A DNA stretch of 64,000 nucleotides, taken from positions 868,001 to 932,000 of the forward strand of contig CP126204.1 of the NCBI GenBank assembly GCA_030272155.1, written 5' to 3'. Below, piece after piece: positions 1-64,000 of this stretch. Within the stretch, counting starts at the first letter, position 1, and every line of letters begins with the position of its first letter. The position numbers and the translations under genes were made by a program. The DNA is from Tetradesmus obliquus (lineage: Eukaryota > Chlorophyta > Chlorophyceae > Sphaeropleales > Scenedesmaceae). Below the pieces are notes generated by a model, which saw only the letters and a program-made list of their open reading frames with translations, made no database searches and was not told the origin of the DNA.

Positions 1-819
1 CAGCACTGGCAGCCTTGCAGAGTGGCGCTGCTGCGCTGTGCGGGTGCCCTGCAGCAGCGGCAGGCTCTGAGTGCTTTGGATTGCAAGCATTTGGCTCTGA
101 TGGCTTGGGGGCTGGTGCTAGCAGGTGGTGACGCTACGCAGCCCCAGCAGCAGCAGCAGCAGCAGGAAGGTAGAAGCAGCAGTTTTGTCGACAGCCGCAG
201 TAGAGGTAGCAGGTGCAGCAGCAGCAGTCGTAGTTCAAACAGCAGCAGCAGCAGCAGCAGCTTCAGGGTTCCCCACCAGTTTGTGCAGCAGATGCTTGAT
301 GCGTCCCGCCCTAGCTTAGCAGCAGCAGACCCACACTCGCAGGCGCTGCTGCTGTGTGCAGCAGTGCAGCTGCAGCTGCAGCCGTCATGGCAGTGGCTGC
401 TGGGGTTTTACGAGGCCACAGCACCACAGCTAAACCACAGCACTGCACAAGACCTGTCCATGATGGCAGCTGCGATGGTACAGCTGCAGGTGCGGCCGCT
501 AGGGTCCTGGCTGGCTAGGTTTTTGGAGGCGTTCAAAACCCTAGCTGAGTCACAGCCCGGCAGTGTGACGCCTGGCTGCTTAGCATCTGTTGTGCAGGCA
601 GTGGCAGCACCGTGCTGGGGTTTAGCAGCAGGTAGCCAGAACCCTAGCTCAGGACGCCCGCAAAAACAGCAGCAGCAGCAGCAGCTGGAGCTGTTGTCAC
701 CAGGATGGACAGCGTGTGTGCAGCAGCAGGTGCTGCAGCAGCTGCCAGAGCTCTCGCTGCAGCAGATGACAACGCTGCTGAGAGCAGCTGGTAGGCTGGG
801 CTGGGCACAAAAAGCTTCA

Positions 820-855
<36 letters not shown>

Positions 856-1299
856 GGTGCTGCTGATGGTCAAGCTGTGGTAGCTGGTTTGCTGGCAGCT
901 TGCATTGAACAGGTGCAGCAGCAGCAGGGTGGAATGAGCTTGCCTGAGCAGGCAGCGGCAGCAGAGGAGCAGGTGCAGCAGCTGCTGCAGCTGTCAGCTG
1001 CTGCTGTGGCTCTGCCTGCCAATGCTGTGCCTGCTGATTCGTGGCTGTGGCTGGCACACCAGCTGCACGACCTGCTAACACAGCAGCAGCAGAAGCAGCA
1101 GGGTGTGCTGGCTTCCTGCACTGCTGACGATCTGTGCAGCAGCATCAGGACTCTGACTCGCATCATTGGCAGGAAGCAGCAGCAGCAGCAACAGCAGCAG
1201 CAGGCTACGGCACTGCTATGCAGCAGCTTGGAGGCTGTCCTAGCAGCAGCAGATCAGCAGGTGCAGCACCTGCCAGTGGCTCAGTCAATGCAGCTGGTT

Positions 1300-1340
<41 letters not shown>

Positions 1341-2378
1341 CAGCTCACAAGTCCTGCAAGCTGCTGCAGCATCATCTGCCGCTGTGGCTAATTCAGCAAC
1401 AGGTTGTGCCGCTGCAGTGCAGCAGCTGCGCGGCTCAGTGCAGCAGCAGCTGCAGCAGCAGCTGCCCAGCCTGAGCTTACAGGAGCTTGCAGCTGTGCTG
1501 CAGCAAGCAAGCCAGCTGAAGCTGCTGCTGCCACAGCAACCAGCAGCAGCAGCAGCTGGTGCTGCTGCCGGTGGTTCTGCCACACCTGCTGCCGCTCCAA
1601 GGGGGTCTAGCGTTTTGCATGTTGCGGTGGCAGCTGTTGAACAGCACTTGCAGCTGCTCGAGATGCAGCTGCAGCAGCAGCAGCAGCTGGCACTGCATTG
1701 GCAGCAGCAACAACAGCAGCAGGAGCAGCAGCAGCAGCAGCAGCATGTGGAGGCTCTGCAGCGGCAATTGCACAGACCCGGCCCAGCGAGCAGCAGTATC
1801 TTGCTGCATGCAAGGATGCAGCTTCGTCCACAAGTGCCATCAGCAACAGCAGGCAGTGCTGCTGCTGCAGGGCATATGGCTGACATTGCAGCTGCACTTG
1901 CCAGGAGCTCTTATCGCCCTCCACGCAAGCTGCTGCAGCGACTGCTGGCAGCAGTGCAGCCAGGCTTGCTTCATCTCGGCCCTGCACAGCTGTCTGGTGT
2001 TGCGGCTGCAGCAGCAGCATTACACCTTGGGAAGCTTGCTGGCAAGCAGTTCCGGCATGCGTACTGGCGGGCACTGGCAGCTATGCTGCGGCCACAGCAG
2101 CAGCAGCAGCAGCAGCAGCAGGGTCTGGCAAGGCGTGGCAGGTCGAGTGGCCAGCACCTAGCAGTGCCAGCTGACGGCTCTGCGCGGTCATTGATCAGCA
2201 GCAGGCAGCCTATGCAACCTGCAGCAGCAGGAGCAGCGCCAGCGCCTGTCTTTTCATGCAGCAACAACCCCATCAGCAGCAATGCCAGCCGCAGCATGCG
2301 TGTGCTGCTGGCTCTGCGAGCACTCAATGCACTGGCGAGCTGCGGCGGCAGCAGCAGCGACGCAACCACCACCACCAC

Positions 2379-2435
<57 letters not shown>

Positions 2436-3024
2436 TGCCCACACCCTGAACGTGTACAGCAGCCATGCCTTGGGAGCACCCCCTCCCAGGAAGCTAGTTG
2501 AGCTGGCTTTCTCAGCTGCTGCTGCAGTGCTGCCGCAGCTCGCCAGCGATCCCTCTCAGCAGCTGCTGCTGCTGCAGCTGCTGGCACCCCTGGCAGCCAG
2601 ACTGTCAGCAAAGGGACTGCGGAGCTTCTATTTGAGGGTGCGGCAGCAGCTACAACTGCAGGCGCTGCCAGCAGCTGAGCGGAGGCAGGTGTTTGAGGTG
2701 TTGCAGCAACTGCTGGAGAGCTGGAGGGCTGGCAAGCAGCGGCGGGAGCAGCAGGTGGTGAGGGTGCGGGTTCTGAAGCGGCAGCGGCAGCAGCAGATGG
2801 GGCTGCAGGGTGAGGTTGGCAGTGCAGCTGGGGCTGCTGCTGCTGTGCCTAGTGGTGGTGAGGGTGGCAGCCCGGGTTGGCGTGTCACCTGCCAAGAGCA
2901 GCAGCAGCAGCGCGGCATCAATGGTGGTGCTGCTGTGCACAATGGCACACGTGCGCTGGTGCCAGGTGTCGGCCTTGGCAGGGGTGCAAGCGCAGCAGCA
3001 GCTGTGCCTCTCCTGCAGCAATGA
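1..3024 (+). CDS. Tbc2-like helical-repeat protein, 5' partial
   Basis: The frame is open from the window edge to a TGA at 3022, so the 5' end lies upstream (or in an upstream exon; cttgcag at 15-21 could be an acceptor). Between low-complexity runs there are degenerate ~38-residue helical units in which a short Leu/Ala helix leads to a Trp-Leu step, for example around bases 380-530 (SWQWLLGFYEA, then GSWLARFLEAF). Such units are typical of green-algal proteins annotated as Tbc2-like, organelle factors for translation or RNA processing that bind RNA through helical repeats. Poly-Gln and poly-Ser runs encoded by CAG/AGC repeats interrupt the protein at 818-852, 1176-1203, 1669-1743 and 2381-2433. 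The C-terminus (2640-2800) is charged and helical. No RAP domain is evident. Family call is inferred from repeat style only; the RNA target cannot be told. Confidence 0.6.
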
Positions 3025-3163
3025 GCGTGCATGGCGGAAGGTCTTTAGAAGATGCATGAAGGTGCCAGTGCCGTGTAGTGTTGGATCAGAGAGACTGGAC
3101 GGCCATGCAGGGTATCTTGGGCAGCATTGTCATGGCTTGGTGGCCAACTTGGCCGTAGAACCG

Positions 3164-3168
3164 TGTAA
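3164..3168 (+). terminator. TGTAA poly(A) signal of the Tbc2-like gene
   Basis: TGTAA lies about 140 nt after the stop at 3024. TGTAA is the usual polyadenylation signal of chlorophyte nuclear genes. Position fits; no transcript evidence. Confidence 0.45.
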
Positions 3169-3714
3169 CAGTTTACTTGGTGATTCTGCAATCAGGATCA
3201 CGTTGTACTGCGCTGCAACTCTGTATGAAACTAACCTGCTGTATGCAGAGCGCATGCCATGGCCACCAGCAGAAGAAAACTGCAGCTGACGTGCTCAGGC
3301 TGACCAGCCCCATGTTACAACTGTAGTTTAGGCCAGCATGACCAACGCAGTGCTTGCTAAAGAGGTAATATGCAGCTGGTGCTGAGCAACGCGGTCAACT
3401 GCGTGGCACTGGCATCAGATGCACCTCAGCCTGAGGCAGTCAGCAGGTGCTGTCCTGCGCATGCATAGCCAGGGTCTGCCATTGACGGAGTACGCTGTAG
3501 CAGAAACAGGCGCATAGCACCAACAAAGGACTTGACTCGGTTGCGAAAGCCCTGCGAACGCATGTAAGGAAGTAACCACACTGCAGATTACGCCAGCCCT
3601 GAACCCGTCCGCTATCCGTGCCGAGATTGGCAGAGGTCATGTAGTTGACGCCAACAGGCACAGTGCATAGTAAGCTTTTGATTACACCAAAACGTCTGAC
3701 AGCTGGCTGTAATC

Positions 3715-5814
3715 ATGCTTGGCCTGCAACGCCTGTCGCTGCACAGAAGCAGCATCAGCAGTAGCTGTTGCTTGTCCCATCATGGCCATGGCTGTAGCAG
3801 CCAGCTTCGCACAGCCAGCAGGCTCGCACGGTGCAGCATATATTGCGGTATGCACCCAGCTTGGGCGCTGTGCCTGTCAGAGTAAATGTACCGCAATGTC
3901 TGCAGGAAGCATATGACGCAGTGCAGCGCAAGACACCACTGCAGCACAATGTCATCAGCAGGTGCATCCACACCATCTTGTAGTCAACAGCTTCGCATGT
4001 TGCACAGCAAGCTATGCTCTGTAGCATCATGCATGCTTGTGGGCCTGCTGACGTCCGTGGCGTAACCGTTGCTGTGTGCTCTGCTGCAGCTGCAGGCAAG
4101 CGTCCTGCAAGTGCCAGCAGTGCCCCTGCAGGCGGTGGTGACTCAGCAGGCAAGAAGAAGAAGCTCAGCACTAAGCAGCCGAGGCAGCAACACGACAGCA
4201 ACCTGTATGAAAGCGCGCCAACTGAGCAGGTGTGCATGGAGGATTGCTGCAGCCGCCAGGCAGCAGCCTGCTGTGCTGGCACATTGGGCATGCAGTAGTT
4301 CAGTACAACCTGCTGTATGCCTGCAATGCCAGTTGCTGCTACTACTTATTGTTCGTGTGCTGAGTGCCAACACATGCCTCAGGACTGCAGGCAATGGTCA
4401 CCAGCAGCATAACTAAGATCAGCAATGACGACCCTGAAGGCGTGCAGGAGCTAGAGGATGTGCTGCTGCAGTGGGGCGGCAGCTTTGGCTACATTCAGGT
4501 GTCTGCTGCTTTTGTCAAGGCAGCTAAGCTACGCCGCCTGCGGCCGGCTGATGCCAAGCCCCTGCTTGATAAACTGGCAGGCATGTGGGACACCCAGCTG
4601 CCAGATGCAGAGCCGCGGCAGCTGGCCAATGTGCTGTGGGCATGCGGCAAGCTGCGCTATACCAACCTACAGCTGTGGAGCAGCACCTTGACAGAGTTTC
4701 AGGAGCAGCTGCAGCAGGGAATCCAGGATGTCAACAGTGTGGACATTGCAAATGCACTGCATGGTCTGGCCAGTGCAGCTGCAGCAGCACGGCGTGAGGT
4801 GCCAGGCGTGCTGCCAAAGAGCTAACAGCAGCTGTATGCCAACTAAGTGAATGCATGCAGGTTTTGGTAATGCGTCCACGGCTGGAGGGTGTAGAGCCTC
4901 AACACATCTCCAATGTGCTGTGGGCATGTGCTAACCTGCGCATCAACCCGGGTGATGCCGTACTCAACAGCATCTTGCAGGCCATGTGACGGCCTGCGTT
5001 GCTGGGGGCGGCGGTGCCTCAGCACTTGGCCAACGTGATGTGGGCTGCCAGTGGGCTGCGGCAGCGCTGTAGTTGGCAGCCGCTCGTGGATCAGCGGGTA
5101 TGGCAGCGACTGTTGGGTGAGCAGCAGCTGAGTAGCATCTCTGGCAGTGGCATGCCGCAGCATGTATCTAACACTCTCCTAGCGTTGGCACGACTGTCCC
5201 TGCCAGCAGCGAACCCAACAAGTGCAAGCAGTGTCATCAGCCTAGAGTATGCACAGTGGTGTGCAGCACAGCTGCTCACAGGCAAGGTGGCACAGCAGCT
5301 CAACAAGTGGATTGCACAGGACATCAGCAACGCCATGTGGGCATGTGGCAAGCCTCACGTGCATGATGCTGCTTTTCTCGAGAGGGCAGCTGCAGCTGCA
5401 CGTAGCTGGCTGCTCAAGGCTGGTGCGCCAAATGTCCGGCAAGTGGCATATGCGTGCAGAGAGCTGCAGTTCAAGGATGAAAATCTCGTTGCAGGACTAG
5501 TGAATTGCGCTCAGCATGTGCAGCAGCGGGGCCAGCAGCAGACGTTGGCAATGACAGCAGAGGTCGGCTGTGCTGTCGCTGAGCTGGACATGCAGCAGCT
5601 GGCTGGCAATGTCAAAAGCCTGGTGGCCAGCAGTGGCGCAACAGCAGGCACACAGCTTCGCCCGGTAGATGCCCGGATGCTGTGGCAGGTGTACGCGTGG
5701 CTGCTGCAGCACCAGCTGCTGGATGGCCAAAGCCTGGCAGGGCTGCTGAGCCAGCAGCAGCTGGAGCAGGGCAGGGCAGCAGCTGAAGCTTATCATCAGG
5801 AACAGCAGCAATAA
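3715..5814 (+). pseudogene. OPR-like repeat gene, upstream copy, broken
   Basis: Three exons match the intact copy at 6757-9161: 3715-3847 (133 nt, Ser/Arg-rich organelle transit peptide starting MLGLQRLSLHRSS), 4090-4229 (Lys-rich linker ending APTEQ), and 4391-5814. Splice phases agree with the sister gene. The third exon carries OPR-style units: 'LANVLWACGKLR' near 4625 and 'ISNVLWACANLR' near 4905. Two lesions are visible relative to the sister: a one-base frame change near 4815-4822, after which the downstream frame resumes, and a TGA at 4987-4989 where the sister has Ala. Everything after that is open to 5814. Either a recently inactivated paralogue or two sequencing errors. Intact members of this family act in chloroplast or mitochondrial RNA metabolism; the specific role is unknown. 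Confidence 0.7.
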
Positions 5815-5907
5815 TGGGTGGGTAACAGCGCACTCTGGCAGTACGCGTATGTGTTGGATGATTTCATCATCCGCGTTCTGGAACAGGCTGAAATAGGCCT
5901 GGCTAGC

Positions 5908-5931
5908 CAGCAGGGGAGCGCTCCCCTGCTG
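5908..5931. repeat. 24-bp perfect palindrome
   Basis: A perfect palindrome centred on GCGC (arms CAGCAGGGGAGC and its complement) lies 94 nt after the stop of the broken OPR copy and just before a TGTAA at 5964. It would form a strong hairpin in the 3' UTR. I see no counterpart at the same distance after the sister gene. Confidence 0.7.
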
Positions 5932-5963
5932 CCAGCAGGGAGGGATGTTGTTGGTTGTTACAT

Positions 5964-5968
5964 TGTAA
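5964..5968 (+). terminator. TGTAA poly(A) signal after the broken OPR copy
   Basis: TGTAA about 150 nt after the 5814 stop, the same spacing as after the Tbc2-like gene. Confidence 0.4.
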
Positions 5969-6029
5969 AATGACGAATTCTACATTGTGAATCTGATGTG
6001 GTGGTGGCGGCGGCGGTGGTGGGGGTAGT

Positions 6030-6135
6030 GGCTGTGCTGTGCACAGTCGCACACATGTGGGGTTCAAGGTTTCAAATGGGGCAGGAGTGCGCGCACGGCA
6101 CCAGCTGTGCTTCTCCTGCAGCAATGAGCAATATG
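6030..6135 (+). repeat. Relic copy of the Tbc2-like gene's 3' end
   Basis: This stretch resembles 2930-3030, the last coding bases of the Tbc2-like gene. Shared words include GCTGTGCACA, CGCACACATG/GCACACGTGC, and TCTCCTGCAGCAATGAGC, which contains the stop codon. The following non-coding DNA also matches (3390-3440 with 6430-6485; 3585-3640 with 6642-6695). It shows that the tandem duplication that made the two OPR-like genes began inside the 3' end of the upstream gene. Confidence 0.65.
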
Positions 6136-6756
6136 CCGCTGGCCAGCAGAGCAGACTTCTGCACGTGCACAAGGTGGTGGTGGTATTGATTTTGAGAACA
6201 AGATAATTCACATGGCTTTCCGTGGTACACCAAGCAGCTTTGGCATCATTTGCAACGTTGACACCACGAATGGCGCACGTTGGTGTGTGCAGCAGCACGC
6301 TGCCATGGCCACCAACTTGAAGGTGGCCTGCAGATGATTGGCGCTGTTATGAGCCAGCTGCCAGCATGGCCGGAGCAGTTGTAACATGCGTGCTTTCATT
6401 GCAGCAGAAGCCACTGAACACTGGTGTCACGCAGCAATATGGTCAACGGCGTAGCATTGCATCAGGTGCACCTTAGCCTGGGGCAGTTAACATGCAGGGC
6501 ATGGCACTGCCGGGCAAGTTGTGGCAGGGCAGCTCCTGGCAAGGCCCCTTTCAACATTTAATTATGCGGTTATAAATAAAAAAAGGACACCGCAAGGTAA
6601 GCGTATGCACTTGGATCAGTAACCCAACCGAAGATTACGCAGCCTTGAACCCGTGCGCTATCCGTGCCGAGATTGGAAGAGGTCATGAAGGCGATGGGGA
6701 CTTGACGAGTGCGCACTTTAGCGCACGCTGATGATAAACCCTTAACAGCTGTCACC

Positions 6757-9161
6757 ATGCTTGGACTACACCGCCTGTCGCTGCAAAGAAGCAGCATCAG
6801 CAGTAGCTGTTGCCTGACCCCTCGTGGCCATGCCTGTAGCAGCCAGCTTCGCCCCACCAACAGGCTTGCACGGTGCCGTGTTTACTGCGGTACGCACGCA
6901 GCTAGCCTGGTTTCTCTGCATAAGGAACATTTCATGTACTGCAGCCAAGATTTGCTGCAGCGCCAAGATTTGCAGGATGCATGCATTGCAGTGTGTGTAC
7001 AGTAACGATCACCAGAGCAGCACAACGTCATCAGCAGGTGCATCTTCGCCAGCATGCTCTTCAATATGGTCCATGTTTGCACGGCTGTGAGCTCGTTGGT
7101 TCCGCTGTGTGCTGCTGCAGCTGCAGGCAAGCGCCCCGACAGTGGCAGCAGTGCAGCTGATGACAGTGCAGCAGGCAAAAAAAAGCCCAGCAGCAAGCAG
7201 CCAAAGCAGCGAGGAGGCAACAACTTTTACGACAATGCACCAACTGAGCAGGTGTGCGCATGCGTGGAACGCTACAGCTAGGTAGTAGCAGCTGTGAGTG
7301 CTTTGCTCTTCTGCAGCGCGCGGCTTACAACAGGCTCGTGTAAAGCAAAAAAAGTATTATGCCTGCCATGTGGAACTTGCCTTACCTCGCCACTTCCACC
7401 GGCGGTCTGGCTCCGTCAAGATCCTCTTACAAAGGCTTGCAGAGTTGGACCGTGGGCAGGTTACTGGCCGGACATAGTTACATGTGGGTCCTGGCACCAT
7501 GCAGTGCCAGCAAGTGCGGTGACTGTCTATCAGTCTTCTCAAACTCTGCAACATGTCATATGCCGCAGGGCTCGGCACTGCAGCCCATGATAACCAACAG
7601 CATCACTCAGATCAGTGATGACAGCCCCACAGGCCGGCAGGAGTTAGAGGAGATCGTGGGCGAGTGGGGCGGCAGTTTCAACTACATTCAGGTGTCGGCT
7701 GCTTTTTCAAAGGCAGCAAAGCTGCGCAGCTTGCGTGCGGCTGAATCCAGGCCCTTGTTGAATCAGCTTGCAGTCATGTGGGACAGCCTGCTGCCGAACG
7801 CAGAGCCACGGCAGCTGGCCAACGTGCTGTGGGCGTGCGGCAAGCTGCGCTACATGAACACGCAGCTTTGGACCAGCACCTTAGCCAGGTATGTGCAGCT
7901 GCTGCAAAACAGCAAGCAAGATATTCCCAGCCAGGAGCTGTCAAGCGCCCTGCATGGCATGGCGAATGTGGCCCTGGCCAACAGAGGAGTTGTGCCAGGC
8001 ATGGCTGCACCCGCGGTAAAAGCAGCAGTGCGGGAAATCGTGAAGCTTGTGTGCAAATGTGCAACCCACCCGTTCCTGGAGGGTGTGAGTCCGCAGGCTA
8101 TCTCCAACACGCTGTGGGCCTGCGCCAAGCTGCGCATCAACCCGGGTGGTGCAGCACTTGACACCCTGGTGCGGGGCATGGCACGACCTGACATGCGAGA
8201 GGCAGCGGAGCCACAGGCGCTTGCTAACACGCTATGGGCAGCTAGTGAGCTGCAGCGGCGGTGCGGCTGGCAGCCTGCAGTGAAGCAGCAGGTGTGGCTG
8301 CAGCTGCTTGGCGAGCAGCAGCGGTTAAAGATCGCGGATCTTGGCACACCCATTGATGTTTCTAATGCCGCACTTGCCGTCATGCGGCTGTCCACTGCAG
8401 GAGCAGCGGATGCAGCAGGCCTTGTCATCAGCCAAGAGTTTGCGCAGCAGTGTGTGCTGCAGCTGCTGCAGGGCAAGGTGGCACAGCAGCTGCAGCTGTG
8501 GGATGCACAAGCAATTGCCAACAGCATGTATGCATGCGCACAGCTTCGTATATGCGATGCCAGGTTTCTGAATGACGCCGCTGCTTTTGCACACAAGTGG
8601 CTGCCTAGAGCTGTTGCACTTGAAGTGGACCAAGTGGCATATGCATGCAAGGTGCTGCAGTATGGCAACCAGCAGCTGATGGCAGCTGTATTGCAGCACA
8701 GCAAGCGGCTGCTGCAACAGCATGTTAGGCCGCACGAGAGTTTGCTGCGATGCAGGCTAGCAGCGCAAGTGGGCTGTGCTGTTGCTGCTCTGGACATGCA
8801 GCAGCTGGCGGGCGATGTGCGGGAACTGGTGGCCAGCAGTGGTGTTGCTCGCCAGCGTGATGCTGCTGCCAGCCATGACTCGGATGCTGGCGTGCTGCAT
8901 GCCAGCAATGTCAATGCAGGGCTGCTGGGCATGCTGTGGGATACACACGCGTGGCTGCTGCAGCACCAGCTGCTGGATGGCCAGGGCCTGGCAGGGCTGC
9001 TGAGCCAGCAGCAGCTGGAGGCGGGCAGGGCGGCAGCAGCAGTGTTTCATGCTCAAACTCAGCAACTGCAGCCAGCTTTGACGTTGTGGACTTGTATGGT
9101 GGACCAACACATGGAGGCTGTAGTACCCAATGTGCCCAGGCGTTCTGGGCGCAGTTTTTGA
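6757..9161 (+). CDS. OPR-like (octotricopeptide-type) organelle protein, intact copy
   Basis: Exons 6757-6889, 7121-7251 and 7584-9161 join in phase (133 + 131 + 1578 nt), giving about 613 aa. Exon 1 is a Ser/Arg/Leu-rich transit peptide (MLGLHRLSLQRSSISSSCC), so the product is probably sent to chloroplast or mitochondrion. Exon 2 is a short Lys-rich linker. Exon 3 carries repeated units of the form 'Pro-x-x-Leu-Ala-Asn-x-Leu-Trp-Ala', for example 'LANVLWACGKLR' near 7820, 'ISNTLWACAKLR' near 8105 and 'LANTLWAASELQ' near 8225. This matches OPR-type helical repeats, RNA-binding proteins that stabilise, splice or activate organelle mRNAs. No RAP domain seen. The ~37 C-terminal residues after 9050 differ from the sister copy. 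Donors GTACGC and GTGTGC and CTGCAG acceptors are shared with the broken copy. Confidence 0.72.
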
Positions 9162-9440
9162 TTATATATTATATCTATGATATATGGTGTTGCTGCCACA
9201 ACATATGTTGTTTTGCAATCTTATCTCGGCAGCAATGGCACGGATGCACCAGGATAGTGTCCCAAGCTTTGCCTGCATGGCTGCTGCCTCAGTGCAGAGA
9301 AGCAAGAACACTGTCAACTACAGTGCTGGCTTACGCCATGGCCATTCAGTTGTTCATGACAGTATTAGGTTTATAGCGCTTCAGGGCGGCGACGGGTCAA
9401 GCTTTTGTGCATGCCAGTTGTGTTATGTACTTGTATACGC

Positions 9441-9445
9441 TGTAA
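9441..9445 (+). terminator. TGTAA poly(A) signal of the intact OPR-like gene
   Basis: TGTAA about 280 nt after the stop at 9161; the nearest good candidate. The rest of 9162-9921 is the convergent gap before the RPAP1-like gene; I see no coding exon in it. Confidence 0.35.
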
Positions 9446-9921
9446 CTCTGTCTGGCTAGTACCCCTGCCCACGGTCCAACTCTGCAAGTCCTGGTGAAAT
9501 GAATGGTGGACAAGCTGCTCTGACCATTGAAAAGCGAAACAAACCCTGCATGTACGTGCCTGTGAACACGCATGACTGCAGTACTGGTGTTCTGCCAGGG
9601 CCTCAGTGGTCTGTAAAGTTCGGTGCGTCTGCCACAGTGCGCGCCTACCCGCAGAGGCGCCAAGTTTGTGCAGGCGCGTTGAACACGGCGTCCTTCAAAG
9701 CGCGTTGTTTGGCACCGACCGTGCTCGCCTGAAGAACTCAAAGTTGAAGTGTCTGCGCTCCTTTTCCAGGCAGCGGATCAACGCTCACCTGAGCCAGTAA
9801 AACGACTGCACTGCCGGCGGCTGCCAGCGTGAAGCAGAAGTACATAGTAAATTCTGGTTCACCTCGTTGACCATATGCATTTGAGCACGACAAACTGCGA
9901 CTGCAGTTTCGGAAACCACTG

Positions 9922-11124
9922 CTACTGCAAGCCAGCCAGCAGCTGCTGCACCTTATCCATCAGCACAACATCTCCATGTGCAGCCTGCACCAGTGCCTTG
10001 CCCTGCTCAGCCACAGGCACACCAATTGCCACCCCAGCCGTCAGCAGCTGCTGCAGCAGATCCAGCGGACAAGCCCTCACCACCCCACGCAGCACATTCA
10101 CTGCCATACCAGCTGCACTTAGTGGCTTCGCAATGCAACTACCTGCCTTACTACTGCTGCTGCTGCTGCTGCTATCCTCCGCTGCCTGCTGACCAGAAGC
10201 TGCTGCTTCGTCACTCCAAGCCTTCTGATCCAAGCACAAGCCTGCAATGCACTGCAGTGCCAGCTGCCCCGCCAGCCCTTTCATCTGCAGGGACTTCTTC
10301 AGATCACCTTGGGCTAGGCTCTTCGCCATGTCACCCACCAACTGCACATCAAACCTCGGACCACTGCTGCTGCTGCTGCTGCTGCCAAGGTAGGCTGCTG
10401 CTCCCAGAATGCAGCGCTCAGGAGGTGGCAGCAGATGCAGCGCAGACTGCTCCCCAAGGCAATTCCACACTGCCCGCTGAAGCTTGCTGCCAGCAGCCGG
10501 CAGCAGCAGCAGCGCCACGTGGCTGGCAAACATTGGATCTCCCAGCGACAGCTCCGCCAGATCTCGGACCAGACGATCTACCAGCTGACTCCCTGCGGAC
10601 GAGGCTGACCAGCTGGGCAGCAACAACAGCTGCTGCTGCTGCTGCTGCTGCTGCTGTTCGGGTTGGACAGCAGGGCTGCTGCTGCTGCTGTTGCTGCTGG
10701 GCTGCTGCTGCTGCAGATGGTTTGTCAGAAGCTGTTGCACTGGGCAGCTCGCCTTCAGCAGCTCACTCACAGATGCATGCTCTGCACCATTTTCGCCGCC
10801 AGCCTCTCCTGCTGCTGCTGCTGCTGCTGTTGTTCCCTGCTGCCCCTGCACAATGTCTGAGCAGTACTGCTGACTCAGCACAGCAGCAGCCCACCTGGCA
10901 TCTGCCTGCTGCCAGGCAGGTGCTAGCAAAACCTGCTGCTGCTGCTGCTGCTGCTGCAAATTTGCAGGCCCCAGCAGCTCTGCTGCATTAAACATGTACA
11001 GCAGCTGCAGCAAAGCCTCTAGCTTGGCAGTTGAGGGGACAGTTGTCATATAACAACTTGCCGGCGTCTGCTCAAGTCCGAGGGCAAGCAGCAGTGCAGC
11101 TGATACTGGGTGCAGTGTGGACGC

Positions 11125-11180
<56 letters not shown>

Positions 11181-11756
11181 ATGCTGGTAGTGCTAGGATC
11201 TCAGACACCAGCCACTCTGGTGGCACAGGCAGCCTAGAACCCTCAACCTCTGAAACATAAAACCTGGGCAGCGGCAGTGCAACAGGGTTTACTGCAGCCC
11301 CTGAACCCTGCTGCTGCTGCTGCTGCTGCTCGTCTCGCTGAGCTACAACTGACAGCCATGTAACAGCATAGCCTTCTAGCAGCACCTGACACCACTGCTC
11401 AGTACTGACGCCGCCAACTGCTGCAGTGCTACTGCCATCGCCTGAACCACCTGCTGCTGCTGCTGCCAGCAGTGCTGGGTGGTACGGGTAACTGTCAGCA
11501 GCTGCCGGCAGCTTGTCTGACCGCACACCAGCTGCTGCAGCCGCAAGCGCCCCACCCTGCTGCTGTAGCTGCTGCAGCGCTGCCTGTGCTGCTGCTAACA
11601 CCTCCCTGGCTAAACCACTCCCTCGCTGGCATTGTACTGCTGCTGTTGCTGCTGCTGGGCCAAAGAGCAGCTGTAGTGCCTGTAGTGCCTGTGCCTCCTG
11701 GCCAGGTGCTGAAAGAGGCAGTACACACAGCAGGCCATCCACCAGCCGCCAAAACA

Positions 11757-11797
<41 letters not shown>

Positions 11798-12841
11798 AGA
11801 GATGCCAGCAGAGGCTGTGCCAGTTTGATCAGCAGCCTCAGCTGATACTGCCGCATGTTGAGCTGAGCCAGCCGCCAGGGTTCTAGGGCTAGGGTTTGAC
11901 TGGCGCTTGCTGCTGAAACCCAGAGCAGCGCAGTGCTTGCTACAACCTCTGCTGCTGCAGCTGCCAGCCACAGATCTTGCTGCTGCTGCTGAGGTGGCGG
12001 CGGCTGCTGGCTCAGTTGCTGCAGCTGCTGCTGCAGCTCAGATACTGCCAGCACTGTGCCACTGGCAGCAGCGGCCAGCGCATGCGTAGCAAGTGCTCTG
12101 CTGCTGCTGCTGCTGCCAGTACTTTGTGCAGCAGCATCTGCATCGGCTGCCAATGCCTGCAGGCAATGCTGCAGCAGTGCTGCACCCAACTGCTGCTGCT
12201 GCTGCTTTTGCACATCACTACCGCTCTTCACTGTCAGCAGCACATGCGCCAGGTCTGATACTGCACCCTCCTGCTTAGTCACACCACTGCTGCTGCTGCT
12301 GCCAGTCAACCCTGCGGCCTGCAGCTGACTCAGCAGCTCTGCTGCCAACTGCCGAGGAACCACCTGCAAACTCCTCCAATAACTGCCGAGGTACCCCAGC
12401 ATTGATGACAGTCCCGCCAGTACCGCTGCTGATCTGGGCACCAGCAGCGCAGGGTGCAGACCGGCCAAAACCCTCCGCCATGCTGCCTGGCTGGCTGCGG
12501 CCTCTTCACTGCTAAAGCCTGCTGCTCCAGAACCTGATCCCAGATCCTGAACCCTGCTGTTAGGATCTAGCTCGTAAGGCAGCTGGCAGTTTGGTAAACT
12601 AACAAGTGCCTGCCCAACTTCTGACAAAACCGCAGGGTTTAACCAGTTGGCAGCAGCCTCTTGGGCAATGGCGGCTGCACAGCCAGGGCTTATCATTTGT
12701 GAGCCTAGGGTTTTGACGCCGCCCTGAACCGCCAGGGCGTGTCGCAGCAGCACATCCAGCAGCTGGTATGCTGCTGCTGTCAGCTGCCAGTGTAGAGTAG
12801 CCTCACCCTCACTGCTGCTGCTGCTGCTGCTGACTGCAGGG

Positions 12842-12884
<43 letters not shown>

Positions 12885-13008
12885 TTGGCGGCTGCAGTAA
12901 CGCTGCTACAAACTGGAACATAACGTCCATGTGAGCCAAGTGCACTCCATGCAGCGCTGATACCATCCAGATCCGCAGCGCCTCAAGCAGCATCAGCTGC
13001 GACACCAA

Positions 13009-13051
<43 letters not shown>

Positions 13052-14583
13052 AGCAGCATCTGCACCACTGTATCCAGCCCTGCTGTCCTCAGCAGCTGGC
13101 AGGCGAGTGGTGAGGAGGCACACAGCAGCCGCAGCAGCCGCAGCGCAGCTACCCTACTGTCACTACCCCTGTGCTGCTGCTGCTGCTGCTGCTGACTTGC
13201 TGCGCTGCTTGCAGCATCTACCTCCTTCAGATCAGTACTGTTACTTTTGCTGTTGGTAACACTGTTAGTAACATTGCCAACCGGCAGGTCCAGCAGGGCT
13301 AGCAGGGCCTCTGGCATGCCTTTGCAGCGCACGATGGCTTCTGCTGCTGCGCTGCTGCTGGCTGCTGCTGCCTCCAGCAGAGACAGCAGTGGGCCGACTG
13401 CCTCAGTGTCAGACCTGCAGGCAGAGTGAGTCAGCATGCGACGCGACCTGTGTCAGCTCGCGCTTATGTGTTGTAGCAAAGCAGAAGCGTGAAAGCATGT
13501 GCAGATACGGATGTTCACACAAGTTGTGGTCGGCTGCACCCAACCGTCTACAGGATGCAAGTGGCGCCTGTGCTGCAGCAGATACACGCCTTCTGTCATG
13601 GCCAACCCCAAACCCCAGACCCCAACCCCAACCCCCAGGCCTTACAAACGAAAACCTGCTGTTCAGTGCCGCAACTGTGCTGCAACAGGAAGCGCGGGCA
13701 TGGCAGCGGCTCCGTAGCCAGCAGCAAATTCACAGGACATTTGCATACATGCAAACACCAAACTTCCTCTCACCTGTGCTGTAGCAGGAAGCGCAGGCGT
13801 GGCAGCGGCTCCGTGGCTAGCCAGCCTGCTAGAAGGTCCACAGCAGCCAGGTCTTCAGGTGTCACTTCATCTTCCTGCAGGGTTTTGTCAAGCAGTGTGC
13901 GGTTCAGGAGCGGTTTAGAGCTGAGCGGAGAATCAGGCTGCAAATTGATCAGGGCCTGCTAGAGGGTACACAGCAGCCAGGGGTGTACCTCCTCATCCTG
14001 CAAGTGTATGGCAGGTGTGCGTGTGCAACCTAAAAAGCGTGACAGTAAGAGAGTGACTGAGCGAATGCAGAATGTGTCAGAGAGATGTGTCCTATCGCTA
14101 GCCAACTACCGCCAAATAGTTGACAGCGGCAGGGTAAAAGGATGCTCTTGAATACAATGCTAACCTGCCAGGTCACTGTATGTCAAACATCACTGCAGGA
14201 TCACAACGTGCTTTGCTGAAAAAACTACACACAGACACAACCCACCTCCTCATCTGCAAGCGCCGGCTGCTGCTGCTGCTGTGCTGCCGCTGCTGCTGCC
14301 ACCAGCCCCTGCACCCTATCCCAAGCTCCTGCCTTGCCCAGCCTCCTCAAGCTCACTCTTCTGCTCACTGGCCAGCTCAGCCCAGCAGCAGCACTGCAAA
14401 CCCCCACCCCAACCTCCTCTAATAAACCCTCACTAGGGCTAAGCCCTAGTAGCACAGCAGCAGCATCAGCAGCAGCAGACAGCACCTGCCCGTGCTCATC
14501 GTCTAACCCGAGCCGGCACAGCAGCACTGCACGCAGGGCGACGACGGCATACTCCCAGACTTGTGCCCAGTGCACACCTGTAC

Positions 14584-14636
<53 letters not shown>

Positions 14637-16253
14637 GTCTGCTGCTCATCTGCACGATTTGTACTGGTATCACCCTCCTGCTCCTGCTGCTGCTGCTGCT
14701 GCTCCAGCAGCACGGGCTGCTGCCGCAGCTGCCCATCTGCCCCCACATGCAGCACGCTCGGCTGCGCCCGCCGCAGCACTGCAGCCAGCATGCGGTACCC
14801 TGCTGCTCTTTGCGGCGCATGCCCACTCCTCATTAACACCCTCATCTCAGGCAAGCTGTAGCCCTGAGGTACAACACCTGCTGCTCTGCTCATGTTATCT
14901 CGCAGCAGCACCTCGGCATCTGGTGTCGGTGGGGTTTTGGCATCCGCCTGCTCTAAAACCTGGCCGTCGAGGCTAACCCGCAGCCGGGCCACCGGTGGGA
15001 GTGGCTCCAAGGAAGCTGGGGTTGTCGCTGCTGCTGCTGCTGCTGCCGCCTGTGCTTGGGATACGATGTGTGCTGCTGCAGACTGCTTGACTGCATCCCC
15101 CGGCTTTGATGCCTTGCCCTGCTGCTGCTGCTGCTGCTGCTGCTGTATCTTGCGGGCAGCAGGGCCAGCAAGGAAGCCCTTCTTGATGCCCCCACCTGCT
15201 GCTGCTGCTGCTGCTGCTGGCTGCGTCAGAGGCGCTGCTGCTGCTGCTGCTGCTGCTGGGTTGGCTGCAGCACTGGCAGATGCCTTGGCTGCCAGAAAGC
15301 CCTTCTTCATCCCAGGCGGTACAGCAGCAGCAGCTGCTGCAGCAGCACCACCAGCTGCTGCTGCTGCTGCTGCACCAGGCGCCTTTGCATCACCATTGCC
15401 ACTGCCATGCTGCTGCTGCTGCTGCTGCTTTTTGGCAGCGCGTGCCTTCAGGAATGCCAGTGCTGCTGGCGAGAAGCGGCCCGCCAGCTCCTCCTGTGCC
15501 TCTGCCACCTCTGCTGCTGACATGGCAGACATAGCAGCCAGGTTGCTCTCATGGATGCCAGCTGCCTCAGGCTTCCCAGCAGCAGCAGCAACAACAGCAG
15601 AGGGTGCGGCAGCAGCTGCTGCTGCAGAGGGTGGAGCAGTAGAAGGGGGCTGAAGTGCAGCATTGCTGCTGCTGCTGCCGGGCTGAGGTGTGCTGTCAGC
15701 TGCAAAAATGCTGCTGCTGGCTGCAGCAGCTGCTGCTGGTTGTTGTGGTGAGGCTGTGTGTGCGGCTCCTGCTGCTGTTGCTGCTGCTTGGCGCCTGCCC
15801 AATGCAAACTGCAAAAGGAAGGTGTGGCAAGAAGCGAGGCAGTGAGCAGCGCCGACAGCGCTTGTGTGGGTAGAGACGCAAGACGCAAGCAGCAAACAGG
15901 GCTGCTGCCACTGTTCAACAATGCATTGCACTGCACAGCACAGCAAGCGACAGCTCAGCACATTGTGTGGCGGGTACCTTAGTACCAGAGCACCCACAGT
16001 TCTTGCAAAACAACTGCTCCATGCCACCTTCACACATATTTACCTGCAAAACCTCGTGCTCCCGCACACACATGCGCACCTTTGACTGCTTGCGATGAAC
16101 AGCTGCAGGAAAAGATGCATTGCCTGCTGCTGCTGGTGGCTGCGGGGGTGCTGCTGCTGGGCCAACGCTCCTCTCCTTCACGTTGAAAAGTATGCCTGGG
16201 ATTGCAGGACACATAGGCTGCTCAGCAGAAGCAGTAGCAGAAGCATCTGTGCC

Positions 16254-16314
<61 letters not shown>

Positions 16315-16416
16315 GTTGTGCTGCTACGCTGTAGATCGCCTTCTGTTTCTTCAATGCCTCCGAAGCTATCATTAGCGGCATCAACAAAGTGCCCCTCTTG
16401 CTTGGCAGGGGCTGCA

Positions 16417-16496
<80 letters not shown>

Positions 16497-16765
16497 ATGT
16501 GCTGCTGCAGAAGCTTCTGCTGTCGGCTTCCTGCTGATCCGTGTCACGCGGGCTGCCGGCTTCGCAGCTGCTTGAGCTCTAATAAACTCCTCCTGCAGTG
16601 CATGCACAAGATGCTTCAGCGCAAAGCTCACAAGCTGTGCCAGTAGGCGTGACATATACGTACAGCTGATCGTGTGCGTTGCGGACTCGCCTGCAGCCGC
16701 AGCAGTCCCTCTTCATCGTCAACGTCTAGCTCTTGACGCCGATTGTATGTTTGGCTGTTGTCCAT
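9922..16765 (-). CDS. RPAP1: RPAP1 / MINIYO-like RNA polymerase II-associated protein 1
   Basis: Exons on the minus strand: 16765-16691, 16592-16080, 15808-14246, 13874-13774 (or from 13937), 13414-9922; all join in phase, about 1,915 aa. RPAP1 family proteins help assemble RNA polymerase II and import it to the nucleus; the plant orthologue MINIYO also drives cell differentiation. Evidence: a start region with EEGLLRLQ/EEFIRAQ as in family N-termini; 'FPAAVHRKQSK' joined to 'FALGRRQ'; an RPAP1_N-like block (AAMSAMSAAEVAEAQEEL, near residue 280); an RPAP1_C-like block (LRVSLDGQ ... GYSLPEMRVLMRSG ... QRAAGYRML, near residues 470-540); and a C-terminal helical region with LGDPMFASHVALLL and SALHLLPPPERC, a family hallmark. 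It is longer than plant MINIYO (~1,465 aa) because of poly-Gln, poly-Ala and poly-Ser runs. Exon 1 uses a GC donor (see finding). Confidence 0.85.
13676..14016 (-). repeat. Partial copies on both sides of RPAP1 exon 4
   Basis: The small exon 13874-13774 has a copy of its 5' part with acceptor at 13955-14016 (GATGAGGAGGTACACC against GAAGATGAAGTGACACC) and a copy of its 3' part at 13676-13724 (GGCATGGCAGCGGCTCCGTA against GGCGTGGCAGCGGCTCCGTG). Spacings are about 131 and 101 bp. The 5' copy contains an in-frame stop and the 3' copy lacks a GT donor, so the middle copy is taken as the real exon. Confidence 0.65.
16256..16315 (-). repeat. (CTG)n coding poly-Gln in RPAP1 exon 2
   Basis: About 19 uninterrupted CTG triplets, read on the minus strand as CAG = Gln. 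Confidence 0.9.
16423..16496 (-). repeat. (CTG)n coding poly-Ala in RPAP1 exon 2
   Basis: About 24 uninterrupted triplets of the same repeat, but read on the minus strand as GCA = Ala, one frame away from the poly-Gln run 110 bp downstream in the same exon. Confidence 0.9.
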
Positions 16766-16837
16766 GCTGCGTATCTGCGTGTTGCTGCAGGCAGGCTGCA
16801 GTGTGATCAGGCCAGCAGGCCAAGAGTGCGCATGCTG

Positions 16838-17490
16838 CTAGATAAGTTTGTTGACAAGCCCAGAAGCAGAAGCAAATGCCACCACATCAGCAATGCGAGT
16901 GTGCCTAGTAAGCGTCCAACTTTCAGGCATGTGCGTGCCAAGCCTGCAAGGCGTCACTGTTACTGACAGTTCACCATGCAGTTCTGGCAGCGCTACACGG
17001 CCTTGTATCTGCACATCATGGCAGTCAAGCCCTCGAGTGCTGAAGTACAACTACCACCTCTAATCAAAGCAATGATATACTTCTGTAACAAGCCTCTCTT
17101 ACTTCAGGCCATAGATCACTGCTTGTGCAACAGACTGTGCTCGTTGCTGCATGGCCTTTGCATCGCCTGGCAAGGTGCGCCCTGCAGGCACTCCGTCACC
17201 TGTAGTTGCATGGACCATGCTTTGTTGTTGGGGGTAGGTGGACGCATGCATGCACCGCAGACTCTGCTTCCTCATGCCATATGAAGCTCGCTGAGAAGCA
17301 TGTCTATCTGCACGCATTGCCAGCCAAGGGCAATCGTCCTGCTACTGCATGCTTGCATGGTGTGCACCGGTGCTGGTACCAGCAGCACTGACAGCACCAC
17401 AACGTGCAGCATGACAGTGCTTTTGTTGGCCTGCAGCTTGACTACAGCCGTAACAAATATGCCGTACAGCCCACTGAAGGCCTGCACCAT
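16838..17490 (-). CDS. Possible small gene of unknown function
   Basis: Two stretches on the minus strand read like ordinary protein without low complexity. One (about 17220-17110) contains DAKAMQQRAQSVAQAVIYGL and ends at a good donor, AA|GTAAGAG. The other (about 17043-16838) starts after CTTCAG and reads VALPELHGELSVTVTPC, ending FASASGLVNKLI and TAG; the two join in phase. An upstream stretch from ATG 17490 (MVQAFSGLYGIFVTAVV) is hydrophobic and could be the first exon, but the join between it and the next exon is not resolved. I do not recognise the family. It lies 73 bp upstream of the RPAP1-like start on the same strand. Confidence 0.3.
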
Positions 17491-17560
17491 CGATCCAGGC
17501 CTGGATGCCCTAGGGTGCTGCTTGCGCTAAACAGCATTGGAGGCCTGCATCTACAGAACA

Positions 17561-17671
17561 GTAGAGTAGAGCAGAGCAGACTAGAGCAGAGTAGAGCAGA
17601 GCAGACTAGAGCAGAGTAGAGCAGAGCAGACTAGAGCAGAGTAGAGCAGAGTAGAGTAGAGCAGAGTAGAC
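17561..17671. repeat. AGAGCAGACT-type minisatellite
   Basis: About 110 bp of purine-rich tandem repeat, unit about 25 bp made of GTAGA/GCAGA pentamers with CAGACTAGAG at the unit junctions. It lies between the RPAP1 side and the TSP1 gene promoter. The strong purine-strand bias (A/G with few C/T) is notable. The rest of 17672-18219 holds no exon I can support. Confidence 0.85.
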
Positions 17672-18219
17672 TCTGCGGCGCCGCAAAACCTGCTGCGCAT
17701 GCCCTGTGTTGGTGACGCATCACGCCCAGGCGCCAGGCTGATGCATGAGTCAGGACATGGAAACGCTGCTGACATGCATGCAGCTGTGCTGTTGTGCCAG
17801 GCGTTCAGTGGGCTGTGGGCTGGGGAATTCCACGCCAAACGTGCGTGGGCAAGGGCTCCCGCCAAAATGCCAGTTTTGCAGAAGGAGCGCTGATCGGCGA
17901 ACTTGAAGAGCTAAAGCAAATTCCAGCACACATCAGAACGTTTAAGCGAGACTCGACAGAAATGCAAAGGAAAGATTGGGCGAGGGGTGATGGACCATGA
18001 CCTGGTGACACCGAGCCGATTTGCGATCTTAACTTGTGGGCAGTCGAGCTGCATTTACTGAAATACTAAAACTACTGAACCTGGAATCTATGTCACACTT
18101 CAAACATGCACCAGCGGCGTAGCTGCACTGCCTTGGGAGGCTGACAGCAACCTGTGCCGATGGAATGCGCATCAAGCATGTGACGACCACCACATTTCGT
18201 TACACACCAGTTCGAACGT

Positions 18220-21200
18220 ATGCAGAATAAAGTCATGCAGCAGTGCAGCAGGCGGGGAACAGTGAGAGCGTTCGCGCTCTTGATCGCGCTGGCCGTGCTT
18301 GCTGCTGGAGGCGTGTCAGCTGCCGAAACAGGCGAGTGAAAGCGTATGCAACATACACTTTGATATAAATAGCTGTATGCAAGCGTGACTGCGTATTGCC
18401 AGCCAGATGTCGCTAGCCTGCACCTGCAGCAGCAGCTCTGAGCGGTGTCTGTTGTCTTGCATGGACAGCATGACAAGCAGCATTAGCGGCTTGATTGCGT
18501 GCGTAGTAATACCATCACGTGATTGATCTGCCTACACCGCTTTTCGTTGCTAAATGACAACAAGCAAACATGGCAGCTGCATCTGATGAGCACCAATGGT
18601 GAAAGTGCCGGCGCCCCGTGCAGCTGCGCTGCCAGCGAAATCATCACAGCACACTGTGCTGGGCCTCTACTTTGATATGCCATCAGACACGACACTCCTG
18701 CTGCAGCAGCTAATTCATGCACAATCAATCAATCTCACTGCAGGCACTAGAGAGCTCAGCAACCATGTAAGGAAGCCGCTGCAGTTTGGCAGGCTCTTCA
18801 GGCGGCGGCAGTCCCCAGCAGCAGCACCAGCACCAGCAGCACCCCCTGCTGAACCCACAGCAGCACCAGGTGAGCAGCCGGCTGTTTGCTGCTGTCGCGT
18901 GCTGTAAGCATCACATACCGTAACATGACTCATGATGTCATCTTTGTGACTGGCATGTGTGTCCTGCAAGCCACACCGCTGCTGCCCCTGAAAGCATGCA
19001 ATGCTATTGCGCTTCCTGCAGATGCCGGCTTGCTTGAGGCAGCAGCAGGGCAGGCATGCCAGGTGGGGGCCTGGGGTGCCTTCAGTGCGTGTGTGCGCAC
19101 AGGCTTGAATGAGTGGAGCCAGAGCAGGAGCAGGCCGCTGCTGCTGCCAGGGGCAAAGTGCCCAGAGCTGCTGGAGAGCACACCTTGCGGTAGGTGTTGA
19201 AGCGCCTGGTTGGTTTTGCAAGCATAAAAGCATGTTTGGACATGTATTTTGAAACATGCTGTAGCACTATTCAAGAAGATGACATGCAATTGTGTGCCCA
19301 GCTGTAATGCTTGACGTGGTCGCTGTTCCAGCTGCAGCACAGTTTGTTGTGGCATGCATCCTCCTGTAGGCTGCTTCACCTGTTATGCTTCACATGTGCT
19401 AGCTTTGACAACAACACCAACATTGTTCCTTTTTCCAAACCTGCAGAGCCGCAACTCCAGCCCAAGCCGACTGCAGATCAGCAGGCCCTGCAGCAGGTCA
19501 CCATGGCAGTAGCCACAGCTGTGCCCCTGGCCCTGCAGGCAGCAATGCATGGAGGCGCATTCAATCAAGCCCCAGATGCACGCGAGTTCAACCAGCCCAG
19601 AATATCTGCAGGAGATATTGCAGCTGGAAGGGAGCTTTGGAGCAGTCAGGCCAGCTCATATGACAGGCTCACATGTGTGCCATTCAATGGGCACCTAGGA
19701 CTGCTGGCAGAGAGGGTTCCAGCAGCAGCAGAGCTGATGGTGCGGCAGCAGCTGGCGGATGCTGCTGTTGCAGTGGATGCAACGCGCGCGGGGTTCAGCA
19801 GCGCAGATGTAAGGGCTCGAGCATCAGCATCAGCAGCAGCAGCAGCAGCAGCAGCAGGTGGCCTGGCAGCAGTGTCATGGGATGGCAAAGTGACGCTTGG
19901 AGCGAGGTTTTACCCTGAAGGGCCGCTGGCAGCTGCTGATGTGGCGCTTGCTGGCAAAGTCATGTCTGACCAGGCATACAACCTCATGCCTTGGATGAGG
20001 GTGCAGGTGAGTGTCCTTGCTGTCGCTGCAGCTGCTGTTCACTCATACCAGTAGTAGGACAAGCTACTGCTGACGCCTGGCTGAAATGTATGAAATGAGC
20101 TGTGAAGAGTGCCGATGCCAGCAGCTGTCCCAGGCTTGTGTGTTGAAACAAAAGCGCATTGTTGCATGCCTGTGCCTTCCTGGTTTTCACGTGCATGCGT
20201 TTCGCGTGACATGCCTTTTAGCATTCCACATGCAACTGCAGCAAGATTGTACCCTCAGATCTCAGACAGCGCGCGCTTGCATTGCTGCTCCGCTGCCACC
20301 TCGTTTTACATGCCGCCAAACTTGACAGGGGGAGCTGCCAGTGGCAAGTGCCTTCGGCCTACAAGTCGGCTACAACAGCGCGCAGCAGACAGTCAGCCTC
20401 AGCAGCAGCTCAAGCAACGCCTTCAGCCTGCTGTCAGCAGTCAGCCAGCCACTGCGGCGCATCTTTGACTTGCGCCCAAACTCAGCAGCAGTAGTACAGG
20501 ATCCAGCCTTGCAGGATTCGGAAGCAGCAGAGGCACAGCAGCAGCCGTTTCCTGTGCAAGCACTGCAGACGTCGCACGCAAGCCTAGCCATTAGCGACAG
20601 TGCAGGGGTGCTTGAGGCAGTAGTTGGCTTGAAAGGGCGGTACAGTCCTTCAGTATTGAGTGCGGCACTTGGGCTGCCTTTTCTACTGCCTGATAGTCTG
20701 TTCAGCATTGCAGCTGATCCGCTGCTGCTGTACAATGCAGTGCCTGCAGTGATGTATGTTGCTGTCACGGCAGATGTGCCTGCGATAGGCGTCACAGCAG
20801 CAACTAGCACGATCAACATACAGCCGGGGCAGCAGGTGTCACTACAGGTGAGCCCAGTTATGTCATATAGTGTTATTGTTATACACATGTTTCTGCCTGC
20901 AGTGATCTGGCTACAGTTGCCAGCTGCGGCATGCTTTGTCCTGGGCGCACCTTGCTGTCTGCCAGTCTGTTGCTGTTCTATGCAGCCACAGGAATGCAAA
21001 TTCCACAACTGAACCGCTTGTTTCACTCTCATGCTGACAATGCGTCTCTACCATCCGCCCTTGTCTCACCAGGTTTTGGGCGCTACCAAACCCATCCCAA
21101 ACTTATTGGTGCCAACCGACCTCACCCTGAGGGCCCTACCAGCTGGCGGCTTTTTGACAACCACAGAAGGCAGCTTGGCAGGCCTACCAATGTCAGTTGC

Positions 21201-24200
21201 CGTCAGTACCACACAGCAGCAAGGCGTGCTGGCAACGCTCACAGCAGTGAATGCTCCAGTGAAGCAGGTCAGGCCGTTGGTGGACGCATTGTTTGGCAAG
21301 CAGCAGCAGCAGCAGCTGCTGCCGCAGACGCTCTTGAGTTTCATCCAGTCAATGCAGTTCTCAAAGGTGACAGTTGTGTATGCCAAATCAGCCTCTGGAG
21401 CAAATGCAGCAGCAGCAGCAGCAGCTGCAGCAGCAGCAGCTGCCCCGGGCGCATTTGCCCTCATCGCAACTCCAAGCTTCGACGGAGCTCCAGACCTGAA
21501 GCAGATCGCCAATGCCCTGGGTTTAACCATCACAGACTTTGCCCTGACCTCAGCAGGATCCGGCCTAAACTTTGGCACAGTGAAGCCATTCAAGCTGCAG
21601 CTGCCGCCTCCATTCACAAGCACAGGCTCCACACTGCTGGCCTTAAATCAAGACAGTGCATTGCTTGAAGCTGTGCTGACTGGCAGTGTGTCAGCTGGCA
21701 TAAAGCTTCCAGGCATTGCTGCTGCAGTGCCTCTGCAGCTCACAGCTGATGTGTCAATGCGCAAGCCACTGACCCCAGCAGCGGCAGCAGCAGCAGCAGC
21801 ATCTGGCAGCAGCGAGAATGTCTTGCTGCAGCTCTCGGCGCTTGTCATGCGCCCGATCGCATTCGACAAGTTTGGTTTCGTGCAGTTTGGAGATGTGAGG
21901 CTCTCCGGGGCAGCCATTGGCGGCCTTTCAAGTGAAAGCTTGGGGTCTCTGAGTGTGTCTGCGCCGATCACGGTGTTTGGAGTGGAGGCTCCCTCATCCT
22001 TTGTGTTTGACAGGTGGGTGCTGCTGCCAAGGGTTGAATGTGTCATGGGGTGCAACTTGTGGGGTGTTGCGCATCATGTCCGCGCCGGTGACGGTGTTTG
22101 GGCAAGAGGCTCCGTCATCCTTCGTGTTAGACAGGTGAGTGCTGCTGCCAAGGGTTTAACGTGTCATGGGGTGAATTTTGTGGGGTTTTGCGCATCATGT
22201 CTGAGCCGGTGACGGTGTTTGGGCAGGAGGCGCCGGCATCCTTTGTGTTTGACAGGTGGGTGGTGTGCAGCAATGTTGCAGCATTGAGCGCCGGCGGCAG
22301 CACCCTGTCTGTATTAGCAAACTACACGCCCCTCAAGCGCCAGCGCTGCCTATTATGACACATGTCTTACTTGCATCCCTACATGTTGGACCAACTCCTT
22401 AGCTAATGCAACTTTGTGCTGGTTGCTGTGTTGTGCAGGCGCATGGAGCCCCTGGTTTTCCAGGCTGACTTGACTCAGGTTGATCTCACACTGCCGAAGC
22501 TCTGGCCTTACATAGTATGCCTTCATCAACGGCAAAATGTTTTGCTTGTTTGCTTTGTCTCTGCTGCGCAGGCGTATGCAGTCGCTGGTCTTCCTAGCAG
22601 ATCTGCCCCAGGTGGACCTCACACTGCTGCTGCACTCAGTCGGAGTGAAGCTCTGGCTCGGCAAGATGGACGTGCAGCTGACCCGCGTGCGGCAATCATA
22701 CGCAGATGTCGCATTCAACGGCGAATATATTACGCGTCCGGCTGGCATGTGGTTTGAAACAGATTTGAAGTTCCTCGGGATGACGTCAAAAACGAAGTTT
22801 GAATTGACAGAAGAGGGCGCCAGCTTCGTGTCGGACTTCAGCGCGGCAGAAGCGACCAAGGTGAGGCATGTTGCGCAGCAGCGGCGGTGCCAGCAGCAGT
22901 AGAACAGCGGCGGCGGCAGCGGCAGCGGCGGCAGCAGCAGCGGCGGCAGCAGCAGCAGCGGCGGCAGCAGCAGCGGCGGCAGCAGCAGCGACGGCAGCGG
23001 CGGCAGCAGCAGTGGCGGCTGCTGCCGCTGCGGGCATTGATGTCAGATGTCAGCAAGCAGCATCACACTGTGACCAGTGACCGCTTGCTAGGCATGGTTC
23101 AGCGAGTCATCCCAACTTCAAATGGAGCGACACTGGTGCCAATGTAGCTTGGGCACAGGCTGCCGCAGCCAAGGAGCCAGACGGCGTGCGTGTATGGTGA
23201 TGTGTAATAGTTGCACCGTGCATGTCAGGACCACAAGATGGCGCATAAGAAGCATGAGAAGCTAACAAAAAAACCAGTGATAACTTTATCCTCATAACCA
23301 TTGGCTGTGTTGCTGCGTGCAGGCATTCAAAGCTCAGACCACATCCCGGGTCCAAAGCATTTTGCAAGGCGTTGCTGCTGCCCTCCAATCAGCCGGCAGC
23401 AGCAGCAGTGTCGCTCCTGCTGAGCTGCTTGCTGCTCAAAGCGAGCTGGCCGACGCTACAGCTGCGTTTGAAGCAGCAAGAAAGAAGGTGGGTGATTTGC
23501 GTTGTCATCAAGACTGCAGCTGTTAAGTACTGTGGACACAGCAGCAGGTATCTGTGTTGCTTGTACACCTCCAGATTTTTAACCTCTGAATGTGCTCAGT
23601 TTGAAAAAGGATTGTACCTGTGATGACAAAACCAATCTGAGTGACAGCCATGGATATCGGCTGTAATGGCTGCGTTCTATCCTGCCCCGGATGTCCCCTG
23701 CAGGCGATCAACGCGGTGAATGCGGCCCGCAGCAGTGCCTCTGCAGCCGCCTTCAATGTTGACAGCCTCAGGCAGCAGCGCAGCCAAGCACTGGACACCG
23801 CCTTTGCACAGTACCAAACAGCGGACGCAGCATACGCTGCTGCTGTTTCCAAGGCGTTTGCAGATGCCAGCAAGGCAAAGGCGGCGCTTGAGAGGACACA
23901 GGAGGAGTGAGTGACAGAGCAGCAATGTGCTGTGCGGCTTCAGCTGTTGTGCATTGGCGCATTGAGTGACGTTGAGGAGCAAGTTTGAGCGAGTTTGCAT
24001 CCAGACGACAAGTTATTGTTTTCTTTAACAAAAAAACAGGTGCACTGCTGACATTGCCCTCTGGCGCTGGTGTGAGCTGATTTCCTAGTGTGCTTAGGAA
24101 GTTGCTGCTGTAATGTGTAATGCAGGTATTCAGCAGCTGTGGCAGCTGCCCAAATCAAGGTCGAAGCAGCACAGCTGGCAGCCAACCAGCTGCGCAGCAT

Positions 24201-24975
24201 GTACAACAGCAACAACAGCCGCTGCGACGCGCAACCTTGGACGCAGCCGTACTGCGCAGCAGCGGCAGATGGCTGGCTGGCATATCAGATGGCAGACGAT
24301 GAGCTGTCAACAGCTGCTGCAGCACTTGCTGCTGTGGTCCAGAGCCCTGCTGCTGCTGAGCTTGCTGCTGCACGTGCTGATTTGATAGCAGCACAGCAAG
24401 CTGTCAGTGAGGTGACAGCTGGCAGCTTATGGAGCAGCAGAGAAGCAGCACTGGTATCTTGGATGGCAGCAGAAGAGGCAGCAAATGCAGTTGCAGACAA
24501 AGGCACAGGGGGTGCTGCTCTCAGCAATGCCAATGCAGCGCTTCGAGCAGCTCAGCAAGCGCTGAGTGCTGTTAATTCAGATACTTCGGCAGAATGGGTG
24601 GCGCTGAGTGCAGCTGTTACAGGTGTGAAGGTTGCTGCAGCGCGTGTGAGTGCAGCACAGGCAGCAACAAAGCTTGGTGCAGCAGCTCAGCAGCTGGCGA
24701 TCGAGGGTTTACGTAAGGCGCTTGCTGACGTGGCAACAGGGAACTTCATAACCATGAATTCCCTGTATGTGAACTTCACACTGCAGAAGAGCAGTGTGAT
24801 GCTGTACGCGTACTATGGCATGACTGTGTTTGGTCAACGTTTGACCGGCAACTTTGCGGTTGATGTGAACGACTCCCCTCAGGAGCTAAAGCTGATGGTG
24901 CTTGATGTGCTGGCTGGAGAGGTGCTGCGAGCAGTCAAGATTGCTTATAAAGACACACAGCAGTTCCTTCTGTGA
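18220..24975 (+). CDS. Secreted thrombospondin-type-1 repeat protein with Ala-rich helical tail
   Basis: Ten exons join in phase: 18220-18331, 18744-18869, 19022-19189, 19447-20006, 20329-20847, 21073-22013, 22572-22860, 23323-23487, 23704-23906, 24126-24975; about 1,310 aa. Exon 1 encodes a signal peptide (hydrophobic core ALLIALAVLAAGGVSA); a second in-frame ATG at 18235 is equally usable. Exon 3 (residues ~80-135) is a TSP1 module: CQVGAWGAFSACV, WSQSRSRP, and GAKCPELLESTPCG, the usual W..C / R.R / C pattern. Residues ~136-905 form a Ser/Thr/Gly-rich, probably beta-rich part with repeated ALGLxxxxF-type motifs. Residues ~906-1310 are Ala-rich helices, probably coiled coil. Extracellular matrix, cell wall or adhesion role is inferred from the TSP1 module. 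Exon 1 appears to use a GC donor (CAG|GCGAGT). The rest of the protein is not assigned to a family. Confidence 0.72.
21955..22258 (+). repeat. Triplicated exon 6 end with donor, 121-bp period
   Basis: The end of TSP1-gene exon 6 (GTGTTTGACAG|GTGGGTG, donor at 22014) recurs with donors at 22135 and 22256, exactly 121 bp apart. Each copy includes GACGGTGTTTGG and ATCCTT. The extra copies lie in the following intron and have no clear acceptor of their own. Confidence 0.85.
22424..22600 (+). repeat. Duplicated start of TSP1-gene exon 7
   Basis: The exon 7 start at 22572 (GCGCAG|GCGTATGCAGTCGCTGG) has an upstream copy at 22439 (GTGCAG|GCGCATGGAGCCCCTGG), spacing 133 bp. Both have an acceptor. Similarity fades after about 70 nt (LVFQADLTQVDLTL against LVFLADLPQVDLTL), and the copy has no evident donor. 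Confidence 0.75.
22870..23032 (+). repeat. GGC/AGC-rich low-complexity run in intron 7
   Basis: An irregular mix of GGCGGC and AGCAGC triplets, about 150 bp, directly after the exon 7 donor at 22861. It is open in several frames on both strands but lies inside the intron. Confidence 0.8.
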
Positions 24976-25293
24976 GTGGGTGCTGGGGGCTTTGGTATGC
25001 CAAACTGGTGCGTAACCTGTGCTGTGCTAGCACTTTGTTGTGTGTGTTGTTAGCTACCGAGCAATGGCATTGTGGCATCATGCTTGCGAGGTTGTTGGCA
25101 TTTGGCGCCATGCTGCAAACATAGCATGCGCAATAAATAGTCGATCATTTGGCATGTGCAAGTATTGTATACGAGCTGGCGGCTGCAACATGCTGCCAGT
25201 GCAGTTGATGTGTGTAGAGGCTGTTTATTTGGCACAGTACTTGAACTGGTTTATTTGGTTGCTGGGCAAGTTCTGGCAGCGGCATGCAGTCAC

Positions 25294-25372
25294 TGACACT
25301 GTGTCAGCCTGACAGGCTTGTGACAAGCCTGATGCTTCAGGCCTGCCTAGACAGCCGCTGTGGCAGCGGCTG
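25294..25372. other. Cluster of three small hairpins
   Basis: TGACAC-T-GTGTCA (25294-25306), CAGGCTTG-TGA-CAAGCCTG (25313-25331) and CAGCCGCTG-TGG-CAGCGGCTG (25352-25372) lie in a row about 320 nt after the TSP1 gene stop. Could belong to its 3' UTR; function unknown. The remainder of 24976-26310 shows no coding exon I can support. Confidence 0.55.
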
Positions 25373-26310
25373 CAGCCTGCAGCCGAGCTGAAAGCGTCAT
25401 GTATGGCAAAATCTTCGGTTGATGGATACAGCAGTGAAGATCATGTTGCTAAGGTAGCATTGCGGGTTGTTGAACATGCCGTGCGAGTACACAGAGAGAC
25501 TGCCGCTGAGTGATCAACCAGTGGCTCGGGGATTGAAGGCATGCAGTTGGAGCTCTCAGCAGTTACAGTGCACGTACATAGCAGTGCAAGCGTGATTTGG
25601 TTATTTTTAACTGTCTTTCTCCGACTTTGGCGTAGCCTCACCAGCACCGTGCGTTGTCAAGCTGTCTCTTGCATTGATCCAACACAACCCACGCCATGCT
25701 GTTGACCAAGGTCAAAGCGTCCCGGAATAGAGCAGGTCCCATTGGCTTCAATTTTTCTTTCAGAGTGTTAATAAAGCCTTAATTTAAATGCACTGTGGCG
25801 TTGCGCTGGTTTGCAGCAGATCGTGAAGGTTTCAAGAGCAGTGACGGCCGCAGTGTCGACGCTGCTGAATCGGCTCTATCGTAATTGTCTTTCACACTTA
25901 AGTTCCAAGCGTAGTTACTCAGTTTTGCAAATAGCCGCAACGCGCATCAGCACAAGAGGGGACTCGGCCACGTTGTCAGATCCGACCGTCTGCTGGGAAC
26001 TAATCAGCTATTGAATATCGGTTTGGCGTGTTTGCTTGAGGGATACGGATCGTTAGCAGTGCCGTGACCAAGGCTGGTGAGTGAGCAGTATCGTCTGCAA
26101 GTCCTGTCTATGCTGCTGCTCGGCCTACCAACAATGCTTATGCATGTATCACATAGCTCCGGACTGCAAATGGCATCAATGGGGACCGTGCTGGCCAGCA
26201 GACACTCCACAGTACTTGACCACTGCTGCACTGCTGCTGCGGCTACTGCTGGTCCTGCTGCTACTGGCATTGTTGCTTGCAACGAATGCAGGCACTGCAG
26301 GTTTGCGCAC

Positions 26311-28420
26311 ATGCAGTCTACTCTGCAGCTGGGGCGCAGCAGCGCTGCCGGCTGCAGCGTGTCCACATCTAGGCAGCAGCGCCCAGGCCTAACCAGCAGC
26401 AGCTGCAGGCACAGGCAGCCGCTGCTGGTGCACAGCAAGTTCTCAAACCCTTTCGATGGCATGTTTGGGGGCGGCAATAAAGGAGGCGGCGGCGATGCAG
26501 ATGCAGCCAGGAGAGCCATCGAGGTAAGTTTGGAGTCTAGAGCAATGCTGCTGTTGAATGCAGCACAATGCAGCAATACCACTACTCTGCAGGTCCTGCC
26601 ATGTATCTAGCTTGGTAGTAGTAATCTTGGGTCAACAGGGAGTGGAGTCACAGCAGATTGAGCAGCATCGATTGTCATGCACTTGCTCAGTGACCAACAG
26701 GAACGATGTTGTGGGCTCGCACTGGTGGTATGCATCAGCATGGCACTGCTGCTGCACCAACAGATGTCTCCGTCTGGGGCGAGCTAATGGCAGTTGCAGA
26801 TGCACTCTGGGCCAGCAGCGTTAGCAAGTCACCACCAACAGGAGCAGCAGCAGCAGCAGCACCCGGGCAACGGGCAGTTGCAGGTGCTTCATACGCCTGC
26901 ATGCAATGTCTGCACAGCAAAACACATATCGCTATTGTTCACTGACTGCTGCCTTCTCTTGCAACTGACAACCCCTTTGCAGAGGTCGTTCGGGGGTGCA
27001 GGCAAGGGCAAGCAGCAGCCAGGCAAGCAGCAGCCCGCAAAGCAGCAGCCAGCCAAGCCAGCAGGAGGCCCCCTAGGCGGCGGCATGCCTGGCAGCAGCA
27101 GCAGCAGCGGCATGGCAAAGCCAGCAGGCAGTGGTTTTAGTGGCCTTGGCAGCTTGTTCGGCAAGGGAGCAAAAGATGGTGCAGCGCCAGAGGCTGGTGG
27201 CGGCGGCCGGGCAGGGTTTGGCAACCTTGGAGGTGGAGGAGGTGGTGGCGGTGGCGGCTGGAACTGGGGTGGTGACAAGGGCGGCGACGAGGGGCAGGGA
27301 GGTGAGGAGGTTGGAGAAGGAATAAAGATTGGACGGTTCATTGTGGTGTTTGTAAGGGCTGAGGCAGCTGTGCTTATGTGGGATTGCCACGGCGGTGTAG
27401 CAGCTGCTGTGGCAAGTATAGCAGTTTGAAAACCCTGGAGCATCTGGCAGTTTTAGCAACCTTGGGGGTGGAGGAGGTGATGGTTGCGGCGGCTGGAACT
27501 GCGGTGGTGACAAGGGCGGCGATGAGGGGCAGGGAGGTGAGGAAGTTTTGCACTTGCGGTGGCAGAGGCAGCTGTGCTTGCGTTGGATGTAGCAGCTGTC
27601 GTGGCACATCTAGCAGTTTGGGAACCTTGGAGGTGGTGGTGATGGCCGGAATTGGGGTGGTGACAAGGGCAGAGATGAGGGGCAGGGAGGTGAGGAGTTG
27701 TTCGGCTGGTGTAGCAGCTGCTGCAGTGAATGTGGCAGTTGCAGGGCAGCTGTGCTGTTGTGGAACTGCGTGTTAGGGGGGTCGGCTGGCTGTGGCCTCT
27801 GCTGGTGGCTGGTGGCTGCGCCAAAATGACTGTCTTTTTCCAAAAGGAGCAGCGCAGAGGACAGCGATGCTGTACTCAGCAGCAGAGTGCCGTCCTGTTG
27901 TCAGTTGTAGTCATTTGCTGCAGGAATATAAAATCTATATATGTTTTGTTGTGTTCCAACTGCTTGCAGGCGAGAAGCCCATCCAGGCAGAGCTGCTGGA
28001 GCTGTTTCGTGGCATCTGTCATTTCAAATGTCCACAGCATTGTTACAAATGCTGTTACAACTGCCTGCAGGCGAGAAGCCCATCCAGGCGGAGCTGCTGG
28101 AGCTGTTCCGCGGCATGTGGGTGGTCTTCTGGAACGCGGCGCTGTTCCTGGCCTTTGCGGACGTGCTGCACAGGTCACTCGACTGGTGCTGCCAGGTGCG
28201 GCTGCTTGACCGAGTTATGAGTGACTGGTTCAGTGGTGACTTGTCTGCTGCTAGCAACGTGCTGTACCTGGCATTCGCGGACGTGCTGCACCGCTCGCTG
28301 GACTGCTGCTGCCAGGTGAGCGGTGCGGCACTTTCGGTGGGGTGATGCGACTGTATAAATGAATGAATGAGCTACGTGGTGTGTTGACACGCACAACCCC
28401 ATAAGGTAAGGGAGGGTGTG

Positions 28421-28512
<92 letters not shown>

Positions 28513-30091
28513 ACGATGAGGATACCCCATGCGCCTTCACACCTCCTACCATTATGCTACTGTCTAGCATATGGTGTCGTGCGGCGTGCAGCTGCCGCAG
28601 TGCTGCACAGCATCCTCTGCACACAGACACATTCCCGCTGCAGCGTCGGGCCCAAACCCATGCTCAGCTGTCTCTGCCTGTTCTGCACGCAGCTGGAGCT
28701 GCTGCTGCTGGTGGGCGCGCCAGCGCAAGCTTTTGGGCGCCTGGCGGGCCGCTTCTACGCTGCTGTGGAGTGCTGCTCTTGCATTTGAAAGTATGCTGAT
28801 GTCGCCACATGTGTGTCCGTAACTTGCAGGTGGAGCTGCTGCTGCTGGTGGGCGCGCCAGCACAAGCCTTCGAGCGCCTGGCGGGCCGCTTCTACGCTGC
28901 TGTGGAGTGGCTGGAGGCCAACTGCCTGGGCTGGAAGATCCCTGGGGAGGAAGACATGATGCCGGTGTACAAGCAGATCGCACTGTACTACCCCGAGGAG
29001 CACGCCTACACCTTTGACAGCTACAGGTAGGGTTTGAATGTGTTATAACATGTTGTTTTTGTGTTTTAGCGTGTGGTGCTGGATGATCCCTGGCGAGGAA
29101 GACATGATGCCGGTGTACAAGCAGATCGCGCTGTACTACCCCGAAGAGCACGCCTACACCTTTGACAGCTACAGGTAGGGTTATGAATGTTTTATAAATG
29201 TTATTTTTGCATTCTAGCGTGTGGTGCTGGAAGATCCCAGGGGAGGCAGACATGATGCCGGTGTACAAGCAGATCGCACTGTACTACCCCGAGGAGCACG
29301 CCTACACCTTTGACAGCTACAGGTAGGGTTTGAATGTGCTATAACATGTTATTTCTGTGTTTTAGGGTATGGTGCTGGACGATCCCAGGGGTGGAAGATA
29401 TTATGCTGGTGTACAAGCAGATCACGCTGTACTACCCTGAAGAGCACTCCTACACCTTTGACAGCTACAGGTAGGGTTTGAATGTGTTTCAACATGTTAT
29501 CGTTGTGTTCTAGCGTGTGGTGCTGGATGATCCCAGAGGAGGAAGACATGATGCTGGTGTACAAGCAAACATAACATTCTGCGCGCAGGTACAACATGAG
29601 CGAGGACGAGAAGTAGGCGCTCAAGCGCTACTACGCGCTGCACCAGCAGCACCTTCAGTACATATAGCAAAGCTGACACTGAATCGCTCCTGAAAATCTA
29701 TTTATGATGCAGGTACAACATGAGCGAGGACAAGAAGCAGGCGCTCAAGCGCTACTGCGCGCTGCACCAGCAGCACCTTAAGTACGTTGTAGCGAAGCTG
29801 ATACACTGAATCTGTTTATGATGCAGGTACAACATGAGCGAGGACGAGAAGCAGGCGCTCAAGCGCTACTACGCGCTGCGCTGGTGGGAGCGCGACGGTG
29901 GCTTTGCTGGTGATGTGGCACCTGCAGAGGTGCAGGCCATCAAGGACAAGTATGCTCCCAACGATGCGGATCTGAGGGCATTCAGGGCGGCAAAGGCGGC
30001 AGGCAGGCTTGAAGAGTACTGGGCAGCACAGGCAGGCAAGCTGCGGGAGCTCACCGGGGATGGTGCTGCGCCTGTGGCTTTTGCACGCTGA
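26311..30091 (+). CDS. Putative plastid-targeted membrane protein, family not recognised
   Basis: Exons: 26311-26523 (Ser/Arg/Gln-rich transit peptide, donor GAG|GTAAGT), an unresolved middle exon between 26524 and 26982, 26983-27301, 28071-28195, 28830-29026, 29827-30091; the last four join in phase. The protein has a Gly/Asn-rich early part (NPFDGMFGGGNKGGGG), a Gln/Lys then Gly-rich exon 3 ending GGDKGGDEGQGG, a hydrophobic stretch (MWVVFWNAALFLAFADVLH, likely membrane segment), then conserved-looking soluble sequence (YKQIALYYPEEHAYTFDSY, YNMSEDEKQALKRYYALRWW) and a helical C-terminus ending APVAFAR. I do not recognise the family; a chloroplast location is inferred from the N-terminus. 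Nearly every exon border from exon 3 on has tandem copies nearby, so real splice choices need transcripts. Confidence 0.6.
27217..27700 (+). repeat. Triplicated exon end (GGDKGGDEGQGG)
   Basis: The end of the Gly-rich exon recurs three times with donors GGGCAGGGAG|GTGAGG at 27302, 27537 and 27690. All three include AACCTTGGAGG/GGGGG, GGTGGTGACAAGGGC and the donor. Spacings 235 and 153 bp. Confidence 0.85.
27960..28130 (+). repeat. Duplicated exon start (GEKPIQAELLELFRG)
   Basis: Acceptor plus exon start occurs at 27970 and again at 28071, 101 bp apart. Both read GCGAGAAGCCCATCCAGGC. Confidence 0.85.
28130..28322 (+). repeat. Duplicated exon end (FADVLHRSLD)
   Basis: The exon end with donor at 28196 recurs with donor at 28316 (GACTGCTGCTGCCAG|GTGAGC), 120 bp apart. 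The downstream copy has the better donor but lacks the first part of the exon. Confidence 0.8.
28415..28512. repeat. (TG)n(CGTG)n microsatellite
   Basis: A TG run passes into about 20 copies of the tetramer TGCG, 98 bp in all, inside the intron between the hydrophobic exon and the next one. Confidence 0.95.
28681..28910 (+). repeat. Duplicated exon start (ELLLLVGAPAQAF)
   Basis: Acceptor plus exon start at 28693 and 28830, 137 bp apart, nearly identical over about 80 nt. The first copy runs into non-coding sequence after GCTGTGGAGTG. Confidence 0.85.
28922..29570 (+). repeat. 148-bp array of 105-nt exon copies and 43-nt introns
   Basis: After the exon ending at 29026 come three full copies, 29070-29174, 29218-29322 and 29366-29470, each 105 nt. 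They are separated by intron-like spacers 29027-29069, 29175-29217, 29323-29365 and 29471-29513, each exactly 43 nt, starting GTAGGG and ending TTTTAG or TTCTAG. A fourth copy from 29514 is cut short near 29568. Each full copy is open in the host gene's phase (phase 2 in, phase 2 out) and encodes 35 residues such as VWCWMIPGEEDMMPVYKQ. So inclusion of one, two or three copies would keep the frame. Whether 43-nt introns are spliced here is unknown; the alternative is one 800-nt intron from 29027 to 29826. Confidence 0.9.
29580..29880 (+). repeat. Triplicated last-exon start (YNMSEDEKQALKRYYAL)
   Basis: Acceptor plus GTACAACATGAGCGAGGAC occurs at 29587, 29713 and 29827. The first copy has an in-frame TAG after GAGAAG; the second runs into intron sequence after CAGCACCTTAAGTA. 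Only the third continues into the open last exon. Confidence 0.9.
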
Positions 30092-30314
30092 GCGGTTGCA
30101 GAACCAGCAGCAGCAGCAGCTGTTAGCAGGTGACGTGGCACCTGCAGAGGTGCAGGCCATCAAGGACAAGTATGCTCCTAACGATGCAGATCTGAGGGCA
30201 TCCAGGGCAGCAAAGGCAGCAGACAGGCTTGAGGAGTACTGGGCAGCGCAGGCAGGCAAGCTGAGGGAGCTTACGGGTGATGGCGCTGCACCTGTTGCAG
30301 GTGCGCTAGGGTGA
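29911..30314 (+). repeat. 219-bp duplication of the last exon's 3' part
   Basis: Bases 29911-30085 (from GATGTGGCACCTGCAGAGG) recur at 30130-30300 with few changes. The second copy ends at a different stop (30312-30314) and is preceded by GTTAGCAG, a possible acceptor, so it could be an alternative terminal exon giving the ending APVAGALG instead of APVAFAR. Confidence 0.8.
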
Positions 30315-31364
30315 TGTGTTGCAAGGTGGGGAGGTTTGCAGGAGCAGCAGCAGCAGCAGCAGTGGCCGTTCTGCGCAGGTAGCGGTTGGTGAGGCGGCAG
30401 GCTGCTGAGCTGGGCACAGCGGTGGGGTGCTGTTGGCGCAGCCGTGGCTGTTGGCCTGCTTGGCGTTGGGGCGGCGTTGTTGTGCTGACTGGCTGGCGTG
30501 GCAGCTGTGGGCACATACAGCCTGCTGCGCAGCAAGGACAGGGTGGTGTACGCGGTCTGCTTGCAGGAAACGCGGCAGCAGCAACAGCAGCAGCAGCAAC
30601 TGGATGCGCCTGGTGCAGCATATGCCGCTGCAAGCACAGTGTGCTTGTGAAGCGGTTGCTGCTGCCCTGAGTTTTCAGTGGCAGCGGCAACGGCTGCTCG
30701 GGAAGCTCAGAGGTGGGCGGTGTGCAAGGTGGTGGGGTTCGGTCGGCGAAGTAAGCAGTTTTACGTAATCATGTGTCACCCCAGCCTAGCCATGGTGAGC
30801 ATGCGTGGGTGTAAGGATTTCTGGCAAGCCTGTTCACCAGGTTGCTGCTCAGCAGGTAGATACAGCAGCAGCATGTAAAGAGGAGGCAGTGAGCGTCTGG
30901 GTCCGATCAGGTGTGTTTACAGATGCTCTGTTTCGCCGTTGTTCGGCTGATGATCGAGCCGACAGCTTGGCTGCTCTTGCAGGACACGTCTGGGTTGTGG
31001 CCTTCCCTCCAGTGTCTGCTTCAGGGTGGATCCAGCGACGCAAGGCTAGCACTCGAGAGCAGCAGGGCTCTGATACCAACGATGATACCAACTCAGTGGA
31101 TTTATGAAGGCGCGTAGTTCTACCACAGTCCAAAAAAGTGTCATTGTGTGACGCACGGTCACTCGATCCAAAAGTTCCAACAGCAGGTTCGGCAGGCAAG
31201 CAGCAAGCTCGTCCGTAGTGCCGGCAAGGGTTTAAAGTACTGAAAACTTGCCTAACGATCACAACAGGCACGCGAGGTCTACGGGACGTGCTCTCTTGCC
31301 TTGCAGTCAATCGGCTGAGAGAAGGGGCTCGTTCGACACCCTGAGCACGCCAGTTCATACGGCA

Positions 31365-32543
31365 ATGCAGCTGCAGAGACTTCACGAAGCACAGTCACAG
31401 AAACGGGCTGCCTCAGCACGCAGCGGCTGCAGGCCCCTTGCGCAGGGACTACGACATGTACATCATGCCAGTGGCTGCTGTCGGGATACCACAGTAACTG
31501 TGGCTAAGGCTGTGGCAAGTGAGTCATTGGGTCAGTCGCAGTGTGTAGATGCGTTACAGAGAGGGAACGGAGAGGGGGGACCAAAGCTGTTCATGAAGTG
31601 TTTGCACCAGCAATGCGAGCCCACCAGATGCCAGTGTGTGCTGTGCCAGCAACCTCTGCCACAGACTTGCTCCAACTAGGATATGGCTGACATGCTCCCT
31701 GCCAGTAAACTTCACAACCCGGCTGTCCTGCAGTGAGTGAGTGAGTGAGTGAGTGACCACCCAGGCAGCTCTGCAGCTCCTGGGTAAGTTAAGGCTGAGA
31801 GGGTGTGTGTGGCCAGGGGCGGCGCCCCTGGGCTCCACACCCTCTACCCGTCCACTTGTGCCCTAGGGCACAAGCGGGGCGTATCGCTTGTGTGCGCTCA
31901 TCCAAAGCGTGGCTTTTTGCGGTGGTCTGGTTCGCCGGTACCGTGCTGTCGTTTCTTTGCAGGGTTCGGGTTCGGCTGTGCTGGTCTTGTGCCAGTAGGC
32001 TGTCCTGCATATCCATGCCACTACACCGTTGCCTCGTTCTCAGGGTTTTGGGTGTATCTGTGCTGCCTCACACTGGCGTGTTTTGTTGTTGCTGCAGCGC
32101 GCGAGGTCGCAGTGCAGCAGCATGAGTGGTCTGACCAAGCGTTCCCCACCTACCTGCAGTCTTTGACCAGCTACGACCCCCTCAGCAGCAGCAGCTCAGG
32201 CAGCGACGCGTCCTTGTCATATGACGGATGTGACGGATACCAGTACCTCTGGAAGGCCATCAGGTCAGCACTGCTGACTAAGCAGCAGGTCATGGAATAT
32301 CCCACGCAGCTGCTGTGACATGATTGACATCGCGAATGTGTATCTCTGTCAGCCTACTATCGGATTGCCCTGTGTAAGCAGCAGCAGCAGGGTATACTCA
32401 CAGTTGAAGCTGGCATCTGTCAACTTTTAGTTGTACACTGTCACGGCTCAGGTGAGAGCGGCACCCTGCGCCCCACAGAACAATCGGAAGCCACCATTTT
32501 GGTCCTGCTACTTCTGATACTCTTCTTCGCTGAGACTCACCTC

Positions 32544-32602
<59 letters not shown>

Positions 32603-32894
32603 GTGTTGCACCCAGGCGCGAGGCCAAGCGTGAGGCCGCCTTCGAGCCTCTTCTCAGCTCCTTCCTGCACGCCAGCATCCTGGGCCACGACAGCTTCGAG
32701 CGCGCCCTGGCCTTTGTGCTGTCTGCACGGCTGGCCAATGCCATCCTGCTGCCCTCGCAGCTGTTCGGCACGTTCCTGGAGGTGTTGCTGACTCAGCCGG
32801 ATGTGCGGGACGGCGCGCTGGCTGACATAGAAGCCTGCACGCAGCGGGTGAGAGGCGCGGAATCCTCATGTATTGTATGCCTAGGTTGACAGCT

Positions 32895-32936
<42 letters not shown>

Positions 32937-34541
32937 GCAGTATAGGCAGTGAAGGTTCCCTCACATTGCACGCGGCACAGGCATGCTTCAAATGGCAAAG
33001 AAGTCTTGGGTCCCTGGAGGTGTTGCTGACTCAGCCGGATGGGCGGGACGGCGCTGGCTGAAATTGAGGCCTACACGCAGCGGGTGAGAGGCGCGGTGCA
33101 TTGCAGCAGCAGCAGCAGCAGCAGCAGAGCTGGAGGATGCAGGCAGTGATGGTTCCTCGTCGGATACAAGGCAGGGGCATGTTCCAGTGGGCACAGCAGC
33201 CTTAGGCAAAGTCAGACTATATGATAACCTCTCAACAATGCCTGCCAGCAGTGCTGTGTCCCACAGCCTCTGTGCGCTGTGCTGTGTCCCGCAGGACCCG
33301 GCCTGCCTGTCGCCCAGCATGGCACTGCTGCACTACAAGGGCTACCACAGCCTGCAGACACACCGCATCAGCCACGCGCTGTACATGCAGGGCCACACAG
33401 TTATGGCTCTGGCCCTGCAGAACAGGCTCAGCGAGGTGGGTTTAAGGCTCGTCACACCATGGGCCTGTAACTGTTCCAGAGAATAGCATGTAAAGTTTGA
33501 AGGCAGTACACGGCCGAGGCAGCAGATGCATCCGACCACATGAGGAGCTGTGAGGATCTATTGAGCAGGGCATGTTGCACAAATGTTTTCACCTGAGCAG
33601 GATGTTGCTGCAACAACCTAGCCTTGAAATGTCGGGTCGGCTGATCCAGACTTGCACACCATGATCACCTGCTGCTGCTGTATGCAGGCGCTTGGTGTTG
33701 ACATCCACCCGGCTGCAAAGATAGGCCATGGCGTGTTCATGGACCATGCCTGCGGGGTGGTCATTGGGGAGACGGCAGTCATTGGCAACAACGTGACCAT
33801 CATGCAGGTGTGAACTCTCACGCTGTGACGTTTATGCTGGGCACCGGCCAGCATGGAACGTAGACGTTTGGAAGCATTCAGCTAGAAGTATATAGCAGTG
33901 GATGTTGCAGTAACACGTCACTGCCCATGCATGCAGCATATGCTGAGCAGCTTTTGTCTAGCAGTGAGTTGCTGTGGCCTGTCATAGCACTCGAATTACA
34001 CTACGCACGCTGGCGCAGCGCTCCTCCGCGGCGGGGTCCCCACAGTCACGCACCGTGCTGTGTTTGCACCCTGCTCTAATGCACCTGCTGCTGCAAACAC
34101 ACAACAGCGCGTGACGCTGGGAGGCACCGGCAAAGAGACAGGAGACCGGCACCCCAAGATAGCCGACAACGTACTCATCGGGGCGTGCACAACCGTGCTG
34201 GGCAACATTCACATTGGCGAGGGTGCTCTCATTGCGCCAGGCAGCTTGGTGTTGAAGGCGGTGCCGGCTAATGCCATGGTGGCCGGATCACCCGCGCAGC
34301 AGGTTGGGGAGCGGCAGATGCAGCTGCTGGTAAGAGCCTTGGTGTCTGCTGTTTGTGCGGCATGGCTGTAGCCGATTGCGTCAAGTCAAGCACCTGCATT
34401 GATCAAGTACACTCCACGTGGCAGCTGCAGTTTCGCTACCGAACAACTCCTTGTGCTGCTTTACAAATTTTGCGGCTGGTGCTCACCCTGCTGCTGCTGT
34501 GCTGTTGCTGTGCTGTTGCTGTGCTGCAGGCTGCGCGGTGA
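31365..34541 (+). CDS. SAT: Serine O-acetyltransferase, plastid type
   Basis: Seven exons join in phase: 31365-31518, 32098-32263, 32616-32847, 33295-33435, 33688-33807, 34108-34329, 34530-34541; 348 aa, normal for plant-type enzymes. It makes O-acetylserine from serine and acetyl-CoA, the precursor for cysteine synthesis, in complex with O-acetylserine (thiol)lyase. Exon 1 is a Gln/Arg/Ser-rich transit peptide, suggesting chloroplast. Exon 3 holds the N-terminal helical domain ([20 protein letters not shown]), exon 4 the [13 protein letters not shown] motif, exons 5-6 the left-handed beta-helix with [43 protein letters not shown] and [20 protein letters not shown]. Catalytic His and Asp regions are present. 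The C-terminus is short (last exon encodes only AAR), so the usual Ile-ended tail that docks the partner enzyme is not seen; the last exon is the least certain. Confidence 0.9.
31733..31757 (+). repeat. (GTGA)n run in serine acetyltransferase intron 1
   Basis: Six GTGA tetramers in a row, each resembling a splice donor core, 215 nt after the real exon 1 donor. Confidence 0.8.
31799..31874. repeat. Nested hairpin plus perfect palindrome in intron 1
   Basis: Outer arms GAGGGTGTG (31799-31807) and CACACCCTC (31836-31844) enclose inner arms CCAGGGGCG and CGCCCCTGG (31813-31831, one-base loop). Eleven bases on is a 20-bp perfect palindrome (31855-31874, halves CTTGTGCCCT and AGGGCACAAG). Strong secondary structure in the long first intron; role unknown. 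Confidence 0.75.
32540..32600 (+). repeat. (CTG)n at the end of intron 2
   Basis: About 18 CTG triplets form the pyrimidine-containing stretch just upstream of the exon 3 acceptor at 32615. Confidence 0.9.
32770..33100 (+). repeat. Duplicated exon 3 end in intron 3
   Basis: The exon end with donor CAGCGG|GTGAGAGGCGCGG at 32848 recurs with donor at 33084, 236 bp apart. The copy (from about 33013) has one base fewer in GACGGCG-CTGGCTGA, which breaks its frame. Each copy is followed by a (CAG)n run (32895-32938 and 33105-33127). Confidence 0.85.
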
Positions 34542-34546
34542 GCTGC

Positions 34547-34750
34547 AGGTGGCTGCCTCTGCCACCATGATGGGGATGGATATGTGCCACGTGGCTGCTT
34601 GCCGTCCTGTTGCCGCTCCATTGGGGCGCGGGGCCGATAGCGTTGATGCTATATATGGCTTGATGGGTGATATATGGCTTGATGGGTGATATGATTACCC
34701 ATTAAGCAGCCACATATCCATCCCCATCATGGTGGCTGAGACAGCCACCT
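34547..34750. repeat. Long imperfect inverted repeat after serine acetyltransferase
   Basis: Left arm 34547-34600 and right arm 34704-34750 pair over about 47 bases (core CCACCATGATGGGGATGGAT) with a 7-base gap and three mismatches; loop about 103 nt holding two copies of GGCTTGATGGGTGATAT. The left arm begins 6 nt after the stop at 34541, so the foldback would sit in the 3' UTR. It could be a foldback element, a small-RNA precursor or a 3' processing structure. Confidence 0.8.
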
Positions 34751-36080
34751 CATGGCATGTGGCTGCTTGGGGTCAGACACACACGGCATGTACATGCAAT
34801 GGTGTGCAACTACTTCAGCTCTGAAGTAGACGTAACTCAACAGCATTTGGATCACTTTTGGCTGCTGCCAGCATCTTCAGTCACAGGTTGCACAGCTGCA
34901 TGCCACGTTACACATACCACATTACACAGATTGAATCTTCAGCAGGCGGAGTACATACAAATTTGCTACACGCGCAGCCTGCTGCTGCACAGCATTTGGG
35001 TGCATTACGCACAAGATTGGCAGGCGCTTCATGTATACGCATGCATGCTTGCACTACGGGGTGCAGCCTCAGCAGTGCTGCCTCCTAGGAGTTGCGTCTT
35101 GCAGATAGTTGGCGCATTTTTTACATGCTACATTTTGTGGTCGAGAATCAGTGCTGCAGGTATTGTTTGGTGTCTTGTCATGTTCTTACACACGCCACTT
35201 GTGACATTCAATTGGTGGGATCGCATTTCAGCATGGGCACAGCAGGGCATACATGTACTACACTGTGTAGTGCATGCATCATGTGGGTTTTGCTCGCGAG
35301 AAGGGAAGTGGCTGCAGGCAGGCGTCCTCTTTGAGCCAGTCGCTTCGCGCGGCAGTGCAACCGCTCAGGAGGCATAACATCTGGCACAAAGCAAAATGGC
35401 TGATGATACATCATGTTGTTGTTGCGGCCATCCACAACAGCAGTCATTGACACTGATGATGCTATCCTAGGGCATGTATACATAGGATACGATAGCATGG
35501 TCTGGGCAGCAGCTGGCTGCTGCTGCTGCCGCCGCACACGCGCATAGTGCTGCTGTGCTCATGAGCTTGCAGCAATGCGTGCAGAGCTGACAGGCGCCTG
35601 GCCAGGATTGCTCGAGTTATGTTGCTGGCACTGGATCACTGCAGCAACCGGGACGGTCAGGAACATGTTGCTGTACCTGTGGACTTCAGGAGCTGTGAAG
35701 AGTGGATCACAGGCGTGGGAGCAGTAGAGCAATCATCATCATCGTGTTACTCTATAAGCCATACCTTACTTTAGATGGGGCAGTGTGCGCGGTGTAACAT
35801 TTTTGTGCTGCACGCCATCAGCCCCGCGCCCCACTGCACGCCTTACCCCATGAGCTGCACATCACATTGCACGCTGTAACACACGCCACGCGTTGCAAGC
35901 TTCAAGCCAGGCCAAGTTGGCCTGGCCACATGCTTCTGTCCAGCTACTGCCAAACTGCTACTCAAATCAGTGTCCCAAACTTGATTAAAGCATGCTTGCG
36001 GCAGATCCGGGCAGCTTGCAAATAGCAGACCACCACAACTCGTGCAACTGCCCACCAGGCTTACCCCGCAGTCAACACCA
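34751..36080. other. Gene-free stretch
   Basis: Lower GC and poor in CAG runs. An open frame at 34757-35377 has no domain, odd composition (Cys, Trp and His rich) and no splice or poly(A) context, so I do not call it. No RNA gene or repeat family was recognised. Confidence 0.4.
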
Positions 36081-36770
36081 CTAGCCACTCTGCTGTGCAG
36101 TCGCAGCAGCCAGCTGCTCACGCAGCGCTGCTGCTGCTGCTGCTGCTGCCCGCTCTGCCGTCAGCTGCTGCTCCAGTGCATCTGCATGCGCCGCGGCCGC
36201 TGCTAGCTGCGCCTGTGACGCATCAAGTTGCTGCTTCCGTGCGTCTGCTCGATCCTCTGCTGCTTTGGTCTCTGCAGCACTCGCAAAGCAAATGCCGGAT
36301 GCAGCAGCAGAGCATGTGGTTGGATATGCAAGACTCCTCTGTTATGTTACCTTTTATTTGACAAAATAAGCTTGAGCCCATTACTTGTCCTGCACCAGCA
36401 GATAGTGATGCAATGTGCACACAACACACATGTGCGCACGAGAACCCTGCTGCACAGCCTGTAACCAGACCCAAAACAGCATTGGTGAAGCACCACAGTC
36501 AAGCTTGCACCTGCACGTAGCTGTATGCAGTTCTGGCTCACCTGTCTGCTGCGCCTCAAACGCAGCCACCACCTATCTAGCTGCCTCATCCCCGCAGAGC
36601 TCGCTGCTTGTGCAACGCACAAGCAGCTGCAGCCATACGTTGTTTGGCTCCCAGTTATTCTGCACGCATAACCGCAGGCAAGCACACAGCAGCGCGAGCG
36701 ACGGGGGGCTGTTCCTCAGCTCAATGCAGCGCAGCAAGGAGGAGCGAGGTCAGAAGTGCTGCAGAGTGTG
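36081..36770 (-). pseudogene. Coiled-coil gene remnant
   Basis: Last exon 36271-36081 encodes a clear Ala/Gln coiled coil (LDASQAQLAAAAAHADAL ... LREQLAAATAQQSG) and a stop. The exon before it, ending at 36542 (ACAG|GTGAGC), joins in phase and reads VVAAFEAQQT, preceded in the same frame by LRNSPPSLALLCACLRLC and NVWLQLLVRCTSSELCGDE. A TAG separates those two parts, and a TGA lies just upstream near 36755. Only about 140 bp remain before the next gene's start on the other strand, so the 5' part is missing. Most likely the 3' remnant of a larger gene; the family was not recognised. Confidence 0.5.
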
Positions 36771-36913
36771 ACAGCTGGAACTGTACTTTTGAACCCTCGA
36801 CCCACGTGTGTCCCTAGCTTGACGCTTTCACGGCTGCGTGATATAGCTCGGCGGTTTATTCTGGTTACGGATACTAGAATGGTGCATCACTCCCTCATCT
36901 CCTAGTCACCACA

Positions 36914-37868
36914 ATGGAACCTGCAGTGTCGGAAGTATACGACTCCTTGTTTCCGCTTGTCTCCCTGATCCGACCTTACCTGGACCTTTGCAGCCTTTAT
37001 CATCTGTCTCTTTGCTGAGACAAACTAGGCAGCTATGCAACCTGCTGGTGCAGCAGGACCCAAGCAGCATCCTTTCTGCAGCAGCTTCATACGCCAGCAA
37101 CAGGCCTCGCCTGCTCGCGAAAAGCGTGCAGTGGGCGTGCAAAACAGCAGGAGCGGAGGCTTGCAGCGATGCTGCCATAGCAGCTGCCGTCGCTGCAGTG
37201 CCAGTGTCTGCTGCTGTGAAGCAAGTGCTGATGGCAGCAGGAGTGTGCCCTACACTGCAGCACATCTTAGATGCTGCCGGCCAATTCCCAAAAGGATTGG
37301 AGGGCTGGATTACACCATACAACAGCAACTGGGAGTCTTTTACTGCGCTTGTGCTGGCTGTGTGCGAGGCGGATGTGGTGGGTTGCGGCAAGTGACTTGC
37401 GCACTGCACAGCAGTTGCTGCCCCTGCAGGCGTAGGCACCACGTCCCTGCATGCCTGCCAATGTGGCAGCATCCTCTGCAAGCACAATGAAGCCGAGTTC
37501 CTGGTGTATGACTGTTGCGCATAGTTTTTCATTCACTTGGCTTGCATGCACTAGGCGTGCAAGCCCACAGACCCGCCTGCAGCAGCGACTTCCGCACACC
37601 CAAACATGCTGTATGTACTGTAATTGCTTGCAGGAAACACTGCACAACATCTTGCACCCAGATGAACACCAAGAGCTTGCAGCTGCTATGCATTGCAAAG
37701 CAGTGCACCTACCCAGCCTCTTGCAGTTGGCTGTGAACATGCGGAACGGGGGCGCAGCAGTCCAGCTGTTAGAGTGGGTGTACAACTCCCCTTTCCCCGG
37801 CAGCTGTCCAGAGATCAAAGATCTTGTCGTGCTACTGTGGCCGGACTTCCCTGAGGTCGTGAGGCGCA

Positions 37869-37900
<32 letters not shown>

Positions 37901-40193
37901 CCCACCGAGCACGCACCGCAGGACGGTGATCAGAGCCAGCTGCAGCACAAGCAGAAGGCCCAGCCGCAGAAGCCGGAGGCTTTCTATACACAGCTGCTGC
38001 AGGTCGCTGTGTTACGAGGACACGCCCGCGTTGTGGATCTGCTTGCCCGTCTAGGTACGGCAAGCAGCCTCGGACCCAGTGACGTGCTGCCGCTGCTGCA
38101 GCAGGCAGTGCAGCTGTACAATACACATCAAGAAGCAGCACAGAGCATGCTGTCCTGCCTGCTAGCGTTTCCGGGAGCGCGGCAGCTGCAGCCAGCTGCT
38201 GTTGTGGCGCTAATGCATGCAGCGCTGACTTGCAGGATGTGGCAGCTGCGGAGGATGCTTTCAGACGGCTCGCTGGCTCGAGTGCAGCACACAGCCTGTC
38301 CACAGAGCAGCTGATGGCAGTGGCAGAGCCAGCGCTGCTTGCTCGGTGGCCATGCTTTCTTGACCAGCTTAAGCTGAGGCCAGCTGCGCAGCTCAGCACA
38401 GAGCAGGTGCTGCAGCTGCTGCACGCCGCTGTGCGCAGCCATGTGTACGCTGCAAACATCAGCAAGGACTGGGAGTGCACCAAATCCTGGTGGGTGCGGC
38501 AAGCAGCGAAAGCGCTGTGTGCCATGCCAGCAGCTGAAGTCGTGGCTGCAGCAGATGCTGCTGAGCTGCTGTTGAGCGCTGTGCAGCTCGGGCAATCTCG
38601 GCTGATCAAGAAGCTCTGCAAGCACCTGCCGGGTGCCCAGCTGATCACCCCTGAAGATGCCGAGCAGCTGCTGCTGGCATGTGTGATGCAGCCGCACATG
38701 GATGACTGGGGCAACAGCAGCGGACACACAGACCTTGCCTTCAGTGCAATCAGCGACCGTACGGGCTCAAACCAGATGCATGGCGGGCAGGTGCAGCGGC
38801 TGCTTGCAGCAGTTGTGCAGCTAGGGGACCATGAACTGCTGGGGCTTGTGATGGACACATTCCAGGACTGGCTGCCGGAAGTGACCGCTGCTTCGTTGCT
38901 GCAGCGGGCTGTGGAGCTCGGCGGCTTCGGCGTGCTGCAGGTGAGTCAGCAGGATAGATTTCACTGCCAGAAGCAGGCAGGTGACACCGACGATGTCAGC
39001 AAGGTGACAAGCATATGCGTGCTACAGAGAGCCGGCCTGATGTGCATTGCATTATCATTATTATCATATCATCATATCATACTATACATATCAAATTGTA
39101 TTTGTACAATAAGTTTTAATACATCATATATTTTATGTACAATCATACATATCCTATTATCATGTGCATTGCATGTTCTTTTCTGGCCAAGGTGCCAGGA
39201 CCCACATGTAACTTCCTCTCTCATTACCATGCATGTGCTGCCGCTGACGCTGCTGCGCCACCTTCACCGTCTGCACCTGCTGCCGCCAATGCTGCTGTGT
39301 CAACTTGATCAACTGCACTGCTGCGTGTGCCCTGCAGATACTGTGCAATTGCACAGGTGCTTGCAAGCACCTGCAGCGAGCTGGATGTGCAGACGCAGAA
39401 CTGTCAGTGGTCGGTTTCAAAGAAGCCTTGCGCTGCAACGATGCAACCGCAGTGATGCAGCTGCTGCTGCATCTCAAACCACCGATGGAACAACTTGCAG
39501 AACGTTCCTGGGAGCTGATGATGTTTGCAGTGCAGCTTGGCAGGCCTGCTGCAGTGCTGCTGAAGGGGCTTGTTCTTAGATGGCTTGAAACAGACCACCT
39601 GCCAAGTAGTAGGCTGCTAGAGCTGTTGCAGTGGGCAGTGCTGCATCAGCAGTATGCTTTGCTGGAGGACCTGCTCAGTGACATCGGCAGAAGCTGGCAG
39701 CAAGGACTGCTGCTGCTGCTGCTGGAAGACGTCACAGCACCTTCAGTGGCAGCATATTGGCGGGTGGAGCCGCCACCGCAGCAGTGCCATGCAATTCTGA
39801 GTGGCTTGACAGAAGCAGCGGCCATCAGCTGCAACACACGAGATGGGCCTGCAGAGCTGTTGGTTGGGCCATCTACTTTCAGAACACTTGGAGTGCCGTC
39901 TTTTTGGCTGATGCCGAGCCATCAGCAGCGCAGCAGCAGTGTAGTGGATGTGCTGCTGCAGGTGCTACAGACCGGCGGCTGTGGCCTCGATCCGCTCTGC
40001 CAGCATCCAACAGCAGCAACAGCTGTCAGCCCCGGCTGCCTGGTCGTGCTGCTTGAAGCAGCGGAGTACTGGCAGCCAGCAGCAGTGGACATCTTAGCAG
40101 CCCTGCCGGCAGCTGACAGGCTGGATGCAGCAGTGGTCAGCAGCTGGTGCAAGCCTAAAGGCCTGCTATGGAAGCTGGCAGCCAGACAAAAGC

Positions 40194-40245
<52 letters not shown>

Positions 40246-42409
40246 TCGAGGTGTTGGTCAGGTTGCTGCTGCTGCTGGAAGAGCAGCTGCACAAGTGCTG
40301 CTCCCGGGCCTCGGCCTGCTGTCCGTGCCAGCAGTGCAGCGCAGCATACATCATAAGGGCCTCAAGCCGCTGCTCAAAGCAGCACTGAGGGCACACAGCA
40401 CAGCATGGGTGCAGCAGCTGTGCCAGCTGCCAGCTGCAGCACGCTTGCCGCCAGGCTCTGCGCAGCGGCTGCTGCTGCTGGCAGTGCAGCAGCACACCAC
40501 ACCAGCTGCTATCCGTGCAGATGCATTCGGCTGCATCATGGCTAGCAGCTTGCGCTGCATCTGCAAGCTGCAGCCAGTGCGGCGTCTGAACAGCAGCAAA
40601 GTGCTGCCAGCTGTGCAGGCCGCAGTGCAGCTGTCAGATCCCTGCGCGCTGGCAGTGCTGCTGCAGCTGCTGCCAGGCACGCGGCAGCTTGAGGCTGGCA
40701 GTGTGCTGCCGCTGCTGCAGTGTGCGGTGCAGCTGCCGCAGGGTGCGGTGGCTAGTGCAGTTGGTGCTGCTGGGCAGCTGATGGCTGCCCTCTGCGGCCT
40801 GCCAGGCACACAGCAGCTGGAAGCAGGTGAGAATGGACAACCGGCAGCAATTATAACCAAGAGTGTATTGCAAGTTTAGTCGTTTGTCAGTTTGGTTTGT
40901 GTGAGTGTGAATGCAGTGTACGAGAGTGTTGCCGCTTCAGTACTCGTTCCTTGTACGAAAGCTGTCGGCCTGCTTCTGCTGCTGTCGCTGCTGCTGCCCC
41001 TACTGTTGCTGCTGCAGCTGTTCTAGCAGCTGCTGTGTGAGCTGGCGGTGTTGGTGGTGTTGGTGTTGCTGCTGCTGTGGCTGTGATTGTCAACGTTGAC
41101 ATATGCATCTACCGAGACGATGGTGCTCTGCAGCTGTTGGACTTATATGACCGCGATTGCATCAAGTGTCCGCTGCAGATCGTGCGAGTTATCTTGATCG
41201 AGGGGTTGATGAACAGTGCCACATGCCGTGCTGCTGGTGCTGGTGTTAGTTCCTGCAAGCTTGCTGCCACTGCTGGTTGGGTATTGCCCAAGAAAATCAC
41301 TGAAAGCGCATCGATGGTAATGCAAAATATATGCTGCTGTTGCGTGTGAAAGCGTGCGATAGGGGGTTGTGCCACCTTCAGCATACGCCCAGGGTGCAAG
41401 CGTCCGTTGAAAAGCAGGTTTTGACAATGTACACTCATAAGCAAACGATGTGGTTTTGGGTGCAATGTCACCCCAAGCGTTCGTCGCATCAGCGCCTTTG
41501 GCCCCCAGTCTACGTGCCATACGCCGTATCCGACGGTTTGAAAGCATTTTTAGTGCTATATAATTAATAACTTGAGGGTGCTGGGCCTGCGAAACCGCCC
41601 CATTTGTTACTGCGCATTTTCCGGCCCGGAATTATGGAGATCTCAGGTAGGTCTAAACTTGCAATAATTTTTTTCAGTTGGTGATGCTACCAGATCTCAG
41701 GGATGCACAGCAGTTGTGGAAGGCAGTGCTAGGTGATCTAGGCGTGTTGACTGAACCGTGTCGCATTGACCGGACTGTTTTGCACCACCTTGTTCCACTG
41801 CCTCATTGTCCAACCTGCTTTGTCCTGCTTTGTCCTGCTGCTGCTTCTGCTGCTGCTGCTGCTGCTTTGATGTTTGTGGGTGCAGTGGCGGTCTCCTCAT
41901 TAATTGAGTCAGCGCTGCTGAGCAGCAAGGGCCGGCACATCCGGCCGCTGCTGCTGCTGCCTGGCTTCCAGCAGCTGCCGCCTGCCCAGGTGCAGCAGCT
42001 GCTGCTGAAAGCGCTGCAGCAGGGAGGGGCAGAGAGCAGCCTTCACTTCCCCTACATAGACAGAGTGCTCTGGATGCATGACAGGGATGTGCAGCAGGTG
42101 AATACTGCTGTGGGGCTGCTGTGTGACTCGCGGCATGTGCAGCGGGTGCTGACACAGCCGCAGATGAAGCAGGCTGGGCTTGATAGCTTGCTGTTTGAGG
42201 CGTACTGCTGCTTGGATGATACGCTGACATTAGCAAGGCGCAATGGCCATTGGCAGGCAGATACTGAGGCAAGGGTGGCAGCAGGCTGTGTGGATGCGGC
42301 GGGCAGGTATGAGCCAGAGAGTGCTGCAAATGTGTCGCAGCTGTTTGGCTTGCTGCGGCTAGGAGGGGCCACCCTGAAGGGGGCTGAGTTATCTAGTGCT
42401 TGGCTGTGA
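36914..42409 (+). CDS. Large helical-repeat protein (ankyrin-like style), frame disturbed
   Basis: Coding blocks: 36914 to 37377, 37634 to about 38290, then on to 38940, 39338-40826 and 41886-42409 (donors GTGGGT, GTGAGT, GTGAGA; splice phases agree). The ATG at 36914 starts an F-box-like beginning (SLIRPYLDLCSLYHLSLC) that needs a one-base shift near 37015 to reach the long frame RQTRQLCNLLVQQDPSSI. A second shift is needed at 38275-38295, between GSLARVQ and HSLSTEQLMAV. The rest is made of ~40-residue units like LPGTRQLEAGSVLPLLQCAV, typical of large algal ankyrin-like families; the role is unknown, and if the F-box start is real it may recruit proteins for ubiquitination. Poly-Gln at 37869-37896 and poly-Ala at 40201-40245. 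Two indels suggest a decaying gene or sequence errors. Confidence 0.5.
39045..39180. other. AT-rich island in an intron
   Basis: About 135 bp of very AT-rich DNA (ATCAT/ATACAT words, no CAG runs) inside the intron 38941-39337, in sharp contrast to the flanks. Possibly an inserted fragment; source unknown. Confidence 0.6.
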
Positions 42410-42891
42410 CATGATGCGTGTGTGCATATGGTGTTGTTGAGGTCCAGAAAGGAGCCGGCTTGGAGAGTGCTTGGCTGTGATGTGCTTGGCTGAGGAAGAT
42501 AACCTAAGTTGGGTACTTGCACGGCTGAGGTGCTTGATACCTAGTGGTTTTGGCTTGAGGTCAGAGCTCATGATGGTTTGTGGCTCTGCTAGCATGGCTT
42601 GTTGTTTCTGTGCAATATGCAGGCAATATGCCAATGCATTGCAGCAATGCAAAGGTAGTAACAGCGTGACTGTCAGCAGTGACATAACATGCTGATGTGT
42701 CTGTCACAGGAGTCAGACTCAACACGGCTTATAAAACAAGCAGGGACATTAGATACCGCAAGCTCCATACTCTTTCCAGTGATAGTGTCAGGCTTACGAT
42801 TGGAGAGCATTACCGGTTGTGCAGCTTCCACCAGACACCACACCTCTCTTGACCTCTGCACTTGGGACTGATACAGCTAGGGAGGGGCAGC

Positions 42892-45800
42892 ATGCCTCAT
42901 GATGCTCAACCTGAACAGCATTTACTTGACTTGGACGAGATCGTACTATGTGACATCATAGCTCGTCTGCCCGAGCCAGCCTGCTTCTCACAGACCTGCA
43001 AGGCCCTGCTGCACGCGTCTAGAAATCCGCTGTGCAAACAGCTGTGGTTCAATCGATACAGCAGCGATGAACATATAACTCAAGGCAGGCACATCACGTA
43101 CGCATGCCTCAGCTGGCGCGGCCTGGCAGCAGACAGTACACCACAACAGCTGGTGCAGTTCCTGCTGTCAGCAATTCAAGCATCACCCACAGCTCGCCAG
43201 CAACAGCAGCAGCAGCTGCAACAGGCATCCAGCCTATCAAAAAGCGGGCAATGGCTGCAGCTGCTGTGCCTCCTGGCGCCATGCTGGCAGCACCTGCTGC
43301 TGAGTGCAGCTGCAGCGCACCACAGCAGCGTGCTCGCCGCACTGCTTCAGGACTTTCCTGCAAGCACATGCTCAGCAGTTGCACCAGTTGACCCCGATGC
43401 ATCCAGCTCCGGCAGTGGCAGCAGCAGCCAGCTGGCCACAAGTGCAGGTAGCAGCGCAAGCAACAGCCAGCAGTCACATGACGCTTTGCAGCAGCAGCCA
43501 GATGCGCAGCAGCAGCTGCACACCATGCCTCTGCCAGGTGCCTTGCGGCTGCCTACATACCGCCACGACCAGCTGCAGGCATCCACCATCTCAGCAGCAG
43601 CTGCAGGACAAGCACAGAGCCTGGCCCTGCTGCTGCAGCAGCTGTCAGCAGCAGCTTGCAGGAGCACCAGTGACAAGCTGGACTTGATGTGCTCAGCAAT
43701 GGAGGCAGCAGCAGCAGCTGGCAGCCAAGCTTGCTTAGACCTGCTGTGGCAGGTCAGGCCAGCACCTGCTGCTGCTGTAGCTGGTAGCAGCAGCAGCAGC
43801 AGCGGCAGCAGCAGCGCGCTTGCAGGACAGCAGCTGGCAGCGCAGCTGCAGCAGCAGCTGCAGCTAGGGAGCACTTCCCTACACGGCTGGCACTGGCAGC
43901 AGCGGCTGCTGTGCAGCAGCAGGTACTGCGTGGTTGCTGCAGCCAGCAGCGGCAACGCGGAGCTGCTGTTGAACCTGCTGCAGCACATGCCTCAGGGCTT
44001 GCTGGTGACGCAGCAGCTGCCGGCAGCGCTGCAGGCAGCTGGCCGGCACGGGCATGTTGCGGCGCTGCGGGTGCTGCTAGGACTGCAGGAGATGAGCTCC
44101 AGGCCCCTGCAGGTGAGCAGCTTTGCTGGTTGTGCCGATTTGCTGCAGTGTCTAGCGGTGAAACTGTCATATGCATCCACAGTGCAGATGACCAGCCAAA
44201 CGCTGCTGCAGGCGTGGAAGCCACTGCAGACATTGTTGCTGCTTGACGCACAGTGGGTGAACATCCGTCAATCGTTGCTGCCTGTTCCTCGGTGTTGCGC
44301 TGCGCAGTGCTTGTGTTGTCCTGCCGTCGCGCCGACTGCCTGACACGCTCCTCTGCATACATCCCTGCTGCCTGCTGCTGCTGCTGCTGCTGCTGCCAGC
44401 TTGCTGCCATGCATGCAGCAATGCACGGCTGGCCCCCTCAAGCCTTAGCAGCGCTGCTGCAGCACATGGCAGCGCATTTTCGGCTGGAGCTGCTGCTGCT
44501 GCTGGCCAAGCCGCTGCTGCTGGCGCTGCAGGCTGGGCATGCTGCTGCTGCTGAGGCGATGCTGCTGGTGCTGCAGCAGGAGGCGTGCACTGAGCAGCCG
44601 GAGGTGCTGCGTGATGTGCTGCTGCTGCTAGCCAACCAGGTAAGCAGGCAGGCAGGCTTGCTTTCAAGGCGGCAGCTCTAAATATGTTACAGCAACAGGC
44701 TGCACAGCTGCTGCAGGGGATGCACACAGGCTGCACAGCTGCTGCAGGGGATGCACACAGCTTAGGACCGCCATCGTATGTACTTGGCATCTGTGACACT
44801 ACCTGCTAAGCGGGCCTGTGACACTCGTACATGTCAAATCCACAAGTCTTTTCGCGTGTCATGTACCTGCAGGGCCAGTCAGAGTATGTTGCGTGGGTGC
44901 TCAAGGTCGCCCCCACTGTGCTAGTCAAGTTGGGGCAGGCAGCAGCAGCAGCAGCACTAGAAGGCGGCTACCCCCTAGTAGCACAGCAGATCCTGGATGC
45001 GGGCGCAGAGAGGCCTGCTGCTTTCAGGGCAGCAGCCAAGCGGGGACAGCTGGTGGCTGCTGTGAGGGCTAGGGATGTGGCAGCAGTGCAGCAGCTGCTG
45101 ACTGAAGTGACGCTGCCACTGCTGTGGAGCTGTGAAGGCGGCAGTGGCGCCAGCAGCAGTGGTGCGGCGCCAGCCGGGACACCAGCCGTAGCAGCAGCAG
45201 CAGCAGCAGGTGGTGCTGCAGGGCAGAATGCTGCACAGGTGCGTAGTAGCGCAGCGGGCGCCAGCAGCAGCAGCGTCGGATGCCTGCTGGCGCTGCTGTG
45301 TAATGCAGCAGACGCGGGCGCACCCACCAGCCTGCAGCTGCTGCGGCTGCTGCTGCCGGCGCTGCCGCCACAGCAGAGCAGCGAGCGGCAGGAGGTCTTG
45401 CTGCAGCTGGTGCAGCACTGCTTGAGGGCCGGGAGGTGTGCTGAGCTGGAGGTTGTGCTGAGAAGCTGCTGCAGCAGTGCGCGAAGCCAGTTGCGGCTGC
45501 TGCGTGAGCTGCTGCCCAGCATACAGCTTCCAGAAGATAATACATATCTGGATGGGATACAGGCAGCAGCAGCAGCAGCAGTAGCAGCAGCTGCAGCGAC
45601 AGCAGGGACTAGCAGCGGAGCTGAATCAGCTGCCGCGTCACCCCCCGCCGTCCTCAGTCCCAACAGCAGCAGCAGCAGCAGTGCACGGCCGCCAGCAGCG
45701 CAGTCACCACCAGCAGCAGCAGCAGCAGCAGCAGCAGGGCCGCTGCTTCCAGGCCCTGTGGCGGCTGCGCTGCTGCTGTTGCAGCGCCCGGGAGCCCCAG

Positions 45801-46138
45801 CAGACATGCTCAGCCGCTTTGTGGTCAACCCTTACCTGGCAACAGCACACCCTGCAGAGTATTTGGGGGCTGAGGTACGCCCTTCGCTTCCCGCAGTGTT
45901 CATGCCCTGCAAAAAGGGCTTGATGCTCCTGTTCAGGCGGCTCGCAGCGGCGCAGCAGCTGCCCCCTGGTGCGAGGGTGAAGGATGCTGCGCTGTATAAG
46001 CTGATGGTGCGGGTGGTGCTGCAGGCATGCAGCGTTGACCTGCTGGGTGCGTTTTTGGGGTTCATGGAGGCTCATGGCAAGGCCATGCTTGAGGAGCAGC
46101 CGAGGGTACTGGAGGAGATTGAGGGCACGGCTTGGTGA
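42892..46138 (+). CDS. F-box-like protein with ankyrin-like helical repeats
   Basis: Exons 42892-44112, 44400-44639 and 44873-46138 join in phase 0, giving 908 aa. The first ATG in the open frame is 42892. Residues ~9-55 look like an F-box or degenerate F-box (LDLDEIVLCDIIARLPEP, then CKALLHASRNPLCKQLWF). The rest is helical, with units like HSSVLAALLQDFPAS, GHVAALRVLLGLQEM and DVAAVQQLLTEVTLPLLW, split by Ser/Gln/Ala runs. F-box proteins bring targets to SCF ubiquitin ligases, and the repeats would bind the target; this is inference. Gene order (next to the similar repeat gene at 36914-42409, same strand) suggests related family members in a cluster. Intron 2 contains a 31-bp direct repeat. 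Confidence 0.65.
44696..44761 (+). repeat. 31-bp tandem duplication in intron 2
   Basis: Two perfect copies of a 31-bp unit (CAGGCTGCACAGCTGCTGCA and on) side by side, inside the intron 44640-44872. Confidence 0.9.
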
Positions 46139-46454
46139 TGGATTGGTGGCTTCAAGACGCCCTGTTTGCGTAGCGCGCCACCAAGCCGCGGCGTGCCGAG
46201 GTCCAGGTCGCTGCCGCTATGGCGCCCTCTGCCCCTCCCCCCTCTCCCTCTACTCCGGATTGGAGATGATCATGTTACCATATAAACCATACCAACATCG
46301 CCATTTGGTGGCTTGAAGTGCAAACAACGCGGCAGTTGGCAATCACAGTTTGCAAGAGAGTAACGTGCGGTGACGTCATCCATGCATGTGAACGAGTCTC
46401 AGAGCTGCACTGCAGTTAGTATATGTGTTGGGCTGCGTGATCTGGGTGGGCTGC

Positions 46455-46459
46455 TGTAA
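46455..46459 (+). terminator. TGTAA poly(A) signal, F-box-like gene
   Basis: TGTAA about 317 nt after the stop at 46138. A weaker-context TGTAA lies at 46676. Position only. Confidence 0.3.
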
Positions 46460-46689
46460 CATGTGACGACACTGCTACCGTTCATTGTTGCTTAGCATGC
46501 AAGCATAAGCTTGGGACATGTAACTCTTTATACACGCCCTGCGGCCTGTGGGCCCGGCGGGCCACCAAAGCGGCTGTGCAGAGTGACTTCGGCTCAACAA
46601 ACATGCACACACTCCTTTGCGCCAGATGCGACACCAGGTGCACCAGACTCTGGTCGGACCAACCACCGCGTGGCATTGTAAACCGGATT

Positions 46690-47060
46690 AGTATGGTACT
46701 GTAGCCGGCTGGCGCGTGGCGGTCGGGGCGGTTGCGTGACCGGCGCCGCCGGCGAGTGGCGTGTGCTGCGGGGCCGGCTGCGTCTCCTGCAGGCCGCCGC
46801 GCGCGTTGCGTGCACCTGCGGTGCGGAAGGGCGAGCTAGGGGGCACTCTGGCAGGGCAGGGTCAGCAGGGCGGAGGCAGCGGGGCAGGGCAGAGGGCCTT
46901 AACTAGGGCTGAGTGCGCTGCCTGCTCGCCGGCACTCGTGCGACTGCGCACGCCGGACCACGCGGGCCACGCTCGCGGGCTCACGCCGCGTGTTGCTGAG
47001 GGAGGGGGTTACTGTGGCAGGTGTATCAGAGTCTGGCAGGCACTGCTGCGACGTAAGCCT
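46690..47060. other. CpG-rich island, no gene identified
   Basis: The composition changes abruptly to very high GC with many CG dinucleotides (GGCGCCGCCGGCG, GCCGCCGCGCGCG) and few CAG runs. No convincing open frame or splice pattern. Could be a promoter-like island or a fragment from elsewhere. Confidence 0.45.
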
Positions 47061-47339
47061 TGCTTCTAGCAGGGCAAGGGCAGTGGCTGAACACCAGAGG
47101 TACTGCTGATACGCTGCAGTTGTGCTGCCGCTGCTTTGCAGGGCAGGGTGTGGCTGTGAGTGTGATTCTTTACGGCTGCCGCTACTCGGGCTGGCAGGGT
47201 TTGCGGTTACAGTAATGCGCGCGCATGTGCTGGCAAGGCTGTGTGCAGAGCCTGGCTGTCTCAGTCGGCTCGCTGCCTGAAGGTTTACCGGTGCTGTAAT
47301 TTACAGCTGCACTGAAGGCTTTGGGGTGGCGTCGCCTCG

Positions 47340-47820
47340 CTCACTGAGCGGCTCGACGGTGGCTGTCACGCTGTGACAGGGACCTGCAAAGGCAAGGGGA
47401 AAGGTGCTAACCTATGGGCTGGCAGGCTCTAGTGTGTCTGCCGCTGGTTGCACTAGAGAATGTGGCTGGTTGCTGCTGCCCCACTGAGCGCTGCTCAGGC
47501 TGTCAATTCAGCTGCTGCTGTCACGTTGTGACCAGCTGATGTAAAGGCGAGGCTGGGAAATTGCACTAGCTGCTAGCAGGTTCAACTGCTGCTGCGGCTG
47601 CTGCTGCTGCTGCTGCTGCTGACCCGCTAAGAGCTGCTCAGGCTGCCAACTAGTTGGCTGCTGTCACGCTGTGGCAGGCTAATGCAAAGACAAGACTGTA
47701 AGCATGCACTAGCAGCTGGCAGGTTCAACTGCTGCTGCTACTGCTGTTGTGGCGGCTGCTGCTGGCTACTGCTGTTGACCCGCTGAGCGCTGCTCAGGCT
47801 GCCAACTCGAGCCAGGCTTG
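47340..47820. repeat. Three imperfect ~150-bp tandem repeats
   Basis: CTGTCACG(C/T)TGTG(A/G)C starts near 47362, 47517 and 47660; each is followed by TG(C/T)AAAG(G/A)C(A/G)AG and later by GC(G/T)CTGCTCAGGCTG(C/T)CAA or GAGCTGCTCAGGCTGCCAA. Spacings about 156 and 143 bp. CTG runs sit inside two units. A related piece is seen near 48340. In a gene-free region. Confidence 0.65.
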
Positions 47821-50372
47821 AAGCAAGTCGAGACCGGGATTGTGTGTAATCAATTACACGTTTTCCGACACTTTAAGGTCGAACTCAAGCAAACAGGTCG
47901 AACTCAAACAATGGGTGGAGCAGCAAACAAAGGGCCTTACTACTCAATAGTACAAGCTTTGACACTGGAATGGATGTCAGTGAACAAAGTAGACACACCG
48001 ACAATTATCAATGATTCATGTGACATGTGTGCACCTGCTAGTGCTGCTGATAGTGTAACTGGAGGGTACACACGTCATCGGTGTGGTGTTAGCTAATTAT
48101 AGTGCATCTGTTACGAAACTGTTTTGCAGCAATTGCTTGCAAGCCAGTGGGCGAGGCTACTTGTGCAGCTTCCAACAGTGATGCTCTCTGGTAGTATAAG
48201 CGGTCCTGGGTAGAGGCTCGCGGGGAGCACTGCCTGAGGTGGGGCTGCCGTGTAACTTGGGGCTTGCGTGACAGATTACAAGCGGCGCAGCTTCGCTGCA
48301 GCAGACCTTGCATCCACTACAGCTGTGACTAGCAGCCACAGCGTTGTGACAGGTTCATGCAAGTTTTGGCAAAGATCAGGCTGAAGGGGCTCACATGTTC
48401 CACGAGCATCACTTCACCATGAAACATGTGCACACATCACGCCTCTCGAACATGCACACAATCCTTCCACGCAGCACACCACAGTGCAGCTGTGCCAGCT
48501 GCAAGCCCGGCCCTGTCCTGGTGTCATTTGTCCGCGGCCAAAGGCAGCCTTTCTCTGCAGCTGCCCCTGCTTGCTGTACATTGCACACAACATGTGCAGA
48601 GCACAGCCTGTCCAAACAAGCTGCATGCAGCCCAAGCATCAAATGTGGCTGCCTCGGAGCCTTGCAGGCTCTGATGTGGTGTGCGGCTGGCCACATATAG
48701 CCAGTCACACAGCCATAACACAAGCCAGCCTGGTGCCATATGCCAAACCCACAGACCAGATCCCAGGCGCAGCACCAGAGCATTACTGCTGTCGATGACC
48801 TGTTTTATTATGTTGATCCTGTTCTGAGAACAGAAAACAGAAAGGTGTATGGCACAATGTACAGCAAAACATGTAATGACTTATCAGCGTCAAGTCACTG
48901 CCACACCAGCATATATGTAACATATGTATCCGTATTGGTATAAATTTTGTGCAATTCGAGCTACCCGTTCAAAAAAGAAAGGGATTCAAAGGATGGAGTA
49001 TTGGCAATCAAGGGCTCAAAGCGCAATGCGTGCAGGACAGCCCAGGTGGCAATAGCCCCACCGAGTGACCCCTTTCCATGACAGAGCAAGCAGAGTGAGG
49101 GACTTCACCCTGAGCAATGCAGTGTCTGCCAGTATACTTGCACGCTCGAAACCTCAGCCACAGCAATGTGCATTGCATGAACGATTTGGTGCCACGGCAG
49201 CAGCCAACAGGACATTGATGAAGTCAGCACGTAATACCCACAACCACCCTGCCTACCCACCTACCTGCCCTGCAACAAGCAGACAGCCTGAGCTGCACCT
49301 ACTCTACTGTAGCCTAGTAGCTTGACCACCCAGCCGACAGTGATGCAAGCTCAACAAGCACTGCACTTGCCATGGGCTGAAGAGCATGTGGCACGCATGC
49401 TGTGCAGCTGCAGGCACTGCAAACATCAGACATGCATACACACAGCAGCCACTGTTGCCTGAGCAGCTGGGTGCTGTGCAACATTGACGGTGTCATGGGA
49501 TGACCAGGCAGCCCGACAGCTGCACTTGATGCCACAGATGTGCAAACATAGGTAATTCTCAGCTTGCTCATGTACCAGAGAATCTGCCGCCAGCTGGCCA
49601 ACATGCACAACCATTGGCAGTAGCAGCACCTGCAGCACCTACTGCAGCACCTACTGCAGCTGCTCTCAGCCAGGACAGAGCCAGCCGCGCACTCTTGGCG
49701 GTAGCAGCAGCTGCTGTGGCCGCTCTGCCCCGACAGATGCAAACTTGAATCATATAACATACTTTGGACTTGGGCAAGCCACACAGAAGCAACCCACATG
49801 CTTGTCAACCCGCCAGCAGAGCATACCCTGAGCAATCCTCACACGCCATGTATCAGGTGGCGTGAATTGCCAAGCCTGCTGACAGTGCTCACGGGAGATC
49901 CCTTGCCACAGCAACCCAGCCCACATAGGGCTCACCACGTCAGTGCTGAGAATAGTTGCTTGGACACTGAAAAGCGCACTGGCGCCTATGCAGTACCTCC
50001 ACACCAACCCCCAATCCAGCCACCATCAGACAACCCCCACACATATTTTCTGCATCGAGTCCTGGAAGCAACGCCCAGCTGTTTCCATGCCAGGGCAGTT
50101 GCACAGCTGGAACGCAGCCGCCGCATCCAGCATTGCTCATGCCTGCCTGTCTGCCTGCTTGCCTTGCCACAGCAGCTGCGCCACCGCCTGGTCAGGAAAG
50201 GTGCAGGATGTCGAGTGCATCAGCCCCTTGTCTGCAACAGATGACAGCTGCTTGAATAACAGCTGCTCGTCAATGCACACAAGGGCCATCACACGCGCAC
50301 CACCAACACCAGCGCTAGCGCTGCCACCCAGGCCGCAGTCGACATGAGCCGGTTGCGGCGGCTGCCGTACCC
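47821..50372. other. Gene-poor stretch before the kinase 3' end
   Basis: No exon chain with matching phases was found on either strand. Open frames here are Cys/Ser/His-rich and start in mid-sequence, as expected by chance. Part of it is probably the 3' UTR of the minus-strand kinase gene. Confidence 0.4.
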
Positions 50373-53300
50373 CTATTGCAGCTGCAACTGCAGCTGCTCC
50401 CCTTCACTGCCAGCCTCTTTACCGTGCCCCTGCTGCTGCTGTGCTGCATCAGCTGCAGGAGCAACCACCACCTCCGGGTTGCGTGCCACAAAGTACTCCT
50501 TCAGGCGCTGCTTCACGTTGGATGACAGTGAGTGATGGTGCTGCTGCTGTGGCTGCTGCTGCTGCTGCTGTTGATGGTGCTGTGCCAGCGAGCCTGCAGC
50601 GGATGCTGATGCTGCGCTGAAGCTGCTACTGCTGCTGCCTGACTGTCCCGTGCTAGTTGTGTGAATGCGGTTGAGGTTAGCGTTCAGTGCTGCCTTGAGC
50701 AGTGGGTTGCTGCCCCCGCTAGCAGACAGCCCACTGGGCTTGGCGCGTGGGCTTGTGGGGGAGCTTGGCACCTCTCCAGACAGGCCTGCTGTGCGCACTG
50801 CCGTAAAGGGGGCACCTCCAAGCTCACTGCAGTGCGTTGGCATGGCAACAGTGCGTAGGTCACAGTCACGGCACAAGCTGCGCTGCTAGTAACATGACAT
50901 GCCTTTTGCAGTGCACAATCATGAAGTTCTATGACGGCCGTGTCTGTTGACAGCAAGCATTTGTGAGCAAGTTCTGCATCACACAAGCGGCAACCCTGGC
51001 AGCCAGTGCTCTGCTCTCACCTGTCCCACACAGGCTTGCGCGACATGCCGGGGGGTCCGTATGGTCCCGGCGTGGTGGGCATGGTTGGTGAGGCGGAGCC
51101 ATGTGCGTAATGGTTGAGCGCCACAGACAGGTGTGAAAGGTTGTGGCGGTTGAGCTTCTCCGCCACTGCCTCAGGCCCTGCTGCTGCTGCTGCATCCCCG
51201 ACGTTGACGTTGATCTGTACACGCCCTGGCACACTGTTGATGCCCTGCCTGCTCATCCCTGTGAAGCTGGCGCTTCTGCCCACACCTGCACTGGCTGCAA
51301 ACATGCTGCTGTTGCCCTGGGCGGCTGCAGCTGCACTGCTGCTGGGATTGCTGCCGAGAGCAGCAGCTGCTGCCACGCTGCTGCTTGCTGCCAGGCTTGG
51401 CGGGTTCTTGTAGGCGCTACAAGCAGCACACCATACAGTTGATGTCAGATTTCAGTTGAAGTTGAACTGTTCAACTAAGCAGTTGTGTTTTACATGTTGC
51501 AGGGCATTGCAGGAAAGCTTGCTTTTCAAAATGCAAATGGTGTTCGCTGCCCCCACCTGAGTGTCGCCGCATCCAACTGCCCTGAGGCTGCCGCCATGGC
51601 CAACAGGTACGGCCGCAGCCATGCATGGTGCACCAAGTCAGCTGCAGCAGGCCGCATGCCCGCGTTCTTGGCCAGCGCAGTCTGCAGGAAGTAATGCATG
51701 GCACATGGTGAGCGGTTGTACAGGTGGCTACAATACTTGCTGGAACCCCCAGCAGGCCTTGCTCTCTTCAAATGCTGTTGATGAGACCAGCTGCACTCTG
51801 CGCCGCAAGCTTGCTTAATCTCTTGGCAACTACAACGCCCGGCATTGCTTACCTTGATGAAGTTAACGGCCTCAGGCGACACGTGCGGCGGCAGCGTGAG
51901 TGTGGTCTCATACATGATGCGCTTGCGTGTCTCCATCTCATCCTTCACTTCAAAGGGCGGCTTGCCCACCAGCAGCTCATATGCCAGCACGCCACACGCC
52001 CAGATGTCACACTGCAGGAAAGCAGGGCAAGGGTTGAGGAAAGATAAGAAAAGGTGTTATGCTGTGGCTGTCATTGAAGACACAGCATGTACACACATCC
52101 CCAGGTGCCACATGCAGTGAGCAATGCACTCAGCAGCACGTTGATGCACTTGACTGCTGCAGCCTGCAAAGACAGCTGCCACAGTGCTAGCTTGCCGCAG
52201 CTCACCTTCTCTCCATATGGTTGCTCTGTCACTTGCCGGCCTGCTATCTCCATCTTCTTGCGCTCATCAGCAGTGGGCAGGCTGACCACCTCAGGACTCA
52301 TGTAGTCCAGCGTGCCAACCCTGTGCAACACAGCAGTAACAAAGACGCGGGGAGACACGCCAGGTCAGCATGTGCAAGCGTTTAAACAACTGCCGAGGCA
52401 CCGCGGCTCGTTGATTGACGATTAGTCCCTTGCAGGACAGCAGTATGCCTTGTCTATCCCCTGACCTGAGACATCCCAAACACTTGCCTGCTTTTGCTGC
52501 GCTCCAGGCTTGCGTCTATGGCCAGCCCAAAGTCCCCAAGCTTGAACTTGCCCTCCCGAGTGAAGAAGATGTTCTCAGGCTTGATGTCCCTGTAGGGAAG
52601 ATCAGCAAGAGGAGCAGTCACAGCCGCAGCAGTACGAGCAGCAGACGCAGCAGCAACATGAACAGTGTGAGCAGTGCACGATCAAAAGACGGGTTGCAGC
52701 CCTGGCTAGCCAATGTCACCTTGCAGGAAACATCCTAAGCAGATGCTACTGCACAAAAAAACGCAAGCAATTCTACTGTCCTGCAAGCGCTGGTGCTGCA
52801 CATCCTCACCTGTGGTAGATGCTGCGTGCGTGCAGGTGCTCCAGTGTGAGCAGCATGGGCAAGATGACCTCGCCAGCCACAAACTTCTCATCCATCATGC
52901 CACCATAGCGGATGAGCCGCTTGAACAGGTCGCCCTGCAGGACAGCCGCAAAAGGACGATATGTTTGCCTCAAGGCTGTAGAAGGGACATGCACCGCCCG
53001 ATGACACAGAGTATGCCATGCCCGGCCCTGTCTGCTGTGTCTGCATAGCTGACACGCGTCAACAACTGTCAGGAAGCCTGTATGCGTGGACTTGAGCAGG
53101 CTTTGAAGCCGATGCCTGTGACTGGGCCGGAACCCAAGCTATGTGAGCTAAGTGGCGGCAACTGCTCACCTTGGCGCACAGCTCCTGCACCAGGTAGATG
53201 GTTGTTGAGTCCTCAAAGTGGCCCAGCAGCTTGACAGCACCATCATAGCTGCAGGAAGACAAATGAATGTGAGGGCGCATGTAACCTCCGGGCTAATGCA

Positions 53301-54480
53301 GCTACCAACGCAACTAGTGGTGCAGATGCAGGAACACTTCATTGTTTGGGCGATAGGCAATCTCAGCAGCAGCTGGCATTCATCACGCTCTTTGCTGCGT
53401 GGCTGTGACCAAATTCAAGTGGCAACACTTACTTTATCTGCTGCATGAGGCGTATCTCTCGCCGTACTTGGTGGAAGTTTCGCTCCGTCATCTTTGCCTG
53501 CAAGCCGCCAAAAATCAAACAGCAACACAGCAGTTGACGATGCGCTGCCAGCAGTTCAACGCAGAAAGTAACTGTGCTGATGTGCTGCTTCTGTTGCAAC
53601 GACCTGAAACTGCTGCACATCTGCCCTCATGCTTGTTGCTTTCTACTTATCCTGCTGCTGTATTTGCTCTCCTTCTGCAGCACCAACTGACATCAAGCTG
53701 CTGACCTGTCCTGCATTAGGCCAACAGGCTCAGCACCCATTACCTTCACGTATCCCTTCAAGATGATGGGCTTCTTGGTTTTGGCGCAGATGGCGTTCCA
53801 CACAATGGAGTGCCTGCAGGTCACCATTGTTGCATTAGGGCTTGGCATTTTGAGATGCTGTCGCTGTGTTACATGAACAGTTTGCCAGCTACTGCTGCAC
53901 TGTCCGCCAATGTGAGCTTCGCGCACCTGCCCTTGTAGATTTCCACACGAGTGCTGATGTCATCTAGGCTGGAGTACACCACCTGTTGCTGCTGCACAGG
54001 GGCTGCCTCTGCAGATGCACCGTTGCTCAATGGTAGCCGGCGCATGGCCCCCATGCTCTTGCTGCTGACATAGGGCCTTGCTCCCTCCCTGCAAAAGTGC
54101 ACAGACAAGCAGCAGCAATGCAGGATGAGAAGCCAAACGCATCAGCAGTTCCAGCTGCTCCCTCCCTGACTGCCGCGGATGATGCAACTGTCATAGCACT
54201 GTACTTCGATAGCAGTTTCGACAGCCTGCGTGCGATAGACTGCATGCATTGTGGCAGTGCCTTGCAGCAGAGCCCTTGCTGCCTCTCCCTGGGCTGCTGC
54301 TGCATTGCAGCGTCAGCAGACGCAACTACTAAGCACACGAGCACTTGCTGCGTCTGCAAAAGCTACAAGTGCTGTCGCATTATCGTAATATCTGCACGAA
54401 GCAGGCAGGGCGACGCAGAGCCAGGCGAAGTGCCGTGAAAACTGCACTTACTGGGCCCCGCCAGCGGCCCCGGCCTCCAT
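50373..54480 (-). CDS. Aurora-like serine/threonine protein kinase
   Basis: Twelve exons join in phase: 54480-54452, 54088-53927, 53813-53744, 53497-53433, 53248-53170, 52934-52810, 52589-52488, 52320-52206, 52011-51853, 51681-51557, 51416-51021, 50826-50373; 626 aa. The kinase domain spans residues ~55-345: nucleotide loop YKGRHSIVWNAI (an atypical Gly loop), Lys in PIILKGYVK, HRDIKPEN (catalytic loop, ~177), GDFGLA (~196), GTLDYMSPEVV (activation segment), DIWACGVLAYELLVGKPPF, and GMRPAAADLVHHAWL. GTLDYMSPE and GKPPF resemble Aurora kinases, which control mitosis and cilia; algae have many related kinases, so the subtype is not sure. The tail (345-626) is Ser/Ala/Gln-rich with AEKLNRHNLSHLSVALNHY. 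Exon 7 uses a GC donor (AGCAG|GCAAGT). Confidence 0.85.
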
Positions 54481-55523
54481 GGCCGCCTTGGCCCTAGTAA
54501 AAGGTGAAGTCCACGACAAGTCTAATATGTCTGTTGAGCTTCGATGCCGCTTGGCGCCAATGAGTCGCTGCTGCTGCTCCGCAGGCTCCAGCTGGTTCAT
54601 AAACTCAGCGAAGAGCTAGCTTACTGCTAACAGCATGTAAAATACATTTTCAATGTGTTTAAAGACCCCCGTGAGACTTGACAGTGCCACCAGCAGTATA
54701 AGGCCACTTGGCGCTATTTTTCGCCGCTCCCAGGCCCTGTGACAAGGGGTTAGCCATTCGCTCCGCTTTTCACATACAACTAAGTTTTCAGCAATAAAAC
54801 AGTTTTATGTTGCGGTTTATGCTTGCAACTTGCAGTGATGCCAATTGCTCTCTGTGGCGCCTGTACAGCCAAAGAGTTCGTGACACAGGCTTGCAGCACA
54901 AACACCACTTCTGGCCTGCATCACGTCCTTACCAGACTTTGTTCAATACGCTGACAGCAACAATCTGACAACACCGCACTCTGCAGTGCGCTGGCCTCTT
55001 GCCGCACCAGCACACAGAGTGTGCCCACAAGCAAAAGCGCAACTGTACCCACAAACAAGGGCACGGCATGAAAGCTGTCATGGGCAGAGCAATTACTGAG
55101 ATCCTGAGCACATGACATAGAACCCATTCGCTTTCCGCAACCAAGAATCCCCGAACACCCATCTCAAAGTACTGGGACAGGTCAGAGTATGCTCATTTTG
55201 CAATGCCGGGTGTCAAGACCATCTTGAGCTTTGGGCTCATCATGGCACTTGGTGACTGTGATGCCCAGCACACGCATGAACGATGCGCTTTGATAATAAG
55301 AGAAACGCAGCCCTGCAGTGTAGATGCCCCACCTAAGGCTGCTCAGCACAGCAATGCGACACTGATATGTGCCCGTACGACCTGGGCAGCCTTGCATAAC
55401 GGCTTCTTGCCCATGCACGCTATGCTGTTCATCGCACTGCATTGTGCATCGTGTACGCACCAGCTGTGCTGCAGTGCCCAACAAAAAGTGTCTTCTGCGC
55501 ACGCACGTGCTTCATGGCTTGCC
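54481..55523. other. Intergenic region, same-strand genes
   Basis: About 1 kb between the PGP synthase stop and the kinase start, both on the minus strand. It should contain the synthase 3' UTR and the kinase promoter. No extra exon or clear TATA element was found. Confidence 0.4.
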
Positions 55524-56203
55524 TCATTTCATGAACTTCCACAGGCCTGCCAAGTAGATAGCCAGCGAGTGTGCAGTCAGGTATGCTGCAATGCCCAGCA
55601 GCGGAGGCCCTGCTGCTGCTGCTGCCACCGCCAGCTGGCTGCTGGCGCCATCGCGCGTGAACAGCAGGCATGTCAGCGCAGCCATCTGTGATGCTGTCTT
55701 CCACTTGCCCCAGGCGTTTACTGCTACTGCTGCCTTTGCGGCTGGTCCCATGCTTGCTGCCCACTCGCGCAGCGCTGACATGGTGATCTCGCGGCCGATG
55801 ATAACTGCAGGCACATTTCAGCCAACGCACACACATGTCAGTTTGATGATGGTGGTGTGAGTGATGCAGCTCCTTGTGGGAAAGCAGCATAATAATCAGC
55901 AACCAGCTTCCTGCCAGGAACAAGCAACAACCACAGACAGCGCACGGCTGCGGCATAGACCACACCTGCTTTCGACGCCTATCATATTTCGAGCACGCGC
56001 ACAACAACTCACTGAGAGTGGCCACAGGCATCACCCATGCATTTCCTGCAAGCGGCCCTGCAGCCAGGGGCTGTGTGCTGAGCAGCACCAGCACAGTCGC
56101 CACCATCAGCTTGTCAGCCACGGGATCCAGGAAGGCGCCAAAGGCCGACGATGCATTCTGCAGGCACCAGGAAGTGCAGCAGCAGCAGCAGTAGCAGGTG
56201 GGT

Positions 56204-56242
<39 letters not shown>

Positions 56243-57520
56243 GCATGTGCAGGCACCCGGGATAGCAGCAGCAGCAGCAGCAGCAGGTGGGCGAGCGGCA
56301 GCATGCGGCACGCAGCATGTATCTCGCAAATGTCCCTGGATGCTTCAAGGGCAGCACAAGACAGGTGGCTGGCCTAAGCAACATGCCAGCAGATCAGATG
56401 TGTAGCTAGCAGCTGTCGCTGGCCTCATATGCGGGGATGTGCGACTGCTGCTGCTGCTGCTGCTGCTAGTGCTGAAGTCCCTCACCATCTTGCGTGCGAG
56501 GTACCCATCTAGCCAGTCTGTTAGTGACGCAACCAGGAACAGCCCTGTGACCCATGCGCTGGATGCTGGGTCTTGCCAGAACCAGGCTGCACAGCAGGAT
56601 AACAAAAGCAGCATTGAGAGCAGCGCACAAGTGAGTGCGAAAGTACACGGGCGTGAAGTTCACAGCAGACGGCTTAGAGGCAGAAGCCGTTTGTGCTACT
56701 GACACCCAATGTCAACGACTAATACTGAATTAACTCACACCACCTGTGGCAAACTAGGTGTTCCTTTTGAGGGCTTCTGCTGCTAGGCAGTGTCGTGCTT
56801 ACCTGCTATCAACGCTGGAATAGCTGCTACCCTGGCCAGTGTCAGCATGGTGGGGATAGTCAGCAGCTGCATGAACCAGCAGGACACAAAGAAGCACAGC
56901 TGAGCAAAGAACCTGCACACAGCTGGCTGTGACAGAAGCACATGCTGGCCATGGCAGCCGAGGACATGATGAAGGATTTTACTCATCGTTGACTGCAAGC
57001 CAAACCGACCTCGCGGTCTGCTGCCCGTGCATCGCATACTGAATTAGGCTGCATGCAGTTTCATATGTTCCTGGAAGCAGCTTTGACCTGGCCCTGCTGT
57101 CGCAGCATGCACCAGATGTCCTGCAAGCAGCAACACGCTGCAAACATACCGTACGGTACTCACTGTTGACGACCCGGGCTGGTTCGAAGAACTGCCTGAA
57201 GCGTGGCATACCAGGTCTGGCCTGGCAGCCCTGCCTGGCCTGCTGCTACTCCAGCTAGACCTGCTGCTGCTACCAGTGCCGCTGCCGCTGCTGCATCTGC
57301 CTCTGCTGCTGATCACACAGGGCCCAAGAGACTGCAATGGCAGGGAGCTGTGCCACGCATTCGGCTGGACTGCCGCTGCCCTGGTATGTGTATGCTGTTG
57401 TAAAGGGGTGAAGCAGGTCACGATGGCTTGACTTTGAGGCACCCGGCCCAGACAGCAACGGGCTGGGTTCATGTGTGCAAGTGTCTGCAGACTCCTGGTC
57501 AGCTGGTATATCGCCGGCAT
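55524..57520 (-). CDS. PGP1: CDP-diacylglycerol-glycerol-3-phosphate phosphatidyltransferase (PGP synthase)
   Basis: Five exons join in phase: 57520-57164, 56866-56803, 56586-56486, 56157-56013, 55804-55524; 315 aa. The enzyme makes phosphatidylglycerophosphate from CDP-diacylglycerol and glycerol 3-phosphate, the committed step to phosphatidylglycerol, the main phospholipid of thylakoids. The CDP-alcohol phosphotransferase signature D-G-x2-A-R-x(n)-G-x3-D-x3-D is split over two exons: TDWLDGYLARKM and SAFGAFLDPVADKLM. Also LTIPTMLTLARVAAIPALIA and IIGREITMSALREWAAS, a PgsA-type hallmark. The first 119 residues are Ser/Arg/Gly-rich, a plastid or mitochondrial transit peptide. Three to four hydrophobic segments are visible, as expected for a membrane enzyme. 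Intron 3 holds a CAG-rich repeat (56170-56290). Confidence 0.9.
56170..56290. repeat. CAG-rich repeats with CAGGTGGG(T/C)GAG units, intron 3
   Basis: Two CAG runs (to 14 triplets at 56199-56240) alternate with two copies of AGCAGGTGGGTGAGC/AGCAGGTGGGCGAGC about 90 bp apart. Confidence 0.75.
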
Positions 57521-58115
57521 GGATGTGTAAGGAATTGAGATCAGCGTTTAATAGCAGTGTCCTCACTCGGGTTGCCTTTTCGACACACCGTGTACGTGAT
57601 CAAAAGAACTCAGGGAACGATGGCAACTAACATACTCTGAAACATTCCGTAAACAACGAATAGAAAATTCTATCCAACAGCTTTCACCCGCACTAATGCT
57701 GCTGTCAGTACTGCTGGCAGTGTGTCAGAACACTTTTGACACACTCAGGGGGCACCCTGCACGTTTCACTTCAGCTTGTGCTGTTCGCTTACTGAAGAAG
57801 CATTTGCGGCAGACTCGCTGCGATCACGTCCACTTGTGCGGCCACGCTGCTGTCCTGCAGGCAGTTGCAAGTACATCAACAACACTCTGCTGCAGCTGCC
57901 TTGAATTCAACTGAAACGAACCCACAATCCTTGATTGAAGGCCGAACGGAGGAACGTTTGTGAAGGGTGGATGCCATCTGTGGGCTGTGCTGTGAGGAAC
58001 ACCAACACAGCAGCAATGCCGCAGCAGTTGCTGCTGACGTAGCAGCAAGAAGCTGCCAGTGCGCCAGACATTGAAAGGGTGATCACCAAGCGTAGCATTA
58101 GGCTTCACAGCGGCC
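57521..58115. promoter_or_regulatory. Divergent promoter region, PGP synthase / SEC12
   Basis: 595 bp between the two start codons, transcribed away from each other; both promoters must lie here. No TATA box was identified with confidence. Moderate GC, few CAG runs. Confidence 0.5.
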
Positions 58116-61100
58116 ATGGGCAAGAAGCCAGCACAAAGGCCAAATGAAGCAAAGTATGGCATGGCACTGTATGGGGCAGCATGGCCTGAGGGCGAATACT
58201 TCTTCGTATGCGGAGGTGGAGGCCATGGGCTGGTGAACAGGTCAGAAGGCATTTGCACAGCACTGACTAACGTCACCGTATGCAGCTGACATTGAAGTAG
58301 TACAGGCTGCAGCTGCGTAGCTGCAGAAGTAGAGCACACCAGCTGCTGTTGTCCTGCATCTGCATCTCCATCTGCACCTGCATCTTGATGAACCTGTTGA
58401 TTACCAACAGCATCTCAGCATACTAATTCAGTGCTCCAGCAGTGGCAGGGCCACCATGAGCAGCAACAGGCGCATATTGCGGCAGGCGCACCTCCAGCAG
58501 TGCCTGTTCATGTGTGCCAGCAGACCAGCAAGCTTGGACAGGCCACAAGGCGCTCTGCCACACACGCCTGCCCACATTCCCTGCGCTGTGCAAGCAACAA
58601 CTGTATCGCATTATGGGCTGGGCTTGCAGGATTGTGTGGGGCCGCTACAGGGACGGCAGGTGCTCCGACCAGCTAGGGGACTACAAGCTGGGAAAGGAGA
58701 CACCCATGAGGTGTGGTGGTGCTAGTTACAGTAATGTATGATGCACGTGTGTCAACAGAAGGATGTGCTTATGTGGAGTGCCAGCAACAGCAGTGCCCTG
58801 TGGCCGCAAGCTGCAAGCACGCTTTTTGTGCAGCTTGCTGAGCAGCATGTTGGATCTCTCCTGTGCGCGCACGTGCTTGGCTGCAGGATGCTCATATGCC
58901 CATGGGGCTCTCGCTTGCTGGTGATCAACGCCAACGGCCTGTTACTAGCAACTGCAAGCGTGTTTGGCATGTGAAGCACTGAGCAGCTTGGTAAATCTCA
59001 TGTGCGTGTGTTGAATCTCCTGTGCACTGGCTGCAGGATGCTCATTTGCCCCTGGGGCTCCAGCTTGCTGGTGGGCAATGCTAACGGCGGCATCCGGCGG
59101 CTGCAGATCGGCAGCGACGACTCGGCTGAGCACAAGCCAAAGCTGGTGGAGGTGTCAGGTCAGCAGCAGCAACAGCAGCAGCAGCATGAGGGTGCGCTGG
59201 CGCCAGGTCAGCGTGCAGCAGAATATGTGTGACATGTGCAACAGAAGTGTGGGGGTGCCAGGTCAGCATGCGGTTGACAATCTAAACATCTTTTGCACCA
59301 GCAGTGCACTACGCCAGGTCAGCAGAAATTGTAGCATGCGACAGCAGTATGGGACGCTAGGCCAGCATGCAGCAGATGTAGCATGCTGTGTAACAGCAGC
59401 AGTGGACGCCAGGTCAGCATGTTGCAGATCTAGCACGCCGTGCAGCAGCAGTGTGGTGTGCCAGGTCAGCGTGCAGCAGAATGTAAAACGTGCTGTGCAA
59501 TGGCAGTGTGAGGTGCCAGGTCAGCATGTTGCAAAAATACAGAACACACAACAGCAGCGCGCTGGACCAGGTCGGGTTGCAGCAGATGCCACTTGTCATG
59601 CAACAGCAGCGTGGGACGCCAGGTCAGCATGCAGCAGTTGTAACCTCCAGTAGCAACATTGCCGTGCGCCACATGCTACAGACATACGGTTTGTCACTGC
59701 TCTGGCTGCGCTGCTTGCATCTTCTGCACTGTGCAGCTGCTTTTCAGGAGTTGCTGGCTGGCATTCCTGGGCAGACTGACACCTGCACTGCTCTGTGCTT
59801 GCTCTCATACTTGCTTGCTTGTCGCTTCGCTGGCTGCGCTGTGCAGCTGCTTTCCAGGAGTCGCTGGCTGGCATTCCTGGGCAGACTGTCACCTGCACTG
59901 CTCCGGGCTTGCTCTCATACTTGCTCGTTTCCCACTGCTCTGGCTGCGCTGTGCAGCTGCTTTCCAGGAGTCACTGGCTGGCATTCCTGGCGAGGTAGCT
60001 GCGATGCGCTTCAACAGCAGGGGCAACATGCTGGCGGTGTCGTTCAGGGAGAACAGCACAGTGAAGGTCATCGCCTACCCCAGCATGAAGGAGCTGGTGG
60101 CATGGAAGTGAGTGTGGCACTGCAAGTGATCATTCGAAACTGGCAATGCGGGTGATTGTTGGCAGCTGCGTGCAGGGCATTGCCTACCCCAGCATGAAGG
60201 AGCTGGTGGCATGGAAGTGAGTGTGGCAATGCAAGTGATCATTCGAAACTGGCAATGCGGGTGATTGTTGGCAGCTGCGTGCAGGGCATTGCCTACCCCA
60301 GCATGAAGGAGCTGGTGGCATGGAAGTGAGTGTGGCAATGCAAGTGATCATTCGAAACTGGCAATGCGGGTGATTGTTGGCAGCTGCGTGCAGGGCATTG
60401 CCTACCCCAGCATGAAGGAGCTGGTGGCATGGAAGTGAGTGTGGCACTGCAAGTGATTATTCGAAACTGGCAATGCGGGTGATTGTTGGCAGCTGCGTGC
60501 AGGGCAGTGCCTACCCCAGCATGGGGGAGCTGGTGGCATGGAAGGTGAGTGTGGCAATGCGGGTTAATGGTTTGAAATTGGTAGCTGTGAGCAGTTGTGC
60601 TGCCTGTTGCAGTATGATGCACATGGAGCTGGGGGTATTGAAGTGAGTGTGGCAATTGGAGTGCCTGCTGTTTGTGTTTTGGTAACCGCATCCTAGTTGG
60701 CAACTGCATCCTTCACCTGCCTGTTTGCATTTCTGCTGCACATTTTGCAGTTTTGTCGCTGTAGCGCTGTTGCACGTCAGCAAGGGTGACTAACAGGCAG
60801 TGACCCAGTGCCCCTTTTTCAGACATGTCATTAGCTGGAAATAGCCAATCCTCTGGACTGGAAAGGCACAGGATGGGTGGAATTGCCACCTGACATGAGC
60901 ACTCATGCACCACCCGCCCATTCACATCTTGAACCTGGCAGGCTTGATGATCCAGAGGTCAAGGATGTGGACTTCTGCCCCCACACAGCAGCAGCAGCAA
61001 TCCTGCAGCAACAGCAGCAGCAGCAGCCGTCAGGCGCTGAGCTGCTGGCGACTGTTGGTGGAAACGGCGTATGTCGCGTCTGGGAGGTGCGCGCCAACCA

Positions 61101-63032
61101 GCAGCAGCTTGTGGCAACGCTGGAGCCACCCAAAGGTATGTGCGCATTACGCTCTTGTGTTTGGCAAAGTGCATGCTGTGTGCTATGAATGCACAGCTGT
61201 GTGAGGGAGGTGGCTTTGGCTCACACAGCGTGCAAGCATGCTTGCAGAACCTGTAGCATGCATCCTGTTGCCCTGCATGGTTGCTGTTGTCGCTGTCTAC
61301 AAGCCGTGGACATTCACGGCTGTGGCAAGTGCCAGTTTCTTTATGCTGACTTGCTATGATTTCTAAGTTTCTCTCCATCCATCCGGCTGCTGTGCCCCCC
61401 GCCTTCTAGCAAAGGCCCAGTGCGCCTTTGCGCGCTGCTGCCACCTGTCCAACGCTCCATTTGTCACCTGCTGTACACTGTTTCCCCTGCAGACAAGGCC
61501 AAGTGCGTCTTTGCGCGCTGCTGCTGGGCGCGCAGCAGGCAGCCGCTGCTGTTCGCTCTTGTGAACTACCGCATGGGCAAAGACCTGGGCTCATACCTGG
61601 TGGCATGGCTCCTACCTGGCGTGCTGTTGTGCCAAAAAATTACTTCTGACCACATTGCCGTCTCCCGTCCACATGCTGTCCCGCACAGACAAAGCCAAGT
61701 GCGTCTTCGCGCGCTGCTGTTGGGCGCGCAGCGGGCAGCCGCTGCTGTTCGCTCTTGTGAACTACCGCATGGGCAAAGACCTGGGCTCATACCTGGTGGC
61801 CTATGGGCCCCCAGAGGGCCCAGGCAAGCCGTGGCCGCTGCTGAAGAAGGTCAAGGCCAACAACAGCCCTGCTTCGGCAATGGACATCAGCAAGCATGGG
61901 GAGTGGATTGCGGCTGGCTACTCGGATGGCATGCTGCGGGTGAGGGGCGGGGTGGGGCGGCAGGGGATTCCCATGTACTAGATGTGAAAGGATAGATGGA
62001 TAAGCATAGATGGCAAGGGTGACGGTAGAAAGGTTTTGTGTGCATAGCATCATCAGTGGATTGCGGCGGGTTATTTGGACGGCATGCTGCGGGGTAACGT
62101 TGATGCCATAGTTAGAGCGCTCACAGCTGATCTGGATCTCAAACTGTTGTGTTCTGCTGCTGCCCAGGTGTACCACAGCGACACACTGATGATGAAGTCA
62201 GAGGCGATGGCCAGCATCGCGTTTGTGAGCAGCGTCAGCTTCAACGCCGACAACAGCGCCGTCATCGCGGTGGGAGGTGACGCCAACTGCTACGTGATGG
62301 AGACAGTCGCGCGGCGCGAAGCTGGCATGTGAGTCATTCACCGTCTGAGTGATCAGATTGTTACAACTAGTCAATCAGTTCACGCTGGGCACGCATTGGT
62401 GTTGCTTGCGTGTTTGTGCATCTGCGTGCCATGTGGCACGGCTCGCAGCTGGCATGTGAGTCGCTGTCTGGCTGCTTTCACAGGATGAACATCTGCTTGT
62501 TTGATCTGTGTGCGTATGCACTTGCAACGCATGCGGCATGGCGCCAGCTCAGCTCGGCATGTCAGTGACGCACAGAGATGCCACACAACCACTGCATGTC
62601 CTTCCAGCAGCAACGCTACGAGCAGCCACCTATTCATGTCAACCACCTCCACCACCTCACCGCCTGTTAGGCACCACAAAGTCATACGCCTGCCCAGCCC
62701 TACATCATCCATCTGCTGCGCCCGCCTGAATCTCAACTCTGCGTATTTGCTGCTGCGTGCCCTGCAGAGGCGCTGCTGTGCGCAGCCTGCTGCTGTTCCT
62801 GCTGCTGTGCCTGGCAGCCGCCGCGCTGCTGCACTTCTACCAGCACCCAGAGGCGCTACCATACACAGCACTGCAGTACCTGCAGCAGTACCACAAGCGG
62901 CCAGATATTGTACAGCGCTGCAGCAGCAGCGAGGGAGCGCTGCCGCTACAGCCGCAAGCTTGTGAATGGCTGCAGCGTGCAGCTGAGGTGCTGCCAGATG
63001 AGCTGTATAGGCAGCAGCATGATGAGCTGTAG
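58116..63032 (+). CDS. SEC12: SEC12-like (PREB-type) Sar1 guanine nucleotide exchange factor
   Basis: Eight exons join in phase: 58116-58240, 58630-58710, 59037-59158, 59957-60107, 60942-61135, 61689-61939, 62168-62328, 62768-63032; 449 aa, usual for the family. SEC12 is an ER membrane protein that loads GTP onto Sar1 to start COPII coat assembly. Evidence: N-terminal ALYGAAWPEGEYFFVCGGGG with HGLVNR (the conserved Gly-rich loop that contacts Sar1), MLICPWGSSLLVGNANGG, WD40-type blades VKDVDFCP...LATVGGNGVCRVWEV, AMDISKHGEWIAAGYSDG and VSFNADNSAVIAVGGD, then one C-terminal membrane segment VRSLLLFLLLCLAAAALLHF and a short lumenal tail ending QQHDEL. The C-terminal HDEL would match an ER-retrieval signal and sits on the lumenal side. 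Most borders are flanked by tandem copies of themselves. Confidence 0.87.
58881..59100 (+). repeat. Duplicated SEC12 exon 3 start
   Basis: GGCTGCAG|GATGCTCAT(A/T)TGCCC occurs at 58887 and 59037, exactly 150 bp apart. The first copy reads MLICPWGSRLLVINANG and then diverges into intron. Confidence 0.85.
59150..59645 (+). repeat. ~52-bp minisatellite grown from the exon 3 donor
   Basis: After the exon 3 end (TGTCAG|GTCAGC at 59158) the word CCAG|GTCAGC or a close variant recurs about every 50-56 bp, some nine times (near 59203, 59258, 59312, 59365, 59410, 59460, 59516, 59567, 59619). Each unit also has GCA(A/G)CAGCAG and GTG(G/T)GACGCC-like parts. Each unit therefore carries a copy of the splice donor. 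Confidence 0.8.
59725..60000 (+). repeat. Triplicated SEC12 exon 4 start, 110-bp period
   Basis: Acceptor GTGCAG|CTGCTTT(T/C)CAGGAGT at 59737, 59847 and 59957, exactly 110 bp apart. The third is the one that continues in frame. Confidence 0.9.
60070..60660 (+). repeat. SEC12 exon 4 end, five to six copies, 109-bp period
   Basis: Donors TGGAA|GTGAGTGTGGC at 60108, 60217, 60326, 60435 (109 bp each) and a fifth near 60545; a weaker sixth copy near 60607-60660. Each added unit has its own acceptor (GTGCAG|GGCATTGCC), so each is a 41-nt exon copy plus a 68-nt intron copy. 41 nt is not a multiple of 3, so inclusion would shift the frame. Confidence 0.9.
61405..61800 (+). repeat. SEC12 exon 6 start, three copies
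   Basis: AAGGCC(A/C)AGTGCG(T/C)CTTTGCGCGCTGCTG-like starts near 61412, at 61493 and 61689. The second copy stays open for about 115 nt (KCVFARCCWARSRQP) before diverging; the third is complete. Confidence 0.85.
61900..62095 (+). repeat. Duplicated SEC12 exon 6 end
   Basis: GTGGATTGCGGC(T/G)GG(C/T)TA...GGCATGCTGCGG, with donor at 61940, recurs at 62055-62093 without a GT donor. Confidence 0.75.
62300..62570 (+). repeat. SEC12 exon 7 end, decayed copies
   Basis: CGCGAAGCTGGCAT|GTGAGTC (donor 62329) is echoed by CGGCTCGCAGCTGGCATGTGAGTCG near 62440-62465 and more weakly by GCTCGGCATGTCAGTGACG near 62553-62571. The first echo keeps a full donor. Confidence 0.65.
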
Positions 63033-63835
63033 CAGCTGCTGCTGGCGCAGCTGCTGCTGCAGCGAGGGACCGCTGCCGCAGGCGTGCGAGTGGCTGCAGC
63101 AGGCAGCTGAGGTGCTGCCAGATGAGTTGTATAGGCAGCAGCACGATGAGCTGTAGCGCATGTAGCTAGCTCAGCTGCAGCTGCAGCAGCCGTGAGGGAG
63201 CGCTGCCGCTGCAGCCGCAAGCCTGCGAGTGGCTGCAGCGTGCAGCTGAGGTGCTGCCAGATGAGCTGCAACGGCAGCAGCATGATGAGCTGTAGCAAAT
63301 GCAACTGGCGCTGCAGCCGCAGAAGCGAGGGGCTGCAGCCGCAGGCCTGTGAATGGCTGCAGCGTGCAGCTGAGGTGCTGCCGGATGAGCTGTATAGGCA
63401 GCAGCATGATGAGCTGTAGCACATGCAACTGGCGCAGTTGCTGCAGCAGCGAGAGGCTGCAGCCGCAGTCTTGCGAGTGGCTGCAGCGTGCGGCTGAGGT
63501 GCTGCCAGATGAATTGTATAGGCAGCAGCATGATGAGCTGTAGCACATGTAGCTGGCACAGCTGCAGCAGCAGCGAGGGAGCGCTGCCGCTGCAGCCGCA
63601 GGCTTGTGAATGGCTGCAGCGTGCAGCTGAGGTGCTTCCAGATGAGCTGTATCAGCAGCAGCATGATGAGCTGCAGCAAATGCAACTGGCACAGCTGCTG
63701 CAGCAGCGAGTGGCTGCAGCCGCAGGCCTGCAAACGGCTGCAGCGCGCTGCTGAGGTGCTGCCAGATGAGCTGTATAGGCAGCAGCATGACGAGCTGTAG
63801 CAGCTGCTGCTGGCGCAGCTGCTGATGTTCCTGTA
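62940..63835 (+). repeat. Seven tandem copies of the SEC12 stop-codon end
   Basis: The segment encoding CEWLQRAAEVLPDELYRQQHDEL and its TAG recurs. The word (A/G/T)GCTGAGGTGCT starts at 62981, 63105, 63244, 63368, 63492, 63625 and 63749: spacings 124, 139, 124, 124, 133, 124. Every spacing is 1 modulo 3, so successive copies lie in successive frames. Each copy still spells the same peptide in its own frame and most end in TAG. Only the first is joined to the SEC12 frame; the others would lie in the 3' UTR. Confidence 0.9.
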
Positions 63836-64000
63836 GTCTGTTCATGTGTGCACTCGTCGCAAAGCCACAGTAGCAGCAGCAGCAGCGGCGGCATGTGGCT
63901 GTGCAATGCTGGTCTCAATTGGGATCACTTTGCAATGCAAATTTTGCAATGTACCAGGCTCCAGGCGGCTGCAGAATTCGTCTCGAGATACAGTTTTTGT
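63836..64000. other. Window end, no feature
   Basis: Sequence after the SEC12 array; a short CAG run at 63871-63889 and otherwise nothing I can assign. Confidence 0.4.

Follow-up and report, generated by a model that had tools for sequence, protein, structure and literature searches.

The window analysed here is a 64,000-nucleotide stretch of Tetradesmus obliquus DNA (assembly GCA_030272155.1, contig CP126204.1, positions 868,001 to 932,000 of the forward strand), and the features of the gene described below all lie on its + strand. The gene encodes a homologue of Tic35 (Ctap5), a subunit of the chloroplast translocon; a review lists Tic35 as one of the TIC components in the Chlamydomonas TOC-TIC supercomplex (PMC10546890). 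Its modelled coding exons run from exon I, with a donor at 27302 that was set by eye, through exon II (28071–28195, CAG acceptor ending at 28070, donor at 28196) and exon III (28830–29026) to exon IV (29827–30091, acceptor ending at 29826, stop codon TGA at 30089–30091). The joined exons match PDB 7vcf_O (Tic35) with E 5.5e-55 over residues 1–177 and 7xzi_5 (Ctap5) with E 8.1e-55, the alignments spanning 177–178 residues, and only one locus was found, all 11 matches falling inside 2.3 kb. Pfam gave for the joined protein only a sub-threshold match to DUF434 (E 0.016). The gaps in the Tic35 alignment amount to one residue adjoining the join of exons III and IV and four residues earlier, inside exon III. 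The direct join 29026–29827 thus yields a conserved protein, since it aligns to Chlamydomonas Tic35 with no sign of 35 extra residues. A long GTGT/GTGC microsatellite occupies 28416–28512 in the intron between exons II and III.

The intron that follows exon III holds a tandem array of three full 105-nt units (unit 1, 29070–29174; unit 2, 29218–29322; unit 3, 29366–29470), a truncated fourth copy and four 43-nt spacers (spacers 0 to 3, at 29027–29069, 29175–29217, 29323–29365, and 29471–29513), with a period of 148. Tandem Repeats Finder reports 28930–29567 with period 148, 4.3 copies, 89% matches and a score of 1022 against a threshold of 50, by which a chance repeat was rejected as the source of the array. 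Each spacer starts with a GTAGGG donor (29027, 29175, 29323, and 29471), the only occurrences of this motif within 28800–29700, and closes with a TAG acceptor (ending at 29069, 29217, 29365, and 29513). The spacers are T-rich, and spacers 0 and 2 contain the motif TATAAC, which we take to be branch-like; the GC content of the spacers is 26–37% vs. 37 to 65% in the first 43 nt of 11 modelled introns of an alaS gene treated below. All three units are open in the frame of the gene and have phase 2 at each end, and their length of 105 nt preserves that frame. This layout had been described in an earlier, sequence-only reading, and a coordinate check confirmed its positions. That reading also derived the units from the end of the preceding exon, which is borne out with the detail that the copied part of exon III begins at 28930, i.e., that each unit repeats the last 97 of the 197 nt of the exon and not the exon as a whole, while the first 8 nt of each unit are without match to it. 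The truncated fourth copy (29514–29567, the match ending at 29567) and the acceptor ending at 29513 are additional to that description; this copy has no donor, and reading on from it leads into a TAA. Relative to exon III, units 1, 2, and 3 carry 1, 1, and 6 amino-acid changes. The equal lengths and the absence of stops had been taken as signs of youth or of selection. Neither needs selection, because the lengths follow from the copying of one 148-bp unit and because stop-free units are unsurprising with so few amino-acid changes. Likewise the closeness of the period to a nucleosome length is not specific, 148 being an ordinary value among 87 repeat families with minimum spacings of 61 to 559 (median 137).

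The array is not the only such structure in the gene, as each of the six junctions between exon I and exon IV has partial exon copies. The end of exon I has a donor-side copy at 27452–27547 and a second, more diverged one at 27605–27700; exon II has an acceptor-side copy of its start at 27952–28018 and a donor-side copy of its end at 28261–28318; and the start of exon III is copied on the acceptor side at 28689–28772. Two acceptor-side copies of the start of exon IV, at 29585–29661 (with an in-frame TAG) and at 29709–29785, show little silent change and differ from the exon by replacing differences only. Beyond the stop codon the last part of exon IV is present a second time (30130–30314, matching from 30123). 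This copy is preceded by a CAG acceptor ending at 30129 and is open to a TGA of its own; 15 of its 18 differences are silent and three replacing, which makes it the clearest case of the silent excess treated below. It could be an alternative last exon, spliced from a GT at 29910. The putative upstream exon at 26440–26523 yielded no copy in the same comparison.

Partial exon copies at splice junctions were seen in all four gene regions examined, i.e., the Tic35 homologue, two alaS genes (C6 and C15) and a valS gene (C10). The search of housekeeping families began with alaS, whose C6 gene was retrieved once one overlapping exon match had appeared; alaS C15 and valS C10 were retrieved without a prior hint of copies. 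In alaS C6, copies exist for 9 of 12 modelled exons. Among its 29 copies, all 16 within 8 nt of an exon 3′ end lie downstream of the exon and all nine within 8 nt of a 5′ end lie upstream, the remaining four being internal, but this order is expected from any tandem duplication across a junction. Of the 13 repeat families in this gene, 12 touch a modelled exon, vs. a mean of 7.4 when the exons are rotated, and 14 of 2000 rotations reach 12; the test covers this one gene. The alaS C6 model may lack exons, as profile matches skip positions 226–263 and 411–448, and some of its 11 modelled introns (169–1033 nt) are perhaps too long; the two shortest (169 and 181 nt) lie between adjoining profile matches. 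In alaS C15, six of eight repeat pairs are near a profile-matched exon and touch five of nine such exons, and in valS C10 two of 11 pairs do so, touching two of six. Together 8 of 19 pairs are thus placed by profile; the rest were classed by eye as coding pieces beside splice sites, except for an intronic-looking valS pair (8534/8608). Over 20 spaced 10-kb regions, 12 with local repeat pairs and eight without, and with the window included, 111 repeat pairs lie within 1 kb of each other vs. six further apart, and local repeats cover 19,767 of 264,000 bases (7.5%). When loci with at least 92% identity were printed (spacing up to 700, one per 400-base bin, 28900–29600 excluded), all 12 looked exon-like with a plausible splice site by eye; at one locus, one copy contains a stop.

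How far these copies have been constrained was judged from their divergence. Averaged within each of 20 exon sides of alaS C6 and the Tic35 homologue, which vary widely, dS is 0.30, dN 0.049, and dN/dS 0.16 (bootstrap 0.11–0.24), the ratio between copy and copy being 0.39. Simulated neutral copies of a constrained working exon gave means of 0.41–0.59 under six mutation models, and in none of the 60 runs per model did the ratio fall to the observed 0.16 or lower; with both copies constrained the means were 0.06–0.09, and all 60 runs per model gave 0.16 or less. As the observed value sits between the two, it fits a mixture of neutral and constrained copies. For alaS C15 and valS C10 the pooled ratio is 0.29 (0.17–0.51) and not clearly below neutral; 15 pairs entered this value, of which 14 come from the 19 listed and the other was formed within a listed family, and their reading frames follow the peptides seen in these regions. 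Individual copies, among them one of alaS C15, appear to decay freely. Constraint, or silent divergence that predates the copying, is therefore supported in alaS C6 and the Tic35 homologue and not established in the other two genes. Between units 1 and 2 of the array, differences occupy 2 of 76 replacing, 4 of 17 silent, and 6 of 42 spacer sites, and replacing sites stand apart from the rest with p 0.005 in Fisher's test (0.023 vs. spacer alone). The comparison of exon III with unit 1 also gives 0.005 (0.020 vs. spacer alone), these values being uncorrected for six tests and for shared ancestry; the other four pairs are not significant (p 0.07–0.20). Unit 3 has six to seven replacing changes relative to the other copies. 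By these counts units 1 and 2 look mildly constrained.

Several causes of the silent-site excess were considered. Snapshot copying and gene conversion were rejected by reasoning, as both predict a neutral ratio near 0.5 or more, and conversion strong enough to protect amino acids would also erase silent differences. In-frame use as cassettes is a poor general cause of the low dN/dS, because the frame is kept by only two of the eight donor-side families. It is plausible that the silent divergence reflects copying between diverged alleles. A diploid T. obliquus with extensive heterozygosity has been described by Biondi et al. (2024), as cited in PMC12633428, where the reference list gives a title naming a phased, gapless diploid genome of UTEX 3031 and haplotype divergence. 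Two assemblies, GCA_030272155.1 (104.70 Mb) and GCA_030272055.1 (100.30 Mb), each with 17 scaffolds, are tabulated (PMC12571836), and we infer that they are the two haplotypes of this strain. Speaking somewhat against an allelic origin, alternate scaffolds of a related strain were called at over 95% identity (PMC7955037), which is closer than a dS of 0.30 suggests; moreover, the sequence analysed here represents a single haplotype.

The array is probably a by-product of donor-side duplication of a splice junction, skipped in the main mRNA, and one case of events that are frequent in this genome. A 148-bp piece consisting of the last 97 bp of exon III, the donor and the start of the intron would have been duplicated in tandem, with later expansion to slightly more than four copies. 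The first copy would have stayed joined to the rest of exon III, so that splicing from the donor at 29027 to the acceptor ending at 29826 gives the normal protein, while the extra copies are carried within an intron of 800 nt. Skipping of all units is likely in the main mRNA, because the direct join aligns to Tic35 without room for extra modules. Like duplications would account for the copies at the five remaining junctions of exons I to IV and at many in the three other gene regions, each lengthening the intron and leaving behind exon-like pieces that already carry splice signals. Some of the silent divergence may predate the copying, e.g., through recombination or template switching between diverged alleles of the diploid. 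The mild constraint on units 1 and 2 is not required by skipping and counts against this interpretation, and it is conceivable that copies of the array could occasionally serve as spare exons.

The sequence-only reading raised the possibility that the three units are alternative cassette exons, which in this gene would give Tic35 proteins with one to four 35-residue modules. The observations behind it stand insofar as the units are open, in frame and of phase 2 at both ends, the T-rich spacers offer a donor, an acceptor and in two cases the putative branch motif, and amino-acid changes in units 1 and 2 are few when set against spacer and silent sites. That the layout itself is special evidence is unsupported, as partial copies occur at junctions in all four regions and frame-keeping lengths are no commoner than chance: among the eight donor-side families of alaS C6 and Tic35, those that end in GT and offer CAG or TAG as a candidate acceptor, the frame is kept by the array and by one alaS family. 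An intron of 43 nt with a TAG acceptor would be unusual in this alga, given that the shortest of the 11 modelled introns has 169 nt and that acceptors are CAG in 12 of 12 modelled alaS and 3 of 3 Tic35 cases (15 of 15 together), exon starts being placed by eye, possibly in favour of CAG. Moreover, unit 3 and the truncated copy look to be decaying, and the conserved protein needs none of the units; use of the units as cassettes is considered unlikely. That tandem duplication instead strikes at random along introns, and that it appears anchored to junctions since exons stay recognisable longer and copies inside exons are selected against, would account for the order of the copies, for the free decay of some and for the wide variation in divergence between exon sides. 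Anchoring may indeed be inflated by the longer recognisability of exons. Random duplication is nevertheless difficult to reconcile with the 12 high-identity loci, which also sit at junctions (by eye), with the rotation test in the one gene that it covers, and with the low dN/dS of two genes, and is regarded as quite improbable.

An artefact of assembling two diverged haplotypes into one sequence is suggested by the allelic look of the silent-site divergence between copies. At some junctions, however, the mutually diverged copies number more than two. Five introns, three of them in Tic35 and two in alaS C6, hold both kinds of copy, and in each of them those derived from the preceding exon come before those derived from the next, which is not the order of concatenated haplotypes and by which linearised haplotypes were ruled out. 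In addition, a telomere-to-telomere, gapless and phased assembly is named for UTEX 3031, presumably the present one, and an artefact is accordingly a very remote explanation. A mobile introner was likewise unsupported. Introner elements are defined by many near-identical copies at unrelated loci, and the array differs in that its DNA matched only its own locus and the acceptor-side copy at 28689 among the best candidates, which alone were scored. No relatives were found in a search of viral_contigs and genome_contigs, and no RNA family reached gathering scores within the window.

In intron gain as described for the potato RdRp gene (PMC4974935) a tandem duplication likewise spans a splice junction and carries the splice signals with it, as the copied 148-bp piece does here; the alga differs in that many junctions per gene are involved, often with several copies each, and in that spliced new introns are putative. 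With tandem exon duplication and mutually exclusive exons (PMC9013439) it shares similar exon copies in tandem within one gene, lying in neighbouring introns and possibly expressed, but the algal copies are mostly partial exon ends and often break the frame, and a regulated choice between them is putative. Chlamydomonas Tic35 and Ctap5 align with the joined exons as one matched stretch and, unlike the array, lack a repeated 35-residue module. Among the literature listed, titles and the beginnings of abstracts name nothing like junction copies in Sphaeropleales, although this does not prove that no such report exists. An earlier T. obliquus assembly was tabulated with introns averaging 462 bp and 15.7% coding sequence, next to 230–302 bp and 25.7–44.0% in four other algae (PMC5966456). 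It is tempting to speculate, though the proposal is tentative and rather doubtful as yet, that junction-anchored duplication ranks among the main forces behind the long introns of T. obliquus. Recombination between the diverged alleles of a diploid would probably supply it, and it would maintain a stock of exon fragments equipped with splice signals, some of these fragments, such as units 1 and 2, being used enough to be conserved. The broader pattern of junction copies is in any case more interesting than the array itself. If genome-wide, it would allow the growth of introns, and the gain or loss of splicing by partly copied exons, to be followed in this alga, and the two haplotypes of the strain (as deduced above) would supply an internal comparison. 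Automatic gene models of the genome may meanwhile contain spurious repeated exons.

Similar repeats were noted elsewhere. In the window, another gene has donor-side copies at 21956–22265 (121 bp, 2.5 copies) and, by eye, apparent acceptor-side copies of the next exon start at 22437–22700. At 59724–60560 one exon is flanked on the acceptor side by repeats of 110 bp (2.4 copies) and on the donor side by repeats of 109 bp (4.6 copies, 97% matches), the latter with 41-nt AG..GT stretches by eye that would break the frame. A 115-nt exon-like copy at 61490–61800 is 96.5% identical to, and upstream of, an apparent full exon, and a nested tandem array with periods of 124, 257, and 387 occupies 62945–63824. 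Four alaS copies at 8189–8671 have 77 nt between AG and GT, three of them also with an AAG giving 72. In region L033 an alaS exon end is repeated in tandem at 4529–5222 (127 bp, neighbours about 97% identical), and its copies have in common silent differences from the working exon.
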